Below, in pieces: positions 1-64,000 of a stretch of DNA of 64,000 bases. The DNA is taken from assembly GCA_903895595.1 (NCBI GenBank), contig CAITUP010000109.1, positions 1 to 64,000 of the forward strand. Reading direction: 5' to 3'. The notes below the pieces were generated by a model. It was not told the DNA's origin. It ran no database searches and saw only the letters and a list, made by a program, of their open reading frames with translations. The DNA is from an uncultured Acetobacteraceae bacterium. GTDB taxonomy: Bacteria; Pseudomonadota; Alphaproteobacteria; Acetobacterales; Acetobacteraceae. Every line of letters begins with the position of its first letter. Position 1 is the first letter of the stretch. The position numbers and the translations under genes are program-made.

Positions 1-107
1 GCTTGACCCGACCAACTCAGGCCAATGGGGTACCGCCAAAAAAACCTCGCAATTTCAACGCGCCTCAAATCGCCAGAGTTGGTCGGGTCAAGCCCGACCA
101 TGACGAT
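1..107. repeat. Tandem-hairpin REP/BIME-like repeat, copy 1 (truncated by window start)
   Basis: gcttgacccgaccaactcaggccaatgggg...gttggtcgggtcaagcccgaccatgacg; same layout as the copy at 2118-2235. Confidence 0.8.
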
Positions 108-193
108 GAAGAGGTGACGACCGCCATAATGAGAACTGCCGATGACGGTATAAAAATGGTGTCATGCGGCGACAGCGGATAAATCCGCCGCGT

Positions 194-994
194 TTACGCC
201 CCAGCCCCCCGATACCACGCCGGCACCCGCTTCTCCCGAAACGCCGCCGTCCCCTCATGCCCCTCGGCTGAGGCCCGAGCCATCCAACCCTCATGGGCGA
301 GCATGGTGACTTGGCGTTCGTCCAGCAGTAGCCCGTTGGCGCCCAGGAAGCTTTTTTTCGTGATCGCCATCGCGCTCGGCCCGCTGAGGAACACCGCGTC
401 GATCACCGAGGCGAGTTTGGCTTCCATCGCGTCCGCCGCCACGACCTCGTGCACCAGCCCGATCCGCATCGCTTCCTCGGCTCCGAAACGTTCCCCGGTC
501 AGAGCGTAACGCCGGGTGTGCCGCAGCCCGATGGCGCCGATCATGTAGGTGGAGATCGGGGTGGGTGAGACCCCGACCCGGACCTCGGTGATGCCGAACA
601 GCGCGTCCGGGGTGGCGAAGGCCACATCCACGCAGCAGGCGATGCCGACCCCGCCGCCGAAGCAGGCGCCGTGGATCACCGCGATGGTCGGTTTCGGAAA
701 CTCGTTCAGCAGCTGCATCGCCCGCGTGGTCGCGACGGATGCCGCGAGGTTTTCCTCCGGCGGATAATCCGCGACCTGGTTCAGCCAGCGGATATCCGCG
801 CCCGCCTGGAAATGCTTGCCGGCCCCGCGCACCACCAGACAGCGCACGGCGGGATCGGCCGCCAGCTGCGGCAATCCGTCGATCAGTGCCGCCAACATGT
901 CGGCGTTATAGGCGTTCCCGACCTCCGGCCGGTTGAGCGTCACGGTCGCCACGCCGCGGGCGTCGATATTCAACAGAACGATATTGTCGGTCAT
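194..994 (-). CDS. Enoyl-CoA hydratase/isomerase family protein
   Basis: 266 aa; crotonase motifs AGKHFQAGADI and GACFGGGVGIACCVDVAFA. Confidence 0.88.
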   Translation of the reverse strand: MTDNIVLLNIDARGVATVTLNRPEVGNAYNADMLAALIDGLPQLAADPAVRCLVVRGAGKHFQAGADIRWLNQVADYPPEENLAASVATTRAMQLLNEFPKPTIAVIHGACFGGGVGIACCVDVAFATPDALFGITEVRVGVSPTPISTYMIGAIGLRHTRRYALTGERFGAEEAMRIGLVHEVVAADAMEAKLASVIDAVFLSGPSAMAITKKSFLGANGLLLDERQVTMLAHEGWMARASAEGHEGTAAFREKRVPAWYRGAGA

Positions 995-1915
995 TCAAAC
1001 CACCTTCGAAGGATCGGTATTGCCGCCGCAGACCACCACGCCGACGCGGGCGCCCTCGGGCGGAACGAAACGGCCGGAGAGCAGCGCGGCGAGTGCCGTC
1101 GCGCCGCCGGGTTCGGCGATCAGGCGGCATTGCTCCCACAACCAGCGTTGGGCCGCGGCGATGGCGGCGTCATCAACCAGCACCGCGGCCGCGACATGGG
1201 CTTGGGCAACCGGGAACATCAGCCGTCCGACCTGACGCGCCCCCAGCGCATCGGCGGCGAGGCCCCCGACCGGTGCATCCACCGGCTGGCCGGCAGCCAG
1301 AGCGTTGTGCAAGCCGGGGCATCCCTCGGGTTCCACGCTGATCACGGCAGCCGACCCGGCGTACCACGCGGCAACACCGCCGATCAGGCCGCCGCCGCCG
1401 GTCGCCACCAGGATGTGGGTCAGGTCCGGGGCATCGGTCTCGAACTCCCGTCCGACGGTACCCTGGCCCGCGAGCACGGCCTCATGGTCGTAGGCATGCA
1501 CTTCCAAAGCGCCGGTCTGGGCCTGCCGCACCCGCGACGCCGCCAGAGCCTCGGCATAGGCCGCCCCACCTTGAACCACGCGCGCGCCATAGCTCGCGAT
1601 ACGGTCGGTTTTGGTCTTGGGCGTGGTCGCCGGGACGAAAATCTCCGCCGTCACACCCAATTCACGCGCCGCATACGCGACGGCGGCCCCATGATTCCCG
1701 CCGGAGGCCGCGATCACCCCGCCCGCCGGCAGATCGGCGGTCAGCAGCCGGTTGAACGCGCCACGCGGCTTAAAGCTGCCGGTGTGTTGCAACAGCTCCA
1801 GCTTCAGCGTTACCGGGACGCCGAACGCGGCTTCGCCCAAGCGTAGAATAGGGGTGTGGCGCACATAGGGTGCGATCCGGCGGGCAGCGGCGGCGATGGC
1901 GGAGCGGTTTGTCAT
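995..1915 (-). CDS. Threonine/serine dehydratase-like PLP-dependent enzyme
   Basis: 306 aa; LELLQHTGSFKPRGA PLP-lysine motif, ASGGNHGAAVAYAA, glycine loop VATGGGGLIGG. Confidence 0.85.
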   Translation of the reverse strand: MTNRSAIAAAARRIAPYVRHTPILRLGEAAFGVPVTLKLELLQHTGSFKPRGAFNRLLTADLPAGGVIAASGGNHGAAVAYAARELGVTAEIFVPATTPKTKTDRIASYGARVVQGGAAYAEALAASRVRQAQTGALEVHAYDHEAVLAGQGTVGREFETDAPDLTHILVATGGGGLIGGVAAWYAGSAAVISVEPEGCPGLHNALAAGQPVDAPVGGLAADALGARQVGRLMFPVAQAHVAAAVLVDDAAIAAAQRWLWEQCRLIAEPGGATALAALLSGRFVPPEGARVGVVVCGGNTDPSKVV

Positions 1916-2117
1916 GATGCACCGGACGCTGGCACGCCAGCGGCCGCGTCACAACCCGGTATCGGCTCAACCGGCAGAGCCGGGTAGATGAATGGGATGA
2001 GTGTACAAGAAGACAGAAGGGGGCGGCTCCTATCGACTTACGTGTCGGTATTTCGTGGACTTCTCCGGCCACCGTCCGGCGGACGGGTAATCGCATATGG
2101 CGGTTTCCCGCGTTTCC

Positions 2118-2235
2118 CGTCATGGTCGGGCCTGATCCGACCATCTCACGCCAATGGGGCACCGTTCGAAAAACCCTGCCTTTTCAACGGTGCGTAAAAT
2201 CGCGGGAGATGGTCGGGTCACGCCCGACCATGACG
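2118..2235. repeat. Tandem-hairpin REP/BIME-like repeat, copy 2
   Basis: 13-bp terminal inverted arms CGTCATGGTCGGG / CCCGACCATGACG; each half folds as its own GGTCGG..CCGACC hairpin. Confidence 0.85.
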
Positions 2236-2327
2236 AGCGGGGCCGCCAAAGGTCATATGCGATCGCCCCGACCCTTTCCCCACTCCCCGCTTTCTTTCCA
2301 AACCGATTCAGGCCAGATTGCGGCCTC

Positions 2328-2762
2328 ATGCAGACCTCGCACCGTATGCACGGCAGTTGCGCGTCCCGGGACGGGCAGGCTGTGCTGTTGATCGGCCCCC
2401 CGGGTTCGGGCAAGTCCGATTTGGTGTTGCGACTGCTGGGACGGGGTTTCCAACTCGTGGCGGACGATCGGGTTTACATCCAGGACGGTACAGTCAGCGC
2501 ACCGGCGGCCTTGTTCGGCCTGCTGGAGGTGCGCGGCCTCGGCATCGTACGCCTGCCCGCCGTCGCCTCCGCCCGCCTCGCTCTGGTCGCCGACCTGTCG
2601 GAACGCGCCGAGCGGTTGCCGGAACCGGAGACGCACGCCGAACTGGGCGTGCCGCTGATCCGCATCGACGCCGCCGCTGCCTCCGCCCCCGACCGGATCG
2701 CGTTGGCGCTCGACTGCGCCCTCGGCCGCGTCACGCAAATCGCCGGAGCCTTCGCGGCATGA
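2328..2762 (+). CDS. hprK: HPr kinase/phosphorylase, short alphaproteobacterial form (C-terminal kinase domain only)
   Basis: Walker A GPPGSGKSD, ADDRVY and EVRGLGI signatures; upstream of rapZ and PTS genes. Confidence 0.9.
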   Translation: MQTSHRMHGSCASRDGQAVLLIGPPGSGKSDLVLRLLGRGFQLVADDRVYIQDGTVSAPAALFGLLEVRGLGIVRLPAVASARLALVADLSERAERLPEPETHAELGVPLIRIDAAAASAPDRIALALDCALGRVTQIAGAFAA

Positions 2763-3709
2763 CCGACGCCCCGGACCGCCAGCGCATCGTGCTGGTCACC
2801 GGCCTGTCCGGCGCCGGCAAGGCATCCGTCCTCCACGCCCTCGAAGACGCCGGATACGACGCCGTCGACAACCCCCCGCTCGGCATGATCGAGGACATGG
2901 TCGCCCGCGGCGGCGGTAGGTTGGCCATCGGTGTGGATGCTCGCACCCGCGGCTTCGACTCGAACGAAGTCCTCGCCGCCCTCGATCGCCTGCGCGCCAA
3001 CCCGGCGCTCTACCCTGAACTTGTCTATGTCAGCGCGGATGAGACGACGCTGCTGCGCCGCTACACCGAAAGCCGCCGCCGCCACCCGCTGGCGCCGCAA
3101 GGCGTGGTGTCGGAGGGAATCGCCGCCGAACGCGCGATCACCGCCGGACTGCGGGCAGCCGCCGACCTGACCATCGACACCACCGACCGCCCGATCGCCG
3201 ATCTGCGCCGCGAAATCGAGCGCCGGTTCGGCGCCGGCCCAGACCAGGACGGCCGCGGCTTGGCGGTTTCCCTGGTGTCCTTCGGCTATCCCCATGGCCT
3301 GCCGCCGGACGCGGATCTGGTATTCGACGCACGCTTCCTGCGGAACCCGCACTACGACCCCATCTTGAGGCCTCGCACCGGACTGGACCCGGAGGTCGGC
3401 GCCTATGTGGCGGCGGACCCGGATTTCAAGTTATTTTTCGTCAAGGTGGCGGAATTGGTCGAGATGCTCTTGCCGAGGTTCGTACAAGAGGGCAAAAAAT
3501 ACATCACGGTCGCCATCGGGTGCACCGGGGGGCGGCATCGCTCCGTCTATCTGGTCGAACTTTTGGCACGGCGGCTTGCCACCAACGCGGCAAACGCCGA
3601 AACAGGACTTGGCTGGCGGCTGCATGTGTCGCACCGCGAACTTGCTCGAGATGGTAAAGACGACCGGGTGGGACCTGCTTCCCGCCCGCTGTCAGGCGTG
3701 GAGGCCTGA
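2759..3709 (+). CDS. rapZ: RNase adapter protein RapZ (YvcJ-like P-loop protein)
   Basis: GLSGAGKASVLHALEDAGYDAVDNPP..., SFGYPHGLPPDADLVFDARFLRNP, IGCTGGRHRSVYLVE; starts inside the hprK stop region. Confidence 0.92.
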   Translation: MTDAPDRQRIVLVTGLSGAGKASVLHALEDAGYDAVDNPPLGMIEDMVARGGGRLAIGVDARTRGFDSNEVLAALDRLRANPALYPELVYVSADETTLLRRYTESRRRHPLAPQGVVSEGIAAERAITAGLRAAADLTIDTTDRPIADLRREIERRFGAGPDQDGRGLAVSLVSFGYPHGLPPDADLVFDARFLRNPHYDPILRPRTGLDPEVGAYVAADPDFKLFFVKVAELVEMLLPRFVQEGKKYITVAIGCTGGRHRSVYLVELLARRLATNAANAETGLGWRLHVSHRELARDGKDDRVGPASRPLSGVEA

Positions 3710-3783
3710 GCCGAACCGATGATCACCCATAAAGACAGTGGGCTTCCCGTCGCGGGAGCCGGTAGGGACATCATGGCACGCCG

Positions 3784-4209
3784 ATGATCGGACTCATCCT
3801 GGTCACCCACGGCCGTCTGGCCGAGGAATTGCGATCCGCCATGGAGCATGTGGTGGGCGCGCAGCGAAACGTCGATACGATCTGCATCGGTCCCGATGAC
3901 GATATGGAATCCCGTCGCTGCGATATCGAGCAATGCATCGGCCGCTGCGACACCGGCGACGGAGTCGTCCTGCTGACGGACATGTTCGGCGGCACCCCAT
4001 CCAACCTCGCGATCTCCATGATGGAGCGTGGCGGGGTGGAGGTCATCGCCGGCGTCAACCTGCCGATGCTGGTCAAACTCGCCAAAATCCGCTCCAGCCA
4101 GCCACTCGCCGACGCGGTCATCTGCGCCGAGGAAGCCGGGCGGAAATACATCGCCTCCGCGTCCCACGTGCTGCACGGCTGCCGCCGCACCGGAACCGCC
4201 TGCGGATGA
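3784..4209 (+). CDS. PTS mannose-type EIIA domain protein
   Basis: MIGLILVTHGRLAEEL, LTDMFGGTPSN; in PTS locus. Confidence 0.9.
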   Translation: MIGLILVTHGRLAEELRSAMEHVVGAQRNVDTICIGPDDDMESRRCDIEQCIGRCDTGDGVVLLTDMFGGTPSNLAISMMERGGVEVIAGVNLPMLVKLAKIRSSQPLADAVICAEEAGRKYIASASHVLHGCRRTGTACG

Positions 4210-4496
4210 GCGGGTCCGACGCCGCCGTCCTCAGCCGCGATGTCACGATCGTCAACAAGCGCGGCCTGCACGCCCGCGCCGCCGCCAAATTCGTCACTCT
4301 GGCCGAGACCTTCGGCGCCTGCGTCGAGGTCGTGCGCGACGGGCAAAACGTCAACGCGCGCTCCATCATGGGCCTGATGATGCTGGGCGCCGGCCGCGGA
4401 TCGAGCATCGAACTCCGAGCCGAAGGCTGGGACGCGAAAGAGGCGCTGGACGCCCTGGCGGCCTTGGTCGAGGCCGGCTTCCATGAATCCGACTGA
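4206..4496 (+). CDS. ptsH: HPr family phosphocarrier protein
   Basis: RGLHARAAAKF (His active site), ARSIMGLMMLGAG; ATGA overlap with EIIA gene. Confidence 0.92.
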   Translation: MSGSDAAVLSRDVTIVNKRGLHARAAAKFVTLAETFGACVEVVRDGQNVNARSIMGLMMLGAGRGSSIELRAEGWDAKEALDALAALVEAGFHESD

Positions 4497-6303
4497 AGCA
4501 CCGCCCCGCCGGGTGCCGCGACCGGTGGTGGAGCGTGTGTTTGTCGGAATCCCGGTTTCCCCCGGCGTCGCGATCGGGCCGGTCTTCGGTACGTCCGAGC
4601 CCAAGGCCGAAATCACCCGCTTAAAGATCCACGCCGCCGACATCGCGGCCGAAGGCGCCCGCCTCGAAGCCGCCATCGCCCAGTCGCGCAAGCAGCTCGG
4701 CAAGCTGCGCATCCGGCTGACGGTGCTGCCCGAGGAAAGCCAAGCCGAGATCGCGCCGCTGATCGACGCCTACGTCCGTATGCTCGGTCCCTCCCGCCTC
4801 GTGCGCGGGGTCAAGCGCCGAATCGAGGAAGGGCTGATGTCGGCCGAGGCGGCGGTAGTGGCGGAGGCCGATGCCATCGCAGCGCAAATTGTCGGTCACT
4901 CCGAAGCCGGGGCCAGTGCGGAGGACCGCGCCGGGCTGCGGCGTCAAGCCGAGGAAGTGCGCGAAATCGGCCGCCGGCTGGTGCGCAACCTGACCCGCGC
5001 GCCGTTCCGCAGTTTCGCCGGCCTGCCCGATGGTGCGATCCTATACAGCGAGTCCCTGCGGCCCGCGGATGCCGCCTTGCTCGATCCGTCCCGATTAGCG
5101 GGGGTCGCGACGGAAGAAGGCGGCACCGACGGGCATACCGCTGTGATGCTGCGCGCCTTGGGGGTCCCCGCGGTGCTCGGGGCGGCAGGCATCGGGCACG
5201 CGATCAAGCCGGGCGAATTGGCGATTGTCGACGGCGGGGCGGGCACGGTGGTCCTGAATCCCTCTGCCGCCACCTTGGCCGCCGCCCGCCGCGCCGTCAC
5301 CGCCTTCGCGCGGGAGCGTCAGCGCTTCGCCCGGTTGCGGCGCCTGCCGGCGGAAACCGAGGATGGGGAGTCGGTCGAACTCCAGGCTAACTTGGAATTG
5401 CCGCTCGAACTGCCGCTGATCGCCCAGTCCGGCGCGGTCGGCATAGGCCTGCTGCGCACCGAATTCCTGTTCATGAACCGCGAAACCGTCCCGGACGAGA
5501 ACAGCCAAGCGGAGGTCTATCGTTCGGTCGTGGAAGCCATGAACGGCGACCCCGTCACCATCCGCGTGCTGGACTGGGGCGGCGAGAAGGAAATCGAGGC
5601 TCTGTCCGCCGCCGGCATCGTGCCCGATTACGCCGACACCAACCCGGCGCTGGGCATGCGCGGCATCCGCCTGTTGCTGCGGCGCCCCGAGTTGTTCGAG
5701 ACCCAACTGGCCGCGATCTTGCGCGCCGCCTCGGTCGGACCCGTGCGGGTGATGCTCCCGATGGTCACCAACGTCGCCGAGGTCCGCGAAGCCCGCGAAA
5801 TCTACGAACGCGTCGCCCGCCGCCTGCGCCGCCGCGGCGAACGGCTGCCGGAGAAACTGCCCCCGCTGGGGATCATGATCGAAACCCCCGGCGCCGCCCT
5901 GTCCGCCGATGCCCTGGCGTTGGAGGCGGATTTCTTCGCCATCGGCACCAACGACCTGACCGCCTACACCCTGGCCGTGGACCGGGGCGAAAGCGACGTC
6001 GCGGAACTCTACGATCCCCTGCACCCGGCGGTGCTGCGCCTGATCCAGTTCGCGACCGAGGCGGCGCTGCGCATGCGCATGCCGGTGTCGGTGTGCGGGG
6101 AAATGGGCGGCAACCCGGCACTGATCCCGCTGCTGATGGGGCTGGGGCTGCGGTCGTTCAGCATGAACGCCTCGGCCGTGCCTCGGGTGAAGCAGGTCGT
6201 CCGCTCCGTCGAAATCGACGCCTGTGCTCGATTCGCGCGGAAGGTGATGGAGCAGTCGGACCCGGAGGCGATCCGGCAGATGGTGGCTGGGTTCGGGAAG
6301 TAG
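4483..6303 (+). CDS. ptsI: PTS enzyme I (phosphoenolpyruvate-protein phosphotransferase)
   Basis: 606 aa; GGTDGHTAVMLRALGVPAVLG, GIGLLRTEFLFMNR, FAIGTNDLTAYTLAVDR. Confidence 0.93.
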   Translation: MNPTEAPPRRVPRPVVERVFVGIPVSPGVAIGPVFGTSEPKAEITRLKIHAADIAAEGARLEAAIAQSRKQLGKLRIRLTVLPEESQAEIAPLIDAYVRMLGPSRLVRGVKRRIEEGLMSAEAAVVAEADAIAAQIVGHSEAGASAEDRAGLRRQAEEVREIGRRLVRNLTRAPFRSFAGLPDGAILYSESLRPADAALLDPSRLAGVATEEGGTDGHTAVMLRALGVPAVLGAAGIGHAIKPGELAIVDGGAGTVVLNPSAATLAAARRAVTAFARERQRFARLRRLPAETEDGESVELQANLELPLELPLIAQSGAVGIGLLRTEFLFMNRETVPDENSQAEVYRSVVEAMNGDPVTIRVLDWGGEKEIEALSAAGIVPDYADTNPALGMRGIRLLLRRPELFETQLAAILRAASVGPVRVMLPMVTNVAEVREAREIYERVARRLRRRGERLPEKLPPLGIMIETPGAALSADALALEADFFAIGTNDLTAYTLAVDRGESDVAELYDPLHPAVLRLIQFATEAALRMRMPVSVCGEMGGNPALIPLLMGLGLRSFSMNASAVPRVKQVVRSVEIDACARFARKVMEQSDPEAIRQMVAGFGK

Positions 6304-6315
6304 GCGGCGTTCGCG

Positions 6316-6582
6316 TCAAATCTCGTCGGAGGCGTCGATCCGGTCGTCGTCGCGAACGGCCCCGGCCGTTCCAAAGCGCTGTAGTAACGCCTTGGCACGC
6401 GCGGGAGTCGACCGAGCCCCACGCGCGGTAAAATAGCGTTCGGCTTCGGCACGCGCACCGAGGCGTGCGGCGACTGCCGTGGCCACGAAGAGGTTCATGC
6501 TGATCCCTGCTTCGGCTGCCTGCCGCATGATCGCATCGCGCATATTTTCGGGCAGGCGGAGCTGGATTTTGACGTAGCTCAT
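6316..6582 (-). CDS. Ribbon-helix-helix/HicB-like antitoxin candidate
   Basis: MSYVKIQLRLPENMRDAIMRQAAEAGISMNLFVATAVAARLG; overlaps the PIN gene stop by 4 nt. Confidence 0.65.
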   Translation of the reverse strand: MSYVKIQLRLPENMRDAIMRQAAEAGISMNLFVATAVAARLGARAEAERYFTARGARSTPARAKALLQRFGTAGAVRDDDRIDASDEI

Positions 6583-7004
6583 AGTCTGATCCTTCGTAAC
6601 AGCGGGCCAGGGCGTTGGGCATGAATGCCGAAATATGCCGCGGCGTCACGCATGTGTTTCAAATTGAACGTCGCGATGGCATCGGCATTTCCGTTAATGG
6701 CCGTTTCCACGACCAACTCGTCGTCCGCATGGGCGCCGGTCGGGCGCCAATGGAAATCGAAAACGACCGGCACGCACACGCCTGCCAGGGCATCGAGAAG
6801 CTCCTCCACTTCCCCTTCGGTTGCTCCGGCCCGGTCCAGGTGCTGTCGGCGCCGCAGAACCGCGTCGTATTCCAGCAACAGAGAGGTCGTCAGCAAGAGG
6901 CGAAACCGGCCGTCGAGGGCATCCAGCAGCAGTTGCCGTGACGCGCCTTCGGGGGAAATGAATGCGGATAAAACAACGTCGGTATCGAGGACTACTCGCA
7001 GCAT
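6579..7004 (-). CDS. PIN-domain toxin, putative TA toxin component
   Basis: MLRVVLDTDVVLSAFISPEGASRQLL, ADDELVVETAINGNADAIATFNLKHM. Confidence 0.85.
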   Translation of the reverse strand: MLRVVLDTDVVLSAFISPEGASRQLLLDALDGRFRLLLTTSLLLEYDAVLRRRQHLDRAGATEGEVEELLDALAGVCVPVVFDFHWRPTGAHADDELVVETAINGNADAIATFNLKHMRDAAAYFGIHAQRPGPLLRRIRL

Positions 7005-7039
7005 GTGCCACCATATATAGGGGCACTATGAAAGGTCAA
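7005..7039 (-). promoter_or_regulatory. Sigma70-like promoter with a near-palindrome over the -10, abutting the PIN toxin start codon
   Basis: Minus strand TTGACC (7034-7039), 16-nt spacer, TATATG (7012-7017), then 7 nt to ATG at 7004; imperfect 22-nt palindrome gtgccaccatatataggggcac at 7005-7026. Confidence 0.55.
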
Positions 7040-7126
7040 CAGCTTGATGCAATGACCGAACGCAGCCATGATACCAATTGAAGTCATACCAACCGAACTA
7101 GCCACTGACGCACTGGAATTCGCCAC

Positions 7127-7158
7127 ATCGTCATGCCGACGCTGGTCGGCATGACGAT
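7127..7158. repeat. 14-bp perfect inverted repeat with GCTG loop
   Basis: atCGTCATGCCGAC gctg GTCGGCATGACGat. Confidence 0.85.
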
Positions 7159-7214
7159 TTACCACGCGCCGAGGTGTCAATGGTAAGGTCCGCTGGTATC
7201 GCAACCTGTTTGCC

Positions 7215-7709
7215 GTGGACCCAAACAGGAACCCGAGCGTGGATTTGTATTTTATCGTCAAAACCCTACACATCCTGAGCGCCACCGTGCTGTTCGGCAC
7301 CGGGGCCGGCATCGCCTTTTTCATGCTCCAGGGATACCTGAGCGGCATCCCGGCCGCCCGCCGCTTCGCCGCCGCCGCGACAGTCCGCGCCGACTTCCTC
7401 TTCACGCTCCCCGCCGTCATCGTCCAACCGCTCAGCGGCGCCTGGCTTGTATGGAGCGGCGAATTCGACTGGTCCGACCGGTGGCTCGTCGTCACCTACG
7501 TGCTCTATTTGGTTGCCGGAGTCTGCTGGATACCGGTCGTAGGGATTCAAATGCGGATGAAGGCACTCCTCGACGCCGAAGCAGCCACCGGCATCCTCGA
7601 CGTCGCGCGACTGTCGCGCCTGTTCCGCTGGTGGTTCGTGCTCGGCTGGCCGGCGTTCGGCGGGCTTATCGCGGTGTTTTACCTCATGGTGGCGAAACCC
7701 TCATGGTAG
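7215..7709 (+). CDS. DUF2269-like integral membrane protein
   Basis: Hydrophobic segments FIVKTLHILSATVLFGTGAGIAFFM, FWWVFVLGWPAFGG-like C-terminus; exact start uncertain. Confidence 0.7.
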   Translation: MDPNRNPSVDLYFIVKTLHILSATVLFGTGAGIAFFMLQGYLSGIPAARRFAAAATVRADFLFTLPAVIVQPLSGAWLVWSGEFDWSDRWLVVTYVLYLVAGVCWIPVVGIQMRMKALLDAEAATGILDVARLSRLFRWWFVLGWPAFGGLIAVFYLMVAKPSW

Positions 7710-8818
7710 CCCGCGTCCTCATCATCGGCGGCTACGGCAATTTCGGCAGCTACATCGCCAAATCGCTCGCGCCGGACCCGGAAATCCAACTCCTGATCGG
7801 CGGGCGGTCGCAGCCGAAAGCGACGATCTTCGCCGCCCGACTCGCCGCCGCCAACCCGGCGGAGGGGCATGCGATCGACATCGGCGGAGACCTCGCCGCC
7901 GCGTTCGCGCGCATCCGGCCCGATATCGTCGTGCACACCACCGGCCCGTTCCAGAATCAGGACTACCGGGTCGCCCGAGCCTGTATTGGCCAAGGTTGCC
8001 ATTACATGGACCTCGCGGATGCGCGCCGCTTCGTCATCTCGATCGGCGAACTCGACGCCGCCGCCCGCGCACGCGGAGTCCTCGTCGTCAGCGGCGCCAG
8101 TTCGGTCCCATGCCTCACCGCCGCGGCGATCGACCATTATCGCCCCGGTTTCGCGCGGCTCGACACCGCCGATTACGGCATTAGCGCCGCGCAACAGACC
8201 AACCGCGGCCTCGCGACCACATCGGCGGTCTTGAGCTACGTCGGCAAACCGCTGCCGCGGCTGCGCGAGGGCCGGATGCGACGCGTGTTCGGCTGGCAGA
8301 ACACGCACGCTGTCCGTTACCCGGAATTGGGCCTTCGCCTGTTCGGGAACTGCGACATCCCCGATCTGGACCTGTTTCCGCGGCGCTATCCGGATTTGCG
8401 CGACATCCGCTTCGCCGCCGGGCATGAGCTGAAAATCCTGCACGCGGGCACCTGGGCGCTCGGCTGGCTGGTGCGGATCGGCCTGATCCGCTCTCTCGAC
8501 GCGCACGCGGAACGCCTGCTGAAACTCGCCTTCCTGTTCGACCGCTTCGGATCGAGCCGGTCGGGGTTCCACATGTTCCTGTCCGGGGAGGGCCACGACG
8601 GCCGCCCGAAACGCGTCCGCTTCTTCATCGTCGCCCGCTCGGGACACGGCCCGTACATTCCATGCATGCCGGCGATCCTGCTCGCGAAGCGTCTGGCACG
8701 CGGTGAGATCGCCGTCAGGGGCGCCACGCCGTGCCTCGATTTGATCGCGTTGGACGACTATCTTGGCGCACTGAAAGGTCTCGATATTTCGGTGCACGCG
8801 GACCGCGCCGATGCCTGA
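7703..8818 (+). CDS. Saccharopine dehydrogenase NADP-binding domain protein
   Basis: MVARVLIIGGYGNFGSYIAKSLAPD Rossmann motif; ATG overlaps previous gene. Confidence 0.82.
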   Translation: MVARVLIIGGYGNFGSYIAKSLAPDPEIQLLIGGRSQPKATIFAARLAAANPAEGHAIDIGGDLAAAFARIRPDIVVHTTGPFQNQDYRVARACIGQGCHYMDLADARRFVISIGELDAAARARGVLVVSGASSVPCLTAAAIDHYRPGFARLDTADYGISAAQQTNRGLATTSAVLSYVGKPLPRLREGRMRRVFGWQNTHAVRYPELGLRLFGNCDIPDLDLFPRRYPDLRDIRFAAGHELKILHAGTWALGWLVRIGLIRSLDAHAERLLKLAFLFDRFGSSRSGFHMFLSGEGHDGRPKRVRFFIVARSGHGPYIPCMPAILLAKRLARGEIAVRGATPCLDLIALDDYLGALKGLDISVHADRADA

Positions 8819-9263
8819 ATTGCGCCGCGCCCCCTACAGCTACAGGGACGATCCGGCCGTTCCGGCGTTCGACGACAGCACCGCGCTGTTCGTCTTCGAC
8901 GGCGTGTGCGTCCTGTGCTCCGGCGGCGCCGCCTTCCTCATGCGCCACGACCGGCACGCGCGGATGAATTTCACGCCCGCCCGATCGCCGCTCGGCCAAG
9001 CGCTCTACGCCCACTACGCCGTCGATTGGAACGAGACTTACCTGCTGATCGCGGAGGGCCGCGCCTACACGGCAAGCGCGGGTTATCTGCGGCTGTGCGC
9101 CATCCTCGGCGGTGCATGGCATTGTTTGCGGCTGGCCGCGATCCTGCCCGAAGACTGGCGCGATGCCGCCTATACAATCGTGGCGCGCCATCGCTACCGC
9201 TGGTTCGGTCGGGTCGCGCACTGCGCACTTCTCACCCCCGAACAGCGGGCGCGATTGTTGTAA
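8811..9263 (+). CDS. DCC (DUF393) thiol-disulfide oxidoreductase family protein
   Basis: ALFVFDGVCVLCSGGAAFLMRHDR DxxCxLC motif. Confidence 0.85.
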   Translation: MPELRRAPYSYRDDPAVPAFDDSTALFVFDGVCVLCSGGAAFLMRHDRHARMNFTPARSPLGQALYAHYAVDWNETYLLIAEGRAYTASAGYLRLCAILGGAWHCLRLAAILPEDWRDAAYTIVARHRYRWFGRVAHCALLTPEQRARLL

Positions 9264-9403
9264 CGCTGGACATGGCACTGTTGCCCTCCGCCGCGGAAGG
9301 CCCGGCTCCCACGACCCAAATGTCGCATACAGGAGAGGCACCGGCCCGAAGGCAGCAATCCCGCTTGGTTATCGCTACCACGCCATGCGTTTCCGGCTTG
9401 CCT

Positions 9404-9489
9404 CCCACCGCACAATCGCCTAGGTCCGCCGAGCGGTGGGGCGATGCGGCAGAGGCATCCGGCATGCTCCCCCATGAAAAAAGGGAGCA
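9404..9489 (+). promoter_or_regulatory. Candidate structured 5' leader: three consecutive hairpins, the last covering the Shine-Dalgarno
   Basis: CCCACCGC(9404-9411)/GCGGTGGG(9433-9440); GATGC(9443-9447)/GCATC(9455-9459); TGCTCCC(9465-9471)/GGGAGCA(9483-9489); ATG at 9497. Confidence 0.45.
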
Positions 9490-9496
9490 ACGGAAC

Positions 9497-10756
9497 ATGA
9501 GCCAGCTTATCGGAACCGGACACACGCGACGCCGCGGCCTTCTGCAAGCCACTGCCGCCATCGGCGGATTGCAGCTCGCCAGCCCGTTCATCATCAAGGC
9601 GCGCGGCGAAACCCCGGTGAAAATCGGCTTCATCGACCCGATCACCGGCAGCCTGTCCGCGCTGGCCGTTACCGAGGTCGAAAGCGCCAAGTGGACCGTC
9701 GAGCAGATGAACAAGAACGGCGGCATCCTCGGCCGGCCCGTCGAACTGCTGATCGAAGACAGCGCCAACGACACCGGCACCGGCGTGCAGAAAGCCCATA
9801 AGCTGATCGAGCGCGACAACGTCGACATGATCCTGGGCGACGTGAACTCCGGCATTGCCTACGCGATCATGGGCGTCACCGCCGAGAAGCGGGTGTTCCA
9901 CATCGTCCCCGGCGGGCACACGGACCCCATCACCGGCAAAGACTGCAAGTGGAATACGTTCCGGACCTGCAACACGACGGCGATGGACGCCGCCGCCATG
10001 ACCAAGACGCTGGTCAGCAAGTTCGGCAAAAAATGGTTTTTCGTCACGCCCGACTATGCCTACGGCCAGACGCTGCAAGCCAATTTCGTCCGCAACCTCG
10101 AAGCGTTGGGCGGCACATGGCAGGGCGACATGCTGCCGATCGCGAACTCCGATTTCTCGGCCACGCTGATCAAGGCGAAGGGCTACAAGCCGGACGTGCT
10201 TTTGAACCTCATGGGCGGTTCGGCGCAGATCAACTGCATGAAGCAGTTCATCCAATTCGGCCTCAACAAGCAGATGGCGCTCGGCGGCGCCTTGTATGAG
10301 ATCGAGTCCGTTCGGTCGGTGCCGAAAGAGGCGCAGTCCGGCTGGTTCGCGATGGAGTGGTACTGGAACCAGCCGAGCGTGCCCGCGGTCAAGAAATTCG
10401 TCGATGCCATCTCCCCGGTGCTGGGCGGCAAGATGCCGACGGCGCGGCATTGGATGGCCTATGTCTCGCTGCACGCGGCGCGGCTGGCGGCGGAAAAAGC
10501 GAAATCGCTGGACGCCGTGAAAATGGCGCATGCGCTGGAAGACCTGGAACTGCCGCCCGAGGTCTCGCTGATGCCCGGCAAAGTCCGTTACCGCGCCGGC
10601 GACCATCAGCTCATGAGCGACATCTACGTCGGGGAGATGCATCCGCCGGGCCCCGGTGGGGCAGACGATCTGTTCACGATCGGGCAAACGGTCACGGGCG
10701 AAGACGCGGCCGGCCCGGCCGAAGCCACCGGCTGCAAAATCGCTTGGCCGGCGTAA
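9497..10756 (+). CDS. Branched-chain amino acid/urea-type ABC transporter substrate-binding protein
   Basis: Twin-Arg-like leader RRRGLLQATAAIGG; VKIGFIDPITGSLSALA type I Leu/Ile/Val-binding fold motifs; directly upstream of livHMGF. Confidence 0.88.
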   Translation: MSQLIGTGHTRRRGLLQATAAIGGLQLASPFIIKARGETPVKIGFIDPITGSLSALAVTEVESAKWTVEQMNKNGGILGRPVELLIEDSANDTGTGVQKAHKLIERDNVDMILGDVNSGIAYAIMGVTAEKRVFHIVPGGHTDPITGKDCKWNTFRTCNTTAMDAAAMTKTLVSKFGKKWFFVTPDYAYGQTLQANFVRNLEALGGTWQGDMLPIANSDFSATLIKAKGYKPDVLLNLMGGSAQINCMKQFIQFGLNKQMALGGALYEIESVRSVPKEAQSGWFAMEWYWNQPSVPAVKKFVDAISPVLGGKMPTARHWMAYVSLHAARLAAEKAKSLDAVKMAHALEDLELPPEVSLMPGKVRYRAGDHQLMSDIYVGEMHPPGPGGADDLFTIGQTVTGEDAAGPAEATGCKIAWPA

Positions 10757-10764
10757 TCCGTCAC

Positions 10765-10838
10765 CGTCATGGTCGGGTTTAACCCGACCATCTCTGGCCA
10801 GTTGGCAAAAGGTGGCCGGGTCAAGCCCGGCCATGACG
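10765..10838. repeat. Tandem-hairpin REP/BIME-like repeat, copy 3 (between SBP gene and livH)
   Basis: CGTCATGGTCGGGtttaaCCCGACCATCT...GGCCGGGtcaagCCCGGCCATGACG; paired compensatory change relative to other copies. Confidence 0.85.
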
Positions 10839-10863
10839 TTTTAATTTCCAGATCGGGCCCATC

Positions 10864-11730
10864 ATGGAACTCGTTTTATTCAACCTGGCCAACGGCCTGA
10901 TCGTCGGCGCCTTCTACGTGCTGATGGCGTTGGGCCTGTCGCTGATCATCAATCTCAGCAACGTCGTCAATTTCGCCCACGGCAACTTCCTGGCCATCGG
11001 CGGCTACCTTGCTTTCACCCTGACGCCCTATATCGGCTTCTGGGGCGCATTGCTGGTATCACCCCTGCTGACTGCCGTGTTCGGCTATTTCATCGAGCAG
11101 GTGCTGATCCGCCACGTCTATGCCCGTAACCACATCTACAGCCTGCTGCTGACCTTCGGCCTCGGCTTCATCCTGCAGGATGTGTGCCGGTTCATCTGGG
11201 GCCCGAGCCCGCTGCCATTGGGCATTCCGGACATATTGTCGCTGCCGATCACCGAAGAGCTGTTCTTCATCACTTGGTACCGCGTGTTCATGGTCGCCGT
11301 GGTCATCGTCGCGGTGTCCGGCCTGTTCGCGTTCCTGCGCTTCACCCGCGTCGGCATGCGGATCAGGGCCGGCACGCTGGACCTCGACACCGTATCGGCG
11401 CTCGGCGTGAACGTCGCCGCGCTGCGATCCTATAACTTCGCCGTCGGCAGCTTCCTCGCCGGCCTCGCGGGCGTGCTCGCGGCCGGGCAAATCGGGCTGA
11501 ACCCGAACATGGGCGACGATCTGATCATGCCCAGCTTCATCGCCATCATCGTGGGCGGCGTCGGCAGCCTGACCGGCACGCTGCTGGGCGGTCTATTGAT
11601 CGGCGTCGCGGCGGCCCTGACCACCGTCTTCTACCCCGCCGGCGCCGAGGCGGTGATCTACGTCATCATGGCGATCGTGCTGCTGATCCGTCCTCGCGGA
11701 TTGCTTGGCGAGGAAGGAATGCTGACATGA
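10864..11730 (+). CDS. livH: Branched-chain amino acid ABC transporter permease (LivH family)
   Basis: GLIVGAFYVLMALGLSLIINLSNVVNFAHGNFLAIGGY. Confidence 0.9.
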   Translation: MELVLFNLANGLIVGAFYVLMALGLSLIINLSNVVNFAHGNFLAIGGYLAFTLTPYIGFWGALLVSPLLTAVFGYFIEQVLIRHVYARNHIYSLLLTFGLGFILQDVCRFIWGPSPLPLGIPDILSLPITEELFFITWYRVFMVAVVIVAVSGLFAFLRFTRVGMRIRAGTLDLDTVSALGVNVAALRSYNFAVGSFLAGLAGVLAAGQIGLNPNMGDDLIMPSFIAIIVGGVGSLTGTLLGGLLIGVAAALTTVFYPAGAEAVIYVIMAIVLLIRPRGLLGEEGMLT

Positions 11731-12683
11731 ACGAGAATTTTCTGTCCCGACACCGCCAGCTTCTGATCGTCTGGGCGCTGCTGCTGACGGTGCCATTCTG
11801 GCTCCCGATGCTGGGGGGTTACACCGCGCTCGCCGGCCGCGTCGTCGTCTTCGCCTTGGCAGCCATGAGCTTCAATTTGCTGCTGGGCTTCACCGGCATC
11901 ATGAGCTTCGGCCACGCCGCCTATTTCGGCCTCGGTGCCTATGGCTGCGGGTTGTTCATGAAGTTCGTGACGGCCTCGACCTTGCTCGGCGTGCTCGCCG
12001 GCACGCTGGTGGGCGGCATCGCCGGCACCTTATTCGGCCTGCTGCTGGTGCGCCGCCGCGGCGTCTACTTCGCGATGGTGACCATCGCCTTCGGGCAGGT
12101 CTGCTTCTACATCGCCTATAAATGGGATGAGTTCACCGGCGGCTACGACGGCCTGCGCGGCTTCGCCCGAGCGCCGATCGATTTCGGGATTTTCAAGCTG
12201 GATATCGCGGCCAGCAACAACGCGTTTTACTATTTCGTGGTGGCCATCTTCGGCCTCGCCGTGGGCTTGCAGGCACTGATCCTGAAATCGCCGTTCGGCC
12301 GCACCATGCTGGCGATCCGGGAGAACGAGCGGCGCGCCCGCTTCCTCGGCATTCCCATCGAAAAGCATATCTGGCTGGCGTTTTCGATCTCCTGCTTCTT
12401 CACCGCGTTGGCGGGGAGCCTGTACGCGCTGCTGAACAACTTCGCCGACCCGCTGGGCCTGAACTACATCATGTCCGGCAACATCGTGATGATCACCGTC
12501 ATGGGCGGTATGCGGACATTCTGGGGCCCGTTGGTCGGCGCCGTGCTGTTCGTGGCGCTGCAGGACTACGTGTCCTCGATGACCACCAACTGGATGTTCT
12601 TCGTCGGCCTGACCTTCGTCGCCGTCGTGCTGTTCTTCCCCCGCGGCCTGATGGGCATGCTACAGAAAAGGGCCGGCACATGA
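11727..12683 (+). CDS. livM: Branched-chain amino acid ABC transporter permease (LivM family)
   Basis: MSFNLLLGFTGIMSFGHAAYFGLGAYG; overlaps livH. Confidence 0.9.
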   Translation: MNENFLSRHRQLLIVWALLLTVPFWLPMLGGYTALAGRVVVFALAAMSFNLLLGFTGIMSFGHAAYFGLGAYGCGLFMKFVTASTLLGVLAGTLVGGIAGTLFGLLLVRRRGVYFAMVTIAFGQVCFYIAYKWDEFTGGYDGLRGFARAPIDFGIFKLDIAASNNAFYYFVVAIFGLAVGLQALILKSPFGRTMLAIRENERRARFLGIPIEKHIWLAFSISCFFTALAGSLYALLNNFADPLGLNYIMSGNIVMITVMGGMRTFWGPLVGAVLFVALQDYVSSMTTNWMFFVGLTFVAVVLFFPRGLMGMLQKRAGT

Positions 12684-13438
12684 GCACCGTTCCCAAGCTC
12701 GAAGTCAAAGGCGCCACCAAGCAGTTCGGCTCTCTGGTGGCCGTGTCCGACGTGTCGATGCGCGTCATGCCGGGCGAACTGCGCGCCGTCATCGGCCCCA
12801 ACGGCGCCGGCAAGACGACGTTCTTCAACCTGATCACCGGCTTCTTCCCACCGACCTCGGGCGACATCCTGCTGGATGGCCAGAACATCAACAGCATCCC
12901 CGCCGCGGGCCGCGTGAAGCTCGGCATGGGCCGAACCTTTCAGATCACGGAAATCTTTCCGGAGCTGACGGTGCGCGAAAACGCCCGCATAGCGGTGGAA
13001 ACCGGTCTGGGATTCAGCCTGCGCGGCTGGCTGACCGGTGCCGACGAAAAGCGCGTGCGCGACGCGTCCGACGAAGTCATGACGATGGCCAACCTCACCG
13101 CCAAGGCCGACCGTCTCGTGGGCGAATTGTCGCACGGCGACCAGCGATCCGCCGAGATCGCCATGGCGCTCGCGCTGAAGCCCACGCTGCTGCTGCTGGA
13201 CGAACCCACTGCCGGCATGGGCGATGAGGAAACCTATCAGGTCACCGGCCTGATCCGCCGCCTGCACCGCGATTCGAAATACACCATCGTGCTGATCGAG
13301 CACGACATGCGCGTGGTCTTCCACCTCGCCGACCGCATTTCGGTCCTGGCCGAGGGCAAGCTCCTGGCCGAGGGTACCCCCGCCGAAATCGCCGCGAACG
13401 AGCACGTGCAGAACGCCTATCTGGGAAAAGCCGAATGA
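12680..13438 (+). CDS. livG: ABC transporter ATP-binding protein (LivG family)
   Basis: Walker A GPNGAGKTT; LLLLDEPTAGM. Confidence 0.92.
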   Translation: MSTVPKLEVKGATKQFGSLVAVSDVSMRVMPGELRAVIGPNGAGKTTFFNLITGFFPPTSGDILLDGQNINSIPAAGRVKLGMGRTFQITEIFPELTVRENARIAVETGLGFSLRGWLTGADEKRVRDASDEVMTMANLTAKADRLVGELSHGDQRSAEIAMALALKPTLLLLDEPTAGMGDEETYQVTGLIRRLHRDSKYTIVLIEHDMRVVFHLADRISVLAEGKLLAEGTPAEIAANEHVQNAYLGKAE

Positions 13439-14160
13439 ACGCGATCGAGGTCAGCGGGCTCAATACCTTCTACGGCAAGAGCCACATCCTGCACGACGTT
13501 TCCCTGTTTGCCGCCGAGGGGAGCGTCACAACCCTGCTGGGCCGCAACGGCGCGGGCAAGTCCACCACCATGCGCAGCATCATGGGCCTGACGCCGGCAC
13601 GGTCCGGATCCGTGAAAGTGTTCGGCAAGGACAGCACGAAAATGGCCCCGTACCAGGTCGCGCGCCTGGGCGTCGGCTACGTGCCCGAGGGCCGCCGCGT
13701 GTTCCCGAACCTGACCGTGGAAGACAACCTCAAGGTCCCGCAAGGCGAGACCGGCCCGTTCGACATCCCCCGCATCTACGGCCTGTTCCCCCGGCTGGAG
13801 GAGCGGAAGATGAACCTCGGCCGCCAGTTGTCCGGCGGCGAGCAGGAAATGCTGTCCATCGCCCGCGCTTTGCTGCTGAACCCGAAAGTGCTGATCCTGG
13901 ATGAGCCGTCGCAGGGTCTCGCGCCGCTGATCGTGAAGGACGTGTTCCGCATCGTGACCAGCATGAAAGCCGAGGGTATCTCCGTCCTGATCGTCGAACA
14001 GAACGTCCGCATGACGCTGGAGATCGCCGATACCGCCTATGTGCTGGACCACGGCGTGGTGGTGCACCACGGCCCGGCGGCAGCGCTGGCGGCGGATGAG
14101 GCGCTGATCCAGTCGCTGGCGGGGGCCTCGGCCGAGGAGTGGGATTTGGATAAGGCTTGA
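13435..14160 (+). CDS. livF: ABC transporter ATP-binding protein (LivF family)
   Basis: GRNGAGKST, LSGGEQEMLSIARALLLNPKVLILDEPSQGLAP. Confidence 0.92.
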   Translation: MNAIEVSGLNTFYGKSHILHDVSLFAAEGSVTTLLGRNGAGKSTTMRSIMGLTPARSGSVKVFGKDSTKMAPYQVARLGVGYVPEGRRVFPNLTVEDNLKVPQGETGPFDIPRIYGLFPRLEERKMNLGRQLSGGEQEMLSIARALLLNPKVLILDEPSQGLAPLIVKDVFRIVTSMKAEGISVLIVEQNVRMTLEIADTAYVLDHGVVVHHGPAAALAADEALIQSLAGASAEEWDLDKA

Positions 14161-14295
14161 GGGGACATTTCCGATCACCTGATCGGTGAGGCCATAACAG
14201 GCGCTCCGTCTGGCTTTGGTCAGTGCGGGCGACCTGTCCGCATTCCTTCTTCGGCACCTGCGAAAGGCCGCGTGGCAATCGTCTCGCGATACGCC

Positions 14296-15741
14296 CTACG
14301 CCGCCACCCGCTCCTCCACCCCCTCCACCAACGGAAAAACCTTACTCGGATTAAGAAGCCACTCTGGATCGAACGCCGACTTGATCCCCCGCTGCTGCGC
14401 CAGCTCGTGCTCGGCGAACTGCACCGGCATTAAATCCCGCTTCTCCACCCCGACGCCATGCTCCCCGGTCAGGCACCCCCCGACCTCCACGCACAGCTTC
14501 AGAATATCCGCCCCGAACGTCTCTGCCTTGTGGAAACTGGCGGGGTCATTCGCATCGAACATGATCAGCGGATGCAAATTCCCATCCCCGGCATGGAAGA
14601 TGTTCGCCACCTTCAGCCCATACGCGTCCGACATCTCCCCAATCCGCCGCAGCACATACGGCAGCTGAGACGTCGGGATCGTCCCGTCCATGCACAGATA
14701 ATCCGGGCTGATCCGCCCGATTGCGCCGAACGCGCCTTTTCGGCCCTTCCAGATCGCCGCGGACTCCTCCGCCGACTGGGAAACCTTCAGGCTGATCGGA
14801 TCGAATCGCTGGCAAATCTCCTTCAACCGCCCGAGCAGATCGTCCTGTTCGACGACCGATCCTTCGACCTCGATAATCAGCATGGCTTCCGCGTCCAGCG
14901 GGTAGCCGGCGTGGGCAAACGCCTCGCAGGCGTGGATCGCCGGGCGGTCCATGAATTCCAGCGCCACCGGAATGATCCCCGACCCGATGATGGCATCGAC
15001 GCACTGCCCAGCGATTTCGTTGGACGAGAACGCCGCCAGCATCGCGCGCGCCCCCTCGGGCGAGCGCAGAATGCGCACCTGCACCTCGGTCACGATCGCC
15101 AGCATCCCCTCGGACCCCGTCAGCAACCCGAGCCAGTCGTAGCCGGCGGCGTCCAGGTGGGCACCGCCGATGTCCAGGATTTCGCCGTCGATGGTAACGA
15201 TCTTCAACCCCAACAGATTGTTGGCGGTCACGCCGTATTTCAGGCAGTGCGCCCCGCCGGAGTTCATGTTGACGTTGCCGCCGATCATGCACGCCAGCTG
15301 GGAAGACGGATCGGGCGCGTAGAAGAACCCGTTGCCGGCGACGGCGTTGGTGATCCCGATATTGGTCACCCCCGCCTGCACCGTGGCGACGCGGTCCGCG
15401 TAGTCGATGTCCAGGATGCGGTTCATCCGCATCAACCCGACGACCACTGCGTCCTCCATCGGCAACGCGCCGCCGGACAGGGACGTTCCGGCGCCCCGAG
15501 GCACCACCCGCACCCCATTCCGATGGCAGTATCGCAGCACGTCCGCGACCTGTTCGGTGGTTTCCGGCAGCGCGACCGCCAGCGGCATCTGGCGGTAGGC
15601 TGACAGCCCATCGGTCTCATACGGCTTCAACAGCAACGGGTCGGAGATCAGACCGCTTTCCGGCAACAGGGCGCGCAACCCGGCGGCGATGGCGTCGCGG
15701 CGGGCGAGGACATGAGACTTCGGGTCGGGTAGACGGATCAT
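14296..15741 (-). CDS. glcD: FAD-linked oxidase, glycolate oxidase subunit GlcD-like
   Basis: VVPRGAGTSLSGGALP FAD-binding motif, GEHGVGVEKRDLM, FHAGDGNLHP. Confidence 0.85.
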   Translation of the reverse strand: MIRLPDPKSHVLARRDAIAAGLRALLPESGLISDPLLLKPYETDGLSAYRQMPLAVALPETTEQVADVLRYCHRNGVRVVPRGAGTSLSGGALPMEDAVVVGLMRMNRILDIDYADRVATVQAGVTNIGITNAVAGNGFFYAPDPSSQLACMIGGNVNMNSGGAHCLKYGVTANNLLGLKIVTIDGEILDIGGAHLDAAGYDWLGLLTGSEGMLAIVTEVQVRILRSPEGARAMLAAFSSNEIAGQCVDAIIGSGIIPVALEFMDRPAIHACEAFAHAGYPLDAEAMLIIEVEGSVVEQDDLLGRLKEICQRFDPISLKVSQSAEESAAIWKGRKGAFGAIGRISPDYLCMDGTIPTSQLPYVLRRIGEMSDAYGLKVANIFHAGDGNLHPLIMFDANDPASFHKAETFGADILKLCVEVGGCLTGEHGVGVEKRDLMPVQFAEHELAQQRGIKSAFDPEWLLNPSKVFPLVEGVEERVAA

Positions 15742-15775
15742 CGGACGGGCCTTTTCATTGCGGTCGGCTCACTGT

Positions 15776-16117
15776 CTAACGGCGCTCGGGTCTTGCACAA
15801 TAATACCCCAATACCAGGGTCACAACGGGGAGTACAGCGGTTTTAATAACATCGGCCGCCTCGTTATATCGCCCAAGATAAAGCTGCGCGCCCAGGTAAA
15901 CCAGGATCGCTATGCCGTAGACAGGCATAACAGTTCTGACGATCCATTTTCGGTCATCCTGATCGGCCGTGCGCTCTATCCTGCTGACCAGCGCTCCAGC
16001 GTTCTCCGTGACGCTGCCGAGATCCGATTTCGGGGCAGCCAACGCGATCAATGCCTCACGATCGGCCGTCACCGATTGTGCCTCTTGTTCCGCCGAGGCA
16101 CGTGGCTCCGACGCCAT
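15776..16117 (-). CDS. Hypothetical protein with C-terminal transmembrane segments
   Basis: 113 aa; MPVYGIAILVYLGAQLYLG and TAVLPVVTLVLGYYCA hydrophobic stretches; no family recognised. Confidence 0.5.
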   Translation of the reverse strand: MASEPRASAEQEAQSVTADREALIALAAPKSDLGSVTENAGALVSRIERTADQDDRKWIVRTVMPVYGIAILVYLGAQLYLGRYNEAADVIKTAVLPVVTLVLGYYCARPERR

Positions 16118-16124
16118 CCTGGCT

Positions 16125-16322
16125 TCAATGCGCCTGTTCTACGGCGACGTTGATCCGTCGTGCGATTTCCACCAAGCTGTCGACACACTCCTTGATCTGA
16201 CTCGCATCGAGCTTCGTATCGTCGCTCTTCAACGCTGTCCGAACCAAACTGTTGGCGACGCCAACGAGGCTTTGATTGGCGCGGGCGATATCGATCAATG
16301 CGGCGCGGGGCAGTTCGGCCAT
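16125..16322 (-). CDS. Hypothetical small helical protein
   Basis: MAELPRAALIDIARANQSLVGVANSLVRTALK...; SD AGGAG 8 nt upstream of ATG at 16322; 7 nt upstream of the membrane protein gene. Confidence 0.5.
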   Translation of the reverse strand: MAELPRAALIDIARANQSLVGVANSLVRTALKSDDTKLDASQIKECVDSLVEIARRINVAVEQAH

Positions 16323-16459
16323 CGTCGGGGCTCCTGAGGACAGCATGCGTTGACACCGCCACTATATGCGATCGCCTCCCCACCTGCGCAAGGACGCAGA
16401 TTTGCCTCCCGCCCGGCCCCGCGCCAAACTCTCGCCAAACAACGGAAGGAAACCACGCC

Positions 16460-16876
16460 ATGGCCGACGTATCCACCTTCGAGGACGTCAACCTCCCCGC
16501 CGATAAAGTCTGGGGCACGATCGGCGACTTCGCCGGCATCCGTAAATGGGCCGTGCTGGTCGAAAAGGAATCCGTGGAGGACACGCCCGAAGGCAAAGTC
16601 CGCACCCTGAACATGCCGGAGGGCCGCGTCGTCCGCGAACTCCTCGCCGCCCAATCCCAATACGCCTACACCTACACCATGCTCGGCCGGCCGGAGATGG
16701 CGACCTACCGCTCCACCGTCGCGGCCATTCCGCTGGATGCGAACAACACCCGCATCACGCTCATCGTGCACCTGGAACCGTCCGAGGGTCTGACGGACGA
16801 GGACATCGTCGCCCGCTACACCAGAAGCCTGCGCGGCAATCTGCGGGCGATGAAGAAGGCGTTGGGCCTCGCCTGA
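16460..16876 (+). CDS. SRPBCC (polyketide cyclase/START-like) family protein
   Basis: DVNLPADKVWGTIGDFAGIRKWAVLV. Confidence 0.8.
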   Translation: MADVSTFEDVNLPADKVWGTIGDFAGIRKWAVLVEKESVEDTPEGKVRTLNMPEGRVVRELLAAQSQYAYTYTMLGRPEMATYRSTVAAIPLDANNTRITLIVHLEPSEGLTDEDIVARYTRSLRGNLRAMKKALGLA

Positions 16877-16878
16877 GA

Positions 16879-17847
16879 TCAGACGATCTGGTTGCGCAAC
16901 GCGGTCTCATTCCGCCAGAGGCGCTCCAGGTTTTCCATCAGGATGGCATTGACGTTGTTCTCGTACTGCGTGGTCTCCCCGCCGGTGTGCGGGGTGATCA
17001 GCACGTTTGCCATCGCCCATAGCGGCGAATCGGCCGCCGGAGGCTCGGGGTCGGTGCAATCCAGTGCCGCGCCCGCGATCGCGCCGGCCTGAAGCGCCGC
17101 GATCAGCGCCGCTTCGTCCACGCAGCCGCCACGCGCCACATTCACCAGATAGGCGGACCGCTTCATGCGCCCGAGCGCGGCGGCATCGATGACATGCCGC
17201 GTTTCCGGCGTCAGCGGACAGGTCAGCGCCACGAAATCCGCTTTCGGCAGGTGCTCGGCCAGCGCACCCAACCCATGCACCGAATCGGCATCGCCCGCCC
17301 CCGCCGCCGGGTCCCGCCGGAAACCGATCACGTGCATGTCGAACGCCTTCGCCAGCCGCGCCAGCCGCCCGCCGATGCGCCCCAGGCCGACTATAATAAG
17401 CGTCTTCCCGCCCAGCTCGTCCTCTCGCTGAGCCAAATCGCCGATCATGCCGCGCCAGACGCGCTGTGCCTGATTGTCCCGCGCCTCCGGCAGCCGGCGC
17501 GCCATCGCCAGGATCAGACCGATCGCGTGTTCGGCGACGGCACGAGCGTTCACCCCGGCGGCACTCGCCAGCCGGATACCGCGCGCGGCCAGCGCGGTCT
17601 TGTCGTACTGGTCGGTGCCGGAGCTGATGGACTGAATGAAACTCAGCTTCGACGCGGTTTCGATCAAGCCATTGTGCCACATGCCCGACGCCACAATCAC
17701 GTCCGCCTCATGCGCTCGGCGATCCAACTCCGCACGATCCCGCACCTCGAAACTGGCGATGCCGGTGTTCAGGGCGTCGAAGCAGGTTTTCATCTGATAG
17801 GCGGCGTGGGCAAAGCAGATTGTCAGCTTGTCGCGGGGCGGGATCAT
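16879..17847 (-). CDS. D-isomer-specific 2-hydroxyacid dehydrogenase
   Basis: LIIVGLGRIGGRLARLAKAFDMHVIGFRR, ALGRMKRSAYLVNVARGGCVDEAAL. Confidence 0.87.
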   Translation of the reverse strand: MIPPRDKLTICFAHAAYQMKTCFDALNTGIASFEVRDRAELDRRAHEADVIVASGMWHNGLIETASKLSFIQSISSGTDQYDKTALAARGIRLASAAGVNARAVAEHAIGLILAMARRLPEARDNQAQRVWRGMIGDLAQREDELGGKTLIIVGLGRIGGRLARLAKAFDMHVIGFRRDPAAGAGDADSVHGLGALAEHLPKADFVALTCPLTPETRHVIDAAALGRMKRSAYLVNVARGGCVDEAALIAALQAGAIAGAALDCTDPEPPAADSPLWAMANVLITPHTGGETTQYENNVNAILMENLERLWRNETALRNQIV

Positions 17848-17949
17848 GCGAGGTGTCCTTATATAGCGACCGCCAGTGTGCGGCACCGCCGCCATTCTTC
17901 CAAGCGCCCTGGCTCGAGAATTGCTTTGTATCCTTGGCAACATTGGAGA

Positions 17950-19536
17950 ATGGCAATGCGACGACGCGGCATTCTGACCTCCGGCCTGGCGGCGACCGCC
18001 GCCTTAATGCGACCCTCCCTCGTCAGAGCGGAAGCGGCGACCACGCTGAAATTCATCCCCTACGCCGACTTGGCACTGCTCGACCCCACCGTCAGCGCCT
18101 TCATCACCCGCAATCACGTGCTGATGGTGTTCGAGACCCTGTTCGCGATGGACGAAAACGGGGTCGCGCAGCCGCAAATGCTGGAGGGGTATACGACCGA
18201 ACCCGACGGCCTGACCTGGACCCTGACGCTGCGGGACGGGCTGCGTTTTCACGACGGCACGCCGGTTCTGGCGCGCGACGCGGTGGCGAGCATCAAGCGC
18301 TGGTGGGTCAACGACGCCTTCGGCCAGGCCCTGGCCGCAGCCACCGACGATGTCAGCGCGCCCACCGACAAACATATCGTATTCCGCCTCAGACGCCGCT
18401 TCCATCTGCTGCCCGATGCCTTGGCGCATCCCACCAACACCATGGCCGCGATCATGCCGGAGCGCTTGGCGAACACACCCGCCAACGTGAAATTAACCGA
18501 GATTGTCGGCAGCGGCCCGTTCCGCTACCTCGCCGCCGAACGCGTGCCCGGCGCGCGCAACATCTACGCGAAGTTCGAACATTATCGGCCACGCCCGTCG
18601 GGAGCGCCGAGTTTCTGCGCTGGGCCGCGGGTCGCGTATTTCGACCGCGTGGAGTGGCTGACCACTCCGGATCCCGCGACCCAGGTCGCGGCGCTGGAGG
18701 CCGGCGAGGTCGATTGGGTCGAACAGCCCTTAATGGACCTTGTCCCGACACTTCGGAAAAAGCGCGGCTTGGCACTGGAGGTTATGGAAACCAAGGGGCT
18801 GATCGGGTTCCTCCGTTTCAATTTCCTGTATCCGCCATTCGATAATCCCGCGATCCGACGAGCGGTGTTGAAAGCGGTGAATCAGAACAGCTTCATGGAT
18901 GCGGTGGTCGGCGCCGGCGGCACCTTTGACGATCATTGCGGCATTTTCCCGCGCGGTTCGGCTCTTGCCAACGACGCGGGGATGGAGGCGTTGTCGGGCA
19001 CCGCGACGGTGGACGAGATCAAACGGGACCTGGAAAAAGCCGGATACAAGGGTGAACGCGTCGTCTACTTGTCTCCCACGGATGTGCCGCGCATTGCCGC
19101 GATCGCGCAGGTCGGGTCGGACATGCTCCGCAGGATCGGCATGAAGGTCGACGAAATCTCGACCGATTGGGGCACGGCGGTGCAGCGTTCGGTTAGCCAC
19201 AAGCCGTTGGATCAGGGCGGCTGGAACATGTTCGCCGCTTTTACCAGCGGTTTGGACATGAGCACGCCCGCCACTGCCCAATTGCTACGCGGCAATGGCA
19301 ATGGCGCCTATAATGGCTGGCCCCAATTGCCGAAATTGGAAGCATTGCGCGATGCTTTTCTCGCCAGCGAAGACAAGGTGGCACAAATCGCCCTGGCACG
19401 CGAAATTCAGGCACAGGCCCTGAGCGACGTACCCTATTTGCCTTTGGGCTCCTATTTCCAGCCGACGGCTTTCAAGACCGATTTGCATGGGATGCAGAAG
19501 GGGTTGATCCAGTTTACCGGGGTACGGCGGGGGTAG
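17950..19536 (+). CDS. Peptide/nickel-type ABC transporter substrate-binding protein (orphan)
   Basis: RRRGILTSGLAATAALMRP leader; LTLRDGLRFHDGTPVLARDAVASIKRW SBP_bac_5-type motif; no adjacent permease. Confidence 0.88.
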   Translation: MAMRRRGILTSGLAATAALMRPSLVRAEAATTLKFIPYADLALLDPTVSAFITRNHVLMVFETLFAMDENGVAQPQMLEGYTTEPDGLTWTLTLRDGLRFHDGTPVLARDAVASIKRWWVNDAFGQALAAATDDVSAPTDKHIVFRLRRRFHLLPDALAHPTNTMAAIMPERLANTPANVKLTEIVGSGPFRYLAAERVPGARNIYAKFEHYRPRPSGAPSFCAGPRVAYFDRVEWLTTPDPATQVAALEAGEVDWVEQPLMDLVPTLRKKRGLALEVMETKGLIGFLRFNFLYPPFDNPAIRRAVLKAVNQNSFMDAVVGAGGTFDDHCGIFPRGSALANDAGMEALSGTATVDEIKRDLEKAGYKGERVVYLSPTDVPRIAAIAQVGSDMLRRIGMKVDEISTDWGTAVQRSVSHKPLDQGGWNMFAAFTSGLDMSTPATAQLLRGNGNGAYNGWPQLPKLEALRDAFLASEDKVAQIALAREIQAQALSDVPYLPLGSYFQPTAFKTDLHGMQKGLIQFTGVRRG

Positions 19537-19597
19537 GGCTGGCAGTCCCCGCCAAACGCGCTAACCTCCGGTCCAATCAGACCGGAGGGAACCGACC

Positions 19598-20821
19598 ATG
19601 ACATTCGATTACAGCAAGCTCTACAGCGACGGGCTGCCCGATCCCGCCGGCAAATGGGCGCCGTTTCCCCCCTACTACTTCGTGGGCGGCAACAACGACC
19701 CCGAGGAAATCCCCATCGAGGGGCTGATCGAAGCCGCCGCATCGGTCCTCCGGCGGGAGGGTTCGAAACTCGCAATCTACAACCTCGGTCTCGGCCCGCA
19801 GGGCTATCCCGGTCTGCGCCAGTTCGTCGCCGACAAAGCCAACTCCCATCGTGGCTTCAAGATCGGCCTCGACGACATCCTGATCACCACCGGATCGGGC
19901 CAGGGCCTGGACATGATCAGCAAGCTGCTGGTCAACCCCGGCGACACCGTGCTGTGCGAGGAATATTGCTACCAGGGCGCCATCAACCGCTTCCGCAAAA
20001 TCGGCGCGAAGGTGGAGGGCATGAAGCTCGACGAAGACGGCATCGTCATCGACGCGCTCGCGGCACAATTGGCGGAATTGAAGGCCAAGGGCATCACGCC
20101 GAAATTCATCTACACGATCCCCACGATCCAGAACCCGACCGCGTCCATCCTGCCGTTGGATCGCCGCTTGGCCCTGATCAAACTGGCGCGGGAATACAAC
20201 GTCGCGATTTTCGAGGACGAGTGTTACGCCGACCTTCTCTGGGGCGGCATCACCGCGCCGCCCGCTCTATATGCGCTCGATCCCGGCTGCGTCATTCACC
20301 TCGGCTCGTTCTCCAAGTCGTTGGCCCCGGCGCTTCGGCTCGGCTACGTCGTCGCCGAATGGGAAATCATGCGCCGGCTGCTGCCGTTGAAAGGCGACAG
20401 CGGGACCGGCGCGCTGGATCAGATGGTGGTCGCGGAATACTTCTCGAAAAACTTCGATAAGCATCTGACTCATTTGAATGGCGTGCTGCACGACAAGCTC
20501 AAGACGATGGTCGAAGCTGTGGAGCGCGAATTCGGGGCGTCGGCCGAATGCTGGCAACCGAAAGGCGGCATCTTTCTGTGGATCAAGCTGCCGGATGGGA
20601 TCGACACCCGCAAACTGCTGAAACCGGCGGCGGCGGCGGGAATCGTCTTCAACGAAGGCCCGGCCTGGGCGGTCAGTCCGGACAATTCGACCTCGCATCT
20701 GCGGCTGTGTTTCGCGATGCCGAGCAAGAAAGTGATCGAGGAAGGTGTCGCGGCGTTCGCGCAAGTTTGTTATGAACAGACCGGCATCCCCGTGCGCAGC
20801 GCCAACGTGCAACGCGGTTAA
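19598..20821 (+). CDS. PLP-dependent aminotransferase (2-aminoadipate/class I-II type)
   Basis: SFSKSLAPALRLGYVVA PLP-lysine motif; YTIPTIQNPTASILP. Confidence 0.87.
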   Translation: MTFDYSKLYSDGLPDPAGKWAPFPPYYFVGGNNDPEEIPIEGLIEAAASVLRREGSKLAIYNLGLGPQGYPGLRQFVADKANSHRGFKIGLDDILITTGSGQGLDMISKLLVNPGDTVLCEEYCYQGAINRFRKIGAKVEGMKLDEDGIVIDALAAQLAELKAKGITPKFIYTIPTIQNPTASILPLDRRLALIKLAREYNVAIFEDECYADLLWGGITAPPALYALDPGCVIHLGSFSKSLAPALRLGYVVAEWEIMRRLLPLKGDSGTGALDQMVVAEYFSKNFDKHLTHLNGVLHDKLKTMVEAVEREFGASAECWQPKGGIFLWIKLPDGIDTRKLLKPAAAAGIVFNEGPAWAVSPDNSTSHLRLCFAMPSKKVIEEGVAAFAQVCYEQTGIPVRSANVQRG

Positions 20822-20836
20822 AGGAGGAACCTGACA

Positions 20837-21721
20837 ATGATGGACCCGATGCGTGGCAACAACGGCCCCCGCTACAAGCATGTGGCGGATGAATCGGCGC
20901 CGTACGAGACGATTGCCGTGGATAAACTGACGCCGATCATCGGCGCGGAAATCGCCGGGGTGAACCTGGCGGGCACGATCTCCAACCGGCAGATGGACGA
21001 AATCCATCGCGCGTTGGCGGAAAATTCGGTGATTTTCTTCCGCGATCAGGACATGACGCAGGAGCAGCATCTGGCGTTCGGCCGCAACTTCGGAGAGCTG
21101 CACATTCACCCCGCCGCGCCGCACGCGCCCGGCCACGATGAATTAATGATCATCCACGCCGACAAGAACAGCCCGCGCGCCAACGGCGAAGGCTGGCACA
21201 GCGATGTGTCGTGCGACACGGCACCGCCGATGGGCAGCATCCTGTATATCAAGACCTGCCCGCCCAAGGGCGGCGACACGCTGTTCGCCAGCATGTATGC
21301 CGCGTATGAGGCGCTGTCGGACAAGATGAAATCCTACCTCGAAGGCATGACCGCCCTCCACGACGGGGAGGAAAACTATCGCGGCACCTACAAAAATTTC
21401 GGCATCGCGGATAAGGCGGAATATCCGAAAGCCGAACATCCGATCGTGCGCACGCACCCGGTGACCGGCAAAAAGGCGCTGTATGTGAACCGCGGCTTTA
21501 CACGCCGCATTATCGGCGTGCCGCGCGACGAGAGCTACGCGATCCTGAATTACCTCTACACGCACTCGGAAAATCCGCTGTTCCAATGCCGGTTCCGCTG
21601 GCAGGAAAATTCCGTGGCGTTCTGGGATAACCGCTGCGTCCAGCATCGCGCGATGTGGGATTACTGGCCCAACACGCGGTCCGGCTTCCGGGTCACGGTG
21701 GCGGGCGACCGGCCGGTTTAA
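20837..21721 (+). CDS. TauD/TfdA-family Fe(II)/2-oxoglutarate dioxygenase
   Basis: EGWHSDVSCDTAPPMGSILY (HxD), WDNRCVQHRAMWDYWP distal His. Confidence 0.9.
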   Translation: MMDPMRGNNGPRYKHVADESAPYETIAVDKLTPIIGAEIAGVNLAGTISNRQMDEIHRALAENSVIFFRDQDMTQEQHLAFGRNFGELHIHPAAPHAPGHDELMIIHADKNSPRANGEGWHSDVSCDTAPPMGSILYIKTCPPKGGDTLFASMYAAYEALSDKMKSYLEGMTALHDGEENYRGTYKNFGIADKAEYPKAEHPIVRTHPVTGKKALYVNRGFTRRIIGVPRDESYAILNYLYTHSENPLFQCRFRWQENSVAFWDNRCVQHRAMWDYWPNTRSGFRVTVAGDRPV

Positions 21722-21723
21722 CC

Positions 21724-21797
21724 CGTCATGGTCGGGCCTGACTCGACCGTCTTTTCCCCATTCGCCTGAGTTGGTCGGGTCAGGCCCGACCATGACG
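21724..21797. repeat. Tandem-hairpin REP/BIME-like repeat, copy 4
   Basis: CGTCATGGTCGGGCCTGACTCGACCGT...GTTGGTCGGGTCAGGCCCGACCATGACG. Confidence 0.85.
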
Positions 21798-21811
21798 ATA
21801 AGGACAAAGCC

Positions 21812-22291
21812 ATGGCGATGCTCAAACTTTCCATCAACGGCCAAAGCCGGGAGGTCGACGTCGATCCGGAAACGCCATTGCTCTGGGTCCTCCGCGAATG
21901 GCTGGGCATGACCGGAACCAAGTACGGCTGCGGCGTCGCGCAATGCGGCGCCTGCACCGTGCATGTGGACGGTGTGGCCACGCGGTCCTGCTCATTGCCG
22001 GTCGGGTCGGTTGACGCATCGAAAATTACCACCATCGAAGGCCTGTCGCCCGACGGCATGAGCCACCCGATCCAAGTCGCGTGGCTGCAACACGAAGTGC
22101 CGCAATGCGGCTACTGTCAGTCCGGCCAGATCATGGCCTCCGCCGCGCTGCTGGCCGCGAAACCGAATCCGACCGACGCGGACATCGCCGATATGGTCAC
22201 CAATATCTGCCGCTGCGGCACCTATCAGCGGATCAAGGCGGCCATTCACACAGCCGCCGAATTGACCATCCCCGCCGGCGGCAAAGCGTAG
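21812..22291 (+). CDS. [2Fe-2S] subunit of IorAB-type molybdenum hydroxylase
   Basis: [42 protein letters not shown]. Confidence 0.92.
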
Positions 22292-22301
22292 GAGCGGCAC
22301 C

Positions 22302-24458
22302 ATGACCCACGTTATGAAACTCAGCCGCCGTTTCTTCCTGACCGCTTCGGCCGTGGCCGGCGGCGGGCTTTCTCTTGGATGGACCGCGCCGGCCTCTGCC
22401 GCCGACACCGCGGGGGCCGAACTCGGCATCTGGGCCGTGATCCATCCCGACGACACCGTAGTTGTCCGTATCGCTCGGTCGGAAATGGGCCAGGGCACAC
22501 TGACCGGTCTCGCGCAGCTGGTCGCCGATGAGCTCGATGCCGACTGGCGCTTCGTCAAAGCGGAATACGTGGCGCCCGAGGTCAATCTGGCCAACAAACG
22601 CGCCTGGGGCGACATGTCCACCGGCGGCAGCCGCGGCATTCGGGCGTCCGTCGAGTACGTCCGCAAGGGCGGCGCGGCCGGGCGCGCAATGCTGATCCAG
22701 GCGGCGGCGGCGAAATGGGCTGTGCCGGCGACGGAATGTTCCACCGGCATGAGCGTCGTCACCCACAAACCCACGGGCCGCACCCTGCGCTACGGCGAAA
22801 TCGCCGCCGAGGCCGCGAAACTGCCAGTACCCGACGACATCAAGGTCAAGACGCCAGCAGAATGGAAGCTGATCGGCCGCGGCGTGAAGCGGCTGGACAC
22901 GGTGGACAAGCTGAACGGCAAGCTGACATATGCGATCGACGTGCAGCTGCCGGACATGCTGAACGCCGCCATCGCGCAAAGCCCGGTGTTCGGCGGCAAG
23001 CTGAAATCCTTCGACGCCGCCAAGATCAAATCCATGCCGGGCGTGCGCTTCGTGGTGCCGGTGGACGACAACGCTGTCGCGGTCGTCGCGGATAAATGGT
23101 ACCAGGCCAAAACAGCCCTGGCCGCTCTGCCGGTCGTTTGGGATGAGGGCAAGAACGGCAACGTCGACAGCGCCCAGATCGCCGCCTTTTTGAAGGAGGG
23201 CTTGGACGCCAAGGAAGCGGCCCTGGCGCAGGAACATGGCGACGTAACAGCGGCTCTGGCCGGCGCCGCCAAGAAGGTGGAATCCGTCTACGGCACCCCG
23301 TTCCTGCATCACGCGACGCTGGAGCCGATGAACTGCACGGCGAAATTCGCCGATGGCAAGGTGGAAGTCTGGGTATCCAGCCAAAATGGCGACGCATCGT
23401 TGGCGGCGGCGGCCGAGGCCGGCGGCGTGAAGCTGGCGGATGTGAAGGTACACAAGCATCATCTCGGCGGCGGGTTCGGCCGGCGCGGGCAGCAGGATTA
23501 CGTCAAGCAAGCCGTGCTGATCGCGAAACAGGTGCCGGGGCGCCCGATCAAGCTGATCTGGACCCGTGAGGAGGATATGACTCACGGGTTCTACCGCCCG
23601 ATCACCCAGGCGAAAATGTCGGCCGGGCTTGACGCGCAGGGCAATGTTACGGCGCTTCACGCCCGCCTGTCAGGACAGTCCATCCTGGCCTATCTGATGC
23701 CGCAACGGATGGAAAACGGCGTGGATATGATCGCGTTCCAGGGCTGGACCAAGGAAGAGTTCGGCTACATGGCGATCCCCAATCTGCGGATCGATCACGC
23801 CGTGCGCAACACGCATGTGCCCGTTGGGTTCTGGCGCGGTGTGAACACCAACCAAAACTCTATCTACATGGAATGCTTCATCGACGAAGTCGCGCACGCC
23901 GCCGGCAAGGACCCGCTGGAATTCCGCCGCACGCTGATGGCGAAAAACCCCAAGCATCTGGCGGTTTTGAACGCCGTCGCCGAACGCGCCGGCTGGGGCA
24001 CACCGTTGCCGAAGGGTGTCTATCGCGGCATCGCGCAGAACGCCGGTTTCGGCAGCTACGTTGCCGCGGTGGCGGAGGTTTCGGTTTCCCCCAAGGGCGA
24101 GCTGACGATCCATCGCATCGTCGCCGGCACCGACTGCGGTTATGTTGTGAACCCGGATCAGGTGGCGGCGCAGGTCGAAGGATCGTTCGTGTTCGGCCTG
24201 AGCGCACTGCTGACCAGCGAAATCACCATCGAGAAAGGCCGAGCGGTCGAAACGAATTTCGATAGCTACCAGGTGATGCGGTTGGCATCCATGCCGAAGG
24301 TGGAAACGGTTTTGGTGCCGTCGGGCGGGTTCTGGGGCGGGGTGGGCGAGCCGACCATCGCCGTGGCACCGCCGGCAGTGCTGAACGCGATCTTCGCCGC
24401 GACCGGCAAGCGCATCCGCACCTTGCCGCTGACGCATCACGACCTTTCGCACGCATGA
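22302..24458 (+). CDS. Molybdopterin-binding subunit of IorAB-type hydroxylase (xanthine dehydrogenase family)
   Basis: Tat-like SRRFFLTASAVAGG; MGQGTLTGLAQLVADELDADW; GGGFGRRGQQDYV; PVGFWRGVNTNQNS. Confidence 0.92.
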   Translation: MTHVMKLSRRFFLTASAVAGGGLSLGWTAPASAADTAGAELGIWAVIHPDDTVVVRIARSEMGQGTLTGLAQLVADELDADWRFVKAEYVAPEVNLANKRAWGDMSTGGSRGIRASVEYVRKGGAAGRAMLIQAAAAKWAVPATECSTGMSVVTHKPTGRTLRYGEIAAEAAKLPVPDDIKVKTPAEWKLIGRGVKRLDTVDKLNGKLTYAIDVQLPDMLNAAIAQSPVFGGKLKSFDAAKIKSMPGVRFVVPVDDNAVAVVADKWYQAKTALAALPVVWDEGKNGNVDSAQIAAFLKEGLDAKEAALAQEHGDVTAALAGAAKKVESVYGTPFLHHATLEPMNCTAKFADGKVEVWVSSQNGDASLAAAAEAGGVKLADVKVHKHHLGGGFGRRGQQDYVKQAVLIAKQVPGRPIKLIWTREEDMTHGFYRPITQAKMSAGLDAQGNVTALHARLSGQSILAYLMPQRMENGVDMIAFQGWTKEEFGYMAIPNLRIDHAVRNTHVPVGFWRGVNTNQNSIYMECFIDEVAHAAGKDPLEFRRTLMAKNPKHLAVLNAVAERAGWGTPLPKGVYRGIAQNAGFGSYVAAVAEVSVSPKGELTIHRIVAGTDCGYVVNPDQVAAQVEGSFVFGLSALLTSEITIEKGRAVETNFDSYQVMRLASMPKVETVLVPSGGFWGGVGEPTIAVAPPAVLNAIFAATGKRIRTLPLTHHDLSHA

Positions 24459-24694
24459 TCGGGCGGGCGGCCCTGGCGATGGTGCTGCTGGGCGCTGCTG
24501 CCCCGCCGCCGGGGGCGACCAGTTGTTCCGGCTGTCATGTATTGGCGGGACGGCCGGCGGCGAACACCGTCGCGGCGTTGGAAGCGTTTCGGTCCGGCGC
24601 CAAACCCGCGACCGTGATGGGCCGCATCGCGAAAGGATTCTCGCCCGAGGAAACCCAGGCCATCGCGACGTGGTGGGCGGGGCAAAAACCATGA
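24455..24694 (+). CDS. Monoheme c-type cytochrome, FccA-like
   Basis: 79 aa; one CSGCH; MGRIAKGFSPEETQAIATWWAGQ; ATGA overlap with the upstream molybdopterin gene. Confidence 0.85.
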   Translation: MIGRAALAMVLLGAAAPPPGATSCSGCHVLAGRPAANTVAALEAFRSGAKPATVMGRIAKGFSPEETQAIATWWAGQKP

Positions 24695-25932
24695 GCGTAA
24701 CACGGCGTTCCGTTGTCGCCGGCGGTCTGGCGCTGCCGTTCGCGGCGCGTGCCGCCGGTTCCCCCCGCGTCGTCGTCATCGGCGGCGGATTCGGCGGAGC
24801 CTCCGCCGCTCGGGCGTTGGGCCGTTACGCACCCGGCGTGGACGTGACACTGGTGGAGGCCAACGCCACCTTCACCGCATGCCCCTTTAGCAACCATGTC
24901 ATTGCCGGTCTGCGCGACATCGCGGCGCAACGGTTCGGCTACAAATCGGTCGGCACGAAGGTCGTGCATGCCGAGGCGACGGGAGTCGATGCCACTGCCC
25001 GCCGCGTGACGCTGAACAATGGGACGGTGTTGGCCTACGACCGCCTGATCCTGTCGCCCGGCATCGACATTGCCTGGGACAAGCTGCCGGGTTACGACGA
25101 AGCCGCCAGCGAACGGATGCCCCACGCCTGGAAGGCCGGCGCCCAGACGCTGCTACTGCGGAAGCAGTTGGCGGCCATGAAGGATGGCGGCACCGTTGTC
25201 ATGTCGGTACCCGCCAATCCCTACCGTTGCCCACCCGGTCCTTACGAGCGTGCCAGTCTGATCGCGTGGTATTTGAAGACCCACAAACCACGCTCGAAAC
25301 TGCTGGTGTTGGACGCGAAGGATGCTTTCTCCAAGCAGAAATTGTTCCAGGCGGGCTGGGCGAAGCTGTATCCCGGTATTCTGAAATGGGTGTCGGCGTC
25401 CGATGGCGGAACGGTCACGCGCGTCGATCCGGCAACGCTGACGTTTGCGACCGATTTCGGATCTCACAAAGCCGATGTTGCCAACGTGATTCCGCCGCAA
25501 AAGGCGGGGCGCATCGCGGCGGTGGCAGGCGTGGCGGACAAAACCGGTTGGTGCCCGATCGATCCGGTTACGTTCGAATCGCGGCTGGTGCCCGGCGTTC
25601 ACGTCATCGGCGACGCGGCCATTGCCGGCGCCATGCCGAAATCGGCCTTTGCCGCCAACGCGCAAGCCAAAGTCTGCGCTTTGGCGATCGCCCGTCTGCT
25701 GGAAGGCGGTACACCGGACGATCCCCGGCTGATCAACACCTGCTATTCCCTGCTGGCGCCGCATTACGGCATCTCCGTCGCCGGCATCTACCGGCCTGCG
25801 AAGGGGTTGTTAACGGATATACCGGATGCAGGCGGCACCAGTCCGCTGGACGCCCCGGATTCGTTTCGTGCTCAGGAGGCGGCCAATGCCGACGCGTGGT
25901 TCCGCACGATTACCCATGAAGCGTTCGGTTAG
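24691..25932 (+). CDS. Flavocytochrome c sulfide dehydrogenase flavoprotein subunit (FccB/SoxF-like)
   Basis: Tat-like TRRSVVAGG; VVVIGGGFGGASAARAL; Cys motifs FTACPFSNHVI and TGWCPIDP; overlaps cytochrome gene. Confidence 0.9.
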   Translation: MSVTRRSVVAGGLALPFAARAAGSPRVVVIGGGFGGASAARALGRYAPGVDVTLVEANATFTACPFSNHVIAGLRDIAAQRFGYKSVGTKVVHAEATGVDATARRVTLNNGTVLAYDRLILSPGIDIAWDKLPGYDEAASERMPHAWKAGAQTLLLRKQLAAMKDGGTVVMSVPANPYRCPPGPYERASLIAWYLKTHKPRSKLLVLDAKDAFSKQKLFQAGWAKLYPGILKWVSASDGGTVTRVDPATLTFATDFGSHKADVANVIPPQKAGRIAAVAGVADKTGWCPIDPVTFESRLVPGVHVIGDAAIAGAMPKSAFAANAQAKVCALAIARLLEGGTPDDPRLINTCYSLLAPHYGISVAGIYRPAKGLLTDIPDAGGTSPLDAPDSFRAQEAANADAWFRTITHEAFG

Positions 25933-26281
25933 CCTCGGGGTGGCGGCGTTGCTGACGATGGCCGCGGGCGATCCCGGGTCCGGTCGCGCCATCGTCGCGA
26001 ACCGGCAGGTCAGCGCCTGTCTGCTGTGCCATTCCGGCCCGATCCCCGATCCGCATTTGCAAGGAAACCTCGCGCCGGCGCTGACAGGCGTCGGATCGCG
26101 GCTGACGGCGGCGGAACTGCGCCAACGCCTGACCGACCCCGGCAAGGACAGCATCATGCCGTCCTATGCCGCCACGGCCGGATTGAACCGCGTCGGTCAG
26201 CCATGGGTGGGAAAACCGGTGCTGACGCCGACGCAAATCGACGATGTGGTGGCGTTTCTTTCCACGTTGCGGGCGCCATGA
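25916..26281 (+). CDS. soxX: SoxX-like monoheme c-type cytochrome
   Basis: CLLCH heme motif; LAPALTGVGSRLTAAELRQRLTDPGKDSIMPSY; within sox gene order. Confidence 0.85.
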   Translation: MKRSVSLGVAALLTMAAGDPGSGRAIVANRQVSACLLCHSGPIPDPHLQGNLAPALTGVGSRLTAAELRQRLTDPGKDSIMPSYAATAGLNRVGQPWVGKPVLTPTQIDDVVAFLSTLRAP

Positions 26282-26703
26282 TCGCCCGCCGGCGTTTCGT
26301 GCTGACGGCGGCGGCGGGCACGGTGTTGCCGGTGGCCGCGACCGCCTCGCATGTGCAGGTGGCCGTTCTGATCCGGCAACTGGTCGGCGACGCCAAGTTG
26401 GCGGAAGGGCGGGTGAAACTCGACCTTCCCGTCCTGGTGGAAAACGGCAATACGGTCGGCATGACCGTTTCGGTCGATGCACCGCCCGGCGCCGTGCATT
26501 CGCTGCACGTTTATGCCGAGGCCAATCCTTTACCGGAAGTCTGCCACATTCGTTTCGGCCCGCGGGCCGGCGTGCCCCGCATCCAAACCCGCATACGCCT
26601 CGCGACCTCGCAGACCGTTACCGCAATCGCGCAAATGCACGACGGCACGTTCTGGCAGGACAGCGTGGAACTGCTGGTCACCCTCGCTGCCTGTATCGAT
26701 TAA
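26278..26703 (+). CDS. soxY: SoxY-like sulfur carrier protein with non-canonical C-terminus AACID
   Basis: RRRFVLTAAAGTVLP leader; DLPVLVENGNTVGMTVSV; followed by soxZ and soxA; last codons gct gcc tgt atc gat taa. Confidence 0.8.
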   Translation: MIARRRFVLTAAAGTVLPVAATASHVQVAVLIRQLVGDAKLAEGRVKLDLPVLVENGNTVGMTVSVDAPPGAVHSLHVYAEANPLPEVCHIRFGPRAGVPRIQTRIRLATSQTVTAIAQMHDGTFWQDSVELLVTLAACID

Positions 26704-26712
26704 GGGGGCACC

Positions 26713-27033
26713 ATGGTCCGCGTCCTGCTGAACGTGCCGAGACAAGTCCGCAGGAATGAGCCGTTCGACGTGAAGCTGCTGATTTCCCATCCCATGGAAA
26801 GCGGCCAACGCCGCGACGCGGTCGGGCTGGCGATTCCGCGCGATATTATCAATCTGCTCGTCGTAACGTACGGGAACGAAGAAGTCCTGCGGATGGACTT
26901 GTTCCCCGCCATCGCCGCCAATCCCTTCCTGGCGTTTTCCATGACAGCGGTCGCCAGCGGCACCTTGTCGATTACGTTCACCGACGATCACGGCGTCACG
27001 CAAAGCGAAACAGCAACGGTGGAGGTCGTGTGA
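26713..27033 (+). CDS. soxZ: SoxZ-like protein
   Basis: KLLISHPMESGQRRD signature; DLFPAIAANPFLAFSM. Confidence 0.92.
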   Translation: MVRVLLNVPRQVRRNEPFDVKLLISHPMESGQRRDAVGLAIPRDIINLLVVTYGNEEVLRMDLFPAIAANPFLAFSMTAVASGTLSITFTDDHGVTQSETATVEVV

Positions 27034-27758
27034 AGCGCCTGCTGGTCCTGGCGTTATTACTGACCGCCGCCGCCGGAGACATTCATTCCGGTTACGACGA
27101 CGCCAGCCCCGAAACACGCGCGATGCAGGACGACGACAGCGCCAACCCCGGCTTTCTGTGGGTGCGGGAGGGGGAGGCGCAATGGTCTGGCAAAGCTTGT
27201 GCTGCCTGCCACGGCGATGCTCGTGTCTCGATGCGCGGCGTAGCGGCCCGCTATCCGGCATACGATGCGGCGCTGAACCGCCCCATCACGCTCGACCAAC
27301 GGATCGCGCAATGCCGCACCGAACGGCAGCATGCCGAACCTTTCACGCCGGAGAGCGATGCTGCTTTGGGTCTCAGCGCGTATATCGGGCTGCAATCGCG
27401 GGGGATGCCATTGCAGGTCTCAACCGATGGGCCGATGCGGCCGTTCTACGAAACGGGGCGGACGCTGTTCAACACGCGCATGGGGCAATTGAACCTGTCC
27501 TGCGCGCAATGCCACGACGAACGGGCCGGCATGAAGCTGGCCGGTGCCGTCATTCCGCAAGGGCATCCGAACGGTTATCCGGAGTATCGGCTGGAATGGC
27601 AAACCATGGGGTCGCTCACCCGCCGCATCCGCAATTGCATGGTGGGCGTTCGCGCCGAACCATTTCCGCCAGACTCGGCGGAAATGACGGCGCTGGCTTT
27701 GTTTTTGGCGGCACGGGCGGCGGGCTTAAAGATCGAAACGCCCGCCGTTCGTCCCTGA
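27030..27758 (+). CDS. soxA: SoxA-like diheme c-type cytochrome
   Basis: Two heme motifs CAACH and CAQCH; RIRNCMVGVRAEPF; SPETRAMQDDDSANPGFLWV. Confidence 0.92.
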   Translation: MKRLLVLALLLTAAAGDIHSGYDDASPETRAMQDDDSANPGFLWVREGEAQWSGKACAACHGDARVSMRGVAARYPAYDAALNRPITLDQRIAQCRTERQHAEPFTPESDAALGLSAYIGLQSRGMPLQVSTDGPMRPFYETGRTLFNTRMGQLNLSCAQCHDERAGMKLAGAVIPQGHPNGYPEYRLEWQTMGSLTRRIRNCMVGVRAEPFPPDSAEMTALALFLAARAAGLKIETPAVRP

Positions 27759-27762
27759 TTTC

Positions 27763-30441
27763 CTACTGAATCCGTTCCATCGCCGCTTCCAACCGAGCGA
27801 CCTCCGCCAGATAAGCCACCACGCGGGCGCGGTTTTCTTCGACGATTTCCTCCGGTGCACGCTTGATGAAATCGGCGTTCGCCAATTTCTGTTCGAATTT
27901 CCGCGCCTCGGCGGCCGCCTTGTCGCGATCCTTACCCAGGCGCGTCCGTTCCGCCTTCAGGTCGATAATTCCTTCCAGCGGCAGAACCACGGTCGCCTCG
28001 TCCAGCACTGCCTGCGCGGAACCTTTCGGCAGATCGCCGTTCAACGCTCGCACTTCCGACGCACGCGCCAGACGCTTGATGGCGTCGATCCACCGATCGG
28101 CCCGAGCCAACGTCTCGGCCGTGGCATCGCGCAGCAGGATCGGGCTGGGCTGGCTGGGGGGTACGTTCATTTCGGTACGCACCGACCGCACCAAACCAAT
28201 CAGCCGCACCACCCAATCCAATTCCGCCCGCGCGGCAGCGGCATCGGTCACCGGCACCGAAACAGGCCAGGATTCGCCGATCAGGCTGCATTCGGCACCG
28301 TAGCCGAAACGGTCCCACAATTCCTCGGTCACGTAGGGGATCGCTGGGTGCAGCATGCGCAGAATAATCCCCAGCACGTGGGCGGCGGTCGCCCGCACCT
28401 CGGCGGCGGCAACCGGGTCGGCACCTTCCGCCAGTGCCGGCTTGGCGAATTCCAGGAACCAATCGCAATAGGTGTTCCATACGAAACGGTAGCCGGCGGC
28501 GGCGTATTCGTCGAAACGATAGACTTCCAAAGCGGCGGTTGCCTCGGCCACGGCGGCGTTCGCGGCGTCCAGCAGCCAGCGCGTCAACGGCAATTTAGCC
28601 GCCGCCGGATCGAACGAAGGATCGATCGCCACCCCGTTCATTTCGCAGAACCGCGCGGCGTTCCACAGCTTGGTGATGAACCCGCGATAATCCTGCACCC
28701 GACTGGAACCCAGCTTTACGTCGCGTCCGGGACCCGTCAGCGAGCAGATCGTGAACCGCAGCGCATCGGTGCCGAAACTGTCGATCAGTTCCAAGGGATC
28801 GATGATATTCCCCTTGGATTTCGACATTTTCTGGCCCTTTTCGTCGCGGACCAGACCGTGGATGTAAACCGTCTTGAACGGCACATCGCCCATGAAATGG
28901 ATGCCCATCATCATCATGCGGGCGACCCAGAAGAAGATGATGTCGAAACCGGTGACCAGCACGTCGCCGGGATAATAGCGCGCGACTTCCGGCACCTTCT
29001 CCGGCCAGCCCAGTGTCGAGAACGGCCACAATGCGGAGCTGAACCACGTGTCCAGCACGTCCTCATCCTGCGTCACGGCGATTTCCGTACCGTAATGCTC
29101 GCGCGCCAAAGCAGCCGCTTCCTCGGCGGTTTTAGCAACGAACACCTCGCCGTCCGGCCCGTACCAAGCCGGGATACGGTGCCCCCACCACAACTGCCGG
29201 GAAATGCACCAAGGCTGAATATCCCGCATCCAGGCGAAAAAGGTATTTTCCCATTGCTTCGGCACGAACACGGTTTTGCCGGTTTCCACCGCTTCGATCG
29301 CCGGTTTCGCCAGCACGCCGGCATTGCAATACCACTGGGTCGTCAGCAGCGGCTCCACCGGTACGCCGCCGCGATCGCCGTGAGGGATCTGGTTCGTATG
29401 CGGCTCGATCTTGACCAGCAGCTCCAGCCGTTCCAGTTCGGCGACAATCGCCTTGCGGGCAGCGAAACGGTCCATCCCTTGCAGGCCGCATACGAATGAA
29501 TCGTCCGCCAGCTCGGCGCCGATTTCCTCCAGCGTCACACGCGCCTGCCGGTCCAGCACCGACGGCATCGGCAGCCCGTGCCGGCGCCCGACCTCGAAAT
29601 CGTTAAAATCGTGCGCGGGCGTGATTTTCACCGCGCCGGTGCCTTTTTCCGGATCGGCATACTCGTCGCCGACGATGGGAATGCGGCGCCCCACCAACGG
29701 CAAAATCGCGAATTTACCGATCAACCGAGCCAATGTTGGGTGCGCGGGATTCACCGCAACGGCGGTATCGCCGAGCATTGTCTCCGGCCGTGTCGTCGCC
29801 ACGGTGATGAACTCACCGGGTTCTCCCTCGATGGGATAGTTCAAATACCACAACGACCCCTTCATTTCCCGGTTCTCGACCTCGAGGTCGGAGATCGCGG
29901 TTTGCAGCTTGGGATCCCAGTTCACCAGCCTCCGGTCGCGGTAGATCAGGCCCTGGCGATACAGGGTCACAAACACCTCCCGCACCGCCGCGGACAGCCC
30001 GTCGTCCATGGTGAAGCGCTCGCGCGGCCAGTCCAACGACGCGCCCAATCGGCGCAACTGACGCGTGATCGTGCCGCCGGATTCGGCCTTCCACTGCCAG
30101 ACCCGTTCCAGGAACTTGTCCCGGCCCATGTCGCGGCGGTCGATCCCCTCGGCCGCCAGCAGGCGTTCCACCACCATCTGCGTAGCGATCCCGGCATGAT
30201 CGGTGCCCGGCTGCCACAGCGCGTCCTTGCCGCGCATGCGGTTCCAGCGAATCAGCGTGTCCTGCACGGTGAACGTCAGCGCGTGCCCCATGTGCAGGCT
30301 GCCGGTGACGTTCGGTGGCGGGATCATGATGGTGAAGGGATCGGCGCTGGACGCCGGGTCGCACGCGAAGGCGCCTTGCTCTTCCCATCCCTCGTAAATG
30401 CGGGTTTCGGCTTCGGCGGGGGCAAAGGTCTTGTCGAGCAT
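27763..30441 (-). CDS. valS: Valyl-tRNA synthetase
   Basis: PPPNVTGSLHMGHAL, KMSKSKGN; 892 aa. Confidence 0.95.
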   Translation of the reverse strand: MLDKTFAPAEAETRIYEGWEEQGAFACDPASSADPFTIMIPPPNVTGSLHMGHALTFTVQDTLIRWNRMRGKDALWQPGTDHAGIATQMVVERLLAAEGIDRRDMGRDKFLERVWQWKAESGGTITRQLRRLGASLDWPRERFTMDDGLSAAVREVFVTLYRQGLIYRDRRLVNWDPKLQTAISDLEVENREMKGSLWYLNYPIEGEPGEFITVATTRPETMLGDTAVAVNPAHPTLARLIGKFAILPLVGRRIPIVGDEYADPEKGTGAVKITPAHDFNDFEVGRRHGLPMPSVLDRQARVTLEEIGAELADDSFVCGLQGMDRFAARKAIVAELERLELLVKIEPHTNQIPHGDRGGVPVEPLLTTQWYCNAGVLAKPAIEAVETGKTVFVPKQWENTFFAWMRDIQPWCISRQLWWGHRIPAWYGPDGEVFVAKTAEEAAALAREHYGTEIAVTQDEDVLDTWFSSALWPFSTLGWPEKVPEVARYYPGDVLVTGFDIIFFWVARMMMMGIHFMGDVPFKTVYIHGLVRDEKGQKMSKSKGNIIDPLELIDSFGTDALRFTICSLTGPGRDVKLGSSRVQDYRGFITKLWNAARFCEMNGVAIDPSFDPAAAKLPLTRWLLDAANAAVAEATAALEVYRFDEYAAAGYRFVWNTYCDWFLEFAKPALAEGADPVAAAEVRATAAHVLGIILRMLHPAIPYVTEELWDRFGYGAECSLIGESWPVSVPVTDAAAARAELDWVVRLIGLVRSVRTEMNVPPSQPSPILLRDATAETLARADRWIDAIKRLARASEVRALNGDLPKGSAQAVLDEATVVLPLEGIIDLKAERTRLGKDRDKAAAEARKFEQKLANADFIKRAPEEIVEENRARVVAYLAEVARLEAAMERIQ

Positions 30442-30500
30442 GTCGGGTCTCTCCCGCGGCCTCGGGCGAAAACCGCGGGAGGCCGCTCAAGGCGGTTAAG

Positions 30501-31010
30501 TCAGGTCGCGGCTCGGCCGACGACGCGTTCGATTTCGGTGCGTACCAGGCGTTCGACCAAAGGCGGCAGATTGACGTCGAGCCACGCCTTCAGCAGCGGC
30601 CGGATTTCCTGACGGACGATGTCTTCGATGGTGGGGCCCATGCTGGTGACCAGCATCGACCGTTCGGTGGATAATGTCCGCACCAGATTGTCGACGCTGG
30701 ACGCGGCCGCCGCGGCGGCTTCCGGCGCCACAAGTGTCGCGAGGGGCGGCGCGACTATCGCGACTGGCGGCGGAACAGGCGCGGGTTCCACGGCCGGTGT
30801 GTCCGAAACCATCATCGACGGCTCCAGCAGTAACGCATCGTCCTCATTCGCATCGGCGACCGCCGGGGCGGCAGGTGATGCGGCGGATTCTTCCGGCTTC
30901 GCCTCATCGTCGCTCAGGATTCGACGGATGGACGCAAGGATATCTTCCATCGACGGATCGCCGGCAGCCGCGGCGCCCTGGGTTCCCGCCGGTGGGGTTG
31001 TGCCGCTCAT
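30501..31010 (-). CDS. popZ: DUF2497/PopZ-like protein
   Basis: N-term PSMEDILASIRRILSDDE and C-term IEDIVRQEIRPLLKAWLDVNLPPLVERLVRTEIERV. Confidence 0.82.
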   Translation of the reverse strand: MSGTTPPAGTQGAAAAGDPSMEDILASIRRILSDDEAKPEESAASPAAPAVADANEDDALLLEPSMMVSDTPAVEPAPVPPPVAIVAPPLATLVAPEAAAAAASSVDNLVRTLSTERSMLVTSMGPTIEDIVRQEIRPLLKAWLDVNLPPLVERLVRTEIERVVGRAAT

Positions 31011-31016
31011 TGTCGC

Positions 31017-32534
31017 TCAGCGTGCCGGCTGTTCGGTGGCATAATCGCCCAACCCGACCCAGCGATCTTTCACCGCCTGATAATACGCTGTTTCGTCGTA
31101 CAGCGGCACCGGCAGGCGCAGATCGCGCGCGGTGAGATGACCGATCGCCTGCGCGACCTGGAAGGATGCACCGATCAGCTGCGTCAGATTCTGCACCAGC
31201 GTCGTGCGCGAATTCAAAAGCGCCTGTTGCGCGTTCAGCACATCCAGCGTCGTACGGCTGCCCACGATGGCTTCCCGTGTGACACCTTCCAAGGCAACTT
31301 CATTGGCGCGAATCTGCGCCCGTGTGCTCGCGGCGGCGGCGCGCGCACCTTGCAATGTCGACAGCGATTGCACCGCGTTCTGCACGGCCGTGCGTTTCGC
31401 ATCGTCCACCTGACGCAGCGATTGCTGCTGCGTCTGCCGTGCCGCACGGACCGCCGCGTATTCCGAACCACCCTGATAGATCGGCATCGATAGCTGGACG
31501 CCGAACTGATAGCCGTTCGACGCGGTACCTTGAACGCCGGAATTCTGTTGCTGGAACGCCTGGCCCTGCAAGCCGATCTGAGGCCCGAGTGCCGCGAGCG
31601 CGGTATCGACCGCGTCCTTGTTGGCGGCATCGGTAAACATGGCCGCGATCACGTTCGGATTGTTGGTCGACGCCATCGCCGCGGCTTCACGCTCGTCTTT
31701 AACCGGAAGCGCCAAAGGCTGCGGTTCCAACATGTCTTCCGGCGGCTGCACGCCAACGACCTGCTGGAACGTCCCACGGGCGATCGCGAGGTTGCCCCGA
31801 GCGGTTTCCAACTGCGCCTGCGCGCCGGCATGCGCGGCTTCCGCCTGCGCGACGTCGGTGCGGGTGATTTCGCCGACGCGGAACCGGTCGTTGGTTGCTT
31901 GCAACTGTTTCGCCAGAACCTGCACGTTGTTCTGTTGCAGTTCCAGAAGTTGACGGGCCTGGATAACACCCACGTAAGCGTTCACCGTCGCCAGCAGGCT
32001 GGTCTGTTCCTGCGCGAGCAACGTCGCACGCTCGGCCATCACCTGGTTTTTCGATCGGTTGACCTGCGACTGCACCTTACCGGAGGTGTACAGGTTCTGG
32101 GTCAAGGTCGTTTGGGCTGTCGCGAAGGTGCGCTTGGCCTGGGTATTGATCCATCTTCCGCTTGCGGACGACAACGAGCGCGATAAGCCATCGCCGGTGC
32201 CGACGGTGCCGCCGAGCACCACGGTCGGCCGCCATCCGCCCAACGCCTGCGCCACGCCTTCATCGGTCGCGCGCAGCTTCGCCCGTTCCGCGAGCAGCGC
32301 AGGCTGGGTCGTATAGGTTTGAGCCAAGGCTTCATTCAGAGTGCGGGGCCCATCGCCGGGGGAACGAACTGGCGCCGCCTTTTTCTGCGCCGTGCGCGCA
32401 GGGGGGGCCGCAACCTTGGACGCGGGGGCGGCAGGCGACGCCGGGACCGTGTCCGCGAACGCGGGCAACGCCGTCATGGCGAGGCCTGACACTGCGAACA
32501 CCAAGCCCGGGAGCAAACCGAAACGCTGACCCAT
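31017..32534 (-). CDS. tolC: TolC-family type I secretion outer membrane protein
   Basis: AQTYTTQPALLAERAKLRATDE; long coiled-coil Ala/Gln-rich helices; GSRTTLDVLNAQQALLNSRTTLV. Confidence 0.88.
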   Translation of the reverse strand: MGQRFGLLPGLVFAVSGLAMTALPAFADTVPASPAAPASKVAAPPARTAQKKAAPVRSPGDGPRTLNEALAQTYTTQPALLAERAKLRATDEGVAQALGGWRPTVVLGGTVGTGDGLSRSLSSASGRWINTQAKRTFATAQTTLTQNLYTSGKVQSQVNRSKNQVMAERATLLAQEQTSLLATVNAYVGVIQARQLLELQQNNVQVLAKQLQATNDRFRVGEITRTDVAQAEAAHAGAQAQLETARGNLAIARGTFQQVVGVQPPEDMLEPQPLALPVKDEREAAAMASTNNPNVIAAMFTDAANKDAVDTALAALGPQIGLQGQAFQQQNSGVQGTASNGYQFGVQLSMPIYQGGSEYAAVRAARQTQQQSLRQVDDAKRTAVQNAVQSLSTLQGARAAAASTRAQIRANEVALEGVTREAIVGSRTTLDVLNAQQALLNSRTTLVQNLTQLIGASFQVAQAIGHLTARDLRLPVPLYDETAYYQAVKDRWVGLGDYATEQPAR

Positions 32535-32632
32535 GCCTTAACCCCACTTCCCAATCGTGCGCGTCTTATGTGCCACAAACGGGCCGCGCACGCCACCATT
32601 CCGACGCGGCGTGCCGGCCGGGTCGGTGTTCG

Positions 32633-33319
32633 TCAGAACACGAATTCCGATGCCGGCAGCAAGGATGGCAGCGCCGGCGTGCCGCAATCGAACACCGGTT
32701 GAGCGCGCAGCCCCGCCGGGGTGGCCTCGGCGAGGACAGCCTGATTGGTCCGGCCGGGACCGGCAATCACCGTCACCAGACGGCCGCCATCGGTCTTCAA
32801 CTGTTTCGCGATGGCCGGGGGAATCTCCCGCACCGCGCCTTCGATCACGATGATGTCGTAGGGCGCACCGGCCGGCCAGCCCGCTGCCAGAGGCCCAGCG
32901 ACCAGATTGACGCTCGGCGCCTCGGCGGCGAGGGCGTCCCGAGCGAGCGCGAGCAAGGCGGTATCGTCTTCGACTGCTGTCACACGGGGGCCGCATTGCG
33001 ACAGCACGGCGGCGCCGTAGCCGGAGCCGGCGGCGACGACCAATGCGCGTTCGCCTTCGCGCGGGGCCGCGATTTGCAGCAGGCGCGCCATGACCATGGG
33101 CTCCAGCAGATAGCGCCCATTTCCCAGGGGCACGTCCTCATCCGCGTACGCGAGCGCACCGAGGGACGCGGGCAAAAAACGCTCCCGCGGTAAATGGCGC
33201 ATCGCGGCCAGGATTCGGGGATCGGTCACCTTGTTGGGGCGAATTTGACTGTCCACCATGTGCTTGCGGGCATCGGCATGGTGGTCGCTGTGGGTCGGTT
33301 CGTGGGCTGGGCTGGCCAT
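32633..33319 (-). CDS. pcm: Protein-L-isoaspartate O-methyltransferase family
   Basis: MVDSQIRPNKVTDPRILAAM; ALVVAAGSGYGAAVLS. Confidence 0.85.
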   Translation of the reverse strand: MASPAHEPTHSDHHADARKHMVDSQIRPNKVTDPRILAAMRHLPRERFLPASLGALAYADEDVPLGNGRYLLEPMVMARLLQIAAPREGERALVVAAGSGYGAAVLSQCGPRVTAVEDDTALLALARDALAAEAPSVNLVAGPLAAGWPAGAPYDIIVIEGAVREIPPAIAKQLKTDGGRLVTVIAGPGRTNQAVLAEATPAGLRAQPVFDCGTPALPSLLPASEFVF

Positions 33320-33570
33320 CGCTGGTCCGTCTCATGAAGTGCAGCGTGCTTATACAGGCACCGCGCATAAGGCGCAAAGCGGCATGCGTTCATTCAATGT
33401 TCTATTGTCGTGTTTTGTCGGGAAACTTTACAGCACGCGGATATCCGATACGGAACCGTGGTTTCAGTCGCTTGTACCGCCGCATTTTTCGCAGCTAGCA
33501 CAAGATTTGCATGGTAAGGCCGGCCGTTTGGGGAAACGGCGCGACACAACCCGATTGGGGAGCAACAGAC

Positions 33571-33753
33571 ATGCCGTGGATGAAGGAGCGTCCTACCAGC
33601 CTGTTATGGGCTGCCGCGCTGCTGGCGGTCGCACTGGCCGCGTATGCGGTGCAGCGCTTGCCGACCGACATCAGGGGCCCGCTTCTGCTGTGGGTCCTGG
33701 CATCCGTGCCGCTCGGCATCGCCATCGGCCATTGCGCCCTGGAAGAGCAGTAG
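33571..33753 (+). CDS. Small membrane protein, hypothetical
   Basis: 60 aa; LLWAAALLAVALAAYAV and LLLWVLASVPLGIAIGHC; GGGGAG upstream of ATG. Confidence 0.5.
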   Translation: MPWMKERPTSLLWAAALLAVALAAYAVQRLPTDIRGPLLLWVLASVPLGIAIGHCALEEQ

Positions 33754-36700
33754 TCAGACCTCTTCGACCTGCTCCACCCCCTGAAGCACCTTCAGGGCCT
33801 GCGCGAGGCGCGGGGTGACGTTGTAACCGCCGGGCAGCGCGATCTCGACGCTCTGATCGGTGCCGAGGCGCGGCACCAACGTGATGCGGCCCTTGCCGCC
33901 GCTCTCCCGCGTCAGAAGGTCGCGGATATGCGGCACGGCGGCGGTTTCGCCCAGCCAGATGCGGATCGACGCCCCGGCATTGGCAGCCGCCTTATCCAGC
34001 GCTTCGACATTGTTCGCGGTGACCCGCATCGCCTCACCTTCCAGCTTGAGCTCCGCTGTCACCAGAACATTGGTGCCCTGCGTTAGGATGTCGCGGGATT
34101 TGGCCAGGACCTCACTGAAACAAGTGACTTCGATGGAGCCCGAGGCGTCGGAAATCCGCACCCAGGCCATGCGGCTGCCGGTGCGGGTGATCCGCTCCTT
34201 GCTGGCGACCACGGTGCCGGCCAGCTTGACGGTCCGCAGCCCGTTCTTCGCCTGGGTTTCCGCGTCGGCCGCACGCACGACGCCAAGGCGGCGCAGCGCC
34301 TGGGTGTAGGCGTCCAGCGGATGGGCCGTGAGGTGAAAACCGACGGCATCGGATTCGAATGCCAGCCGTTCCAGCGACGGCCAGTCCTGGATGTTCGGCA
34401 GCCGCAGCGGTTCGGCGGTGGAGGCGGAAGGGCCACCGAACAACCCGATCTGGCCGCTGGCCTTTTCCTCCTGGTTGGCCTGCGCCCGCCTTAAAATCGT
34501 CTCCGCCACCGCGAACAACCGTGCGCGGTTGTTGTCGATGCTGTCGAAGGCTCCGGCGCGGATCAGGTTTTCAAGCTGCGCCTTGTTGATTTGGCGCGGA
34601 TCGACGCGGCTGGCGAGGTCGGCGCAATCGGCGAATTTTTGCGCGCCTCGCGCGGCGACCAACGATTCCATGGCCGCGAAACCCACGCGCTTCACCGCCG
34701 CCAGCGCGTAACGGATCGCCAGCTTGCCGTCGTCCGTCCGTTCCACCGTATAGTCGGCTTCCGAGGCGTTGATGTCAGGCGGCAGGATTCTGATGTGCGA
34801 CCGTTCCGCTTCCTGCTTCAACGCCGCCAGCCGGTCGGTGTTGTTCAGCGCGAGGCTCATGCACGCCGCGATGAACACTTCCGGGTGGTTCGCTTTCAGC
34901 CACGCGGTTTGATAAGCGACCAACGCATAGGCGGCGGCGTGGGATTTGTTGAAGCCGTAATCGGCGAACTTGGCCATGAGGTCGAACACCTCGGTGGCTT
35001 TCTCCGGCGTAATGCCGCGTTCGGTGGCACCTTTTTGGAAAATGGCCCGCTGCTGTTCCATTTCGGCGGCGATTTTCTTGCCCATCGCGCGACGCAGCAG
35101 ATCGGCGCCGCCCAGGCTGTACCCCGCCATCTTCTGCGAGATCTGCATCACCTGTTCCTGGTAGACCATGATCCCGTAAGTCTCGCCCAGGATTTCCGCC
35201 AATTCGGGATGCGGCGGCTCCCATTTTTCCCCGTGCTTGCGGCGGCAGTAATCGGGAATATTGGCCATCGGGCCGGGACGATACAGCGCGACGGCGGCAA
35301 TGAGATCCTCGAAACGGTCGGGGCGCATCTGGCGCAACGTGTCGCGCATGCCCTGGCCTTCCATCTGGAACACCCCGCCGGCCTCGCCCCGCGCCAGCAT
35401 CTCGTAGGTTTTCTTGTCGTCCAGCGGCAGATGATCCAGATCGACACTGACGCCGAGTTTCGTCAGATAGCCTTTGGCGCGATCGAGAATCGTCAGCGTC
35501 GTCAGGCCCAAAAAGTCGAATTTCACCAGCCCCGCCTGTTCCACGTATTTCATGGAATATTGCGTGACCAGGAAGTCGGATTTCGGGTCCTTGTACAGCG
35601 GCACCAGTTCCACCAACGGCCGGTCGCCGATCACGACACCGGCGGCATGAGTGGAGGCGTGGCGGTACAGGCCCTCCACCTGCAACGCGATTTCGATCAG
35701 GCGTCCGATGCCTTCGTCCTCATCGCGCAACGCTTGCAGCCGCGGTTCGCCCTCGACCGCTTGCGCCAATGTCACCGGTTTCGCGGGATTGTTGGGGATC
35801 AGCTCGGCGACTTTATTTACCTGCCCATACGGCAGCCCCAGAACCCGCCCGACATCGCGCACCGCTGCGCGGGCTTGCAGCTTACCGAAGGTGATGATCT
35901 GCGCCACCCGGTCGCCGCCGTATTCGTTGCGTACATATTCGATGACGCGATCCCGCCCCTCCTGACAGAAATCGATATCGAAATCGGGCATCGACACGCG
36001 TTCCGGGTTGAGGAATCGTTCGAACAGCAGATTGAATTGCAGCGGGTCCAAATCGGTGATCGTCAACGCCCAGGCAGCAACCGAACCGGCCCCCGATCCG
36101 CGGCCGGGGCCGACGGGGATGTTGTTCGCCTTCGACCACTGGATGAAGTCGGCAACAATGAGAAAATAACCGGAGAAGCCCATGTTCGCGATGACGTCCA
36201 GCTCGTAATCCAGGCGTTCGCGGTATTTCTGGCGCTTGGCCTCGTCGGCTTTGACGTCGTCCATGCGGCGCGTCAGGCCCTCAATGGCCATGGCGCGGAC
36301 GGTTTGTTCCTCGGTCGCGCCTTCGTTGACCTTGGGGCAGGTCGGCAGCAGCGGCTTGCGGGTTTCCGCCATGATCGCGCAGCTTTTGGCGATGGCGACG
36401 GTGTTGTCGCATGCCTCGGGCAGGTCGGCGAACAGCGCGCGCATGACCGGTGCGGATTTGAACCAATGCTCGGGGGTGACGCGGCGGCGATCCTGTTCCG
36501 ACAGCAGCCTTCCCTCGGCGATGCACAGCAAGGCGTCATGGGCTTCGTGCATGCCGGGGGTGGCGAACATGCAGTCGTTGGTGGCGACCAGCGGCAGGCC
36601 GCGGGCATCGGCCAGCGCAATCATGCCGGGTTCGATGGCACGATCGATTTCCAGGCCGTGACGGTGCAGTTCCATCATGGTGCGGCCGGGGAAGGCTTCC

Positions 36701-37179
36701 AGCATCATCGCCAGCAGCCGCTCGGCCTCCGGCATCTGGCCTTCCTGCAACAGGCGCCCGATCGGACCGGTCGTGCCGCCGGTCAGCAAAATCAACCCCC
36801 CGGCATGCGCCGCGATCCGGTCCCACGTCTGTTGCGGTTTCAGGCTCGGGTCCGTGTCGAGGAAGCCCTGGCTGGACAGCCGCTGGAGATTGGCGAGGCC
36901 TTCCGCGTTTTGCGCCAGCAGCACGATCGGGTCCGGGTTCAGCCGAGCATTGTCGGCGCGGGTCAGCGCGATCTGGCACCCGATGATCGGTTGGATACCC
37001 TTGCCCGAGCAGTATTGGGAGAATTCGAGGGCGCCGAACAGGTTGCCGGAGTCGGTGATGGCGACCGCCGGCATATGGGCGTCTTTCGCCAAAGCCGCGA
37101 GCTTGTCCACGCGAATGGCACCCTCGCTGAGGGAGTAGGCGGAATGGGCGCGGAGGTGGATGAAATCTGCGTGGGGCAT
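33754..37179 (-). CDS. dnaE: DNA polymerase III subunit alpha
   Basis: 1141 aa; PHP domain FIHLRAHSAYSLSEGAI; GRGSGAGSVAAWALTITDLDPL; MPDFDIDFCQEGR. Confidence 0.95.
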   Translation of the reverse strand: MPHADFIHLRAHSAYSLSEGAIRVDKLAALAKDAHMPAVAITDSGNLFGALEFSQYCSGKGIQPIIGCQIALTRADNARLNPDPIVLLAQNAEGLANLQRLSSQGFLDTDPSLKPQQTWDRIAAHAGGLILLTGGTTGPIGRLLQEGQMPEAERLLAMMLEAFPGRTMMELHRHGLEIDRAIEPGMIALADARGLPLVATNDCMFATPGMHEAHDALLCIAEGRLLSEQDRRRVTPEHWFKSAPVMRALFADLPEACDNTVAIAKSCAIMAETRKPLLPTCPKVNEGATEEQTVRAMAIEGLTRRMDDVKADEAKRQKYRERLDYELDVIANMGFSGYFLIVADFIQWSKANNIPVGPGRGSGAGSVAAWALTITDLDPLQFNLLFERFLNPERVSMPDFDIDFCQEGRDRVIEYVRNEYGGDRVAQIITFGKLQARAAVRDVGRVLGLPYGQVNKVAELIPNNPAKPVTLAQAVEGEPRLQALRDEDEGIGRLIEIALQVEGLYRHASTHAAGVVIGDRPLVELVPLYKDPKSDFLVTQYSMKYVEQAGLVKFDFLGLTTLTILDRAKGYLTKLGVSVDLDHLPLDDKKTYEMLARGEAGGVFQMEGQGMRDTLRQMRPDRFEDLIAAVALYRPGPMANIPDYCRRKHGEKWEPPHPELAEILGETYGIMVYQEQVMQISQKMAGYSLGGADLLRRAMGKKIAAEMEQQRAIFQKGATERGITPEKATEVFDLMAKFADYGFNKSHAAAYALVAYQTAWLKANHPEVFIAACMSLALNNTDRLAALKQEAERSHIRILPPDINASEADYTVERTDDGKLAIRYALAAVKRVGFAAMESLVAARGAQKFADCADLASRVDPRQINKAQLENLIRAGAFDSIDNNRARLFAVAETILRRAQANQEEKASGQIGLFGGPSASTAEPLRLPNIQDWPSLERLAFESDAVGFHLTAHPLDAYTQALRRLGVVRAADAETQAKNGLRTVKLAGTVVASKERITRTGSRMAWVRISDASGSIEVTCFSEVLAKSRDILTQGTNVLVTAELKLEGEAMRVTANNVEALDKAAANAGASIRIWLGETAAVPHIRDLLTRESGGKGRITLVPRLGTDQSVEIALPGGYNVTPRLAQALKVLQGVEQVEEV

Positions 37180-37247
37180 GCGGGGAGTCTAGCGGGGTGC
37201 GGGGAGTCGGGGGAAGCGGGGTTTTGCCTCGCTCCCCCCGCCCGCGT

Positions 37248-38150
37248 TCACCCGAACGTCGCGAACACTTCCTCGATGGCCTTCAATTGGTTCCCCGCCG
37301 CCGAGGACGGGACGATGATCAAATCCTTCACGCCCGCAGCCTGCCAAGCCTTCACGCCGTCGCGGACCTTGGCGGCGGGGCCGAACAGGGAGTTGTCCTC
37401 CAGCCATTTGTCGCTGAAGCAGCCGGGCACGTCGGCGTTGCGGCCCTCGGCGATGGCTTTTTCGATGGCCGCCATTTCCGCCTCATAGCCGGCTTCCTTC
37501 CAGTAATTGCGGTAGTTCGGCAGGAACCCGTAGCTCGTCAGGGTGCGGCGGTTCACTGCTTTGGCGGCTTCCACATCGTCGCTGATGCAGGTCGGGATCA
37601 TGTTGCCGATAAAGAAGTCGGGGTCGTTGCGCTTGGCCTCCGGCAGCGCCGCCAGGGACGTGCCCATGTGCGACAGGGACGCGTTGGCGAACACCACGCC
37701 TTCCGCGATTTCGCCGGCCAGTGCGACCATGCGCTTGCGCAGCGCCGCGATGATGATCGGCGGCAACGTGCCGAGGCCTTCCTGCGCGCGAAACCGTTCC
37801 ACGAACGACCGGATATCGCCGAGCGGCTTGCCGGGGGTGACGCCCATGCGGACGTGGGAGGGGCCGTGGGCGACGCCGATGCCCAGGCGGAAGCGGCCGC
37901 CCGAGACCTCATGCATCACCGCCGCGCTCTGGGCGAAGTCGGTGACGGTGCGCTGGTAGATGGGCGCGATGGCGGTGCCGAACGCGATGGTTTCCGTCTG
38001 CCACGACAGCGCCTCGCACAACGACATATTGCCGAAGGGGCTGGGGGAGAAAATGCCGGCGAAGCCGCGCTTTTCGACCTCGCGGGCCAGTTCCAGCGTG
38101 CGGCGGCGGCGGCCGGGGACGGCGATGAGGCAGAGGGCGGGGAGGTTCAT
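37248..38150 (-). CDS. LLM class flavin-dependent oxidoreductase
   Basis: GIFSPSPFGNMSLCEALSWQTETIAFGTAI; RFRLGIGVAHGPSHVRMG. Confidence 0.82.
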   Translation of the reverse strand: MNLPALCLIAVPGRRRRTLELAREVEKRGFAGIFSPSPFGNMSLCEALSWQTETIAFGTAIAPIYQRTVTDFAQSAAVMHEVSGGRFRLGIGVAHGPSHVRMGVTPGKPLGDIRSFVERFRAQEGLGTLPPIIIAALRKRMVALAGEIAEGVVFANASLSHMGTSLAALPEAKRNDPDFFIGNMIPTCISDDVEAAKAVNRRTLTSYGFLPNYRNYWKEAGYEAEMAAIEKAIAEGRNADVPGCFSDKWLEDNSLFGPAAKVRDGVKAWQAAGVKDLIIVPSSAAGNQLKAIEEVFATFG

Positions 38151-38241
38151 GTCAAAGGGTTCCTTGGATCGGTTGCCCCCAGGTTAGACCGGGCGGACGG
38201 CGGTGATAAGGTCGGCGTCCCAAACAGGAGGATCGAACCCC

Positions 38242-39003
38242 ATGGCCAAACCCGCCCCGAAAACTCGCATCGCCCACTCCGACGAAACCACCGTCACCAT
38301 CCGCGGCAAGAGCCTGATGGACGATCTGATCGGCAAGCTGTCGTTCACCGAGACGATGTACTTTCTCATCAAGCACCGCCCACCGACCGCGGCGGAGACT
38401 CGGGTGCTGGACGCGTGTTTGGTGACGCTGATGGAGCACGGGTTCACCCCGTCGTCTCTGGTCGCGCGCATGGTGCACGACAGCGTCCCGGATCAGGTGC
38501 AGGTGGCGATGGCGGCGGGGCTGCTGACCATCGGCGGCGTGTTCGTCGGCACCATGGAAGGCTGCGCCAAAATCCTGCAGGCCGGGATCGAGGCCGGGGG
38601 CGATCTGGATGCCTATTGCACGCAGGTGGTGAAGGAACATCGCGCCGCCCGCAAAGCCATGCCCGGCTTCGGCCACCCCTTCCACAAGCCGGACGATCCC
38701 CGCTCGGTGCGCCTGTTCGAGGTCGCGGCCGAGGTCGGTCTGCGCGGGAAATACGTGGACTTGCTGCACCGGTTGAGCGCCGCCGTCGACCGCGAATACG
38801 GCCGGCATCTGACCATCAACGCCACCGGCGCGATCGGATCGCTGATGCTGGAGATCGGCATCCCCGCGGAGATCATGCGCGCCATCGCGGTTGTGTCCCG
38901 CTGCGGCGGTTTGCCGGGCCATATTCTGGAGGAGATGGAAATGCCGACGGCCCGCACGCTGTGGGCGCTGGCGGAGGAGCATGTGCCCTACGACGGGGTG
39001 TAA
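38242..39003 (+). CDS. Citryl-CoA lyase / citrate synthase-like protein
   Basis: ETMYFLIKHRPPTAAETRVLDA; GFGHPFHKPDDPRSVRLFEVA. Confidence 0.82.
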   Translation: MAKPAPKTRIAHSDETTVTIRGKSLMDDLIGKLSFTETMYFLIKHRPPTAAETRVLDACLVTLMEHGFTPSSLVARMVHDSVPDQVQVAMAAGLLTIGGVFVGTMEGCAKILQAGIEAGGDLDAYCTQVVKEHRAARKAMPGFGHPFHKPDDPRSVRLFEVAAEVGLRGKYVDLLHRLSAAVDREYGRHLTINATGAIGSLMLEIGIPAEIMRAIAVVSRCGGLPGHILEEMEMPTARTLWALAEEHVPYDGV

Positions 39004-39066
39004 CGGGGGCGCAAATTTCTTTGCCCGCGTTAACTCTTTCTTAACATTTTTTCGGAAGGATGGATC

Positions 39067-39090
39067 GCCGGCGGGAATTGGCCCGCCGGC
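39067..39090. terminator. 9-bp perfect GC hairpin upstream of micro-ORF (terminator-like or 5' UTR structure)
   Basis: GCCGGCGGG aattgg CCCGCCGGC. Confidence 0.6.
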
Positions 39091-39109
39091 TTAACCAAGG
39101 AGGTGCGAG

Positions 39110-39190
39110 ATGGTGGAACATCTCTTTGTCCTGCCGCTGATAATCGTGATCATTGAGGTCAAAGTCAAGATCATCGTGAAGAAGCGGTAG
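39110..39190 (+). CDS. Candidate 26-aa hydrophobic/cationic microprotein
   Basis: MVEHLFVLPLIIVIIEVKVKIIVKKR*; perfect 9-nt SD AAGGAGGTG at 39097-39105, 4 nt before ATG; absent from ORF track because of length. Confidence 0.6.
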   Translation: MVEHLFVLPLIIVIIEVKVKIIVKKR

Positions 39191-39197
39191 GGCGAAG

Positions 39198-39224
39198 GGC
39201 CGGTCCGTCTTTGACGGGCCGGCC
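39198..39224 (+). terminator. 12-bp GC-rich hairpin with TTT loop just downstream of the micro-ORF
   Basis: GGCCGGTCCGTC ttt GACGGGCCGGCC (one G-U pair); lacks a U-tract. Confidence 0.55.
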
Positions 39225-39277
39225 TGCCCCCAGACTCCTCGGTTGACACCGCCGCCTGTGCGGCCCCCCATCGCAGC

Positions 39278-40174
39278 ATGATCGATAAACTGGAAATGAT
39301 GCTGGCGCTCGCCCGCGAACAGCATTTCGGACGAGCAGCGGAGGCGTGCGGGATCACCCAGCCCACGCTGTCGGCCGGCCTGAAACAGCTGGAGGAAAGC
39401 CTGGGCGTTCTGCTGGTCCGCCGCCGGTCCCGCTTCCTGGGCTTCACGCCCGAGGGTGTCCGCGTGCTGGATTGGGCCAGACGCATCGTCGGCGACACCC
39501 GTGCCATGCGGCAGGAAATCCGCGCACTGCAACGCGGCCTGGCCGGGCATCTGCGGATCGCGGCGATCCCCACGGCGCTGCCGATCGTCGCCGCTCTGAC
39601 CACGCCGTTGCATGTTGGCCACCCGGAGATTGTGTTTACCATCCTGTCCCGTACGTCGATCGAGGTGCTCAGCCTGCTCGACAATCTGGAGGTCGATGCC
39701 GGGCTCACCTATGTCGACAACGAACCGCTCGGCCCGGTGCGGTCGGTGCCGCTGTATTTCGAACATTACCGGCTGCTGGTGGCGGCGGATCATCCGCTGG
39801 GCACGCGCGACAGCGTTACCTGGGCGGAGGTCGGCGGTATTCCGCTTTGTTTGCTGACACCGGACATGCAGAACCGCCGGATCATCGACCGGCGTCTGGC
39901 AGATGCGGGGGTCGATCCCGCGCCCACATTGCAATCGAACTCGATGGTCGTGTTGTTCTCCCACGTGCGGACCGGTCAATGGGCGAGCGTGATGCCCGCC
40001 GTCCTGGCGGAGACCATGGGCCTGGGGGATCCGATCCGAGCTATTCCCATCGCCGATCCCGAACCGGCACCGACCGTCGGGCTGGTGTATCCACGCCGCG
40101 AACCCATGACTCCGTTGACCGCGGCGCTGGTGGGGGAGGCATTGAAGCTGGGGAAAGCGTGGATGCCCGCGTGA
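39278..40174 (+). CDS. LysR-family transcriptional regulator
   Basis: MLALAREQHFGRAAEACGITQPTLSAGLKQLEESLGVLLVRR wHTH. Confidence 0.9.
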   Translation: MIDKLEMMLALAREQHFGRAAEACGITQPTLSAGLKQLEESLGVLLVRRRSRFLGFTPEGVRVLDWARRIVGDTRAMRQEIRALQRGLAGHLRIAAIPTALPIVAALTTPLHVGHPEIVFTILSRTSIEVLSLLDNLEVDAGLTYVDNEPLGPVRSVPLYFEHYRLLVAADHPLGTRDSVTWAEVGGIPLCLLTPDMQNRRIIDRRLADAGVDPAPTLQSNSMVVLFSHVRTGQWASVMPAVLAETMGLGDPIRAIPIADPEPAPTVGLVYPRREPMTPLTAALVGEALKLGKAWMPA

Positions 40175-40220
40175 GCCGGCCCCCTACCGGCGCGCGGCCA
40201 AGCTTGCGATAGAGCCACGG

Positions 40221-42056
40221 ATGTCCCGAGCGCCTCGCCCCCCTTCCGCGGTTCGCGTCCCGCCCCGTGTTGCCCCGCCGTCTGCCAAGCCGCCGGAGGG
40301 GAAGCGGCGTCCGCCCGCGCCTGTGCCGGCGCCCAAACGCCGCCGCTGGTTCGGGGCGGTGGCCAAATGGGGCGTTATCCTCGCGATTTGGGGTTCGCTC
40401 GCGTTGACAGGGGTTGTGCTGTGGTTCGCCCGCGATCTGCCTCGCCCGGAATCCGCACTGGATGCGGTGCGTCGGCCGAGCCTGACGCTGCAGGATCGAT
40501 CCGGCCAGATTTTCGCGACGTTCGGGGATGTGGTGGGGGATTCGCTGCGGCTGAAGGATATGCCCCCTGCTCTGCCCGCCGCGCTGATCGCGGTGGAGGA
40601 CCGGCGCTTCTGGCATCACCCCGGCATCGATCCGATCGGGCTGGCCCGCGCCGCCTACGTGAACGTGACCAGCGGGCGGCTGGTGCAGGGCGGGTCCACC
40701 ATCACGCAACAGGTCGCCAAGACGCTGTTTCTGACCAACGCCCGCACCGTCCGGCGCAAAGTGCAGGAGCTGCTGCTGACGATCTGGCTGTCCCGCAGTT
40801 TCAGCAAACAGGAGATTCTGGAGATCTATCTAAACCGGGTCTACCTCGGCTCCGGCGCTTGGGGCGTGGACGCGGCATCGCGGATGTATTTCGGGGTGTC
40901 GGCGCGCAAGGCCAATCTGTGGCAATCGGCAATGCTGGCCGGCCTGCCTCGGGCGCCGTCTCGCATCAACCCACGCACCAACCCCGCCGGCGCCATCGCC
41001 CGCGCGAAGGAGGTTCTTGCCGCGATGGCCGATACCGGAGCGATCTCGGCGGCGCAGGCACAGGAGGCCATCGCGCAGATCGCGCTGCCGCCCACGCCCA
41101 CTATCGCCCCCGGCTGGTTCGCCGACTGGACCGCCGAACAGGCGACCGGCGTGTTGCCGGAGAACGCCGACGCGACGCTGCGCACGACGCTCGACCGGCG
41201 AATTCAGGAAGTCGCTGAAACACGGTTGGCCGCGCTACTGGATGGTCCGGGGGCCTTAGCGGGGGTGACGCAGGGGGCAGTGGTGGTGCTCGATCCGGTC
41301 TCGGGCGCGGTGCGGGCCATGGTCGGCGGGCGCGATTATCGGACCAGCCCCTATAACAGGGCCGTGCTGTCGCGCCGGCAGCCGGGTTCGGCTTTCAAAC
41401 CGTTTACTTGGCTGACCGCGCTGGAAGGCGGAGCGCGGCCCGACGATACGGTGGTGGATGCGCCGGTCCGCATCGGCAACTGGAGCCCGCAGAACTTCGA
41501 ACGCCGGTTCATGGGAGAGGTCTCGCTGGAAGAAGCCCTGGCCGAATCCATCAACACCGTCGCCGCGCGCCTTCTGGTGCAATACGGTGGTCCCCGCGCC
41601 GTGGCATCGACCGCCGCTCGGTTGGGGATAGCGGACAAGCTGCCGAACGACGCGTCTTTGGCGCTCGGCACCGGGGAGGTCGGGCTGCTGGAACTGACCG
41701 GCGCCTACGCCACGTTCTTCAATGGCGGGCGGCGGATCGTGCCTTATGCCATCGAACGAGGGGCGCACCCGCCGCCCGAGCAAGCGGTGGACCCGAACCT
41801 CGCGGCGATGATGGCGCGGATGATGACGGCGGTGGTGGCACACGGTACCGGCAAGGCGGCGGCGGTCGGCGGACGGGCCGTCGCGGGGAAGACCGGCACA
41901 ACGTCCGATTTCCGCGATGCCTGGTTCGTGGGGTGGGTGGATGGGACGATGATCGGGGTGTGGCTGGGGAATGACGACAACCGGCCGATGAAGAACGTGC
42001 AGGGCGGCGGGTTGCCGGCGCGGCTGTTTCACGACATCGCGGCGGTGGTGCGGTAG
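40221..42056 (+). CDS. Class A penicillin-binding protein (PBP1-type transglycosylase/transpeptidase)
   Basis: GT51 motifs AVEDRRFWHHPGIDPIG, GGSTITQQVAKTLFL; transpeptidase SRRQPGSAFKPF and KTGTT. Confidence 0.92.
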   Translation: MSRAPRPPSAVRVPPRVAPPSAKPPEGKRRPPAPVPAPKRRRWFGAVAKWGVILAIWGSLALTGVVLWFARDLPRPESALDAVRRPSLTLQDRSGQIFATFGDVVGDSLRLKDMPPALPAALIAVEDRRFWHHPGIDPIGLARAAYVNVTSGRLVQGGSTITQQVAKTLFLTNARTVRRKVQELLLTIWLSRSFSKQEILEIYLNRVYLGSGAWGVDAASRMYFGVSARKANLWQSAMLAGLPRAPSRINPRTNPAGAIARAKEVLAAMADTGAISAAQAQEAIAQIALPPTPTIAPGWFADWTAEQATGVLPENADATLRTTLDRRIQEVAETRLAALLDGPGALAGVTQGAVVVLDPVSGAVRAMVGGRDYRTSPYNRAVLSRRQPGSAFKPFTWLTALEGGARPDDTVVDAPVRIGNWSPQNFERRFMGEVSLEEALAESINTVAARLLVQYGGPRAVASTAARLGIADKLPNDASLALGTGEVGLLELTGAYATFFNGGRRIVPYAIERGAHPPPEQAVDPNLAAMMARMMTAVVAHGTGKAAAVGGRAVAGKTGTTSDFRDAWFVGWVDGTMIGVWLGNDDNRPMKNVQGGGLPARLFHDIAAVVR

Positions 42057-42082
42057 CCAGCCGGACGAAAATGGTGGCCGCG

Positions 42083-42100
42083 GTAAGGCAAATGCCTTAC
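42083..42100. promoter_or_regulatory. 18-bp perfect palindrome, candidate TA operator
   Basis: GTAAGGCA AA TGCCTTAC, 25 nt upstream of the antitoxin ATG at 42126. Confidence 0.6.
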
Positions 42101-42125
42101 ATTCCGCCTGGAAGGAGCCACCTGC

Positions 42126-42449
42126 ATGCTCGTCATCGAAGAAGTCTGCACCATCACCGCCAAGGGCCAGACAACGGTTCCCAAGGCCATCCGCAAGGCC
42201 CTCGGTGTCGGCAGCGGCAGTCGTATCGCGTTTCGCGTCATGGATGGCGTTGTCAGCCTGCATGCCGTGGAGGAACCGGAGGACGATCCCGCGCTCGCGC
42301 CATTTTTGGCGCTTCTCACAGCCGATATCGTGGAACGGCCAGAAGCGCTGACACCGATGACCGATGCATTGCTCACGCGTATGAGTGCCGCGACCGAGGG
42401 GGTGACGGTCGATCCCGACGATCCTATCGTCGGCGAGGTCGTATTGTAA
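42126..42449 (+). CDS. PrlF/AbrB-type antitoxin
   Basis: VCTITAKGQTTVPKAIRKALGVGSGSRIAFRV SpoVT/AbrB swapped-hairpin motif; upstream of YhaV-like gene. Confidence 0.85.
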   Translation: MLVIEEVCTITAKGQTTVPKAIRKALGVGSGSRIAFRVMDGVVSLHAVEEPEDDPALAPFLALLTADIVERPEALTPMTDALLTRMSAATEGVTVDPDDPIVGEVVL

Positions 42450-42455
42450 CCGGCG

Positions 42456-42923
42456 ATGGTCACACAGCACGGCTGGCGGTTGTTCGCTCATCCGTTGGTC
42501 CTCGATCAGCTCGATAAACTTAATGTCGCGGCGGAGCGTGCCAAGCGTGCGGATCCCGAGGGGTGGCGAGGCAACGCCAACGTCAAATTGCTGGCCACAC
42601 TGCGCGACCTGATGTTCGACCGGGTGCCGCGCGACCCTCTCGCGGCCGCTTTCCGTCAGGGCAATACACTTGGCCCCGAGCACCGGCACTGGTTTCGGGC
42701 GAAGTTCGGCGGCAACCGTTTTCGGTTGTTCTACCGTGCCGATTCCGCATCCAGGATCGTGGTTTACGGTTGGGTGAACGATCGCGACACGCTACGAAAA
42801 GCCGGGTCCGCGAGCGATCCCTATGCGGTCTTTGCCCGCATGCTCGGGAGCGGCAATCCGCCGAACGAGTGGGCTTCGCTGCTGGACGCTGCACGGGACA
42901 TATCGGAGGCGAAAGAACGGTAA
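42456..42923 (+). CDS. YhaV-family toxin
   Basis: GWRLFAHPLVLDQLDKL; HRHWFRAKFGGNRFRLFYRADSASRIVVYGWVNDRDTLRKAG. Confidence 0.87.
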   Translation: MVTQHGWRLFAHPLVLDQLDKLNVAAERAKRADPEGWRGNANVKLLATLRDLMFDRVPRDPLAAAFRQGNTLGPEHRHWFRAKFGGNRFRLFYRADSASRIVVYGWVNDRDTLRKAGSASDPYAVFARMLGSGNPPNEWASLLDAARDISEAKER

Positions 42924-42939
42924 ATCCGCTTGGTGAACC

Positions 42940-44517
42940 TCACCCCGCCCGTCGCACATTCCAGAACACCGCGAACCCCGGCAGCACATCGGTCAAATCG
43001 TTCCGGTACGCCGTCGGCTGCATCCACTGCCCGGTTTGCACCATCGGCACGTACTGGAACCATTCCCGCTGCATCTCATCGGCGATTTTCTTCTGCGCCG
43101 GCACATCCACCGCATCGATCCAGGCACCGCGCAGCCCCTCGATCTTCTCCGAAGTCGGCCAACCGAACCAGGCCTTTTCGCCGTTCGTGCGATACACATG
43201 CCCGGCCGGATTGATCAGATCGATGCCCCCCGTGTTCGCCGGCGCAATGTTCCAGCCGCCTTTGTCGATCGGGCCCTTATTCTCCCGCCGTTGCGTCATC
43301 GCGCCCCAATCGAGGGTTTGCAGCTCCGCGTTGAAGCCGGCGTCGCGCAGCATGCCGAACGTCACCTCGGCCATCGCTTTGCGGAACGGCACATCGGTGG
43401 CGCCGATCAGCACGACTTTCTCTCCGCTGTAGCCGGACTCCTTCAACATCTGCCGGATACGGGCGGGATCGCGCGGGCCGTTGTAGACATCCATGTCCAC
43501 GGTGCTGGCCAAGGCGCTGCCGGGGGTGAACAGGCCCACGCCGCCACGTCCCATCGCGGTGTTGTCGCCGACGATGGCCTGGACGTAATCCTCCTGCTTG
43601 ACCGCCGCCTGCACCACGCGCCGCACCGCCGGGTTGTCGAACGGCGGATGCAAATGGTTCAGCCGCAAATGCCCGATCATGCCGGTGGGTTCCTTGATCT
43701 CCACCGCCAGCTTGCTGTTTTTCTTCAGCACCGGGATCAGATCGGCCGAGGCCCATTCCCACCAATCGACCTCGCCGGTCTGCAAGGCACTCGCGGCGGT
43801 GCTTTCGTCGGGGATCACCACCCATTCCACCCGTTCGAAATGCGCCACCTTCGGGCCGGCGATCCAGCCGGGCTTACCGTTGGGGTTCGGCACGTAATCC
43901 GGATTCCGCTCGTACACGGCGCGCGCGCCCACCACGCGTTCGTCGGCTTTCCAGCGATACGGACCCGATCCGACCATTTCATTCAGCGGCTTGGAAATCT
44001 CCGTCCGCGCCAACCGCTCCGGCATCATCGCCGCCACGGGGGTGGAGGACTTGCCGAGCACGACATCCAGGAGCGGAAAAGGTTTCTTCAACCGGAACAC
44101 AATTGTTTTGTCGTCCGGCGCGCTGAGGTCCTCGGTATAATCCCGCAACGCGGTGCCAATCGCATCGCGCTGCCACCAGCGTTTGATCGAAGCGACACAG
44201 TCGCGCGCGAGAACCTTCTCCCCGTCGTGGAATTTCAGCCCATCGCGCAGCGTAATGGTCCAGCGCTTGCCGTCGTTGTCCGTGACATGCCCGGCCGCCA
44301 TTTGCGGCGTGGTTTTGTAATCGGCACCGAAACCGTACAGCGTATCGAAAATCAGCAACGCGTGGTTGCGAGTGACGTAGGTCGTGGACACATGCGGGTC
44401 CAGCGTCGTCACGTCGGATTGCGGAATGAACCGCAGCGTATCGGCGCGCGCGGCAAGCGCCAGCGAAGGTGCTGCCAGCGCGGTGGCCGACGCCCCCAGA
44501 AACGCGCGCCGACGCAT
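42940..44517 (-). CDS. Peptide/nickel-type ABC transporter substrate-binding protein (orphan)
   Basis: MRRRAFLGASATALAAPSLALAARA leader; ITLRDGLKFHDGEKVLARDCVASIKRWW; start overlaps the stop of the upstream amidohydrolase. Confidence 0.88.
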   Translation of the reverse strand: MRRRAFLGASATALAAPSLALAARADTLRFIPQSDVTTLDPHVSTTYVTRNHALLIFDTLYGFGADYKTTPQMAAGHVTDNDGKRWTITLRDGLKFHDGEKVLARDCVASIKRWWQRDAIGTALRDYTEDLSAPDDKTIVFRLKKPFPLLDVVLGKSSTPVAAMMPERLARTEISKPLNEMVGSGPYRWKADERVVGARAVYERNPDYVPNPNGKPGWIAGPKVAHFERVEWVVIPDESTAASALQTGEVDWWEWASADLIPVLKKNSKLAVEIKEPTGMIGHLRLNHLHPPFDNPAVRRVVQAAVKQEDYVQAIVGDNTAMGRGGVGLFTPGSALASTVDMDVYNGPRDPARIRQMLKESGYSGEKVVLIGATDVPFRKAMAEVTFGMLRDAGFNAELQTLDWGAMTQRRENKGPIDKGGWNIAPANTGGIDLINPAGHVYRTNGEKAWFGWPTSEKIEGLRGAWIDAVDVPAQKKIADEMQREWFQYVPMVQTGQWMQPTAYRNDLTDVLPGFAVFWNVRRAG

Positions 44518-45554
44518 CACCCGACCGCCGGCAGCGAATAGAAACGGGCCGCCGTCCGATGGAACAACGCCGCTTTCTCGTCCGCCGAACACCCCGCCGC
44601 GATGCGCTTGAACGCGTTCCACAGCACGGGATACGAACACATGCCCTTATCGACGGGGAAATTGCTCTCGAACATGCAGCGATCCGCGCCGAAGGCTTCG
44701 ATGGCCGTTTCCATGTAGGGTTTCCAGGCGGCGGCCATCTCGCCCGATGAGGGCGGCAGCGGCTGATGGTGGTAGCCGAAGCCGTTTACGTTCATCGCCA
44801 GCCCGCCGAGCTTGATGAACAGGTTGGGCGCCTTCGCCAGTTCCCTGATGCTGGCGGACCATTGCGCGAACACTTCGTCGCGCTTGCCCTCGTAGTGGCC
44901 AACGCCGAGCGGGCCGCCGAAATGATCCAACACGATTTTCTGGGTCGTGCAGGTCCGCAACAAATCCGCGAGATCGCCGAGCTGCGGGTGATACAACCAC
45001 GCTTCGAACGTCATGTCGTACTTGGCCAACCGGCTGACACCGCGCTGGAAGGTGGCGTCGCGATACAGACCCTCGGGCGCGCCGGGGGGCGCGGTGGGGG
45101 CGATGCCGGGGTCGAAGGTGCCGGAATGGCGGATGCCCTTGAACCGCCCGCCGCCGGCCGCGGCATGGGCTTCCAGGGTTTCGTCGACCGCGTCCCCCAG
45201 CAGGCAATCGGCCTGACCGACGATCCCCGGGCAGGCGCGAAAGGCGCCGTATTTGCCGGTCTCGCTCTCCGCCGCCATGGCGGCCACGAATTCGGTTTCG
45301 CCTACCGGCTTCAACGCCTGCGGCCCGTCCTTGCGATAGGCGGAGCCGCATTGAATGAACACCGTCGATTTCACGTTGTGCCCGGTGGACACGTCGGCCA
45401 CGAGGTCTTCCAGCAAATACCGGTCCGGCCGCGCTTTCCAAAGATGATGATGCGGATCGATGATCGGCTGCTCGGGATCGAGAATCTCCTCCCGCAGCAT
45501 CGCCAGCCAATCGGGCCGCACGCGCGGATGGTGAAACGGAAGGCGTTCGGTCAT
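44517..45554 (-). CDS. Amidohydrolase family protein (TIM-barrel lactonase-like)
   Basis: EQPIIDPHHHLWKARPDRYLLEDL; GADRCMFESNFPVDKGMCSY. Confidence 0.88.
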   Translation of the reverse strand: MTERLPFHHPRVRPDWLAMLREEILDPEQPIIDPHHHLWKARPDRYLLEDLVADVSTGHNVKSTVFIQCGSAYRKDGPQALKPVGETEFVAAMAAESETGKYGAFRACPGIVGQADCLLGDAVDETLEAHAAAGGGRFKGIRHSGTFDPGIAPTAPPGAPEGLYRDATFQRGVSRLAKYDMTFEAWLYHPQLGDLADLLRTCTTQKIVLDHFGGPLGVGHYEGKRDEVFAQWSASIRELAKAPNLFIKLGGLAMNVNGFGYHHQPLPPSSGEMAAAWKPYMETAIEAFGADRCMFESNFPVDKGMCSYPVLWNAFKRIAAGCSADEKAALFHRTAARFYSLPAVG

Positions 45555-45599
45555 GGCATTTCCCCGGTTCGGTCGTTCGCACCGGATACAGCCATGGGT

Positions 45600-47717
45600 T
45601 TACGCGGCGTGCAACGCCGAGGCCTCCGTCGGCTTGGGCGCGATGGCGTCCAACAGTGACTCCCGCAGTTGCGCCGGACGGTATCGCGACGATGCGTAGG
45701 CAATGCCCGAGGCCGCACGCATGTCCCACAGCGCATCGTCGGTCAGCAGCGCGACGACGGCATCCGCGAAATCCTCGGAATCGTCGGCGATGCTGGCGGC
45801 TTCGCCCAACCCGGCCAGCCCTTGCGTGCCGACCGGCGTGGTGACCAACGGCAATCCCTCGACCAGCGCCTCCACGACTTTCAGTTTCACTCCAGCCCCG
45901 ACCCGAAGCGGCACCGCCGCCACACGCGCGGTGGCGTAGTGACGCCGAAGAGCGTCGTGGCTGACGGCCCCGGTTACGTCCACATGCGGACCGGCCAATG
46001 CCCGCACGCGGGCCGAAGGATGAGACCCCACGATCGACAACCGCGCCGCCGGCACGCGATCCCGGATCGACGGCAAGACCTCGGCCACGAACCAGCAGGC
46101 GGCGTCCTCATTGGGGGGATGCCCGAAACCGGCCACGAACAGAATATCGGCGCGGGAAGGTGCCGGTCGCGGGCGCCCGAACCGGGTGAAGGCATAGGGC
46201 ACCACGGCGCGTATGTCGGCCCCCGGTTCCAGCACGGCTGCAGCCTGGGCTTCCTCATCCGACAGGTAGACCGATACATCCACCGCCCGCCAAATCGCGC
46301 GTTCCCGCGCCTGCATCGCCGCCGCGCCGCGCGACAGGCGGCTGAAATGCAGATCGTGCCCGTAATAGATAACCCGAGCGACACTGTGCTGACGGACGGC
46401 GGGGAGAAAGGTGTCGGCGACGTCCGGGCGGCTCAGGATCGCGTAATCCAGATCGGCGCCGTTTTCGTGCATCCACGAATCGAACGATTCGTGCGCCGCG
46501 CCGTGGAAGACTTCTATGCCCATGTCCTGCAATGCTTCGGTGTACCCCGGGACATAGCACATGTTGTGCGGCCAGAACTTGACCGCGAACCCGGCGTCCA
46601 GCAGCGCCTGCAAGCAACACAGGATAGCGTTCGACCCGGCATCGCGATCGGGCTCCGGCATCTTGTGATCCACGACCAGAACCGTCATCCGCCCCTGCGC
46701 TCGGTCCCGCGCCCGCATGACGTGGGTACCGTTGTCGAAATGCTCCCGAGCGAGCGCATCCTTCCAACGGCGGCGGAAGGTTTTGCGGTTGACGACCTGG
46801 TGCGATTTCAGCCCGACCGCGACATCCCGCCCGTGCGACACCCCCTCGAAATGCACGACGCGGGATCGCGGCTGGTAGATCGTCTTCAGCCCGTCCGCCC
46901 GCAGCCGGAAGCACAGGTCGGTGTCCTCGTAATAAGCGGGCGCATAGGCGATATCGAAGCGGCCCGCACGCTCGAACGCTACCCGGGAAACCAGCAACGA
47001 CGCCGCCGAACAGTAATCGGACTCCCGCTGGTAGTTGTATTCGGGCCGCGTTGGGTCTTCGTTCCGCCCGTAATTCCAAGCGGATGCGTCCGACCAGACG
47101 ATGCATCCAGCCTCCTGCAGGCGCCCGTCGGGATAAAGCAGCTTGGACCCCACGGCGCCCACGCCGTCCCGTGTTTGGAACGGGATCAGCATCGTGTCGA
47201 GCCAGCCGGGCAGCACCTGCGTATCGTTGTTGAGGAACAGCAGGAACTGCCCCTTCGCCATGCGCGACGCGGCATTGCAGGAGCCGATGAAACCCAGATT
47301 CACGTGGTTGCGCAGCAGCCGGACGCCGCGCACCTGCGTCAGGCTGGCGGTTTCCTCGGGGGGGCCGGCATCGTCGATGACGATGATCTCGATCGTGGCA
47401 TCGGGCGGGCGCGCGGCGATCGCGGCCAAACAGCGCAATGTGAAATCGACCTTCCCGTGCGTGGGGACAATCACGGACACCAACGGCGCGGCCGAGAACG
47501 GGACTTCGATCTCTTCCGCGCTAGCCGAACCGATCAATTCCGGCAGAGCCCCGCTCGGCGCGGCAGCCCGGGACCGACGCGCCCGCAGCCAAAAGCCGAA
47601 CTGGGTGAACAGCTGGAACGTGACCGTCCACCACAGCACCAACCGGACTCGGCGGCGCAGCTGGGCGAAACCGGTTGGCGCGCCCCAATGGGTATGGGCG
47701 CCGATGGACTGACTCAC
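45600..47717 (-). CDS. Glycosyltransferase with N-terminal GT2 and C-terminal GT4-like domains
   Basis: VSVIVPTHGKVDFTLRCLAAI, FLLFLNNDTQVLPGWLDTM; C-term VEALVEGLPLVTTPVGTQGLAGLG; GTG start with GGAGG 6 nt upstream. Confidence 0.85.
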   Translation of the reverse strand: MSQSIGAHTHWGAPTGFAQLRRRVRLVLWWTVTFQLFTQFGFWLRARRSRAAAPSGALPELIGSASAEEIEVPFSAAPLVSVIVPTHGKVDFTLRCLAAIAARPPDATIEIIVIDDAGPPEETASLTQVRGVRLLRNHVNLGFIGSCNAASRMAKGQFLLFLNNDTQVLPGWLDTMLIPFQTRDGVGAVGSKLLYPDGRLQEAGCIVWSDASAWNYGRNEDPTRPEYNYQRESDYCSAASLLVSRVAFERAGRFDIAYAPAYYEDTDLCFRLRADGLKTIYQPRSRVVHFEGVSHGRDVAVGLKSHQVVNRKTFRRRWKDALAREHFDNGTHVMRARDRAQGRMTVLVVDHKMPEPDRDAGSNAILCCLQALLDAGFAVKFWPHNMCYVPGYTEALQDMGIEVFHGAAHESFDSWMHENGADLDYAILSRPDVADTFLPAVRQHSVARVIYYGHDLHFSRLSRGAAAMQARERAIWRAVDVSVYLSDEEAQAAAVLEPGADIRAVVPYAFTRFGRPRPAPSRADILFVAGFGHPPNEDAACWFVAEVLPSIRDRVPAARLSIVGSHPSARVRALAGPHVDVTGAVSHDALRRHYATARVAAVPLRVGAGVKLKVVEALVEGLPLVTTPVGTQGLAGLGEAASIADDSEDFADAVVALLTDDALWDMRAASGIAYASSRYRPAQLRESLLDAIAPKPTEASALHAA

Positions 47718-47774
47718 GAGGGGCCTCCGTTGCGGGACGGCCCATCGTGACAAAGAGAGGTTAAGGAAAAGTTA

Positions 47775-47802
47775 ACGGCGGCGAAAAAACTTTCGCCGCC
47801 GT
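47775..47802 (-). terminator. 12-bp perfect hairpin 3' of the enoyl-CoA hydratase gene
   Basis: ACGGCGGCGAAA aaac TTTCGCCGCCGT followed on the minus strand by taacttttcc. Confidence 0.65.
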
Positions 47803-47809
47803 CCGATAC

Positions 47810-48595
47810 CTACTTCGCCTGGAAATTCGGCAGGCGGCGCTCGCCCATCGCCTTGGTGCCTTCACGGAAGTCGGCGGTGTTGCGCAGCCAATCCTGTTCC
47901 TCGTACTCGCGTTCGGTCGCGCGCGCGACGGCGACGGCCAGATCGCGGCGGAGGGTTTCGCGAGTCGCCTGGATCGCCAGCGGGCCCGACTGCGCGATCT
48001 CGGTCGCCAGTTCGATGGCCTTCGCGCGAATCTGATCCTGCGGCACGCAATAGTCGGCAAGCCCCATGGCGAGCGCTTCGTCACCGGTATAGCGGCGGCC
48101 GGTATACATCATCAGCGACGCCTTCTGCGCGCCGATCAGCAACGGCAGCGTGCAGGTCAGGCCGAAGCCGGGGTGGTAGTTCATGCGGGTGAAGTTGGTG
48201 GACCAGCGCGCCTCGGGGCAGGTCACGCGGAAATCCGCCGCGACCGCGAGGCCGACGCCGGCACCGACCGCCGCGCCCTGCACCGCCGCCACGATGGGCT
48301 TATGCGTGCGCCACAGACGCTGCGCTTCCTTATACAGATGCCGGCCACGCTTGGTCGCTTTCGCCACGCCGTCCGCGCCGCGGCTGCCGAAATCGGCGCC
48401 GGCGCAGAAGTGCTTGCCTTCGGCGCACAGCACGATGGCGCGGATGTCGGTGTCGCGATCCCATAGCTCCAGCGCGTCGGCGATTTCGCCCACCATGTCG
48501 GTGTCGATGAAGTTGTTCGGGCCGCGTGTGACCTCGATGGTGCCGATGTTGCCGGATTCGGAGACGGCGATGTGTTCGTAGGCTGGGTGAGACAT
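47810..48595 (-). CDS. Enoyl-CoA hydratase/isomerase family protein
   Basis: EGKHFCAGADFGSRG; VQGAAVGAGVGLAVAADFRVTCPEARW. Confidence 0.9.
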   Translation of the reverse strand: MSHPAYEHIAVSESGNIGTIEVTRGPNNFIDTDMVGEIADALELWDRDTDIRAIVLCAEGKHFCAGADFGSRGADGVAKATKRGRHLYKEAQRLWRTHKPIVAAVQGAAVGAGVGLAVAADFRVTCPEARWSTNFTRMNYHPGFGLTCTLPLLIGAQKASLMMYTGRRYTGDEALAMGLADYCVPQDQIRAKAIELATEIAQSGPLAIQATRETLRRDLAVAVARATEREYEEQDWLRNTADFREGTKAMGERRLPNFQAK

Positions 48596-48672
48596 GGGTT
48601 GGGCTTTCCTGTACTTTCGCGGTTCCTCGCTGCGTGGCACCTTATGGGGATAATGGAATGGGGGAAAGTGCG

Positions 48673-50814
48673 ATGACCGGACCGGCACCGAGCGAGCCTT
48701 TGGCTCCGCATCCTCTGCATAGTTTCTTCTGGCCGGAATCCATTGCGGTGCTGGGCGCGTCTCCCGACCTGCACCGCATCCGCGGGCGGCTGCTGCACCA
48801 GTTGCGCGAGAATGGCTTCCCCGGCCGAATCCTGCCGATCAACCCGAGCTACGGGGAGATCGGTGGGCTGACATGCTTCCCGTCGGTCGGGGCCGTGGGG
48901 GGGGCGATCGATCTTGCGCTGATCGCCATCCCCGCGGCCGGCGTCTCGGCGGCGGTCGCCGAGTGCGCCGCGGCGGGGGTGAAAAACACGCTGATCATAT
49001 CGTCGGGATTCGCCGAAGAGGGCGGCGCCGCGTTGGATATGCAGGCGGAACTGGTGGCGATCGCGCAACGCACGGGAATCCGCGCCTGCGGACCGAATTG
49101 CGAGGGGTATTTCAACGCGCTCGGCCGCGTCGCGACGACGTTCAGCCCGACCGTGGAAACGCAGGCGGACCCGAACGCGGTTTATGTGTCGGACCGGCGG
49201 ATCGGTGTGATCGCGCAATCCGGCGGCGTCGGGTTCGCTCTGTTCAATCGTGGCAAGGCGGCGGGGTTGGCGTTCAGCTACGTGATTTCCACCGGCAACG
49301 AGGCCGATCTGGGGATGGCGGATTTCCTGGATTACATGATCGAGGACCCCCACACCCATGCCGTCCTGCTGTTCTGCGAGGCCATCCGCAAAGGCCCGGA
49401 ATTCGTCGCGGGCCTGGAAAAAGCCCGCCGCCTGGGCAAACCGGTCATCGCGATCAAGGTCGGCAAAACCGATGCCGGCGGACGCGCCACCGCGTCGCAC
49501 ACCGCGTCGCTGTCGGGTTCTTATACGGCCTACAAAGCCATCTTCGAACGGTACGGCGTGATCGAAGCCGAGGATGCGGACGAAGCCGTTGCCATGGCGG
49601 GTGTTATGCTGACCTGCCCGCTGCCGAAGGGGCGGCGGGTCGGGATCGTCACGGTCTCCGGCGGCGGGGGCGCGTGGATGGCGGATACGATGACGCAGCA
49701 TGGGCTGGTCGTGCCGCGATTGTCCGATGCGACTCAGGCCGGTTTGCGGCCGCTGATGCCGTCGTATGGCGCGTCCGGCAATCCGGTCGATGTCACCGCG
49801 CAAGGGTCGAACACCGGCCCGGCAATGATGACGGTCATGGAACACCTCGCCGACAGCGATGAGATCGACATGTTGGTGCTGGTCAGTTCGCTGGCGAGCA
49901 CCACGCGGGCGTCGCTGGACGCGGAACGGATCAAGGCCGTGGCCGCCCGCTGCCGCAAGCCGATGACGGTCTGGACCTACACGCTGCCATCGGAGTTCGG
50001 CCGCCAAGCCGCCGCCGGCTGCGGGTTGTTCGTGCATAGCGATCTACGCGCCTGCGGTCTGGCGTTCGGCAAGCTCGCAAACTACGCCGAGGCCATCGCG
50101 CGCCCGTTGCCCGAACCGTTCACACCCGTTCCGGGGTCGTTGTATCCTGGCCTGCCGCGTATCGTGCCGGAATACCAGGCGAAAAAAATCCTGGCGGCCT
50201 GGCTGCCGGAGGCGCGCGAAAAACTGGTAACCTCCGCCGACGCCGCCGCGGAAGCCGCCGCCACGCTGGGCTTACCCGTCGTGCTGAAAGTGCAATCGTC
50301 GGATCTGCCGCACAAGACCGAGGCCGGTGGCGTCCGCCTGAACCTGCACGACCGTTCCGCCGTCGCCGCCGCTTACGACGCCATGCTGACCGACGTCGCC
50401 CAACACGCGCCGCATGCGAAAATCGACGGCGTACTGGTGCAGAAAATGGCGCCCAAAGGCCACGAGCTGGTGATCGGCATGGTCAACGACCCCACGTTCG
50501 GCCCGATCGTCATGGTCGGCATGGGCGGCGTCACCGTCGAACTGTTCGGCGATGTCGTCCATGGTCCCGCGCCGATCGACACAACGGAAGCGGAACGGAT
50601 GATCCGTTCCCTGAAATCGTCCCGCCTGTTGACGGGATTTCGCGGGTCGGCGCCGATCGATCTGAAACCCGTCGCCGAACTGGTCGCGGCACTGTCGCGC
50701 GCGGCGCTGACGCTCGGACACCAAGTGGCGGAGTTCGAGCTGAACCCCGTGATCCTGCACGCCGACGGCTCCGGCCTAACGGTCGCCGACGCCTTGCTGA
50801 CAATGGCGGGATGA
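48673..50814 (+). CDS. ADP-forming acetate/acyl-CoA ligase family protein
   Basis: FFWPESIAVLGASPDLHRIRGRLLHQL CoA-binding; IGVIAQSGGVGFALFN; ATP-grasp C-term LPVVLKVQSSDLPHKTEAGGVRLNL. Confidence 0.88.
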   Translation: MTGPAPSEPLAPHPLHSFFWPESIAVLGASPDLHRIRGRLLHQLRENGFPGRILPINPSYGEIGGLTCFPSVGAVGGAIDLALIAIPAAGVSAAVAECAAAGVKNTLIISSGFAEEGGAALDMQAELVAIAQRTGIRACGPNCEGYFNALGRVATTFSPTVETQADPNAVYVSDRRIGVIAQSGGVGFALFNRGKAAGLAFSYVISTGNEADLGMADFLDYMIEDPHTHAVLLFCEAIRKGPEFVAGLEKARRLGKPVIAIKVGKTDAGGRATASHTASLSGSYTAYKAIFERYGVIEAEDADEAVAMAGVMLTCPLPKGRRVGIVTVSGGGGAWMADTMTQHGLVVPRLSDATQAGLRPLMPSYGASGNPVDVTAQGSNTGPAMMTVMEHLADSDEIDMLVLVSSLASTTRASLDAERIKAVAARCRKPMTVWTYTLPSEFGRQAAAGCGLFVHSDLRACGLAFGKLANYAEAIARPLPEPFTPVPGSLYPGLPRIVPEYQAKKILAAWLPEAREKLVTSADAAAEAAATLGLPVVLKVQSSDLPHKTEAGGVRLNLHDRSAVAAAYDAMLTDVAQHAPHAKIDGVLVQKMAPKGHELVIGMVNDPTFGPIVMVGMGGVTVELFGDVVHGPAPIDTTEAERMIRSLKSSRLLTGFRGSAPIDLKPVAELVAALSRAALTLGHQVAEFELNPVILHADGSGLTVADALLTMAG

Positions 50815-50854
50815 TCGCCTAACCTGACCACTGCAAGAAGGGAGTGGACCACCG

Positions 50855-52087
50855 ATGGCTCAAATCGGAAAACTCGGCCGGCGCGCCGCGTTGGCACTGG
50901 CCGGATCGACGGCGCTGCCGCGCGGCGGCCGAGCCGCGAACGACGTCAAAGTCGCGATGATCATGCCACTGTCCGGCCCCTGGGCGCGCAGCGGCGTGCT
51001 GGAGCAGATGGGCGCCCGCATGGCGGTCGACGAGGTCAACGCCGCCGGCGGGATCAAATCCCTGGGTGGCGCGCGCCTGACCATGGTGGAATTCGATGCC
51101 GGCGACAGCACGGAGAAGGCCAAGGACGCCGCGATCCGCATGCTGGCGCAGGAACCCGACCTTGCCGTGGGTTTCGGCGGCTGGTTGTCCAGCTTCGTGC
51201 TGGCGATCAGCGAGGTGACCGAACGCGCCGAACTCCCCTGGCTGACGCAGGGCTATTCCGATCTGCTCACGAGCCGCGGCTTCAAATACATTTTCCAGAG
51301 TTCCGCCACGGCCGACACCCAGGCGGAGAAAACGTTGCCGATTATCGTCGATCTTGCGACCAAGGCGATCGGGCACCGGCCGACCAAGGTCGCGATTGTC
51401 GGAGATAATTCCGCATCCGTTGTCAGTTTTTTGAAGCCCATTCGCGCACATGTGCTGAAAGACTTGGGCCTGACACTGGTGGCGGACGAAATCTACACGC
51501 CGCCATTGGCCGACGCGACCTCGATTGTGCAGAAGCTGCGCGCGGGAAAACCCGATTTCGTGTTGATGCAGTCCACCAATGTCAGCGACGACAAGCTGCT
51601 GCTGGATAAGTTCGCGGAATTCGGCCTCAGCCCGAAGAAAATGCCGCTGGTCGGCAATGGCGGTCACTGGTGCGTGCCCGAATTGATGAAGCTGACCGCG
51701 CCGGAAAACCTGGAAGGCATGATCGTCGAGGTCGCGAACTGGCCCGGCAAGGCCGCCGCCGACGTGGAAAAGCGCTTCATGGCGCGGACCGGGGAACCCT
51801 GGTTCGGACACGATTCCATTTTCGCCTACGCGCATGTCCGCATCATGGCGGAAGCCATCGAGCGGGCGGCCTCCCCCGACCGGCACAAGGTCGCGGCGAT
51901 GCTGCACACGATGGACATCACGACCGGTCCGGCAACCCTTTTCCCTGACGGGCGGCTGGCGTACGATGAGCGTGGCCGGCGTCGCGGCGCCGATATCAGC
52001 ATCGTGCAGTTCCAGAAGGGCCGGCCGGTGCCGGTCTACCCTCCGTCCATGGCGCTATCGACCATGGTTTGGCCGAAATCATCCTAA
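50855..52087 (+). CDS. Leu/Ile/Val-binding-type ABC transporter substrate-binding protein (orphan)
   Basis: VKVAMIMPLSGPWARSGVLEQMGARMAVDEVNAAGGI; no permease or ATPase adjacent. Confidence 0.85.
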   Translation: MAQIGKLGRRAALALAGSTALPRGGRAANDVKVAMIMPLSGPWARSGVLEQMGARMAVDEVNAAGGIKSLGGARLTMVEFDAGDSTEKAKDAAIRMLAQEPDLAVGFGGWLSSFVLAISEVTERAELPWLTQGYSDLLTSRGFKYIFQSSATADTQAEKTLPIIVDLATKAIGHRPTKVAIVGDNSASVVSFLKPIRAHVLKDLGLTLVADEIYTPPLADATSIVQKLRAGKPDFVLMQSTNVSDDKLLLDKFAEFGLSPKKMPLVGNGGHWCVPELMKLTAPENLEGMIVEVANWPGKAAADVEKRFMARTGEPWFGHDSIFAYAHVRIMAEAIERAASPDRHKVAAMLHTMDITTGPATLFPDGRLAYDERGRRRGADISIVQFQKGRPVPVYPPSMALSTMVWPKSS

Positions 52088-52101
52088 GGAGTGCGAGGAC
52101 A

Positions 52102-53052
52102 ATGCCAGTCATTAAAGTCAGAGACCTCGCCTACGGGCGGCTGCGCGCGCCGGATTTGGATGCGGAGGAGGAATTCCTTACCGCATTCGGCATGGTGCGC
52201 GTGGAACGCACGGCCACGGCGCTGTACATGCGCGGCACGGACCCGGTGCATCACATCCACGTCACGGAAAAGGGCGACACCGCCGGCTTCATCGGCTTCG
52301 CCTGGGCCGTCGCGGACGGGGATTTGTTGAAGACCCTGGCGAAACACCCCGGCGCGTCGGGGATCGAAAACATCGACGAACCCGGCGGCGGCAAGCGCGT
52401 GCGCATCGCCGAACCGAACGGCTATACCATCGAAGTCGTGCACGGCGTCGCGCCGGTCGCGGCGATTCCGGTGGAACGCCAAGCGATCAATTCCGGTACC
52501 GCGCCGCTGAATCGCGCCGGGGAGGTCATTCGCTTTCGGCAAGGCCCGTCCAGCGTGAAACGGATCGGCCATGCCGTGATGGGCACGCCGAAAAACGTCG
52601 AAACCGTGCAATGGTTTCGCGACGTCCTGGGCTTGGTACAGTCGGACGACATTTACGCCGGTCAGGCCGACAACATCATCGGCCAGTTCAGCCGGATCGA
52701 TGCCGATGCCGAGTACGTCGATCACCACGCGTTCTTCTGCATGAAAAATGCACGCGCGGGGCTAAACCATTTCTCGTTCGAGGTGCAGGACATCGACGAC
52801 GTGTTCATGGGGCACGAGCATCTGAAAGGCACCGGAAAATTCGAGCATATGTGGGGCATCGGCCGCCATCTGCTCGGTTCTCAGGTATACGACTATTGGT
52901 CCGATCCCTGGGGCCGCGTGCACGAACATTGGGCCGATACCGACCGGCTTAACACCGCGAACGGCGGCAATCTGGTTTCGGCCGAGGAAGGCCTGCGCTC
53001 GCAATGGGGCGACCGGCCCCCGGAAAAATTCATCGGCCACGTTAGCCCGTAA
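52102..53052 (+). CDS. VOC-family extradiol (catechol 2,3-) dioxygenase-like protein
   Basis: KRIGHAVMGTPKNVETVQWFRDVLGL; GLNHFSFEVQDIDDVFMG; HEHWADTDRL. Confidence 0.82.
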   Translation: MPVIKVRDLAYGRLRAPDLDAEEEFLTAFGMVRVERTATALYMRGTDPVHHIHVTEKGDTAGFIGFAWAVADGDLLKTLAKHPGASGIENIDEPGGGKRVRIAEPNGYTIEVVHGVAPVAAIPVERQAINSGTAPLNRAGEVIRFRQGPSSVKRIGHAVMGTPKNVETVQWFRDVLGLVQSDDIYAGQADNIIGQFSRIDADAEYVDHHAFFCMKNARAGLNHFSFEVQDIDDVFMGHEHLKGTGKFEHMWGIGRHLLGSQVYDYWSDPWGRVHEHWADTDRLNTANGGNLVSAEEGLRSQWGDRPPEKFIGHVSP

Positions 53053-53066
53053 CAGAGGATTGTTTT

Positions 53067-54221
53067 ATGTTCGAACTGCCTGAAGAACACCGCATGCTCC
53101 AGGAGCTGGTCGCGAAGTTCATCGATCGCGACGTCATGCCCCTGGAAAAAGCGACCCTCGCCCGCGAGGCGTCCGGCCAAAAATCCGGTCTGCCGCCGGA
53201 CGAGGAAGCGGTGTTGCTCGCCAAGTGCAAGGAATTGGGACTGTGGGGCCTGGACGTGCCCGAAGAATACGGCGGCGCCAACCTGCCCTACGCGGCATTG
53301 GTCGGTGTGTACGAGGAACAGGGCCGCACCTGCGTGCCCTTCACCTTCCCGCCCGACAGCCCCAATCTGCACATGCTGATCGCCGTCGCGGATGAGGAGC
53401 AGAAGCGCAAATACCTCGATCCCTACGCCCGGGGCGAGGCACACTCCGCCATCGCCATTTCCGAACCCGGCGCCGGCGGCGATCCGGCGGGGATGACGAC
53501 GCGGGCTGTGAAGGATGGCAACCACTGGGTCATCAACGGTCGCAAGATCTGGGTCAGCCGCGTGCCCTACGCCGATTTCGTGATCGTGATGGCGCGGACC
53601 GGAGAGGGCAAGCGCGCTGACGGAGTCACGGCCTTTATCGTCGAAAAAGGCACGCCGGGGTTCATCATCGAACGTGAAATTCCGATGGTGGGCGGGCAGC
53701 GCACCTACGAACTGATTTTCGAGGATTGCCGCATCCCCGCCTCGCAAATCCTGGGTGTCGAGGGCAAAGGCTACGCGCCGATGCAGTTGCGCCTGACCGT
53801 CCGCCGCCTGCAAATGGGCGCCTGGTGCGTCGGCATGGCTCGGCGGGCGTTGGATATGATGGTGGAACATACCAAGCAGCGCGTCACCTTCGGGCAACGG
53901 CTGGCCGACCGGCAGGCGATTCAATGGTGGATCGCCGACGCGGCGATTAAAATCCATGCGCAGCGGCTGATGGTTTACGATGCGGCGTTCAAGGCCGATG
54001 CCGGCAAGGACGTGCGGATGGAGGCTTCGATGGTGAAGCTGTACGGCACCGAAATGGCGACGGAAATCATCGATCACGCACAGCAGTCGTTCGGGGCGAT
54101 GGGTGTCGCAAAGGAACTGCCGTTGCAGCTGATGGCGCAGAAGGTGCGGACAATGCGGGTTTACGAAGGCCCGTCGGAGGTGCATCGGATGGCGATTGCT
54201 CGTCGGATTATCGGGCGGTAG
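53067..54221 (+). CDS. Acyl-CoA dehydrogenase family protein
   Basis: AIAISEPGAGGDPAGMTTRAVKDGNHWVINGRKIWVS; AQQSFGAMGVAKELPLQL. Confidence 0.92.
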   Translation: MFELPEEHRMLQELVAKFIDRDVMPLEKATLAREASGQKSGLPPDEEAVLLAKCKELGLWGLDVPEEYGGANLPYAALVGVYEEQGRTCVPFTFPPDSPNLHMLIAVADEEQKRKYLDPYARGEAHSAIAISEPGAGGDPAGMTTRAVKDGNHWVINGRKIWVSRVPYADFVIVMARTGEGKRADGVTAFIVEKGTPGFIIEREIPMVGGQRTYELIFEDCRIPASQILGVEGKGYAPMQLRLTVRRLQMGAWCVGMARRALDMMVEHTKQRVTFGQRLADRQAIQWWIADAAIKIHAQRLMVYDAAFKADAGKDVRMEASMVKLYGTEMATEIIDHAQQSFGAMGVAKELPLQLMAQKVRTMRVYEGPSEVHRMAIARRIIGR

Positions 54222-54269
54222 TTGGCCGATTACGCGGGTGGCCGACGGGCATGGTGGCGCACGATCAGC

Positions 54270-54445
54270 TCATTTCGACCTCCATGCCTCGATCGCCTCC
54301 CAACAGTCGGCCACCAGGGCTTGGAGTTTGCAAAGATATATTCCAAGTCCCGCCCATCGACATGCCGGGGATCGCGTTTGTCGGCCTCATTATCGAACTG
54401 CCGAACGCGGTCGCCGACGACAACACCCCGTTGCACCCACCCCAC
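54270..54445 (-). pseudogene. Frameshifted, 5'-truncated TumE-like toxin remnant
   Basis: Frame 1: VVVGDRVRQFDNEADKRDPRHVDGRDLEYIF; continues in another frame as CKLQALVADCWEAIEAWRSK*; resembles TumE-type FDN..KGDHRH..YxF...LLADFWxDVxxWR (remembered consensus). Confidence 0.5.
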
Positions 54446-54487
54446 CCCTCGCCTAAGCTACCCGCCAGTAGGAGGGAACCCAAACTC

Positions 54488-55690
54488 ATGGATCTGCGCT
54501 TCACCCCCGAGGAAATCGCCTTCCGCGAGGAAGTCCGAACCTTCATCCGCGAAAACCTGCCGGCCGACATCCACGCCAAGATGAAACTCGGCCACCACCC
54601 CAACAAGGAAGATACGGTGCGTTGGCAGCGTATCCTGAACGCCAAGGGATGGGCCGGCCTGTCCTGGCCGAAGGAATGGGGCGGCACCGGATGGACCGCG
54701 ATCCAGAAGATGATCTTCCTGGAAGAAAACCAGGTCGCACCGGCGCCGGAACTGTCATCGTTCAACATCACGATGATCGGCCCAGTCTTGATCCAGTTCG
54801 GGACCGAGGAGCAGAAGAAGCGCTTCCTCCCCCGCGCCGCGAACATCGACGATTGGTGGTGCCAGGGGTTCAGTGAGCCGGGCGCCGGTTCCGACCTTGC
54901 GTCGCTGAAGACCTCGGCGAAGCTGGAAGGCGATCATTACGTCGTCAACGGCCAGAAAATCTGGACCTCGACGGCGCATCACGCCGACTGGTGCTTCCTG
55001 CTGGTGCGCACCAATCCAAACGCCCGCAAGCGGCAGGAGGGTATTTCCTTCCTGCTGGTGGACATGAAGACGCCGGGCATCACGGTACGGCCGATTATCT
55101 CCATCGACGGCAGCCACCATTTGAATGAGGTGTTTTTCGACGACGTAAAAGTGCCGAAAGACCAGCTCGTCCATCAGGAAAACAAAGGCTGGGACGTCGC
55201 GAAATTCCTGCTGGGCAACGAACGCACCGGCATCGCGCGCCTGGGCAAATCCAAGGAACGCGTGATCGCCTCGATCGACATGGCCAAGCAGGTCAACGCC
55301 AACGGCCGTCCGCTGATCGAGGACCCGACGTTCCGCCAGCGCGTCGCGCAACTGCAGGTGGACATGAAGGCGCTGGAAATCACCCAGTATCGCGTCGTAT
55401 CCGCCCACGACAAAGCCGGCGGCGGGCGACCCGATCCGTTGTCGTCCGTGCTGAAGGTCAAAGGCACCGAGTTGTTGCAAGCCACGACCGAACTCGCGAT
55501 CGATGTGGCCGGCCCGATGGCAACGCCGATCTGGGCACAGGAATTGGCGGCACTGAACGAGTCCGACGATATGCTGGAAGCCTCGTCCGCCTCGGTCGGT
55601 TCGTATCTGTTTCTGCGGGCGGCGTCGATTTACGGCGGCACGAACGAGATTCAGAAAAATATTCTCACTAAAGCCGTGTTGGGGCTCTGA
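54488..55690 (+). CDS. Acyl-CoA dehydrogenase family protein (large-subunit-like)
   Basis: MDLRFTPEEIAFREEVRTFIRENLP; WCQGFSEPGAGSDLASLKTSAKLEGDHYVVNGQKIWTS. Confidence 0.92.
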   Translation: MDLRFTPEEIAFREEVRTFIRENLPADIHAKMKLGHHPNKEDTVRWQRILNAKGWAGLSWPKEWGGTGWTAIQKMIFLEENQVAPAPELSSFNITMIGPVLIQFGTEEQKKRFLPRAANIDDWWCQGFSEPGAGSDLASLKTSAKLEGDHYVVNGQKIWTSTAHHADWCFLLVRTNPNARKRQEGISFLLVDMKTPGITVRPIISIDGSHHLNEVFFDDVKVPKDQLVHQENKGWDVAKFLLGNERTGIARLGKSKERVIASIDMAKQVNANGRPLIEDPTFRQRVAQLQVDMKALEITQYRVVSAHDKAGGGRPDPLSSVLKVKGTELLQATTELAIDVAGPMATPIWAQELAALNESDDMLEASSASVGSYLFLRAASIYGGTNEIQKNILTKAVLGL

Positions 55691-56820
55691 TGGATTTCGA
55701 ACCCTCCGACGACCAGCGCCTGCTGCTGGAATCCGTCAGCCGCATGCTGGCGGACAATTACAATTTTGCCCAACGCAAAACCTACATCGCCCAGCCCGAG
55801 GGCTGGAGCCCCGCGATCTGGTCCCAATTCGCCGAACTCGGCCTGCTCGGCCTGCCGTTCCCGGAACAATACGGCGGCTACGGCGGCGGCGCGCAGGAAA
55901 CCATGCTGGTGATGCAGGCGTTCGGCAAAGCCCTGGTGGTGGAACCGTTTTTCCCCACCGTCGTACTGGGCGGCACCGCGATCATGATCGCGGGGACCGA
56001 TGCGCAGAAGCAGGCCATATTGCCGGCCATCGCGGAAGGCAGCCTGAAAATGGCGTTCGCGCATGCCGAGCGGCAAGCGCGCTACGACCTGAACGACGTC
56101 GTGACGACAGCGAAGAAGGACGGCAGCGCGTGGGTCCTCGACGGCTCCAAAACCGTTGTCGCGCATGGCGACTCCGCGGATAAGCTGGTCGTCAGCGCCC
56201 GCACCTCCGGCGACCGCTACGATGTCGAAGGGATCACGCTGTTCCTGGTGGATACGAACGCGCAAGGCGTTGCTCGTCGTGGCTACATCACCCGCGACGA
56301 AACCCGCGCGGCGGATATCTCGCTGTCCAATGTGCGTGTGACCGAAGTGTTGGGCGAAGTCGGCAAGGGCCTCGCCATCGTCGAAAAGATCGTCGAAGCC
56401 GGTATCGCCGCCACCGCGGCCGAAACGGTCGGCGCGATGGAGGCGATGAACGACATGACGCTGGAATACAGCAAAACCCGCGTCCAGTTCGGCCAGCCGA
56501 TCGGCACGTATCAGGTCGTGCAGCACCGGCTCGCTGACATGTTCATGACCCAGGAACAGGGCCGCAGCATGGCGATGCTGGCGACCATGAGCCTGGACAA
56601 CGCCGACCCGGTGGAGCGCGCGCACGATCTGGCCATGGCCAAAGTCGGTGTCGGTCAGGCCGGACGCTACGTGTCGCAAAGCGCGGTGCAGATGCATGGC
56701 GGTATCGGCATGACCGAGGAATACGCGGTCGGCCACTATTTCCGGCGCTGCATGGTCATCGAACGCCTGTTCGGCGACCCCGCGTATTACCTGCACCGGT
56801 TGGCGAACGAAGTCGCCTGA
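55690..56820 (+). CDS. Acyl-CoA dehydrogenase family protein (partner subunit-like)
   Basis: MDFEPSDDQRLLLESVSRMLADNY; SAVQMHGGIGMTEEYAVGHYFRR; start overlaps upstream stop. Confidence 0.9.
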   Translation: MDFEPSDDQRLLLESVSRMLADNYNFAQRKTYIAQPEGWSPAIWSQFAELGLLGLPFPEQYGGYGGGAQETMLVMQAFGKALVVEPFFPTVVLGGTAIMIAGTDAQKQAILPAIAEGSLKMAFAHAERQARYDLNDVVTTAKKDGSAWVLDGSKTVVAHGDSADKLVVSARTSGDRYDVEGITLFLVDTNAQGVARRGYITRDETRAADISLSNVRVTEVLGEVGKGLAIVEKIVEAGIAATAAETVGAMEAMNDMTLEYSKTRVQFGQPIGTYQVVQHRLADMFMTQEQGRSMAMLATMSLDNADPVERAHDLAMAKVGVGQAGRYVSQSAVQMHGGIGMTEEYAVGHYFRRCMVIERLFGDPAYYLHRLANEVA

Positions 56821-56823
56821 CGG

Positions 56824-57369
56824 TTACGTATCCTCCCCGATGGCTTGGCGTTTGAGTTCGCGCAAACGCTTATCGCCGTCGGGGGTTTTCGGATCGATTT
56901 CCATCACTTTTTGCCATGCGCCGTATGCTGCGCGCCAATCTTCGCGCTGCGCCGCTATATCGGCCAATGTGCGCCAGACAGCGAAATTTCGCGGCTCCAG
57001 CGCCACCGCCTCTTGAAAATCGCTGACCGCGCCGGCGGTCTCGCCGATTGCAAAGCGCGCGACCCCGCGTCGGTGCCATGCGGCCGCCAAGTTCGGATCG
57101 AGCAGGATCGCATCGCTGAACGTATCGATCGCGGCATTGTTCGATTCCGCCTGGAGTTCCCGCAGCCCGCGATGCATCAGCAGCGTGACCGAGGCCGTAC
57201 CGCTATCGGTCCATAATTGCTGAATGGCCTGTTCCAACGTCGCCGCGACCTCCGGCGATGCGGCCTGCCGCAGGTCGGTCAGCAGCTTGTCCGCCTGCGC
57301 CCGCTTTTCCGCCGGGGTTTGTGCCATTGCCAACCCCGGCAGCAACGGAAGCAGGTAAAACCAACGCAT
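56824..57369 (-). CDS. TPR-repeat protein with signal peptide
   Basis: MRWFYLLPLLPGLAMAQTP; AIDTFSDAILLDPNLAAAWHRRGVARFAIGETAGAVSDFQEAVALEPRNFAVW. Confidence 0.8.
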   Translation of the reverse strand: MRWFYLLPLLPGLAMAQTPAEKRAQADKLLTDLRQAASPEVAATLEQAIQQLWTDSGTASVTLLMHRGLRELQAESNNAAIDTFSDAILLDPNLAAAWHRRGVARFAIGETAGAVSDFQEAVALEPRNFAVWRTLADIAAQREDWRAAYGAWQKVMEIDPKTPDGDKRLRELKRQAIGEDT

Positions 57370-57372
57370 CGG

Positions 57373-58671
57373 TCAGGGGACGGAAGACGGTTTCGGTCCG
57401 CCCGCCATCCAGTCCAGCAGCTCGATCGTATGCACGACCGGGAATTCGCCGGCCGACAGCTGTGTCAGACACCCGATATTCCCCGCCGCGATCAGATCGG
57501 GTTTCGTCGCGCGAATATTGCCGAGTTTCCGTTCGCGCAGACGCCCGGCGATTTCCGGCTGCAACATGTTGTAGGTGCCGGCGGAGCCGCAGCAAATATG
57601 GCCCTCGGCCGGTTCCGCCACGCGAAAGCCGGCGCGGGTCAGCAAGGTCTTCGGCGCGGTGGTCACCTGCTGGCCGTGCTGTAGGCTGCATGCGGAATGA
57701 TATGCGACCTTCAATCCCGGCGCTTCCCGCACGGGCGCATAGCCGAACGCGGTCAGGAATTCCGTGACGTCCTTCGCCAATCCCGCAACACGCGACGCCG
57801 CGTCCTTTTCCAGTTGATCGCGGAACATAAACCCGTAGTCCTTGATCGTGGTGCCGCAGCCGGATGCATTGACGATGATCGCGTCCAGACCGCCCGCCTC
57901 GATTTCCCGCGTCCAGGCCGCGATATTGGCGCGGGCCCGAGCCATGGCTGCGTCGTGCTGGCCCATGTGGTGGTTTAGGGAGCCGCAGCAGCCGGCTTCG
58001 CTGGCAACGACGACATCCACGCCCAGGCGGGTCAGCAGCCGGATGGTCGCTTCGTTGATGGACGGTGCCAGCACCTGTTGCGCGCATCCGGCCAGCAGGA
58101 CCACGCGCGCCTTGCGCTCGCCGTTGGCCGCGTGGACGCCTGGGGCTTCCACCGCACTGGGCCCCGGCAGGTTCGGCGGTGCCAAACGCAGCATGGCACG
58201 CAGGCGTTGCGCCAGCATCGTCTTCCCCGGGATCAAACCGGCGAGGGGGCGGGCAAGCGCCGCTCCCATCAAGGCGAAACGAAACAACCCAGGACGCGGA
58301 ATGACGGCCCCCAGCATCGCACGCAGCAACCGTTCCGTCAGGGGGCGTTTGTAGGTATTTTCGACATAAGCGCGCGCGTGATCCACCAGGTGCATGTAGT
58401 TCACACCCGACGGGCAGGTTGTCATGCAGGACAGGCAGGACAGACAACGATCCACGTGCCGCACGACTTCCTCGGTCGCCGGACGTCCGGTCTCCAGCAT
58501 GTCTTTGATCAGGTAAATGCGTCCGCGCGGGCTATCGAGTTCGTCCCCCAGCAGCAGAAATGTCGGGCAGGTCGCGGTGCAGAACCCGCAATGGACGCAG
58601 GTGCGCAAGACCTGATTGGAGGCCGCGATATCCGGATCGTGCAGCTGTTCCGTGGTGAAATTGGTTTGCAT
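57373..58671 (-). CDS. glcF: Glycolate oxidase iron-sulfur subunit GlcF
   Basis: CVHCGFCTATCPTF; CLSCLSCMTTCPSG; CCG motifs GCCGSLNHHMG and CCGSAGTYN. Confidence 0.92.
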   Translation of the reverse strand: MQTNFTTEQLHDPDIAASNQVLRTCVHCGFCTATCPTFLLLGDELDSPRGRIYLIKDMLETGRPATEEVVRHVDRCLSCLSCMTTCPSGVNYMHLVDHARAYVENTYKRPLTERLLRAMLGAVIPRPGLFRFALMGAALARPLAGLIPGKTMLAQRLRAMLRLAPPNLPGPSAVEAPGVHAANGERKARVVLLAGCAQQVLAPSINEATIRLLTRLGVDVVVASEAGCCGSLNHHMGQHDAAMARARANIAAWTREIEAGGLDAIIVNASGCGTTIKDYGFMFRDQLEKDAASRVAGLAKDVTEFLTAFGYAPVREAPGLKVAYHSACSLQHGQQVTTAPKTLLTRAGFRVAEPAEGHICCGSAGTYNMLQPEIAGRLRERKLGNIRATKPDLIAAGNIGCLTQLSAGEFPVVHTIELLDWMAGGPKPSSVP

Positions 58672-58949
58672 CAGTCGATCGACGGTTCATTGGGCAGCTT
58701 CGGCGGCGCGACCAGACGAAAATAAATCGCTCCCCCGAGACAGAACAGCGACCCCACCAAACAAGCGACCGACCACGGCCCCGCCCGGTTTCCGAAGATC
58801 GTGAACATCGCCCACGCCAAACTAACAGCCATCAGGATCGTCCGTGGATCCTTTATCGACTGAAACCCGGAGTCCTTACGGATAATCTCATACAGAATCA
58901 TGAAAGTCGCGATCAGCAGCGGCACATCGACCCAGGTGGGAATATACAT
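58671..58949 (-). CDS. Small multi-pass membrane protein, hypothetical
   Basis: 92 aa MYIPTWVDVPLLIATFMILYEIIRKDSG...; lies between glcE and glcF on the same strand with 1-nt overlap. Confidence 0.65.
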   Translation of the reverse strand: MYIPTWVDVPLLIATFMILYEIIRKDSGFQSIKDPRTILMAVSLAWAMFTIFGNRAGPWSVACLVGSLFCLGGAIYFRLVAPPKLPNEPSID

Positions 58950-58959
58950 CGCGTCCTCC

Positions 58960-60132
58960 TTACAGACCCGCGTACATGCGGCCGGGGTTGAGAATGCCGA
59001 ACGGGTCCATCGACGCTTTGACTCGTCGGGCGATCGCGGCCAACGCCGGCACCTCGGGTGGAACGACATGCGCCGCCAGGCGCAAATCGTCGGGTGCCCG
59101 CATCAGCGTCCAGGTTCCTCCCGCCGCGTTGGCAGCCGTTTCCACACGGCGGTGCGCCTCCTGGCTCGCCGGCCCGGTCAGCCAAACCAGCCCGCCGCCC
59201 CAGTCCAGGAAACCGTCCATACCTGCATCCCGCAGCACATCCGGCCCCGCGGACGGCCGCACCGACACGCGCCAAACGGCGTCGCCGAGCGGCAAAGGCG
59301 TCGCATCGCGAACCCCGGCCCAGGCGGCCTGAGATGCCGGGGCATCCAAAATCGTCGTTCCCGGTATAGCCAGTTCTTTCGCCAGCTTCTCGGTACGATA
59401 TTTCACCGATGCCGCGAAGTCCTCGATCCGTATCAACGCCACGGCGTGCGGAAACAATGATCCCGCTGGCAGCCACGCCGCCCCCGACACGCCGAATGGC
59501 GAACCTAGCGCTGCCGACAGCGCGGCAACGGCAGCGGTGGCGCCAGCGATCGGCAACACCAGCGTGGCGCTGGTCTCCGAGGCGGGCAGTACCTTCAGGG
59601 TAATTTCGGTGATCACGCCCAGCGTGCCGTGACTGCCAGTCAGAAGCTTGCACAGGTCCAGGCCGGTCACGTTCTTAAGCACCCGCCCACCGGAATGAAT
59701 AACCTCGCCCCGGCCGGTCACGGCCCGAATGCCCATGACGTGGTCACGCATCGCCCCCCAGGCGACACGGCGCGGGCCGGACAGGTTGGTGGCAGCGATG
59801 CCGCCGAGCGTCTGAGGCCTGCCGGATGAACCCAGCAACCGGGCGTAATCAGGGGGTTCCGCCGTTAGCTGCTGGCCTTTCGCGGCCAACGCAGCCTCGA
59901 TCTCCGGCAACGGCGTGCCGGCCAGCGCCGAGATAATCAGCTCGCTCGGCGAATACAGCGTAATCCCGCTCAGCCCCTCGGTCGACAGCACGCGCTCGGC
60001 TTGCACCGGCCGCAGCATAGCGGACTTGGTGCCGTGGCCCTGCACGCGCAGCGGCTCCCGCGCCGCAGCCGCCTGATTGACGGTCGCGGCGATGGCGGCT
60101 TCGGCCGGGGTGGGAGGTAAATGTTCGATCAT
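58960..60132 (-). CDS. glcE: FAD-binding glycolate oxidase subunit GlcE
   Basis: LRVQGHGTKSAM; LLGSSGRPQTLGGIAATNLSGPRRVAWGAMRDHVMG; VIHSGGRVLKNVTGLDLCKLL. Confidence 0.88.
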   Translation of the reverse strand: MIEHLPPTPAEAAIAATVNQAAAAREPLRVQGHGTKSAMLRPVQAERVLSTEGLSGITLYSPSELIISALAGTPLPEIEAALAAKGQQLTAEPPDYARLLGSSGRPQTLGGIAATNLSGPRRVAWGAMRDHVMGIRAVTGRGEVIHSGGRVLKNVTGLDLCKLLTGSHGTLGVITEITLKVLPASETSATLVLPIAGATAAVAALSAALGSPFGVSGAAWLPAGSLFPHAVALIRIEDFAASVKYRTEKLAKELAIPGTTILDAPASQAAWAGVRDATPLPLGDAVWRVSVRPSAGPDVLRDAGMDGFLDWGGGLVWLTGPASQEAHRRVETAANAAGGTWTLMRAPDDLRLAAHVVPPEVPALAAIARRVKASMDPFGILNPGRMYAGL

Positions 60133-60176
60133 CTCCGCGATTATGCCAGCACCGTCGCCACCGCGCTATCGGGCGT

Positions 60177-61205
60177 TCACCCGCCGAACGTGTCGCGCCA
60201 CTGCTCGATCACCTCCGGGATGCCTTTCAGCATTTCCGCCGCTGTCAGCTGAAAGGTCTTGAATTCGGTGAACGGTTTGGCGCCCGGCAGCGGCGTAACC
60301 TCCGGCCGCAGCGATTCCGCGCGTTCCTTTACCGCGATGCGGGCGACGTCCTCGCTTTGCAGGAACTCCATGAACAGGCGTGCGGCGTTGGGATGCGGGG
60401 CCGCGGCGGGAATGGCGGACGCCGAGACGATCAGCAACGCCCCATCGGTGGGATACATGACCGCCAGCGGATTGCCCTGATCGGCCGCATGCAGCGTGGT
60501 GGTCGAGGAACTCGCCCCGATCGACCGTTCCCCGGCGGTCAGCACCGTCGTGGTGTCGATGATGGAGCGCCCGATCTGCGGGCTGGATTTCTCCAGCTTC
60601 TCGAAATATTGCCAGCCGTAGAGCTTGCGCATCGCCAGCACCCAGGTCCCGACGAAGCCGCTGAACGCAGGGTGACCGACGGCGATCTGGCGGTTCCACT
60701 TCGGCGCCAACAGATCGGGCCAATTCCTGGGGGCGTCTTCCGGCTTCACCTTGTTGGTGTTGTAGGCAATCAGCACGAGCCCGCCGGCCGTGGTGTGATA
60801 ATACCCGTCCTTGTCGAACGCGCGGAACGACGGGGTCAGCGCCGCATCGTTTTGCGGCACGTAACGCGCCAGCAGGCCCTTTTGCTTCAACGCCTCATCG
60901 TGGCTGGGATCGGTGGAACTGAACACGTCGCATTGCAGCGTCTTGTTCTTGAATTCCTGCCCGATGCGTTCGTAGGCGACCTGAGCGGTGGTGCGGACGA
61001 CCGTGACCTTGATGCCGGGATAGCGTGCGGTGAAGGCACGGCCGATATTTTCCGCGTTTTCGCCGCTGTTTTGCGCGGTGTACCAAGTCAGGCCGCCTTC
61101 CTTCCGAGCGGCTTCCTCCAACGCGCCGAGGTCCGCGCGGGCTTGGGTGGAGGCAGCGAGAAGCGGGACGGCGGTCAGGACGCCGCGGCGGGTGATGGGG
61201 ATCAT
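60177..61205 (-). CDS. Iron-type (FbpA-like) ABC transporter substrate-binding protein (orphan)
   Basis: LTWYTAQNSGENAENIGRAFTARYPGIKVTVVRTTAQVAYERIGQEFKN. Confidence 0.85.
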   Translation of the reverse strand: MIPITRRGVLTAVPLLAASTQARADLGALEEAARKEGGLTWYTAQNSGENAENIGRAFTARYPGIKVTVVRTTAQVAYERIGQEFKNKTLQCDVFSSTDPSHDEALKQKGLLARYVPQNDAALTPSFRAFDKDGYYHTTAGGLVLIAYNTNKVKPEDAPRNWPDLLAPKWNRQIAVGHPAFSGFVGTWVLAMRKLYGWQYFEKLEKSSPQIGRSIIDTTTVLTAGERSIGASSSTTTLHAADQGNPLAVMYPTDGALLIVSASAIPAAAPHPNAARLFMEFLQSEDVARIAVKERAESLRPEVTPLPGAKPFTEFKTFQLTAAEMLKGIPEVIEQWRDTFGG

Positions 61206-61245
61206 GGGACAGTTTCCAGTGATGGATGTTGCACCTTCTTACCGC

Positions 61246-62052
61246 TCAAACCCCAATCAACCCAATCACATCGTCTTCCAACACGGCGCAACTGAGTTTT
61301 TCCCCCAGCCCGGCCCCGGTATCCAGCGCGATCCGGTTCTTCGCGATCACCACGCTCGGCGTCGAGGAATGGCCGTGCACGACGATGAAGCCGAAATCGT
61401 CCTCCGACCACAGAAACGGCTGACGCATTGTCACCAGATCGTCGGCCGTCTGGTGCCCGAGCGGAACGCCGGGGCGGATACCGGCATGCACGAACAGATA
61501 ATCGCCCTCGCGATGCCACAGATCCAACCCACGCAGGAATGCGACATGCGCGGGGGGCAGCGCGGCCTCCCACGCTTCCCGAGGCAGATCCGGGCTCAAG
61601 CCCCAACTGGCCAAAGTCTCCCGCCCGCCGGCCCACAGCCAATCGGTCGCCGCCGCTCGGTCGCCGTTCAGGGCGTCGAGCAGCATGCGTTCGTGATCGC
61701 CCATCAGGTTGATCGTGCGTACGCCGGCCACGGGATCTCCGGCCGCCAGCAGTGCGACCACGCCGGCGCTGTCCGGCCCCTGATCGATGTAATCCCCCAG
61801 ATGCACCAGCAGCGCCGAAATCGTCGGCCGAGCCATCAAGTCGGCGGCGATGGCGGCATGCACACGACGGAGCTTGTCGGGATACCCGTGTACATCGCCC
61901 ACGGCATAAACCCGGCGCCCGCGCGGCAGAACGCCGGGGGCCTGTAGAAACCGGATCGCCGCCGCCGAGTCGGCGACCGCGCGCGGCCCGGTCCATGTGG
62001 GTACGGCGGCGGCGTCCATGGCCGCGCGGCGGTTGCGAATCGGGCGTCTCAT
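61246..62052 (-). CDS. Metallophosphoesterase (Ser/Thr protein phosphatase-like)
   Basis: RRVYAVGDVHGYPDKL; VHLGDYIDQGPDSAGV; MGDHERMLLDAL. Confidence 0.88.
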   Translation of the reverse strand: MRRPIRNRRAAMDAAAVPTWTGPRAVADSAAAIRFLQAPGVLPRGRRVYAVGDVHGYPDKLRRVHAAIAADLMARPTISALLVHLGDYIDQGPDSAGVVALLAAGDPVAGVRTINLMGDHERMLLDALNGDRAAATDWLWAGGRETLASWGLSPDLPREAWEAALPPAHVAFLRGLDLWHREGDYLFVHAGIRPGVPLGHQTADDLVTMRQPFLWSEDDFGFIVVHGHSSTPSVVIAKNRIALDTGAGLGEKLSCAVLEDDVIGLIGV

Positions 62053-62127
62053 CGGACAGCGGTGCCCCTGTTTCTCTTTTCCGCCATCCTGCTACGTTGT
62101 CCCGGCAACCAGTACCGGAGGAAACCG

Positions 62128-62610
62128 TTGGCCAAAATCACATTCCCCGTCGAAGCGACCCACATCATGATGTTCGCGCGCGCGATCGGCGACACCAACC
62201 CCGTCTACCACGACGCGGAGGCAGCTAAGAAATCCGAAGTCGGCGGCGTCATCGCCCCGCCCAGCTTCGCCCAGGCGGTCGCGCAGTTCGACCCCGAATA
62301 CCACCTGCGCCCGAAGCCCGGCCAGAAGTGGTTCGGATCGGGCAAAACCCCGTCCGGCGTCGAGGGCAAACCGGCCTCGTCCGGCGGCCTGCATGCCGAA
62401 CAGCACTACGAGTACATCCGCCCGCTGCGCCCTGGCGATGTGCTGACCGCGGAAACCAACCCCGGCAAAGTGTGGGAACGCGAAAGCAAGCGCGCCGGCA
62501 AGCTGACCTTCCGGGAGCGTGTCACCGAATACCGCGACCAGAACGGCGAACTGGTGATGATCGCGCGCGGCGTCGGCGTGACGACCGAACGTCCCGTGGA
62601 CCAGGGTTGA
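62128..62610 (+). CDS. MaoC/FAS1-like dehydratase domain protein
   Basis: LAKITFPVEATHIMMFARAIGDTNPVYHD; TTG start with CCGGAGGA SD upstream. Confidence 0.82.
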   Translation: MAKITFPVEATHIMMFARAIGDTNPVYHDAEAAKKSEVGGVIAPPSFAQAVAQFDPEYHLRPKPGQKWFGSGKTPSGVEGKPASSGGLHAEQHYEYIRPLRPGDVLTAETNPGKVWERESKRAGKLTFRERVTEYRDQNGELVMIARGVGVTTERPVDQG

Positions 62611-62624
62611 GGAGGAGCAAGACC

Positions 62625-63047
62625 ATGGCACTGAAAGCATCCGCCTTGAAGGTTGGCGATTCCCACAGCGAATGCGTGGTGGAAAACCTGTCTCGCACGC
62701 AGATCGTGCAGTACGCCGGGGTTTCCGGCGACTACAACCCGCTGCACACCGACGAAGTGTACACGACCCAAGTGGCCGGCTACCCGAGCGTTTTCGCGCA
62801 CGGGATGCTGACGATGGGTCTGACGAGCAAGATGCTGACGAACTATGTCGGCGACGGCCGTCTGACCAAGTTCGGCGTCCGCTTTACCAATCAGGTGTGG
62901 CCGGGCGACACCCTGACGTCCACCGCCACGGTAGAAGCCATCCGCGAGGAAGGCGGGCAGATGCTGGCCGATCTGAAGCTGTCCACAGTCAACCAGGACG
63001 GCAAGGAAGTCGTGTCCGGGTCGGCGACGGCGCGGATCGACGCATAA
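62625..63047 (+). CDS. MaoC-family (R)-hydratase
   Basis: TQIVQYAGVSGDYNPLHTDEVYTTQVAGYPSVFAHGMLTMGL; GGAGGAG SD. Confidence 0.9.
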   Translation: MALKASALKVGDSHSECVVENLSRTQIVQYAGVSGDYNPLHTDEVYTTQVAGYPSVFAHGMLTMGLTSKMLTNYVGDGRLTKFGVRFTNQVWPGDTLTSTATVEAIREEGGQMLADLKLSTVNQDGKEVVSGSATARIDA

Positions 63048-63059
63048 ACTTCGCGAAAG

Positions 63060-63087
63060 CCTCTTTTCCGCTTCGGCGGGAAAGAGG
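63060..63087 (+). terminator. 12-bp hairpin with C(UUCG)G tetraloop after the MaoC gene
   Basis: CCTCTTTTCCGC ttcg GCGGGAAAGAGG (one G-U pair). Confidence 0.65.
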
Positions 63088-63120
63088 TAGTCTCGGGCCT
63101 TGTTCGGTGAGGGGCGTGCC

Positions 63121-64000
63121 GTGGGCCTGACAATCAATGTGTCGTACGATTCCAGCGTAACCTCGCTGGCAGGTACCAACGCAACTTTGTACTCGGAATA
63201 TACGACTGCCGTGCAGGCAGCGGTGAATTTCTTCCAGACCAACATCGCCAACAACATCACCCTCAACATCAATTTCGGGTGGGGCGAGGCCGGTGGTTCG
63301 CCGATCGGCGCCGGTGCCGCGGGCCAAAGCAGTTCTGTTTTTAATACTTTCACCTATGCCGACCTGCTCGCGGGGCTCCAATCCACCCTCACGACATCAG
63401 CGGTTCAGACAGCGGCTCTCGCGTCGTTGCCCCTGACCGATCCCACGGGCGGAGCAGGTTTCAAAATCAACTTCGCCCAACAGTTGGCGTTGGGCATTAC
63501 GTCCGGCGGGGCGACATCCAGCACGAACGACGGCGGTGTCGGGCTCGACGCAACCGGCACAAACTGGACCTGGGTCGGTGGGACATACAGCGCCGACAGT
63601 GTGGACGCCGTCAGTGTCTTCGAACACGAAATCTCGGAGGTGATGGGGCGCATCGCAACCAGCGGTGCCAACGGCCAATACCGGGAGCTCGATCTTTTCC
63701 GATACACCGCGGCCAACGGCTTGGACAGCAACGCCATCGGCGCAGCCGCGGGTGTGCGGGATGAGCCGTTCGTCGGCGGCTATAACGCTAACGCACCGTC
63801 CTATTTTTCCTACAACGGCACAACCAACACCCTGCTGTTCGAGACGCCGAATGACGTCGCGGCTGGTTCCGATGTCGCGGATTGGGCGCCATCGGCCGGC
63901 TTCGACGCATTCGGCGACGGTCCGACCGGCGCACCGTCCCCTGTTTCCGCCACCGATCTGCAGGAACTGAACGTCCTCGGTTACACGCTGGCCTGTTTCC
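63121..64000 (+). CDS. Zinc-metalloprotease-like protein (partial, open at window end)
   Basis: GTG start; VGLTINVSYDSSVTSLAGTNATLYSEYTTAVQAAVNFFQTNI...; VFEHEISEVMGRI HExxE motif; no stop to 64000. Confidence 0.8.
   Translation, partial: MGLTINVSYDSSVTSLAGTNATLYSEYTTAVQAAVNFFQTNIANNITLNINFGWGEAGGSPIGAGAAGQSSSVFNTFTYADLLAGLQSTLTTSAVQTAALASLPLTDPTGGAGFKINFAQQLALGITSGGATSSTNDGGVGLDATGTNWTWVGGTYSADSVDAVSVFEHEISEVMGRIATSGANGQYRELDLFRYTAANGLDSNAIGAAAGVRDEPFVGGYNANAPSYFSYNGTTNTLLFETPNDVAAGSDVADWAPSAGFDAFGDGPTGAPSPVSATDLQELNVLGYTLACF

Follow-up and report, generated by a model that had tools for sequence, protein, structure and literature searches.

A conserved gene unit joining an IorAB-type molybdenum hydroxylase to SoxXYZA with an altered SoxY arm

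Gene content and limits of the unit

The window, a stretch of 64,000 nucleotides from an uncultured Acetobacteraceae bacterium (contig CAITUP010000109.1), contained a single compact co-directional unit, iorA-iorB-cytochrome c-fccB-soxX-soxY-soxZ-soxA, at 21812–27758 on the + strand. The features of the locus were:

21724–21797, no strand: palindrome in the tauD/iorA intergenic region, made up of two copies of a REP-like element found throughout the genome; upstream limit of the unit
21812–22291, +: iorA, 2x[2Fe-2S] subunit of an IorAB-type molybdenum hydroxylase (Pfam Fer2, Fer2_2); in 67/67 class-3 loci (defined below)
22302–24458, +: iorB, molybdopterin subunit (Pfam MoCoBD_1/2); subfamily found beside AAC-arm SoxY
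24455–24694, +: small monohaem cytochrome c (CSGCH), from sequence; in relatives detected only with fccB
24691–25932, +: fccB, flavocytochrome c sulfide dehydrogenase (FCSD) flavoprotein (Pfam FCSD_central, PF21706; FCSD-flav_bind, PF09242)
25916–26281, +: soxX, monohaem cytochrome c, CLLCH (TIGR04485, 56.4 bits, cut-off 61)
26278–26703, +: soxY, AAC-arm class (TIGR04487, 153 bits; TIGR04488, 91 bits; alignment; tree)
26713–27033, +: soxZ (TIGR04490, 86.8 bits, cut-off 76)
27030–27758, +: soxA, dihaem, CAACH and CAQCH (TIGR04484, 214.8 bits, cut-off 110)

All eight genes of the run described in the initial annotation were found on the + strand at the coordinates it gave. Its five overlaps (24455/24458, 24691/24694, 25916/25932, 26278/26281 and 27030/27033) were exact in the sequence, and the two remaining junctions of the unit are gaps of approximately 10 bases. 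IorA, IorB, FCSD, SoxX, SoxY, SoxZ and SoxA of the window were recognized by family models. The 79-aa cytochrome matched no family model; its start resembles a signal peptide, and it contains a single haem motif, CSGCH. The palindrome upstream of iorA had a predicted fold of −57.4 kcal/mol (z = −8.0), and the REP-like element was present in 379 genome copies at ≤1 mismatch, compared with 0 in the reversed control. Downstream, the unit is limited by the convergent valS (27763). TauD was considered as a member of the system and rejected: it adjoins the unit in the window and in locus L035, and lay beside iorA in no other locus seen.

The SoxY arm and the absence of SoxB and SoxCD

The C-terminus of the window SoxY is VTLAACID where the canonical protein has VTxGGCGG. 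The AAC was invariant in a 20-row SoxY alignment, and the window protein carries a Tat signal (RRRFVLT). Its best-scoring model was TIGR04487 (SoxY-related AACIE arm protein), whose AAC-x-[ED] C-terminal arm it shares as AACID; the score of 153 bits is under the curated cut-off of 172, which was passed in 21/299 genomes, and the model output gives no partner enzyme. With TIGR04488 the score was 91 bits, under the cut-off of 125, and the arm is not GGCGG. Judged by its sequence, the protein most probably belongs with the NCBI "SoxY-related AACIE arm" family. A literature search found no paper using the term "AACIE". The initial annotation had left out the arm change.

Three SoxY arm classes were present among related genomes, with partner genes that differed by class. 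A carrier search gave at least 550 matching loci in public genomes; 80 were taken, and the arm was of the AAC type in 80/80. The class-3 set comprised 67 de-duplicated AAC-arm loci with full flanks. With an [AGS]AC-x-[ED] arm, iorA, iorB, soxX, soxZ and soxA were all present in 67/67 loci and soxB in 0/67. Loci with a GGCGG arm contained soxB (6/6) and no iorAB (0/6). The GGC[LI]x arm accompanies fccAB-soxYZ, with soxXA in 0/16 and fccB in 13/16 loci. In a tree built with the arm columns excluded, the AAC-arm SoxY sequences made up one side of a branch (SH-aLRT 92). The gene association between IorAB and the carrier is strong, and the unit recurs in Acetobacteraceae, Bradyrhizobium, other Alphaproteobacteria and one family of another class. 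Its conservation in relatives rules out a strain-specific accident. An iorAB adjacency unique to this strain, which the initial annotation had named as a refutation of its proposal, is excluded by the link between molybdenum hydroxylase and carrier in 67/67 loci. The altered SoxY arm is the best evidence for a different chemistry.

SoxXA and SoxYZ have intact catalytic and carrier cysteines, as in the canonical SoxXYZABCD system, and, when aligned with 1h31 and 2c1d, the dihaem SoxA retained the region around the Cys ligand of the catalytic haem (NCMVGVRAEPF). In contrast to that system, the window has the arm AACID instead of GGCGG, and a molybdenum hydroxylase and FCSD instead of SoxB and SoxCD. 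The initial annotation had already described the run as lacking SoxB and SoxCD and had suggested a search of the genome. In the genome, which is 99.6% complete, neither was found: the best soxB match reached 43 bits (cut-off 550) and the best SoxC match 164 bits (cut-off 420), the latter being a SorA-type sulfite dehydrogenase (414 bits). The window SoxY was the sole SoxY in the genome. The missing soxB and soxCD, together with the altered arm, rule out a canonical thiosulfate Sox system. An ordinary but incomplete thiosulfate Sox system, supplied with SoxB and SoxCD from elsewhere in the genome, would agree with the retained catalytic features of SoxXA and with the soxB found in 11/50 genomes with the subfamily IorB (see below). 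However, soxB was missing from the window genome and from 39/50 of those genomes, the arm is not GGCGG, and genomes with both systems retain both SoxY proteins (e.g. G207, loci L137, L138 and L139). We consider this explanation largely refuted and very improbable. In a genome labelled Bradyrhizobium diazoefficiens, one SoxY had a GGCGG arm and was encoded next to soxB, and another, with the AAC arm, belonged to the iorAB unit. In thiosulfate oxidation by B. diazoefficiens, soxY1 alone was essential and soxY2 was dispensable (PMC5748708).

The molybdenum hydroxylase and the sulfide dehydrogenase

The hydroxylase consists of separate 2x[2Fe-2S] and molybdenum subunits with no adjacent FAD subunit, as in IorAB-type enzymes. 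IorB retained a Tat signal (SRRFFLTA) and the catalytic motif GVGEP (GGVGEP), and R9, R10 and E683 were conserved in both groups compared. Identities of IorB matches were split, with 53 matches at ≥57% and the next at 48% and lower. SoxY was located ≤6 kb from IorB in 48 of these 53, and sox genes were nearby in 0/20 of the nearest relatives outside the set (36–48% identity). Among 21 conserved positions specific to the subfamily, N515, N517, T685 and I686 flank the conserved WRGV and GVGEP motifs, which suggests one shared substrate. Oxidation of N-heterocycles, which the initial annotation gave as known for IorAB-type enzymes, had no support apart from the family name.

FccB aligned with 5n1t (E 5.5e-142), retained the Cys residues for FAD attachment and for the redox disulfide, carries a Tat signal and is accompanied by a cytochrome subunit (24455–24694), as expected of an FCSD. 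FCSD was encoded in 56/67 AAC-arm loci; in the other 11 loci, iorAB-soxXYZA occurred without fccB and without the small cytochrome. Where fccB lies 3' of soxA (L153, L156), the small cytochrome travels with it. In 31 loci fccB was found but no cytochrome was detected; this count is an upper bound, as tblastn is weak for so short a protein. A haem-motif check of six loci from Bradyrhizobium and relatives showed no cytochrome between iorB and soxX except soxX itself. Since the cytochrome was detected only with fccB, moves with it and is missing along with it from 11 loci, FCSD is accessory to the unit, and the simplest reading of the cytochrome is as FccA, the cytochrome subunit of FCSD. The earlier idea that this cytochrome serves both hydroxylase and FCSD did not hold for the same reasons. 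The core of the unit would then be IorAB plus SoxXYZA with the AAC-type arm, and FCSD and the small cytochrome a frequent accessory.

It is possible, if doubtful, that one co-regulated operon serves two separate functions, with IorAB acting on an aldehyde or heterocycle and FCSD and SoxXYZA acting on sulfide or sulfane sulfur released from a food source shared with IorAB, without contact between the proteins. The closest solved structure to IorB, 8gy3 (E 5e-73), is an aldehyde dehydrogenase large subunit, and characterized IorAB-like enzymes oxidize sugars or free aldehydes such as deoxyribose (PMC6365646). Three orphan iorAB copies had no adjoining sox genes and no consistent theme in their neighbourhoods; this type of enzyme may therefore act alone. 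The Pseudomonas simiae IorAB-like deoxyribose dehydrogenase and the acetic-acid-bacterial aldehyde dehydrogenase (8gy3) share IorA, a Tat-exported IorB and the lack of an FAD subunit with the window enzyme. They pair with their own cytochrome c, whereas the window cytochrome goes with fccB and IorAB goes with SoxXYZA. Against two functions, it is soxXA and the AAC arm that are invariant (67/67) and not the sulfide enzyme FCSD (56/67), and the carrier arm changes together with its partner.

Proposed function of the unit

These observations led us to hypothesize, tentatively, that the eight genes encode a specialized oxidation module of the periplasm, separate from the thiosulfate-oxidizing Sox complex, in which IorAB acts on a conjugate borne by SoxYZ. 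The Tat signals on IorB, FCSD and SoxY point to the periplasm, and we infer a complex there with contact between IorAB and SoxYZ, an organic substrate and the following order of steps. SoxXA would oxidatively couple a thiol-bearing sulfur compound, probably an organic thiol, to the SoxY arm cysteine, with electrons passing to a c-type cytochrome. The arm would hand the conjugate to IorAB, standing in for SoxB and SoxCD; since SoxB is absent, the conjugate would not be hydrolysed to sulfate. IorAB would hydroxylate it with water, most likely at the carbon adjoining the sulfur. The products would be an aldehyde or acid and, as the remainder, sulfane sulfur or sulfide, which FCSD may oxidize where present. 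The alternative sulfur-conjugate route of the initial annotation is plausible in light of the conserved link between hydroxylase and carrier (67/67) and the absence of SoxB and SoxCD. An AAC-arm carrier that is always found with a molybdenum enzyme and not with sulfate-releasing enzymes points to a separate sulfur- or organosulfur-oxidizing route. The more specific proposal, that carrier-tethered C–H hydroxylation by a xanthine oxidase (XO)-family molybdenum hydroxylase breaks the C–S bond of SoxYZ-bound organic sulfur in the periplasm of numerous bacteria from soil and freshwater, by a route undescribed so far, is speculative and doubtful.

SoxCD is likewise a molybdenum enzyme working on SoxY-bound sulfur. 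IorAB might thus take its place and oxidize SoxY-bound sulfane sulfur in an inorganic route from sulfide, polysulfide or thiosulfate without SoxB. The adjoining FCSD in 56/67 loci and the SorA-type sulfite dehydrogenase elsewhere in the genome would fit; however, we know of no XO-family enzyme that oxidizes sulfane sulfur, and the unit is without a sulfate-releasing hydrolase. The dispensability of B. diazoefficiens soxY2 for thiosulfate (PMC5748708) also argues against this explanation, which we regard as unlikely.

The unit has been met once before and left unexplained. The second sox cluster of Starkeya novella, soxX2Y2Z2A2F2 with an XO-family molybdenum enzyme (Snov_1975-1982), similarly combines SoxXA, SoxYZ, an FCSD-like protein and a two-gene molybdenum enzyme in one operon without SoxB and SoxCD; unlike in the window, its molybdenum enzyme was reported at the opposite end, and the paper does not describe its SoxY arm (PMC3797975). 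Expression of this cluster was very low with thiosulfate, methanol or glucose, and no functional role was proposed (PMC3797975). This low expression would suit a vestigial duplicate with no present function, as suggested for S. novella, but the same authors allow for other growth conditions (PMC3797975), and large divergence, spanning two classes, has left both the reading frames and the catalytic motifs intact. We find a vestigial unit scarcely credible. The quinoprotein dehydrogenase-associated SoxYZ-like carriers (TIGR04557; SoxYZ-S2/S4) are also tied to a periplasmic carbon-oxidizing dehydrogenase and not to SoxB (PMC11237559). They are fused SoxYZ proteins found with PQQ or methanol/formate dehydrogenases, whereas soxY and soxZ of the window are separate (60.7 and 52.7 bits with TIGR04557, cut-off 140) and accompanied by SoxXA and a molybdenum hydroxylase. 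A recent SoxY survey dropped SoxY sequences without GGC (PMC11237559), so the AAC-arm class was left out.

AAC-arm units, widespread yet almost unstudied, are open to being mistaken for thiosulfate oxidation genes. Should their route prove to be a distinct one, the presence of soxYZ or soxXA by itself would be poor evidence for thiosulfate oxidation, and an unrecognized capacity for periplasmic sulfur or organosulfur oxidation would be added to many bacteria of soil and freshwater. With three arm classes and one partner enzyme for each, a role of the SoxY tip in encoding the choice of partner can be tested cleanly, and the question is testable now in B. diazoefficiens, in which soxY2 has already been told apart from soxY1.

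No gene within the unit names a substrate, and the flanking genes were heterogeneous between lineages and gave no substrate clue. Methanethiol oxidase was considered as an upstream source of aldehyde and sulfide and rejected, its co-occurrence being 2/50 compared with 8/249 genomes (no association). The genes directly 3' of soxA in two genera encoded a regulator resembling ModE and a maturation protein, XdhC-MocA; in one of these genera moaA came next.

The iorAB-sox unit and its surroundings

The family models and the window sequence bore out exactly the eight co-directional genes and five junction overlaps described in the initial annotation. The remaining two junctions were gaps of approximately 10 bases, so the unit is likely transcribed as a single transcript. 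It combines a two-subunit molybdenum hydroxylase (IorAB) and the flavoprotein of flavocytochrome c sulfide dehydrogenase (FCSD) with sox genes, and valS is convergent to it at its downstream end.

19598–21721, PLP aminotransferase and TauD-type dioxygenase, upstream of iorA
21725–21742 and 21779–21796, REP-like palindromic element GTCATGGTCGGGCCTGAC from the copy search (also at 87–104, 2119–2136, 2217–2234 and 10820–10837)
21812–27758, + strand, iorA, iorB, 79-aa monohaem cytochrome c, fccB, soxX, soxY, soxZ and soxA
L003:1438–2739 (same genome, away from the unit), stand-alone SorA-like sulfite dehydrogenase

The order of the aminotransferase/dioxygenase pair was kept in one related locus (L035; 93% and 85% identity); elsewhere the pair did not adjoin iorA. 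The strong palindrome that fold analysis placed upstream of the unit was one of approximately 379 REP-like copies in the genome (196 forward and 183 reverse with ≤1 mismatch; reversed control, 0). Several copies were no further than about 100 bases from a contig end, so the element may cause assembly breaks.

The genome (5.46 Mb, 99.56% complete) encoded one SoxY. Profile searches of it found neither SoxB nor SoxC, the top SoxC match being the SorA-type enzyme, which scored 414 bits as a SorA-like sulfite dehydrogenase (cut-off 600). The lack of SoxB and SoxCD, initially claimed for the gene run, holds genome-wide.

SoxY arm classes and their partner genes

The initial annotation was correct in gene content but overlooked the C-terminal tip (arm) of SoxY, which reads VTLAACID where the canonical arm is VTxGGCGG. 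The cysteine was still third from the end, and its flanking glycines were swapped out. The best fit was NCBIfam TIGR04487, ‘SoxY-related AACIE arm protein’ (153 bits, cut-off 172), with the true-SoxY model scoring well below it (91 bits, cut-off 125). A literature search for the TIGR04487 term found no paper using it.

Among 299 genomes from the same order, TIGR04487 matched in 103, and C-termini read in the fetched loci separated AAC arms from GGCGG arms. When 20 aligned AAC-arm SoxYs were searched against species genomes, >550 relatives were found. The 80 kept with flanks and names, a sample skewed to close SoxY relatives, came from Acetobacteraceae, Stella, Bradyrhizobium, Xanthobacteraceae, Hyphomicrobiaceae and Ferrovibrio. 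All 80 had an xAC arm, and nearly all loci had the layout iorAB, often fccB, then soxXYZA. The search patterns were derived from SoxY only; therefore, the iorAB adjacency was not selected for.

Partner genes were counted over all loci with enough flanking DNA combined. In the de-duplicated [AGS]AC-x-[ED] class, iorA, iorB, soxX, soxZ and soxA were each present in 67/67 loci, fccB in 56/67 and soxB in 0/67. GGCGG-arm loci contained soxB (6/6) and no iorAB (0/6). Loci with a GGC[LI]x arm contained fccB (13/16), with soxXA and soxB in 0/16 each; one of them (L139) had iorAB-like genes within 9 kb, its iorB being only 28% identical. The initial observation was confirmed and holds more generally than claimed. 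The unit is a conserved, nearly unstudied Sox carrier variant that has an arm and a partner enzyme of its own.

One genome (G207) carried all three SoxY classes at three loci (L137, L138 and L139), so the classes are not interchangeable. In a SoxY tree built without the arm columns (120 columns; inner forks not all resolved), a branch with SH-aLRT 92 set the AAC class apart from the rest; the arm labels, three in all, required two changes, the minimum possible. The second unusual class, with a GGC[LI][STGA] arm (L117–L132, L139), usually lay in fccAB-soxYZ clusters that lacked soxXA, soxB and iorAB; FCSD looks like the only enzyme feeding this carrier.

No small cytochrome was detected except in loci with fccB, and where fccB lay downstream (L153, L156) the cytochrome moved along with it; in loci without fccB, soxX followed close behind iorB. 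Most simply, the cytochrome is FccA, the cytochrome subunit of FCSD. In a family from a different class of the phylum (f66; genomes of about 2 Mb), the unit was iorAB-soxXYZA; FCSD was absent and the arms read SAC-T-E. In two genera, further genes directly followed soxA:

L229:11526–17394, ModE-like regulator and fused XdhC-MocA
L230:11520–13415, ModE-like regulator and fused XdhC-MocA

In L229 these were followed by moaA and further apparent molybdenum cofactor genes. Their position ties molybdenum cofactor supply to the unit.

The IorB subfamily and a possible mechanism

Among IorB matches in the 299 genomes, 53 had at least 57% identity and the rest at most 48%. A SoxY lay within 6 kb of 48 of the 53; of the other five, L223 and L224 sat at contig ends and had matching fragments, and L220, L221 and L222 were orphan iorAB copies (65–82% identity) without adjacent sox genes, L221 having apparent cysND-like genes nearby. 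No sox genes were seen near the 20 next-nearest IorBs (36–48% identity). Relative to these controls, 21 conserved positions were private to the subfamily; among them were N515 and N517, which directly follow the conserved WRGV motif, and T685 and I686, which directly follow GVGEP. Because these adjoin motifs that line the molybdenum site in xanthine oxidase, the subfamily likely shares one distinct substrate. Some loci contained a tandem second iorB (iorA-iorB-iorB) or iorAB inside the unit (L066:1993–6348, L231:8238–12581, L071, L077), perhaps with different substrate ranges. soxB occurred in 11/50 genomes with a subfamily IorB (25/249 others), so the unit is independent of it.

SoxXA joins the SoxY cysteine to a thiol-type sulfur substrate by a disulfide; SoxB hydrolyses the sulfonate and SoxCD oxidizes the sulfane. 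Since the AAC-arm unit kept SoxXA and the carrier cysteine, had lost SoxB and SoxCD, and invariably contained IorAB, the altered arm is most simply read as tailored to IorAB. A serious rival is that the IorAB and Sox pathways are co-regulated yet uncoupled. If the arm does serve IorAB, the substrate is most likely an organic thiol bound to it, because this enzyme family hydroxylates C-H bonds or aldehydes. SoxXA would load the thiol onto the arm cysteine, IorAB would hydroxylate it next to the sulfur, freeing an aldehyde, and the sulfane sulfur left would pass to FCSD. Methanethiol oxidase was ruled out as a general upstream partner by lack of co-occurrence (2/50 genomes with the unit, 8/249 others).

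Published relatives

Starkeya novella has a second sox cluster, without SoxB or SoxCD, that codes for SoxXA and SoxYZ together with an FCSD-like protein and a molybdenum enzyme of the xanthine oxidase family; it was hardly expressed on thiosulfate, on methanol or on glucose, and no function was suggested by the authors of the study (PMC3797975). A SoxY survey dropped sequences without GGC, which made the AAC-arm class invisible to it; the fused SoxYZ carriers it describes with quinoprotein, methanol or formate dehydrogenases are a parallel case (PMC11237559). In Bradyrhizobium diazoefficiens, soxY1 was essential for thiosulfate oxidation and soxY2 was not (PMC5748708). A genome labelled as this species had a GGCGG SoxY adjoining soxB and an AAC-arm SoxY inside an iorAB unit. 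The latter is likely, rather than certain, to be soxY2, since the genome also encoded a third SoxY-like protein (L259; 286-codon open frame), which scored 71 bits against the true-SoxY model and may be a SoxYZ fusion.
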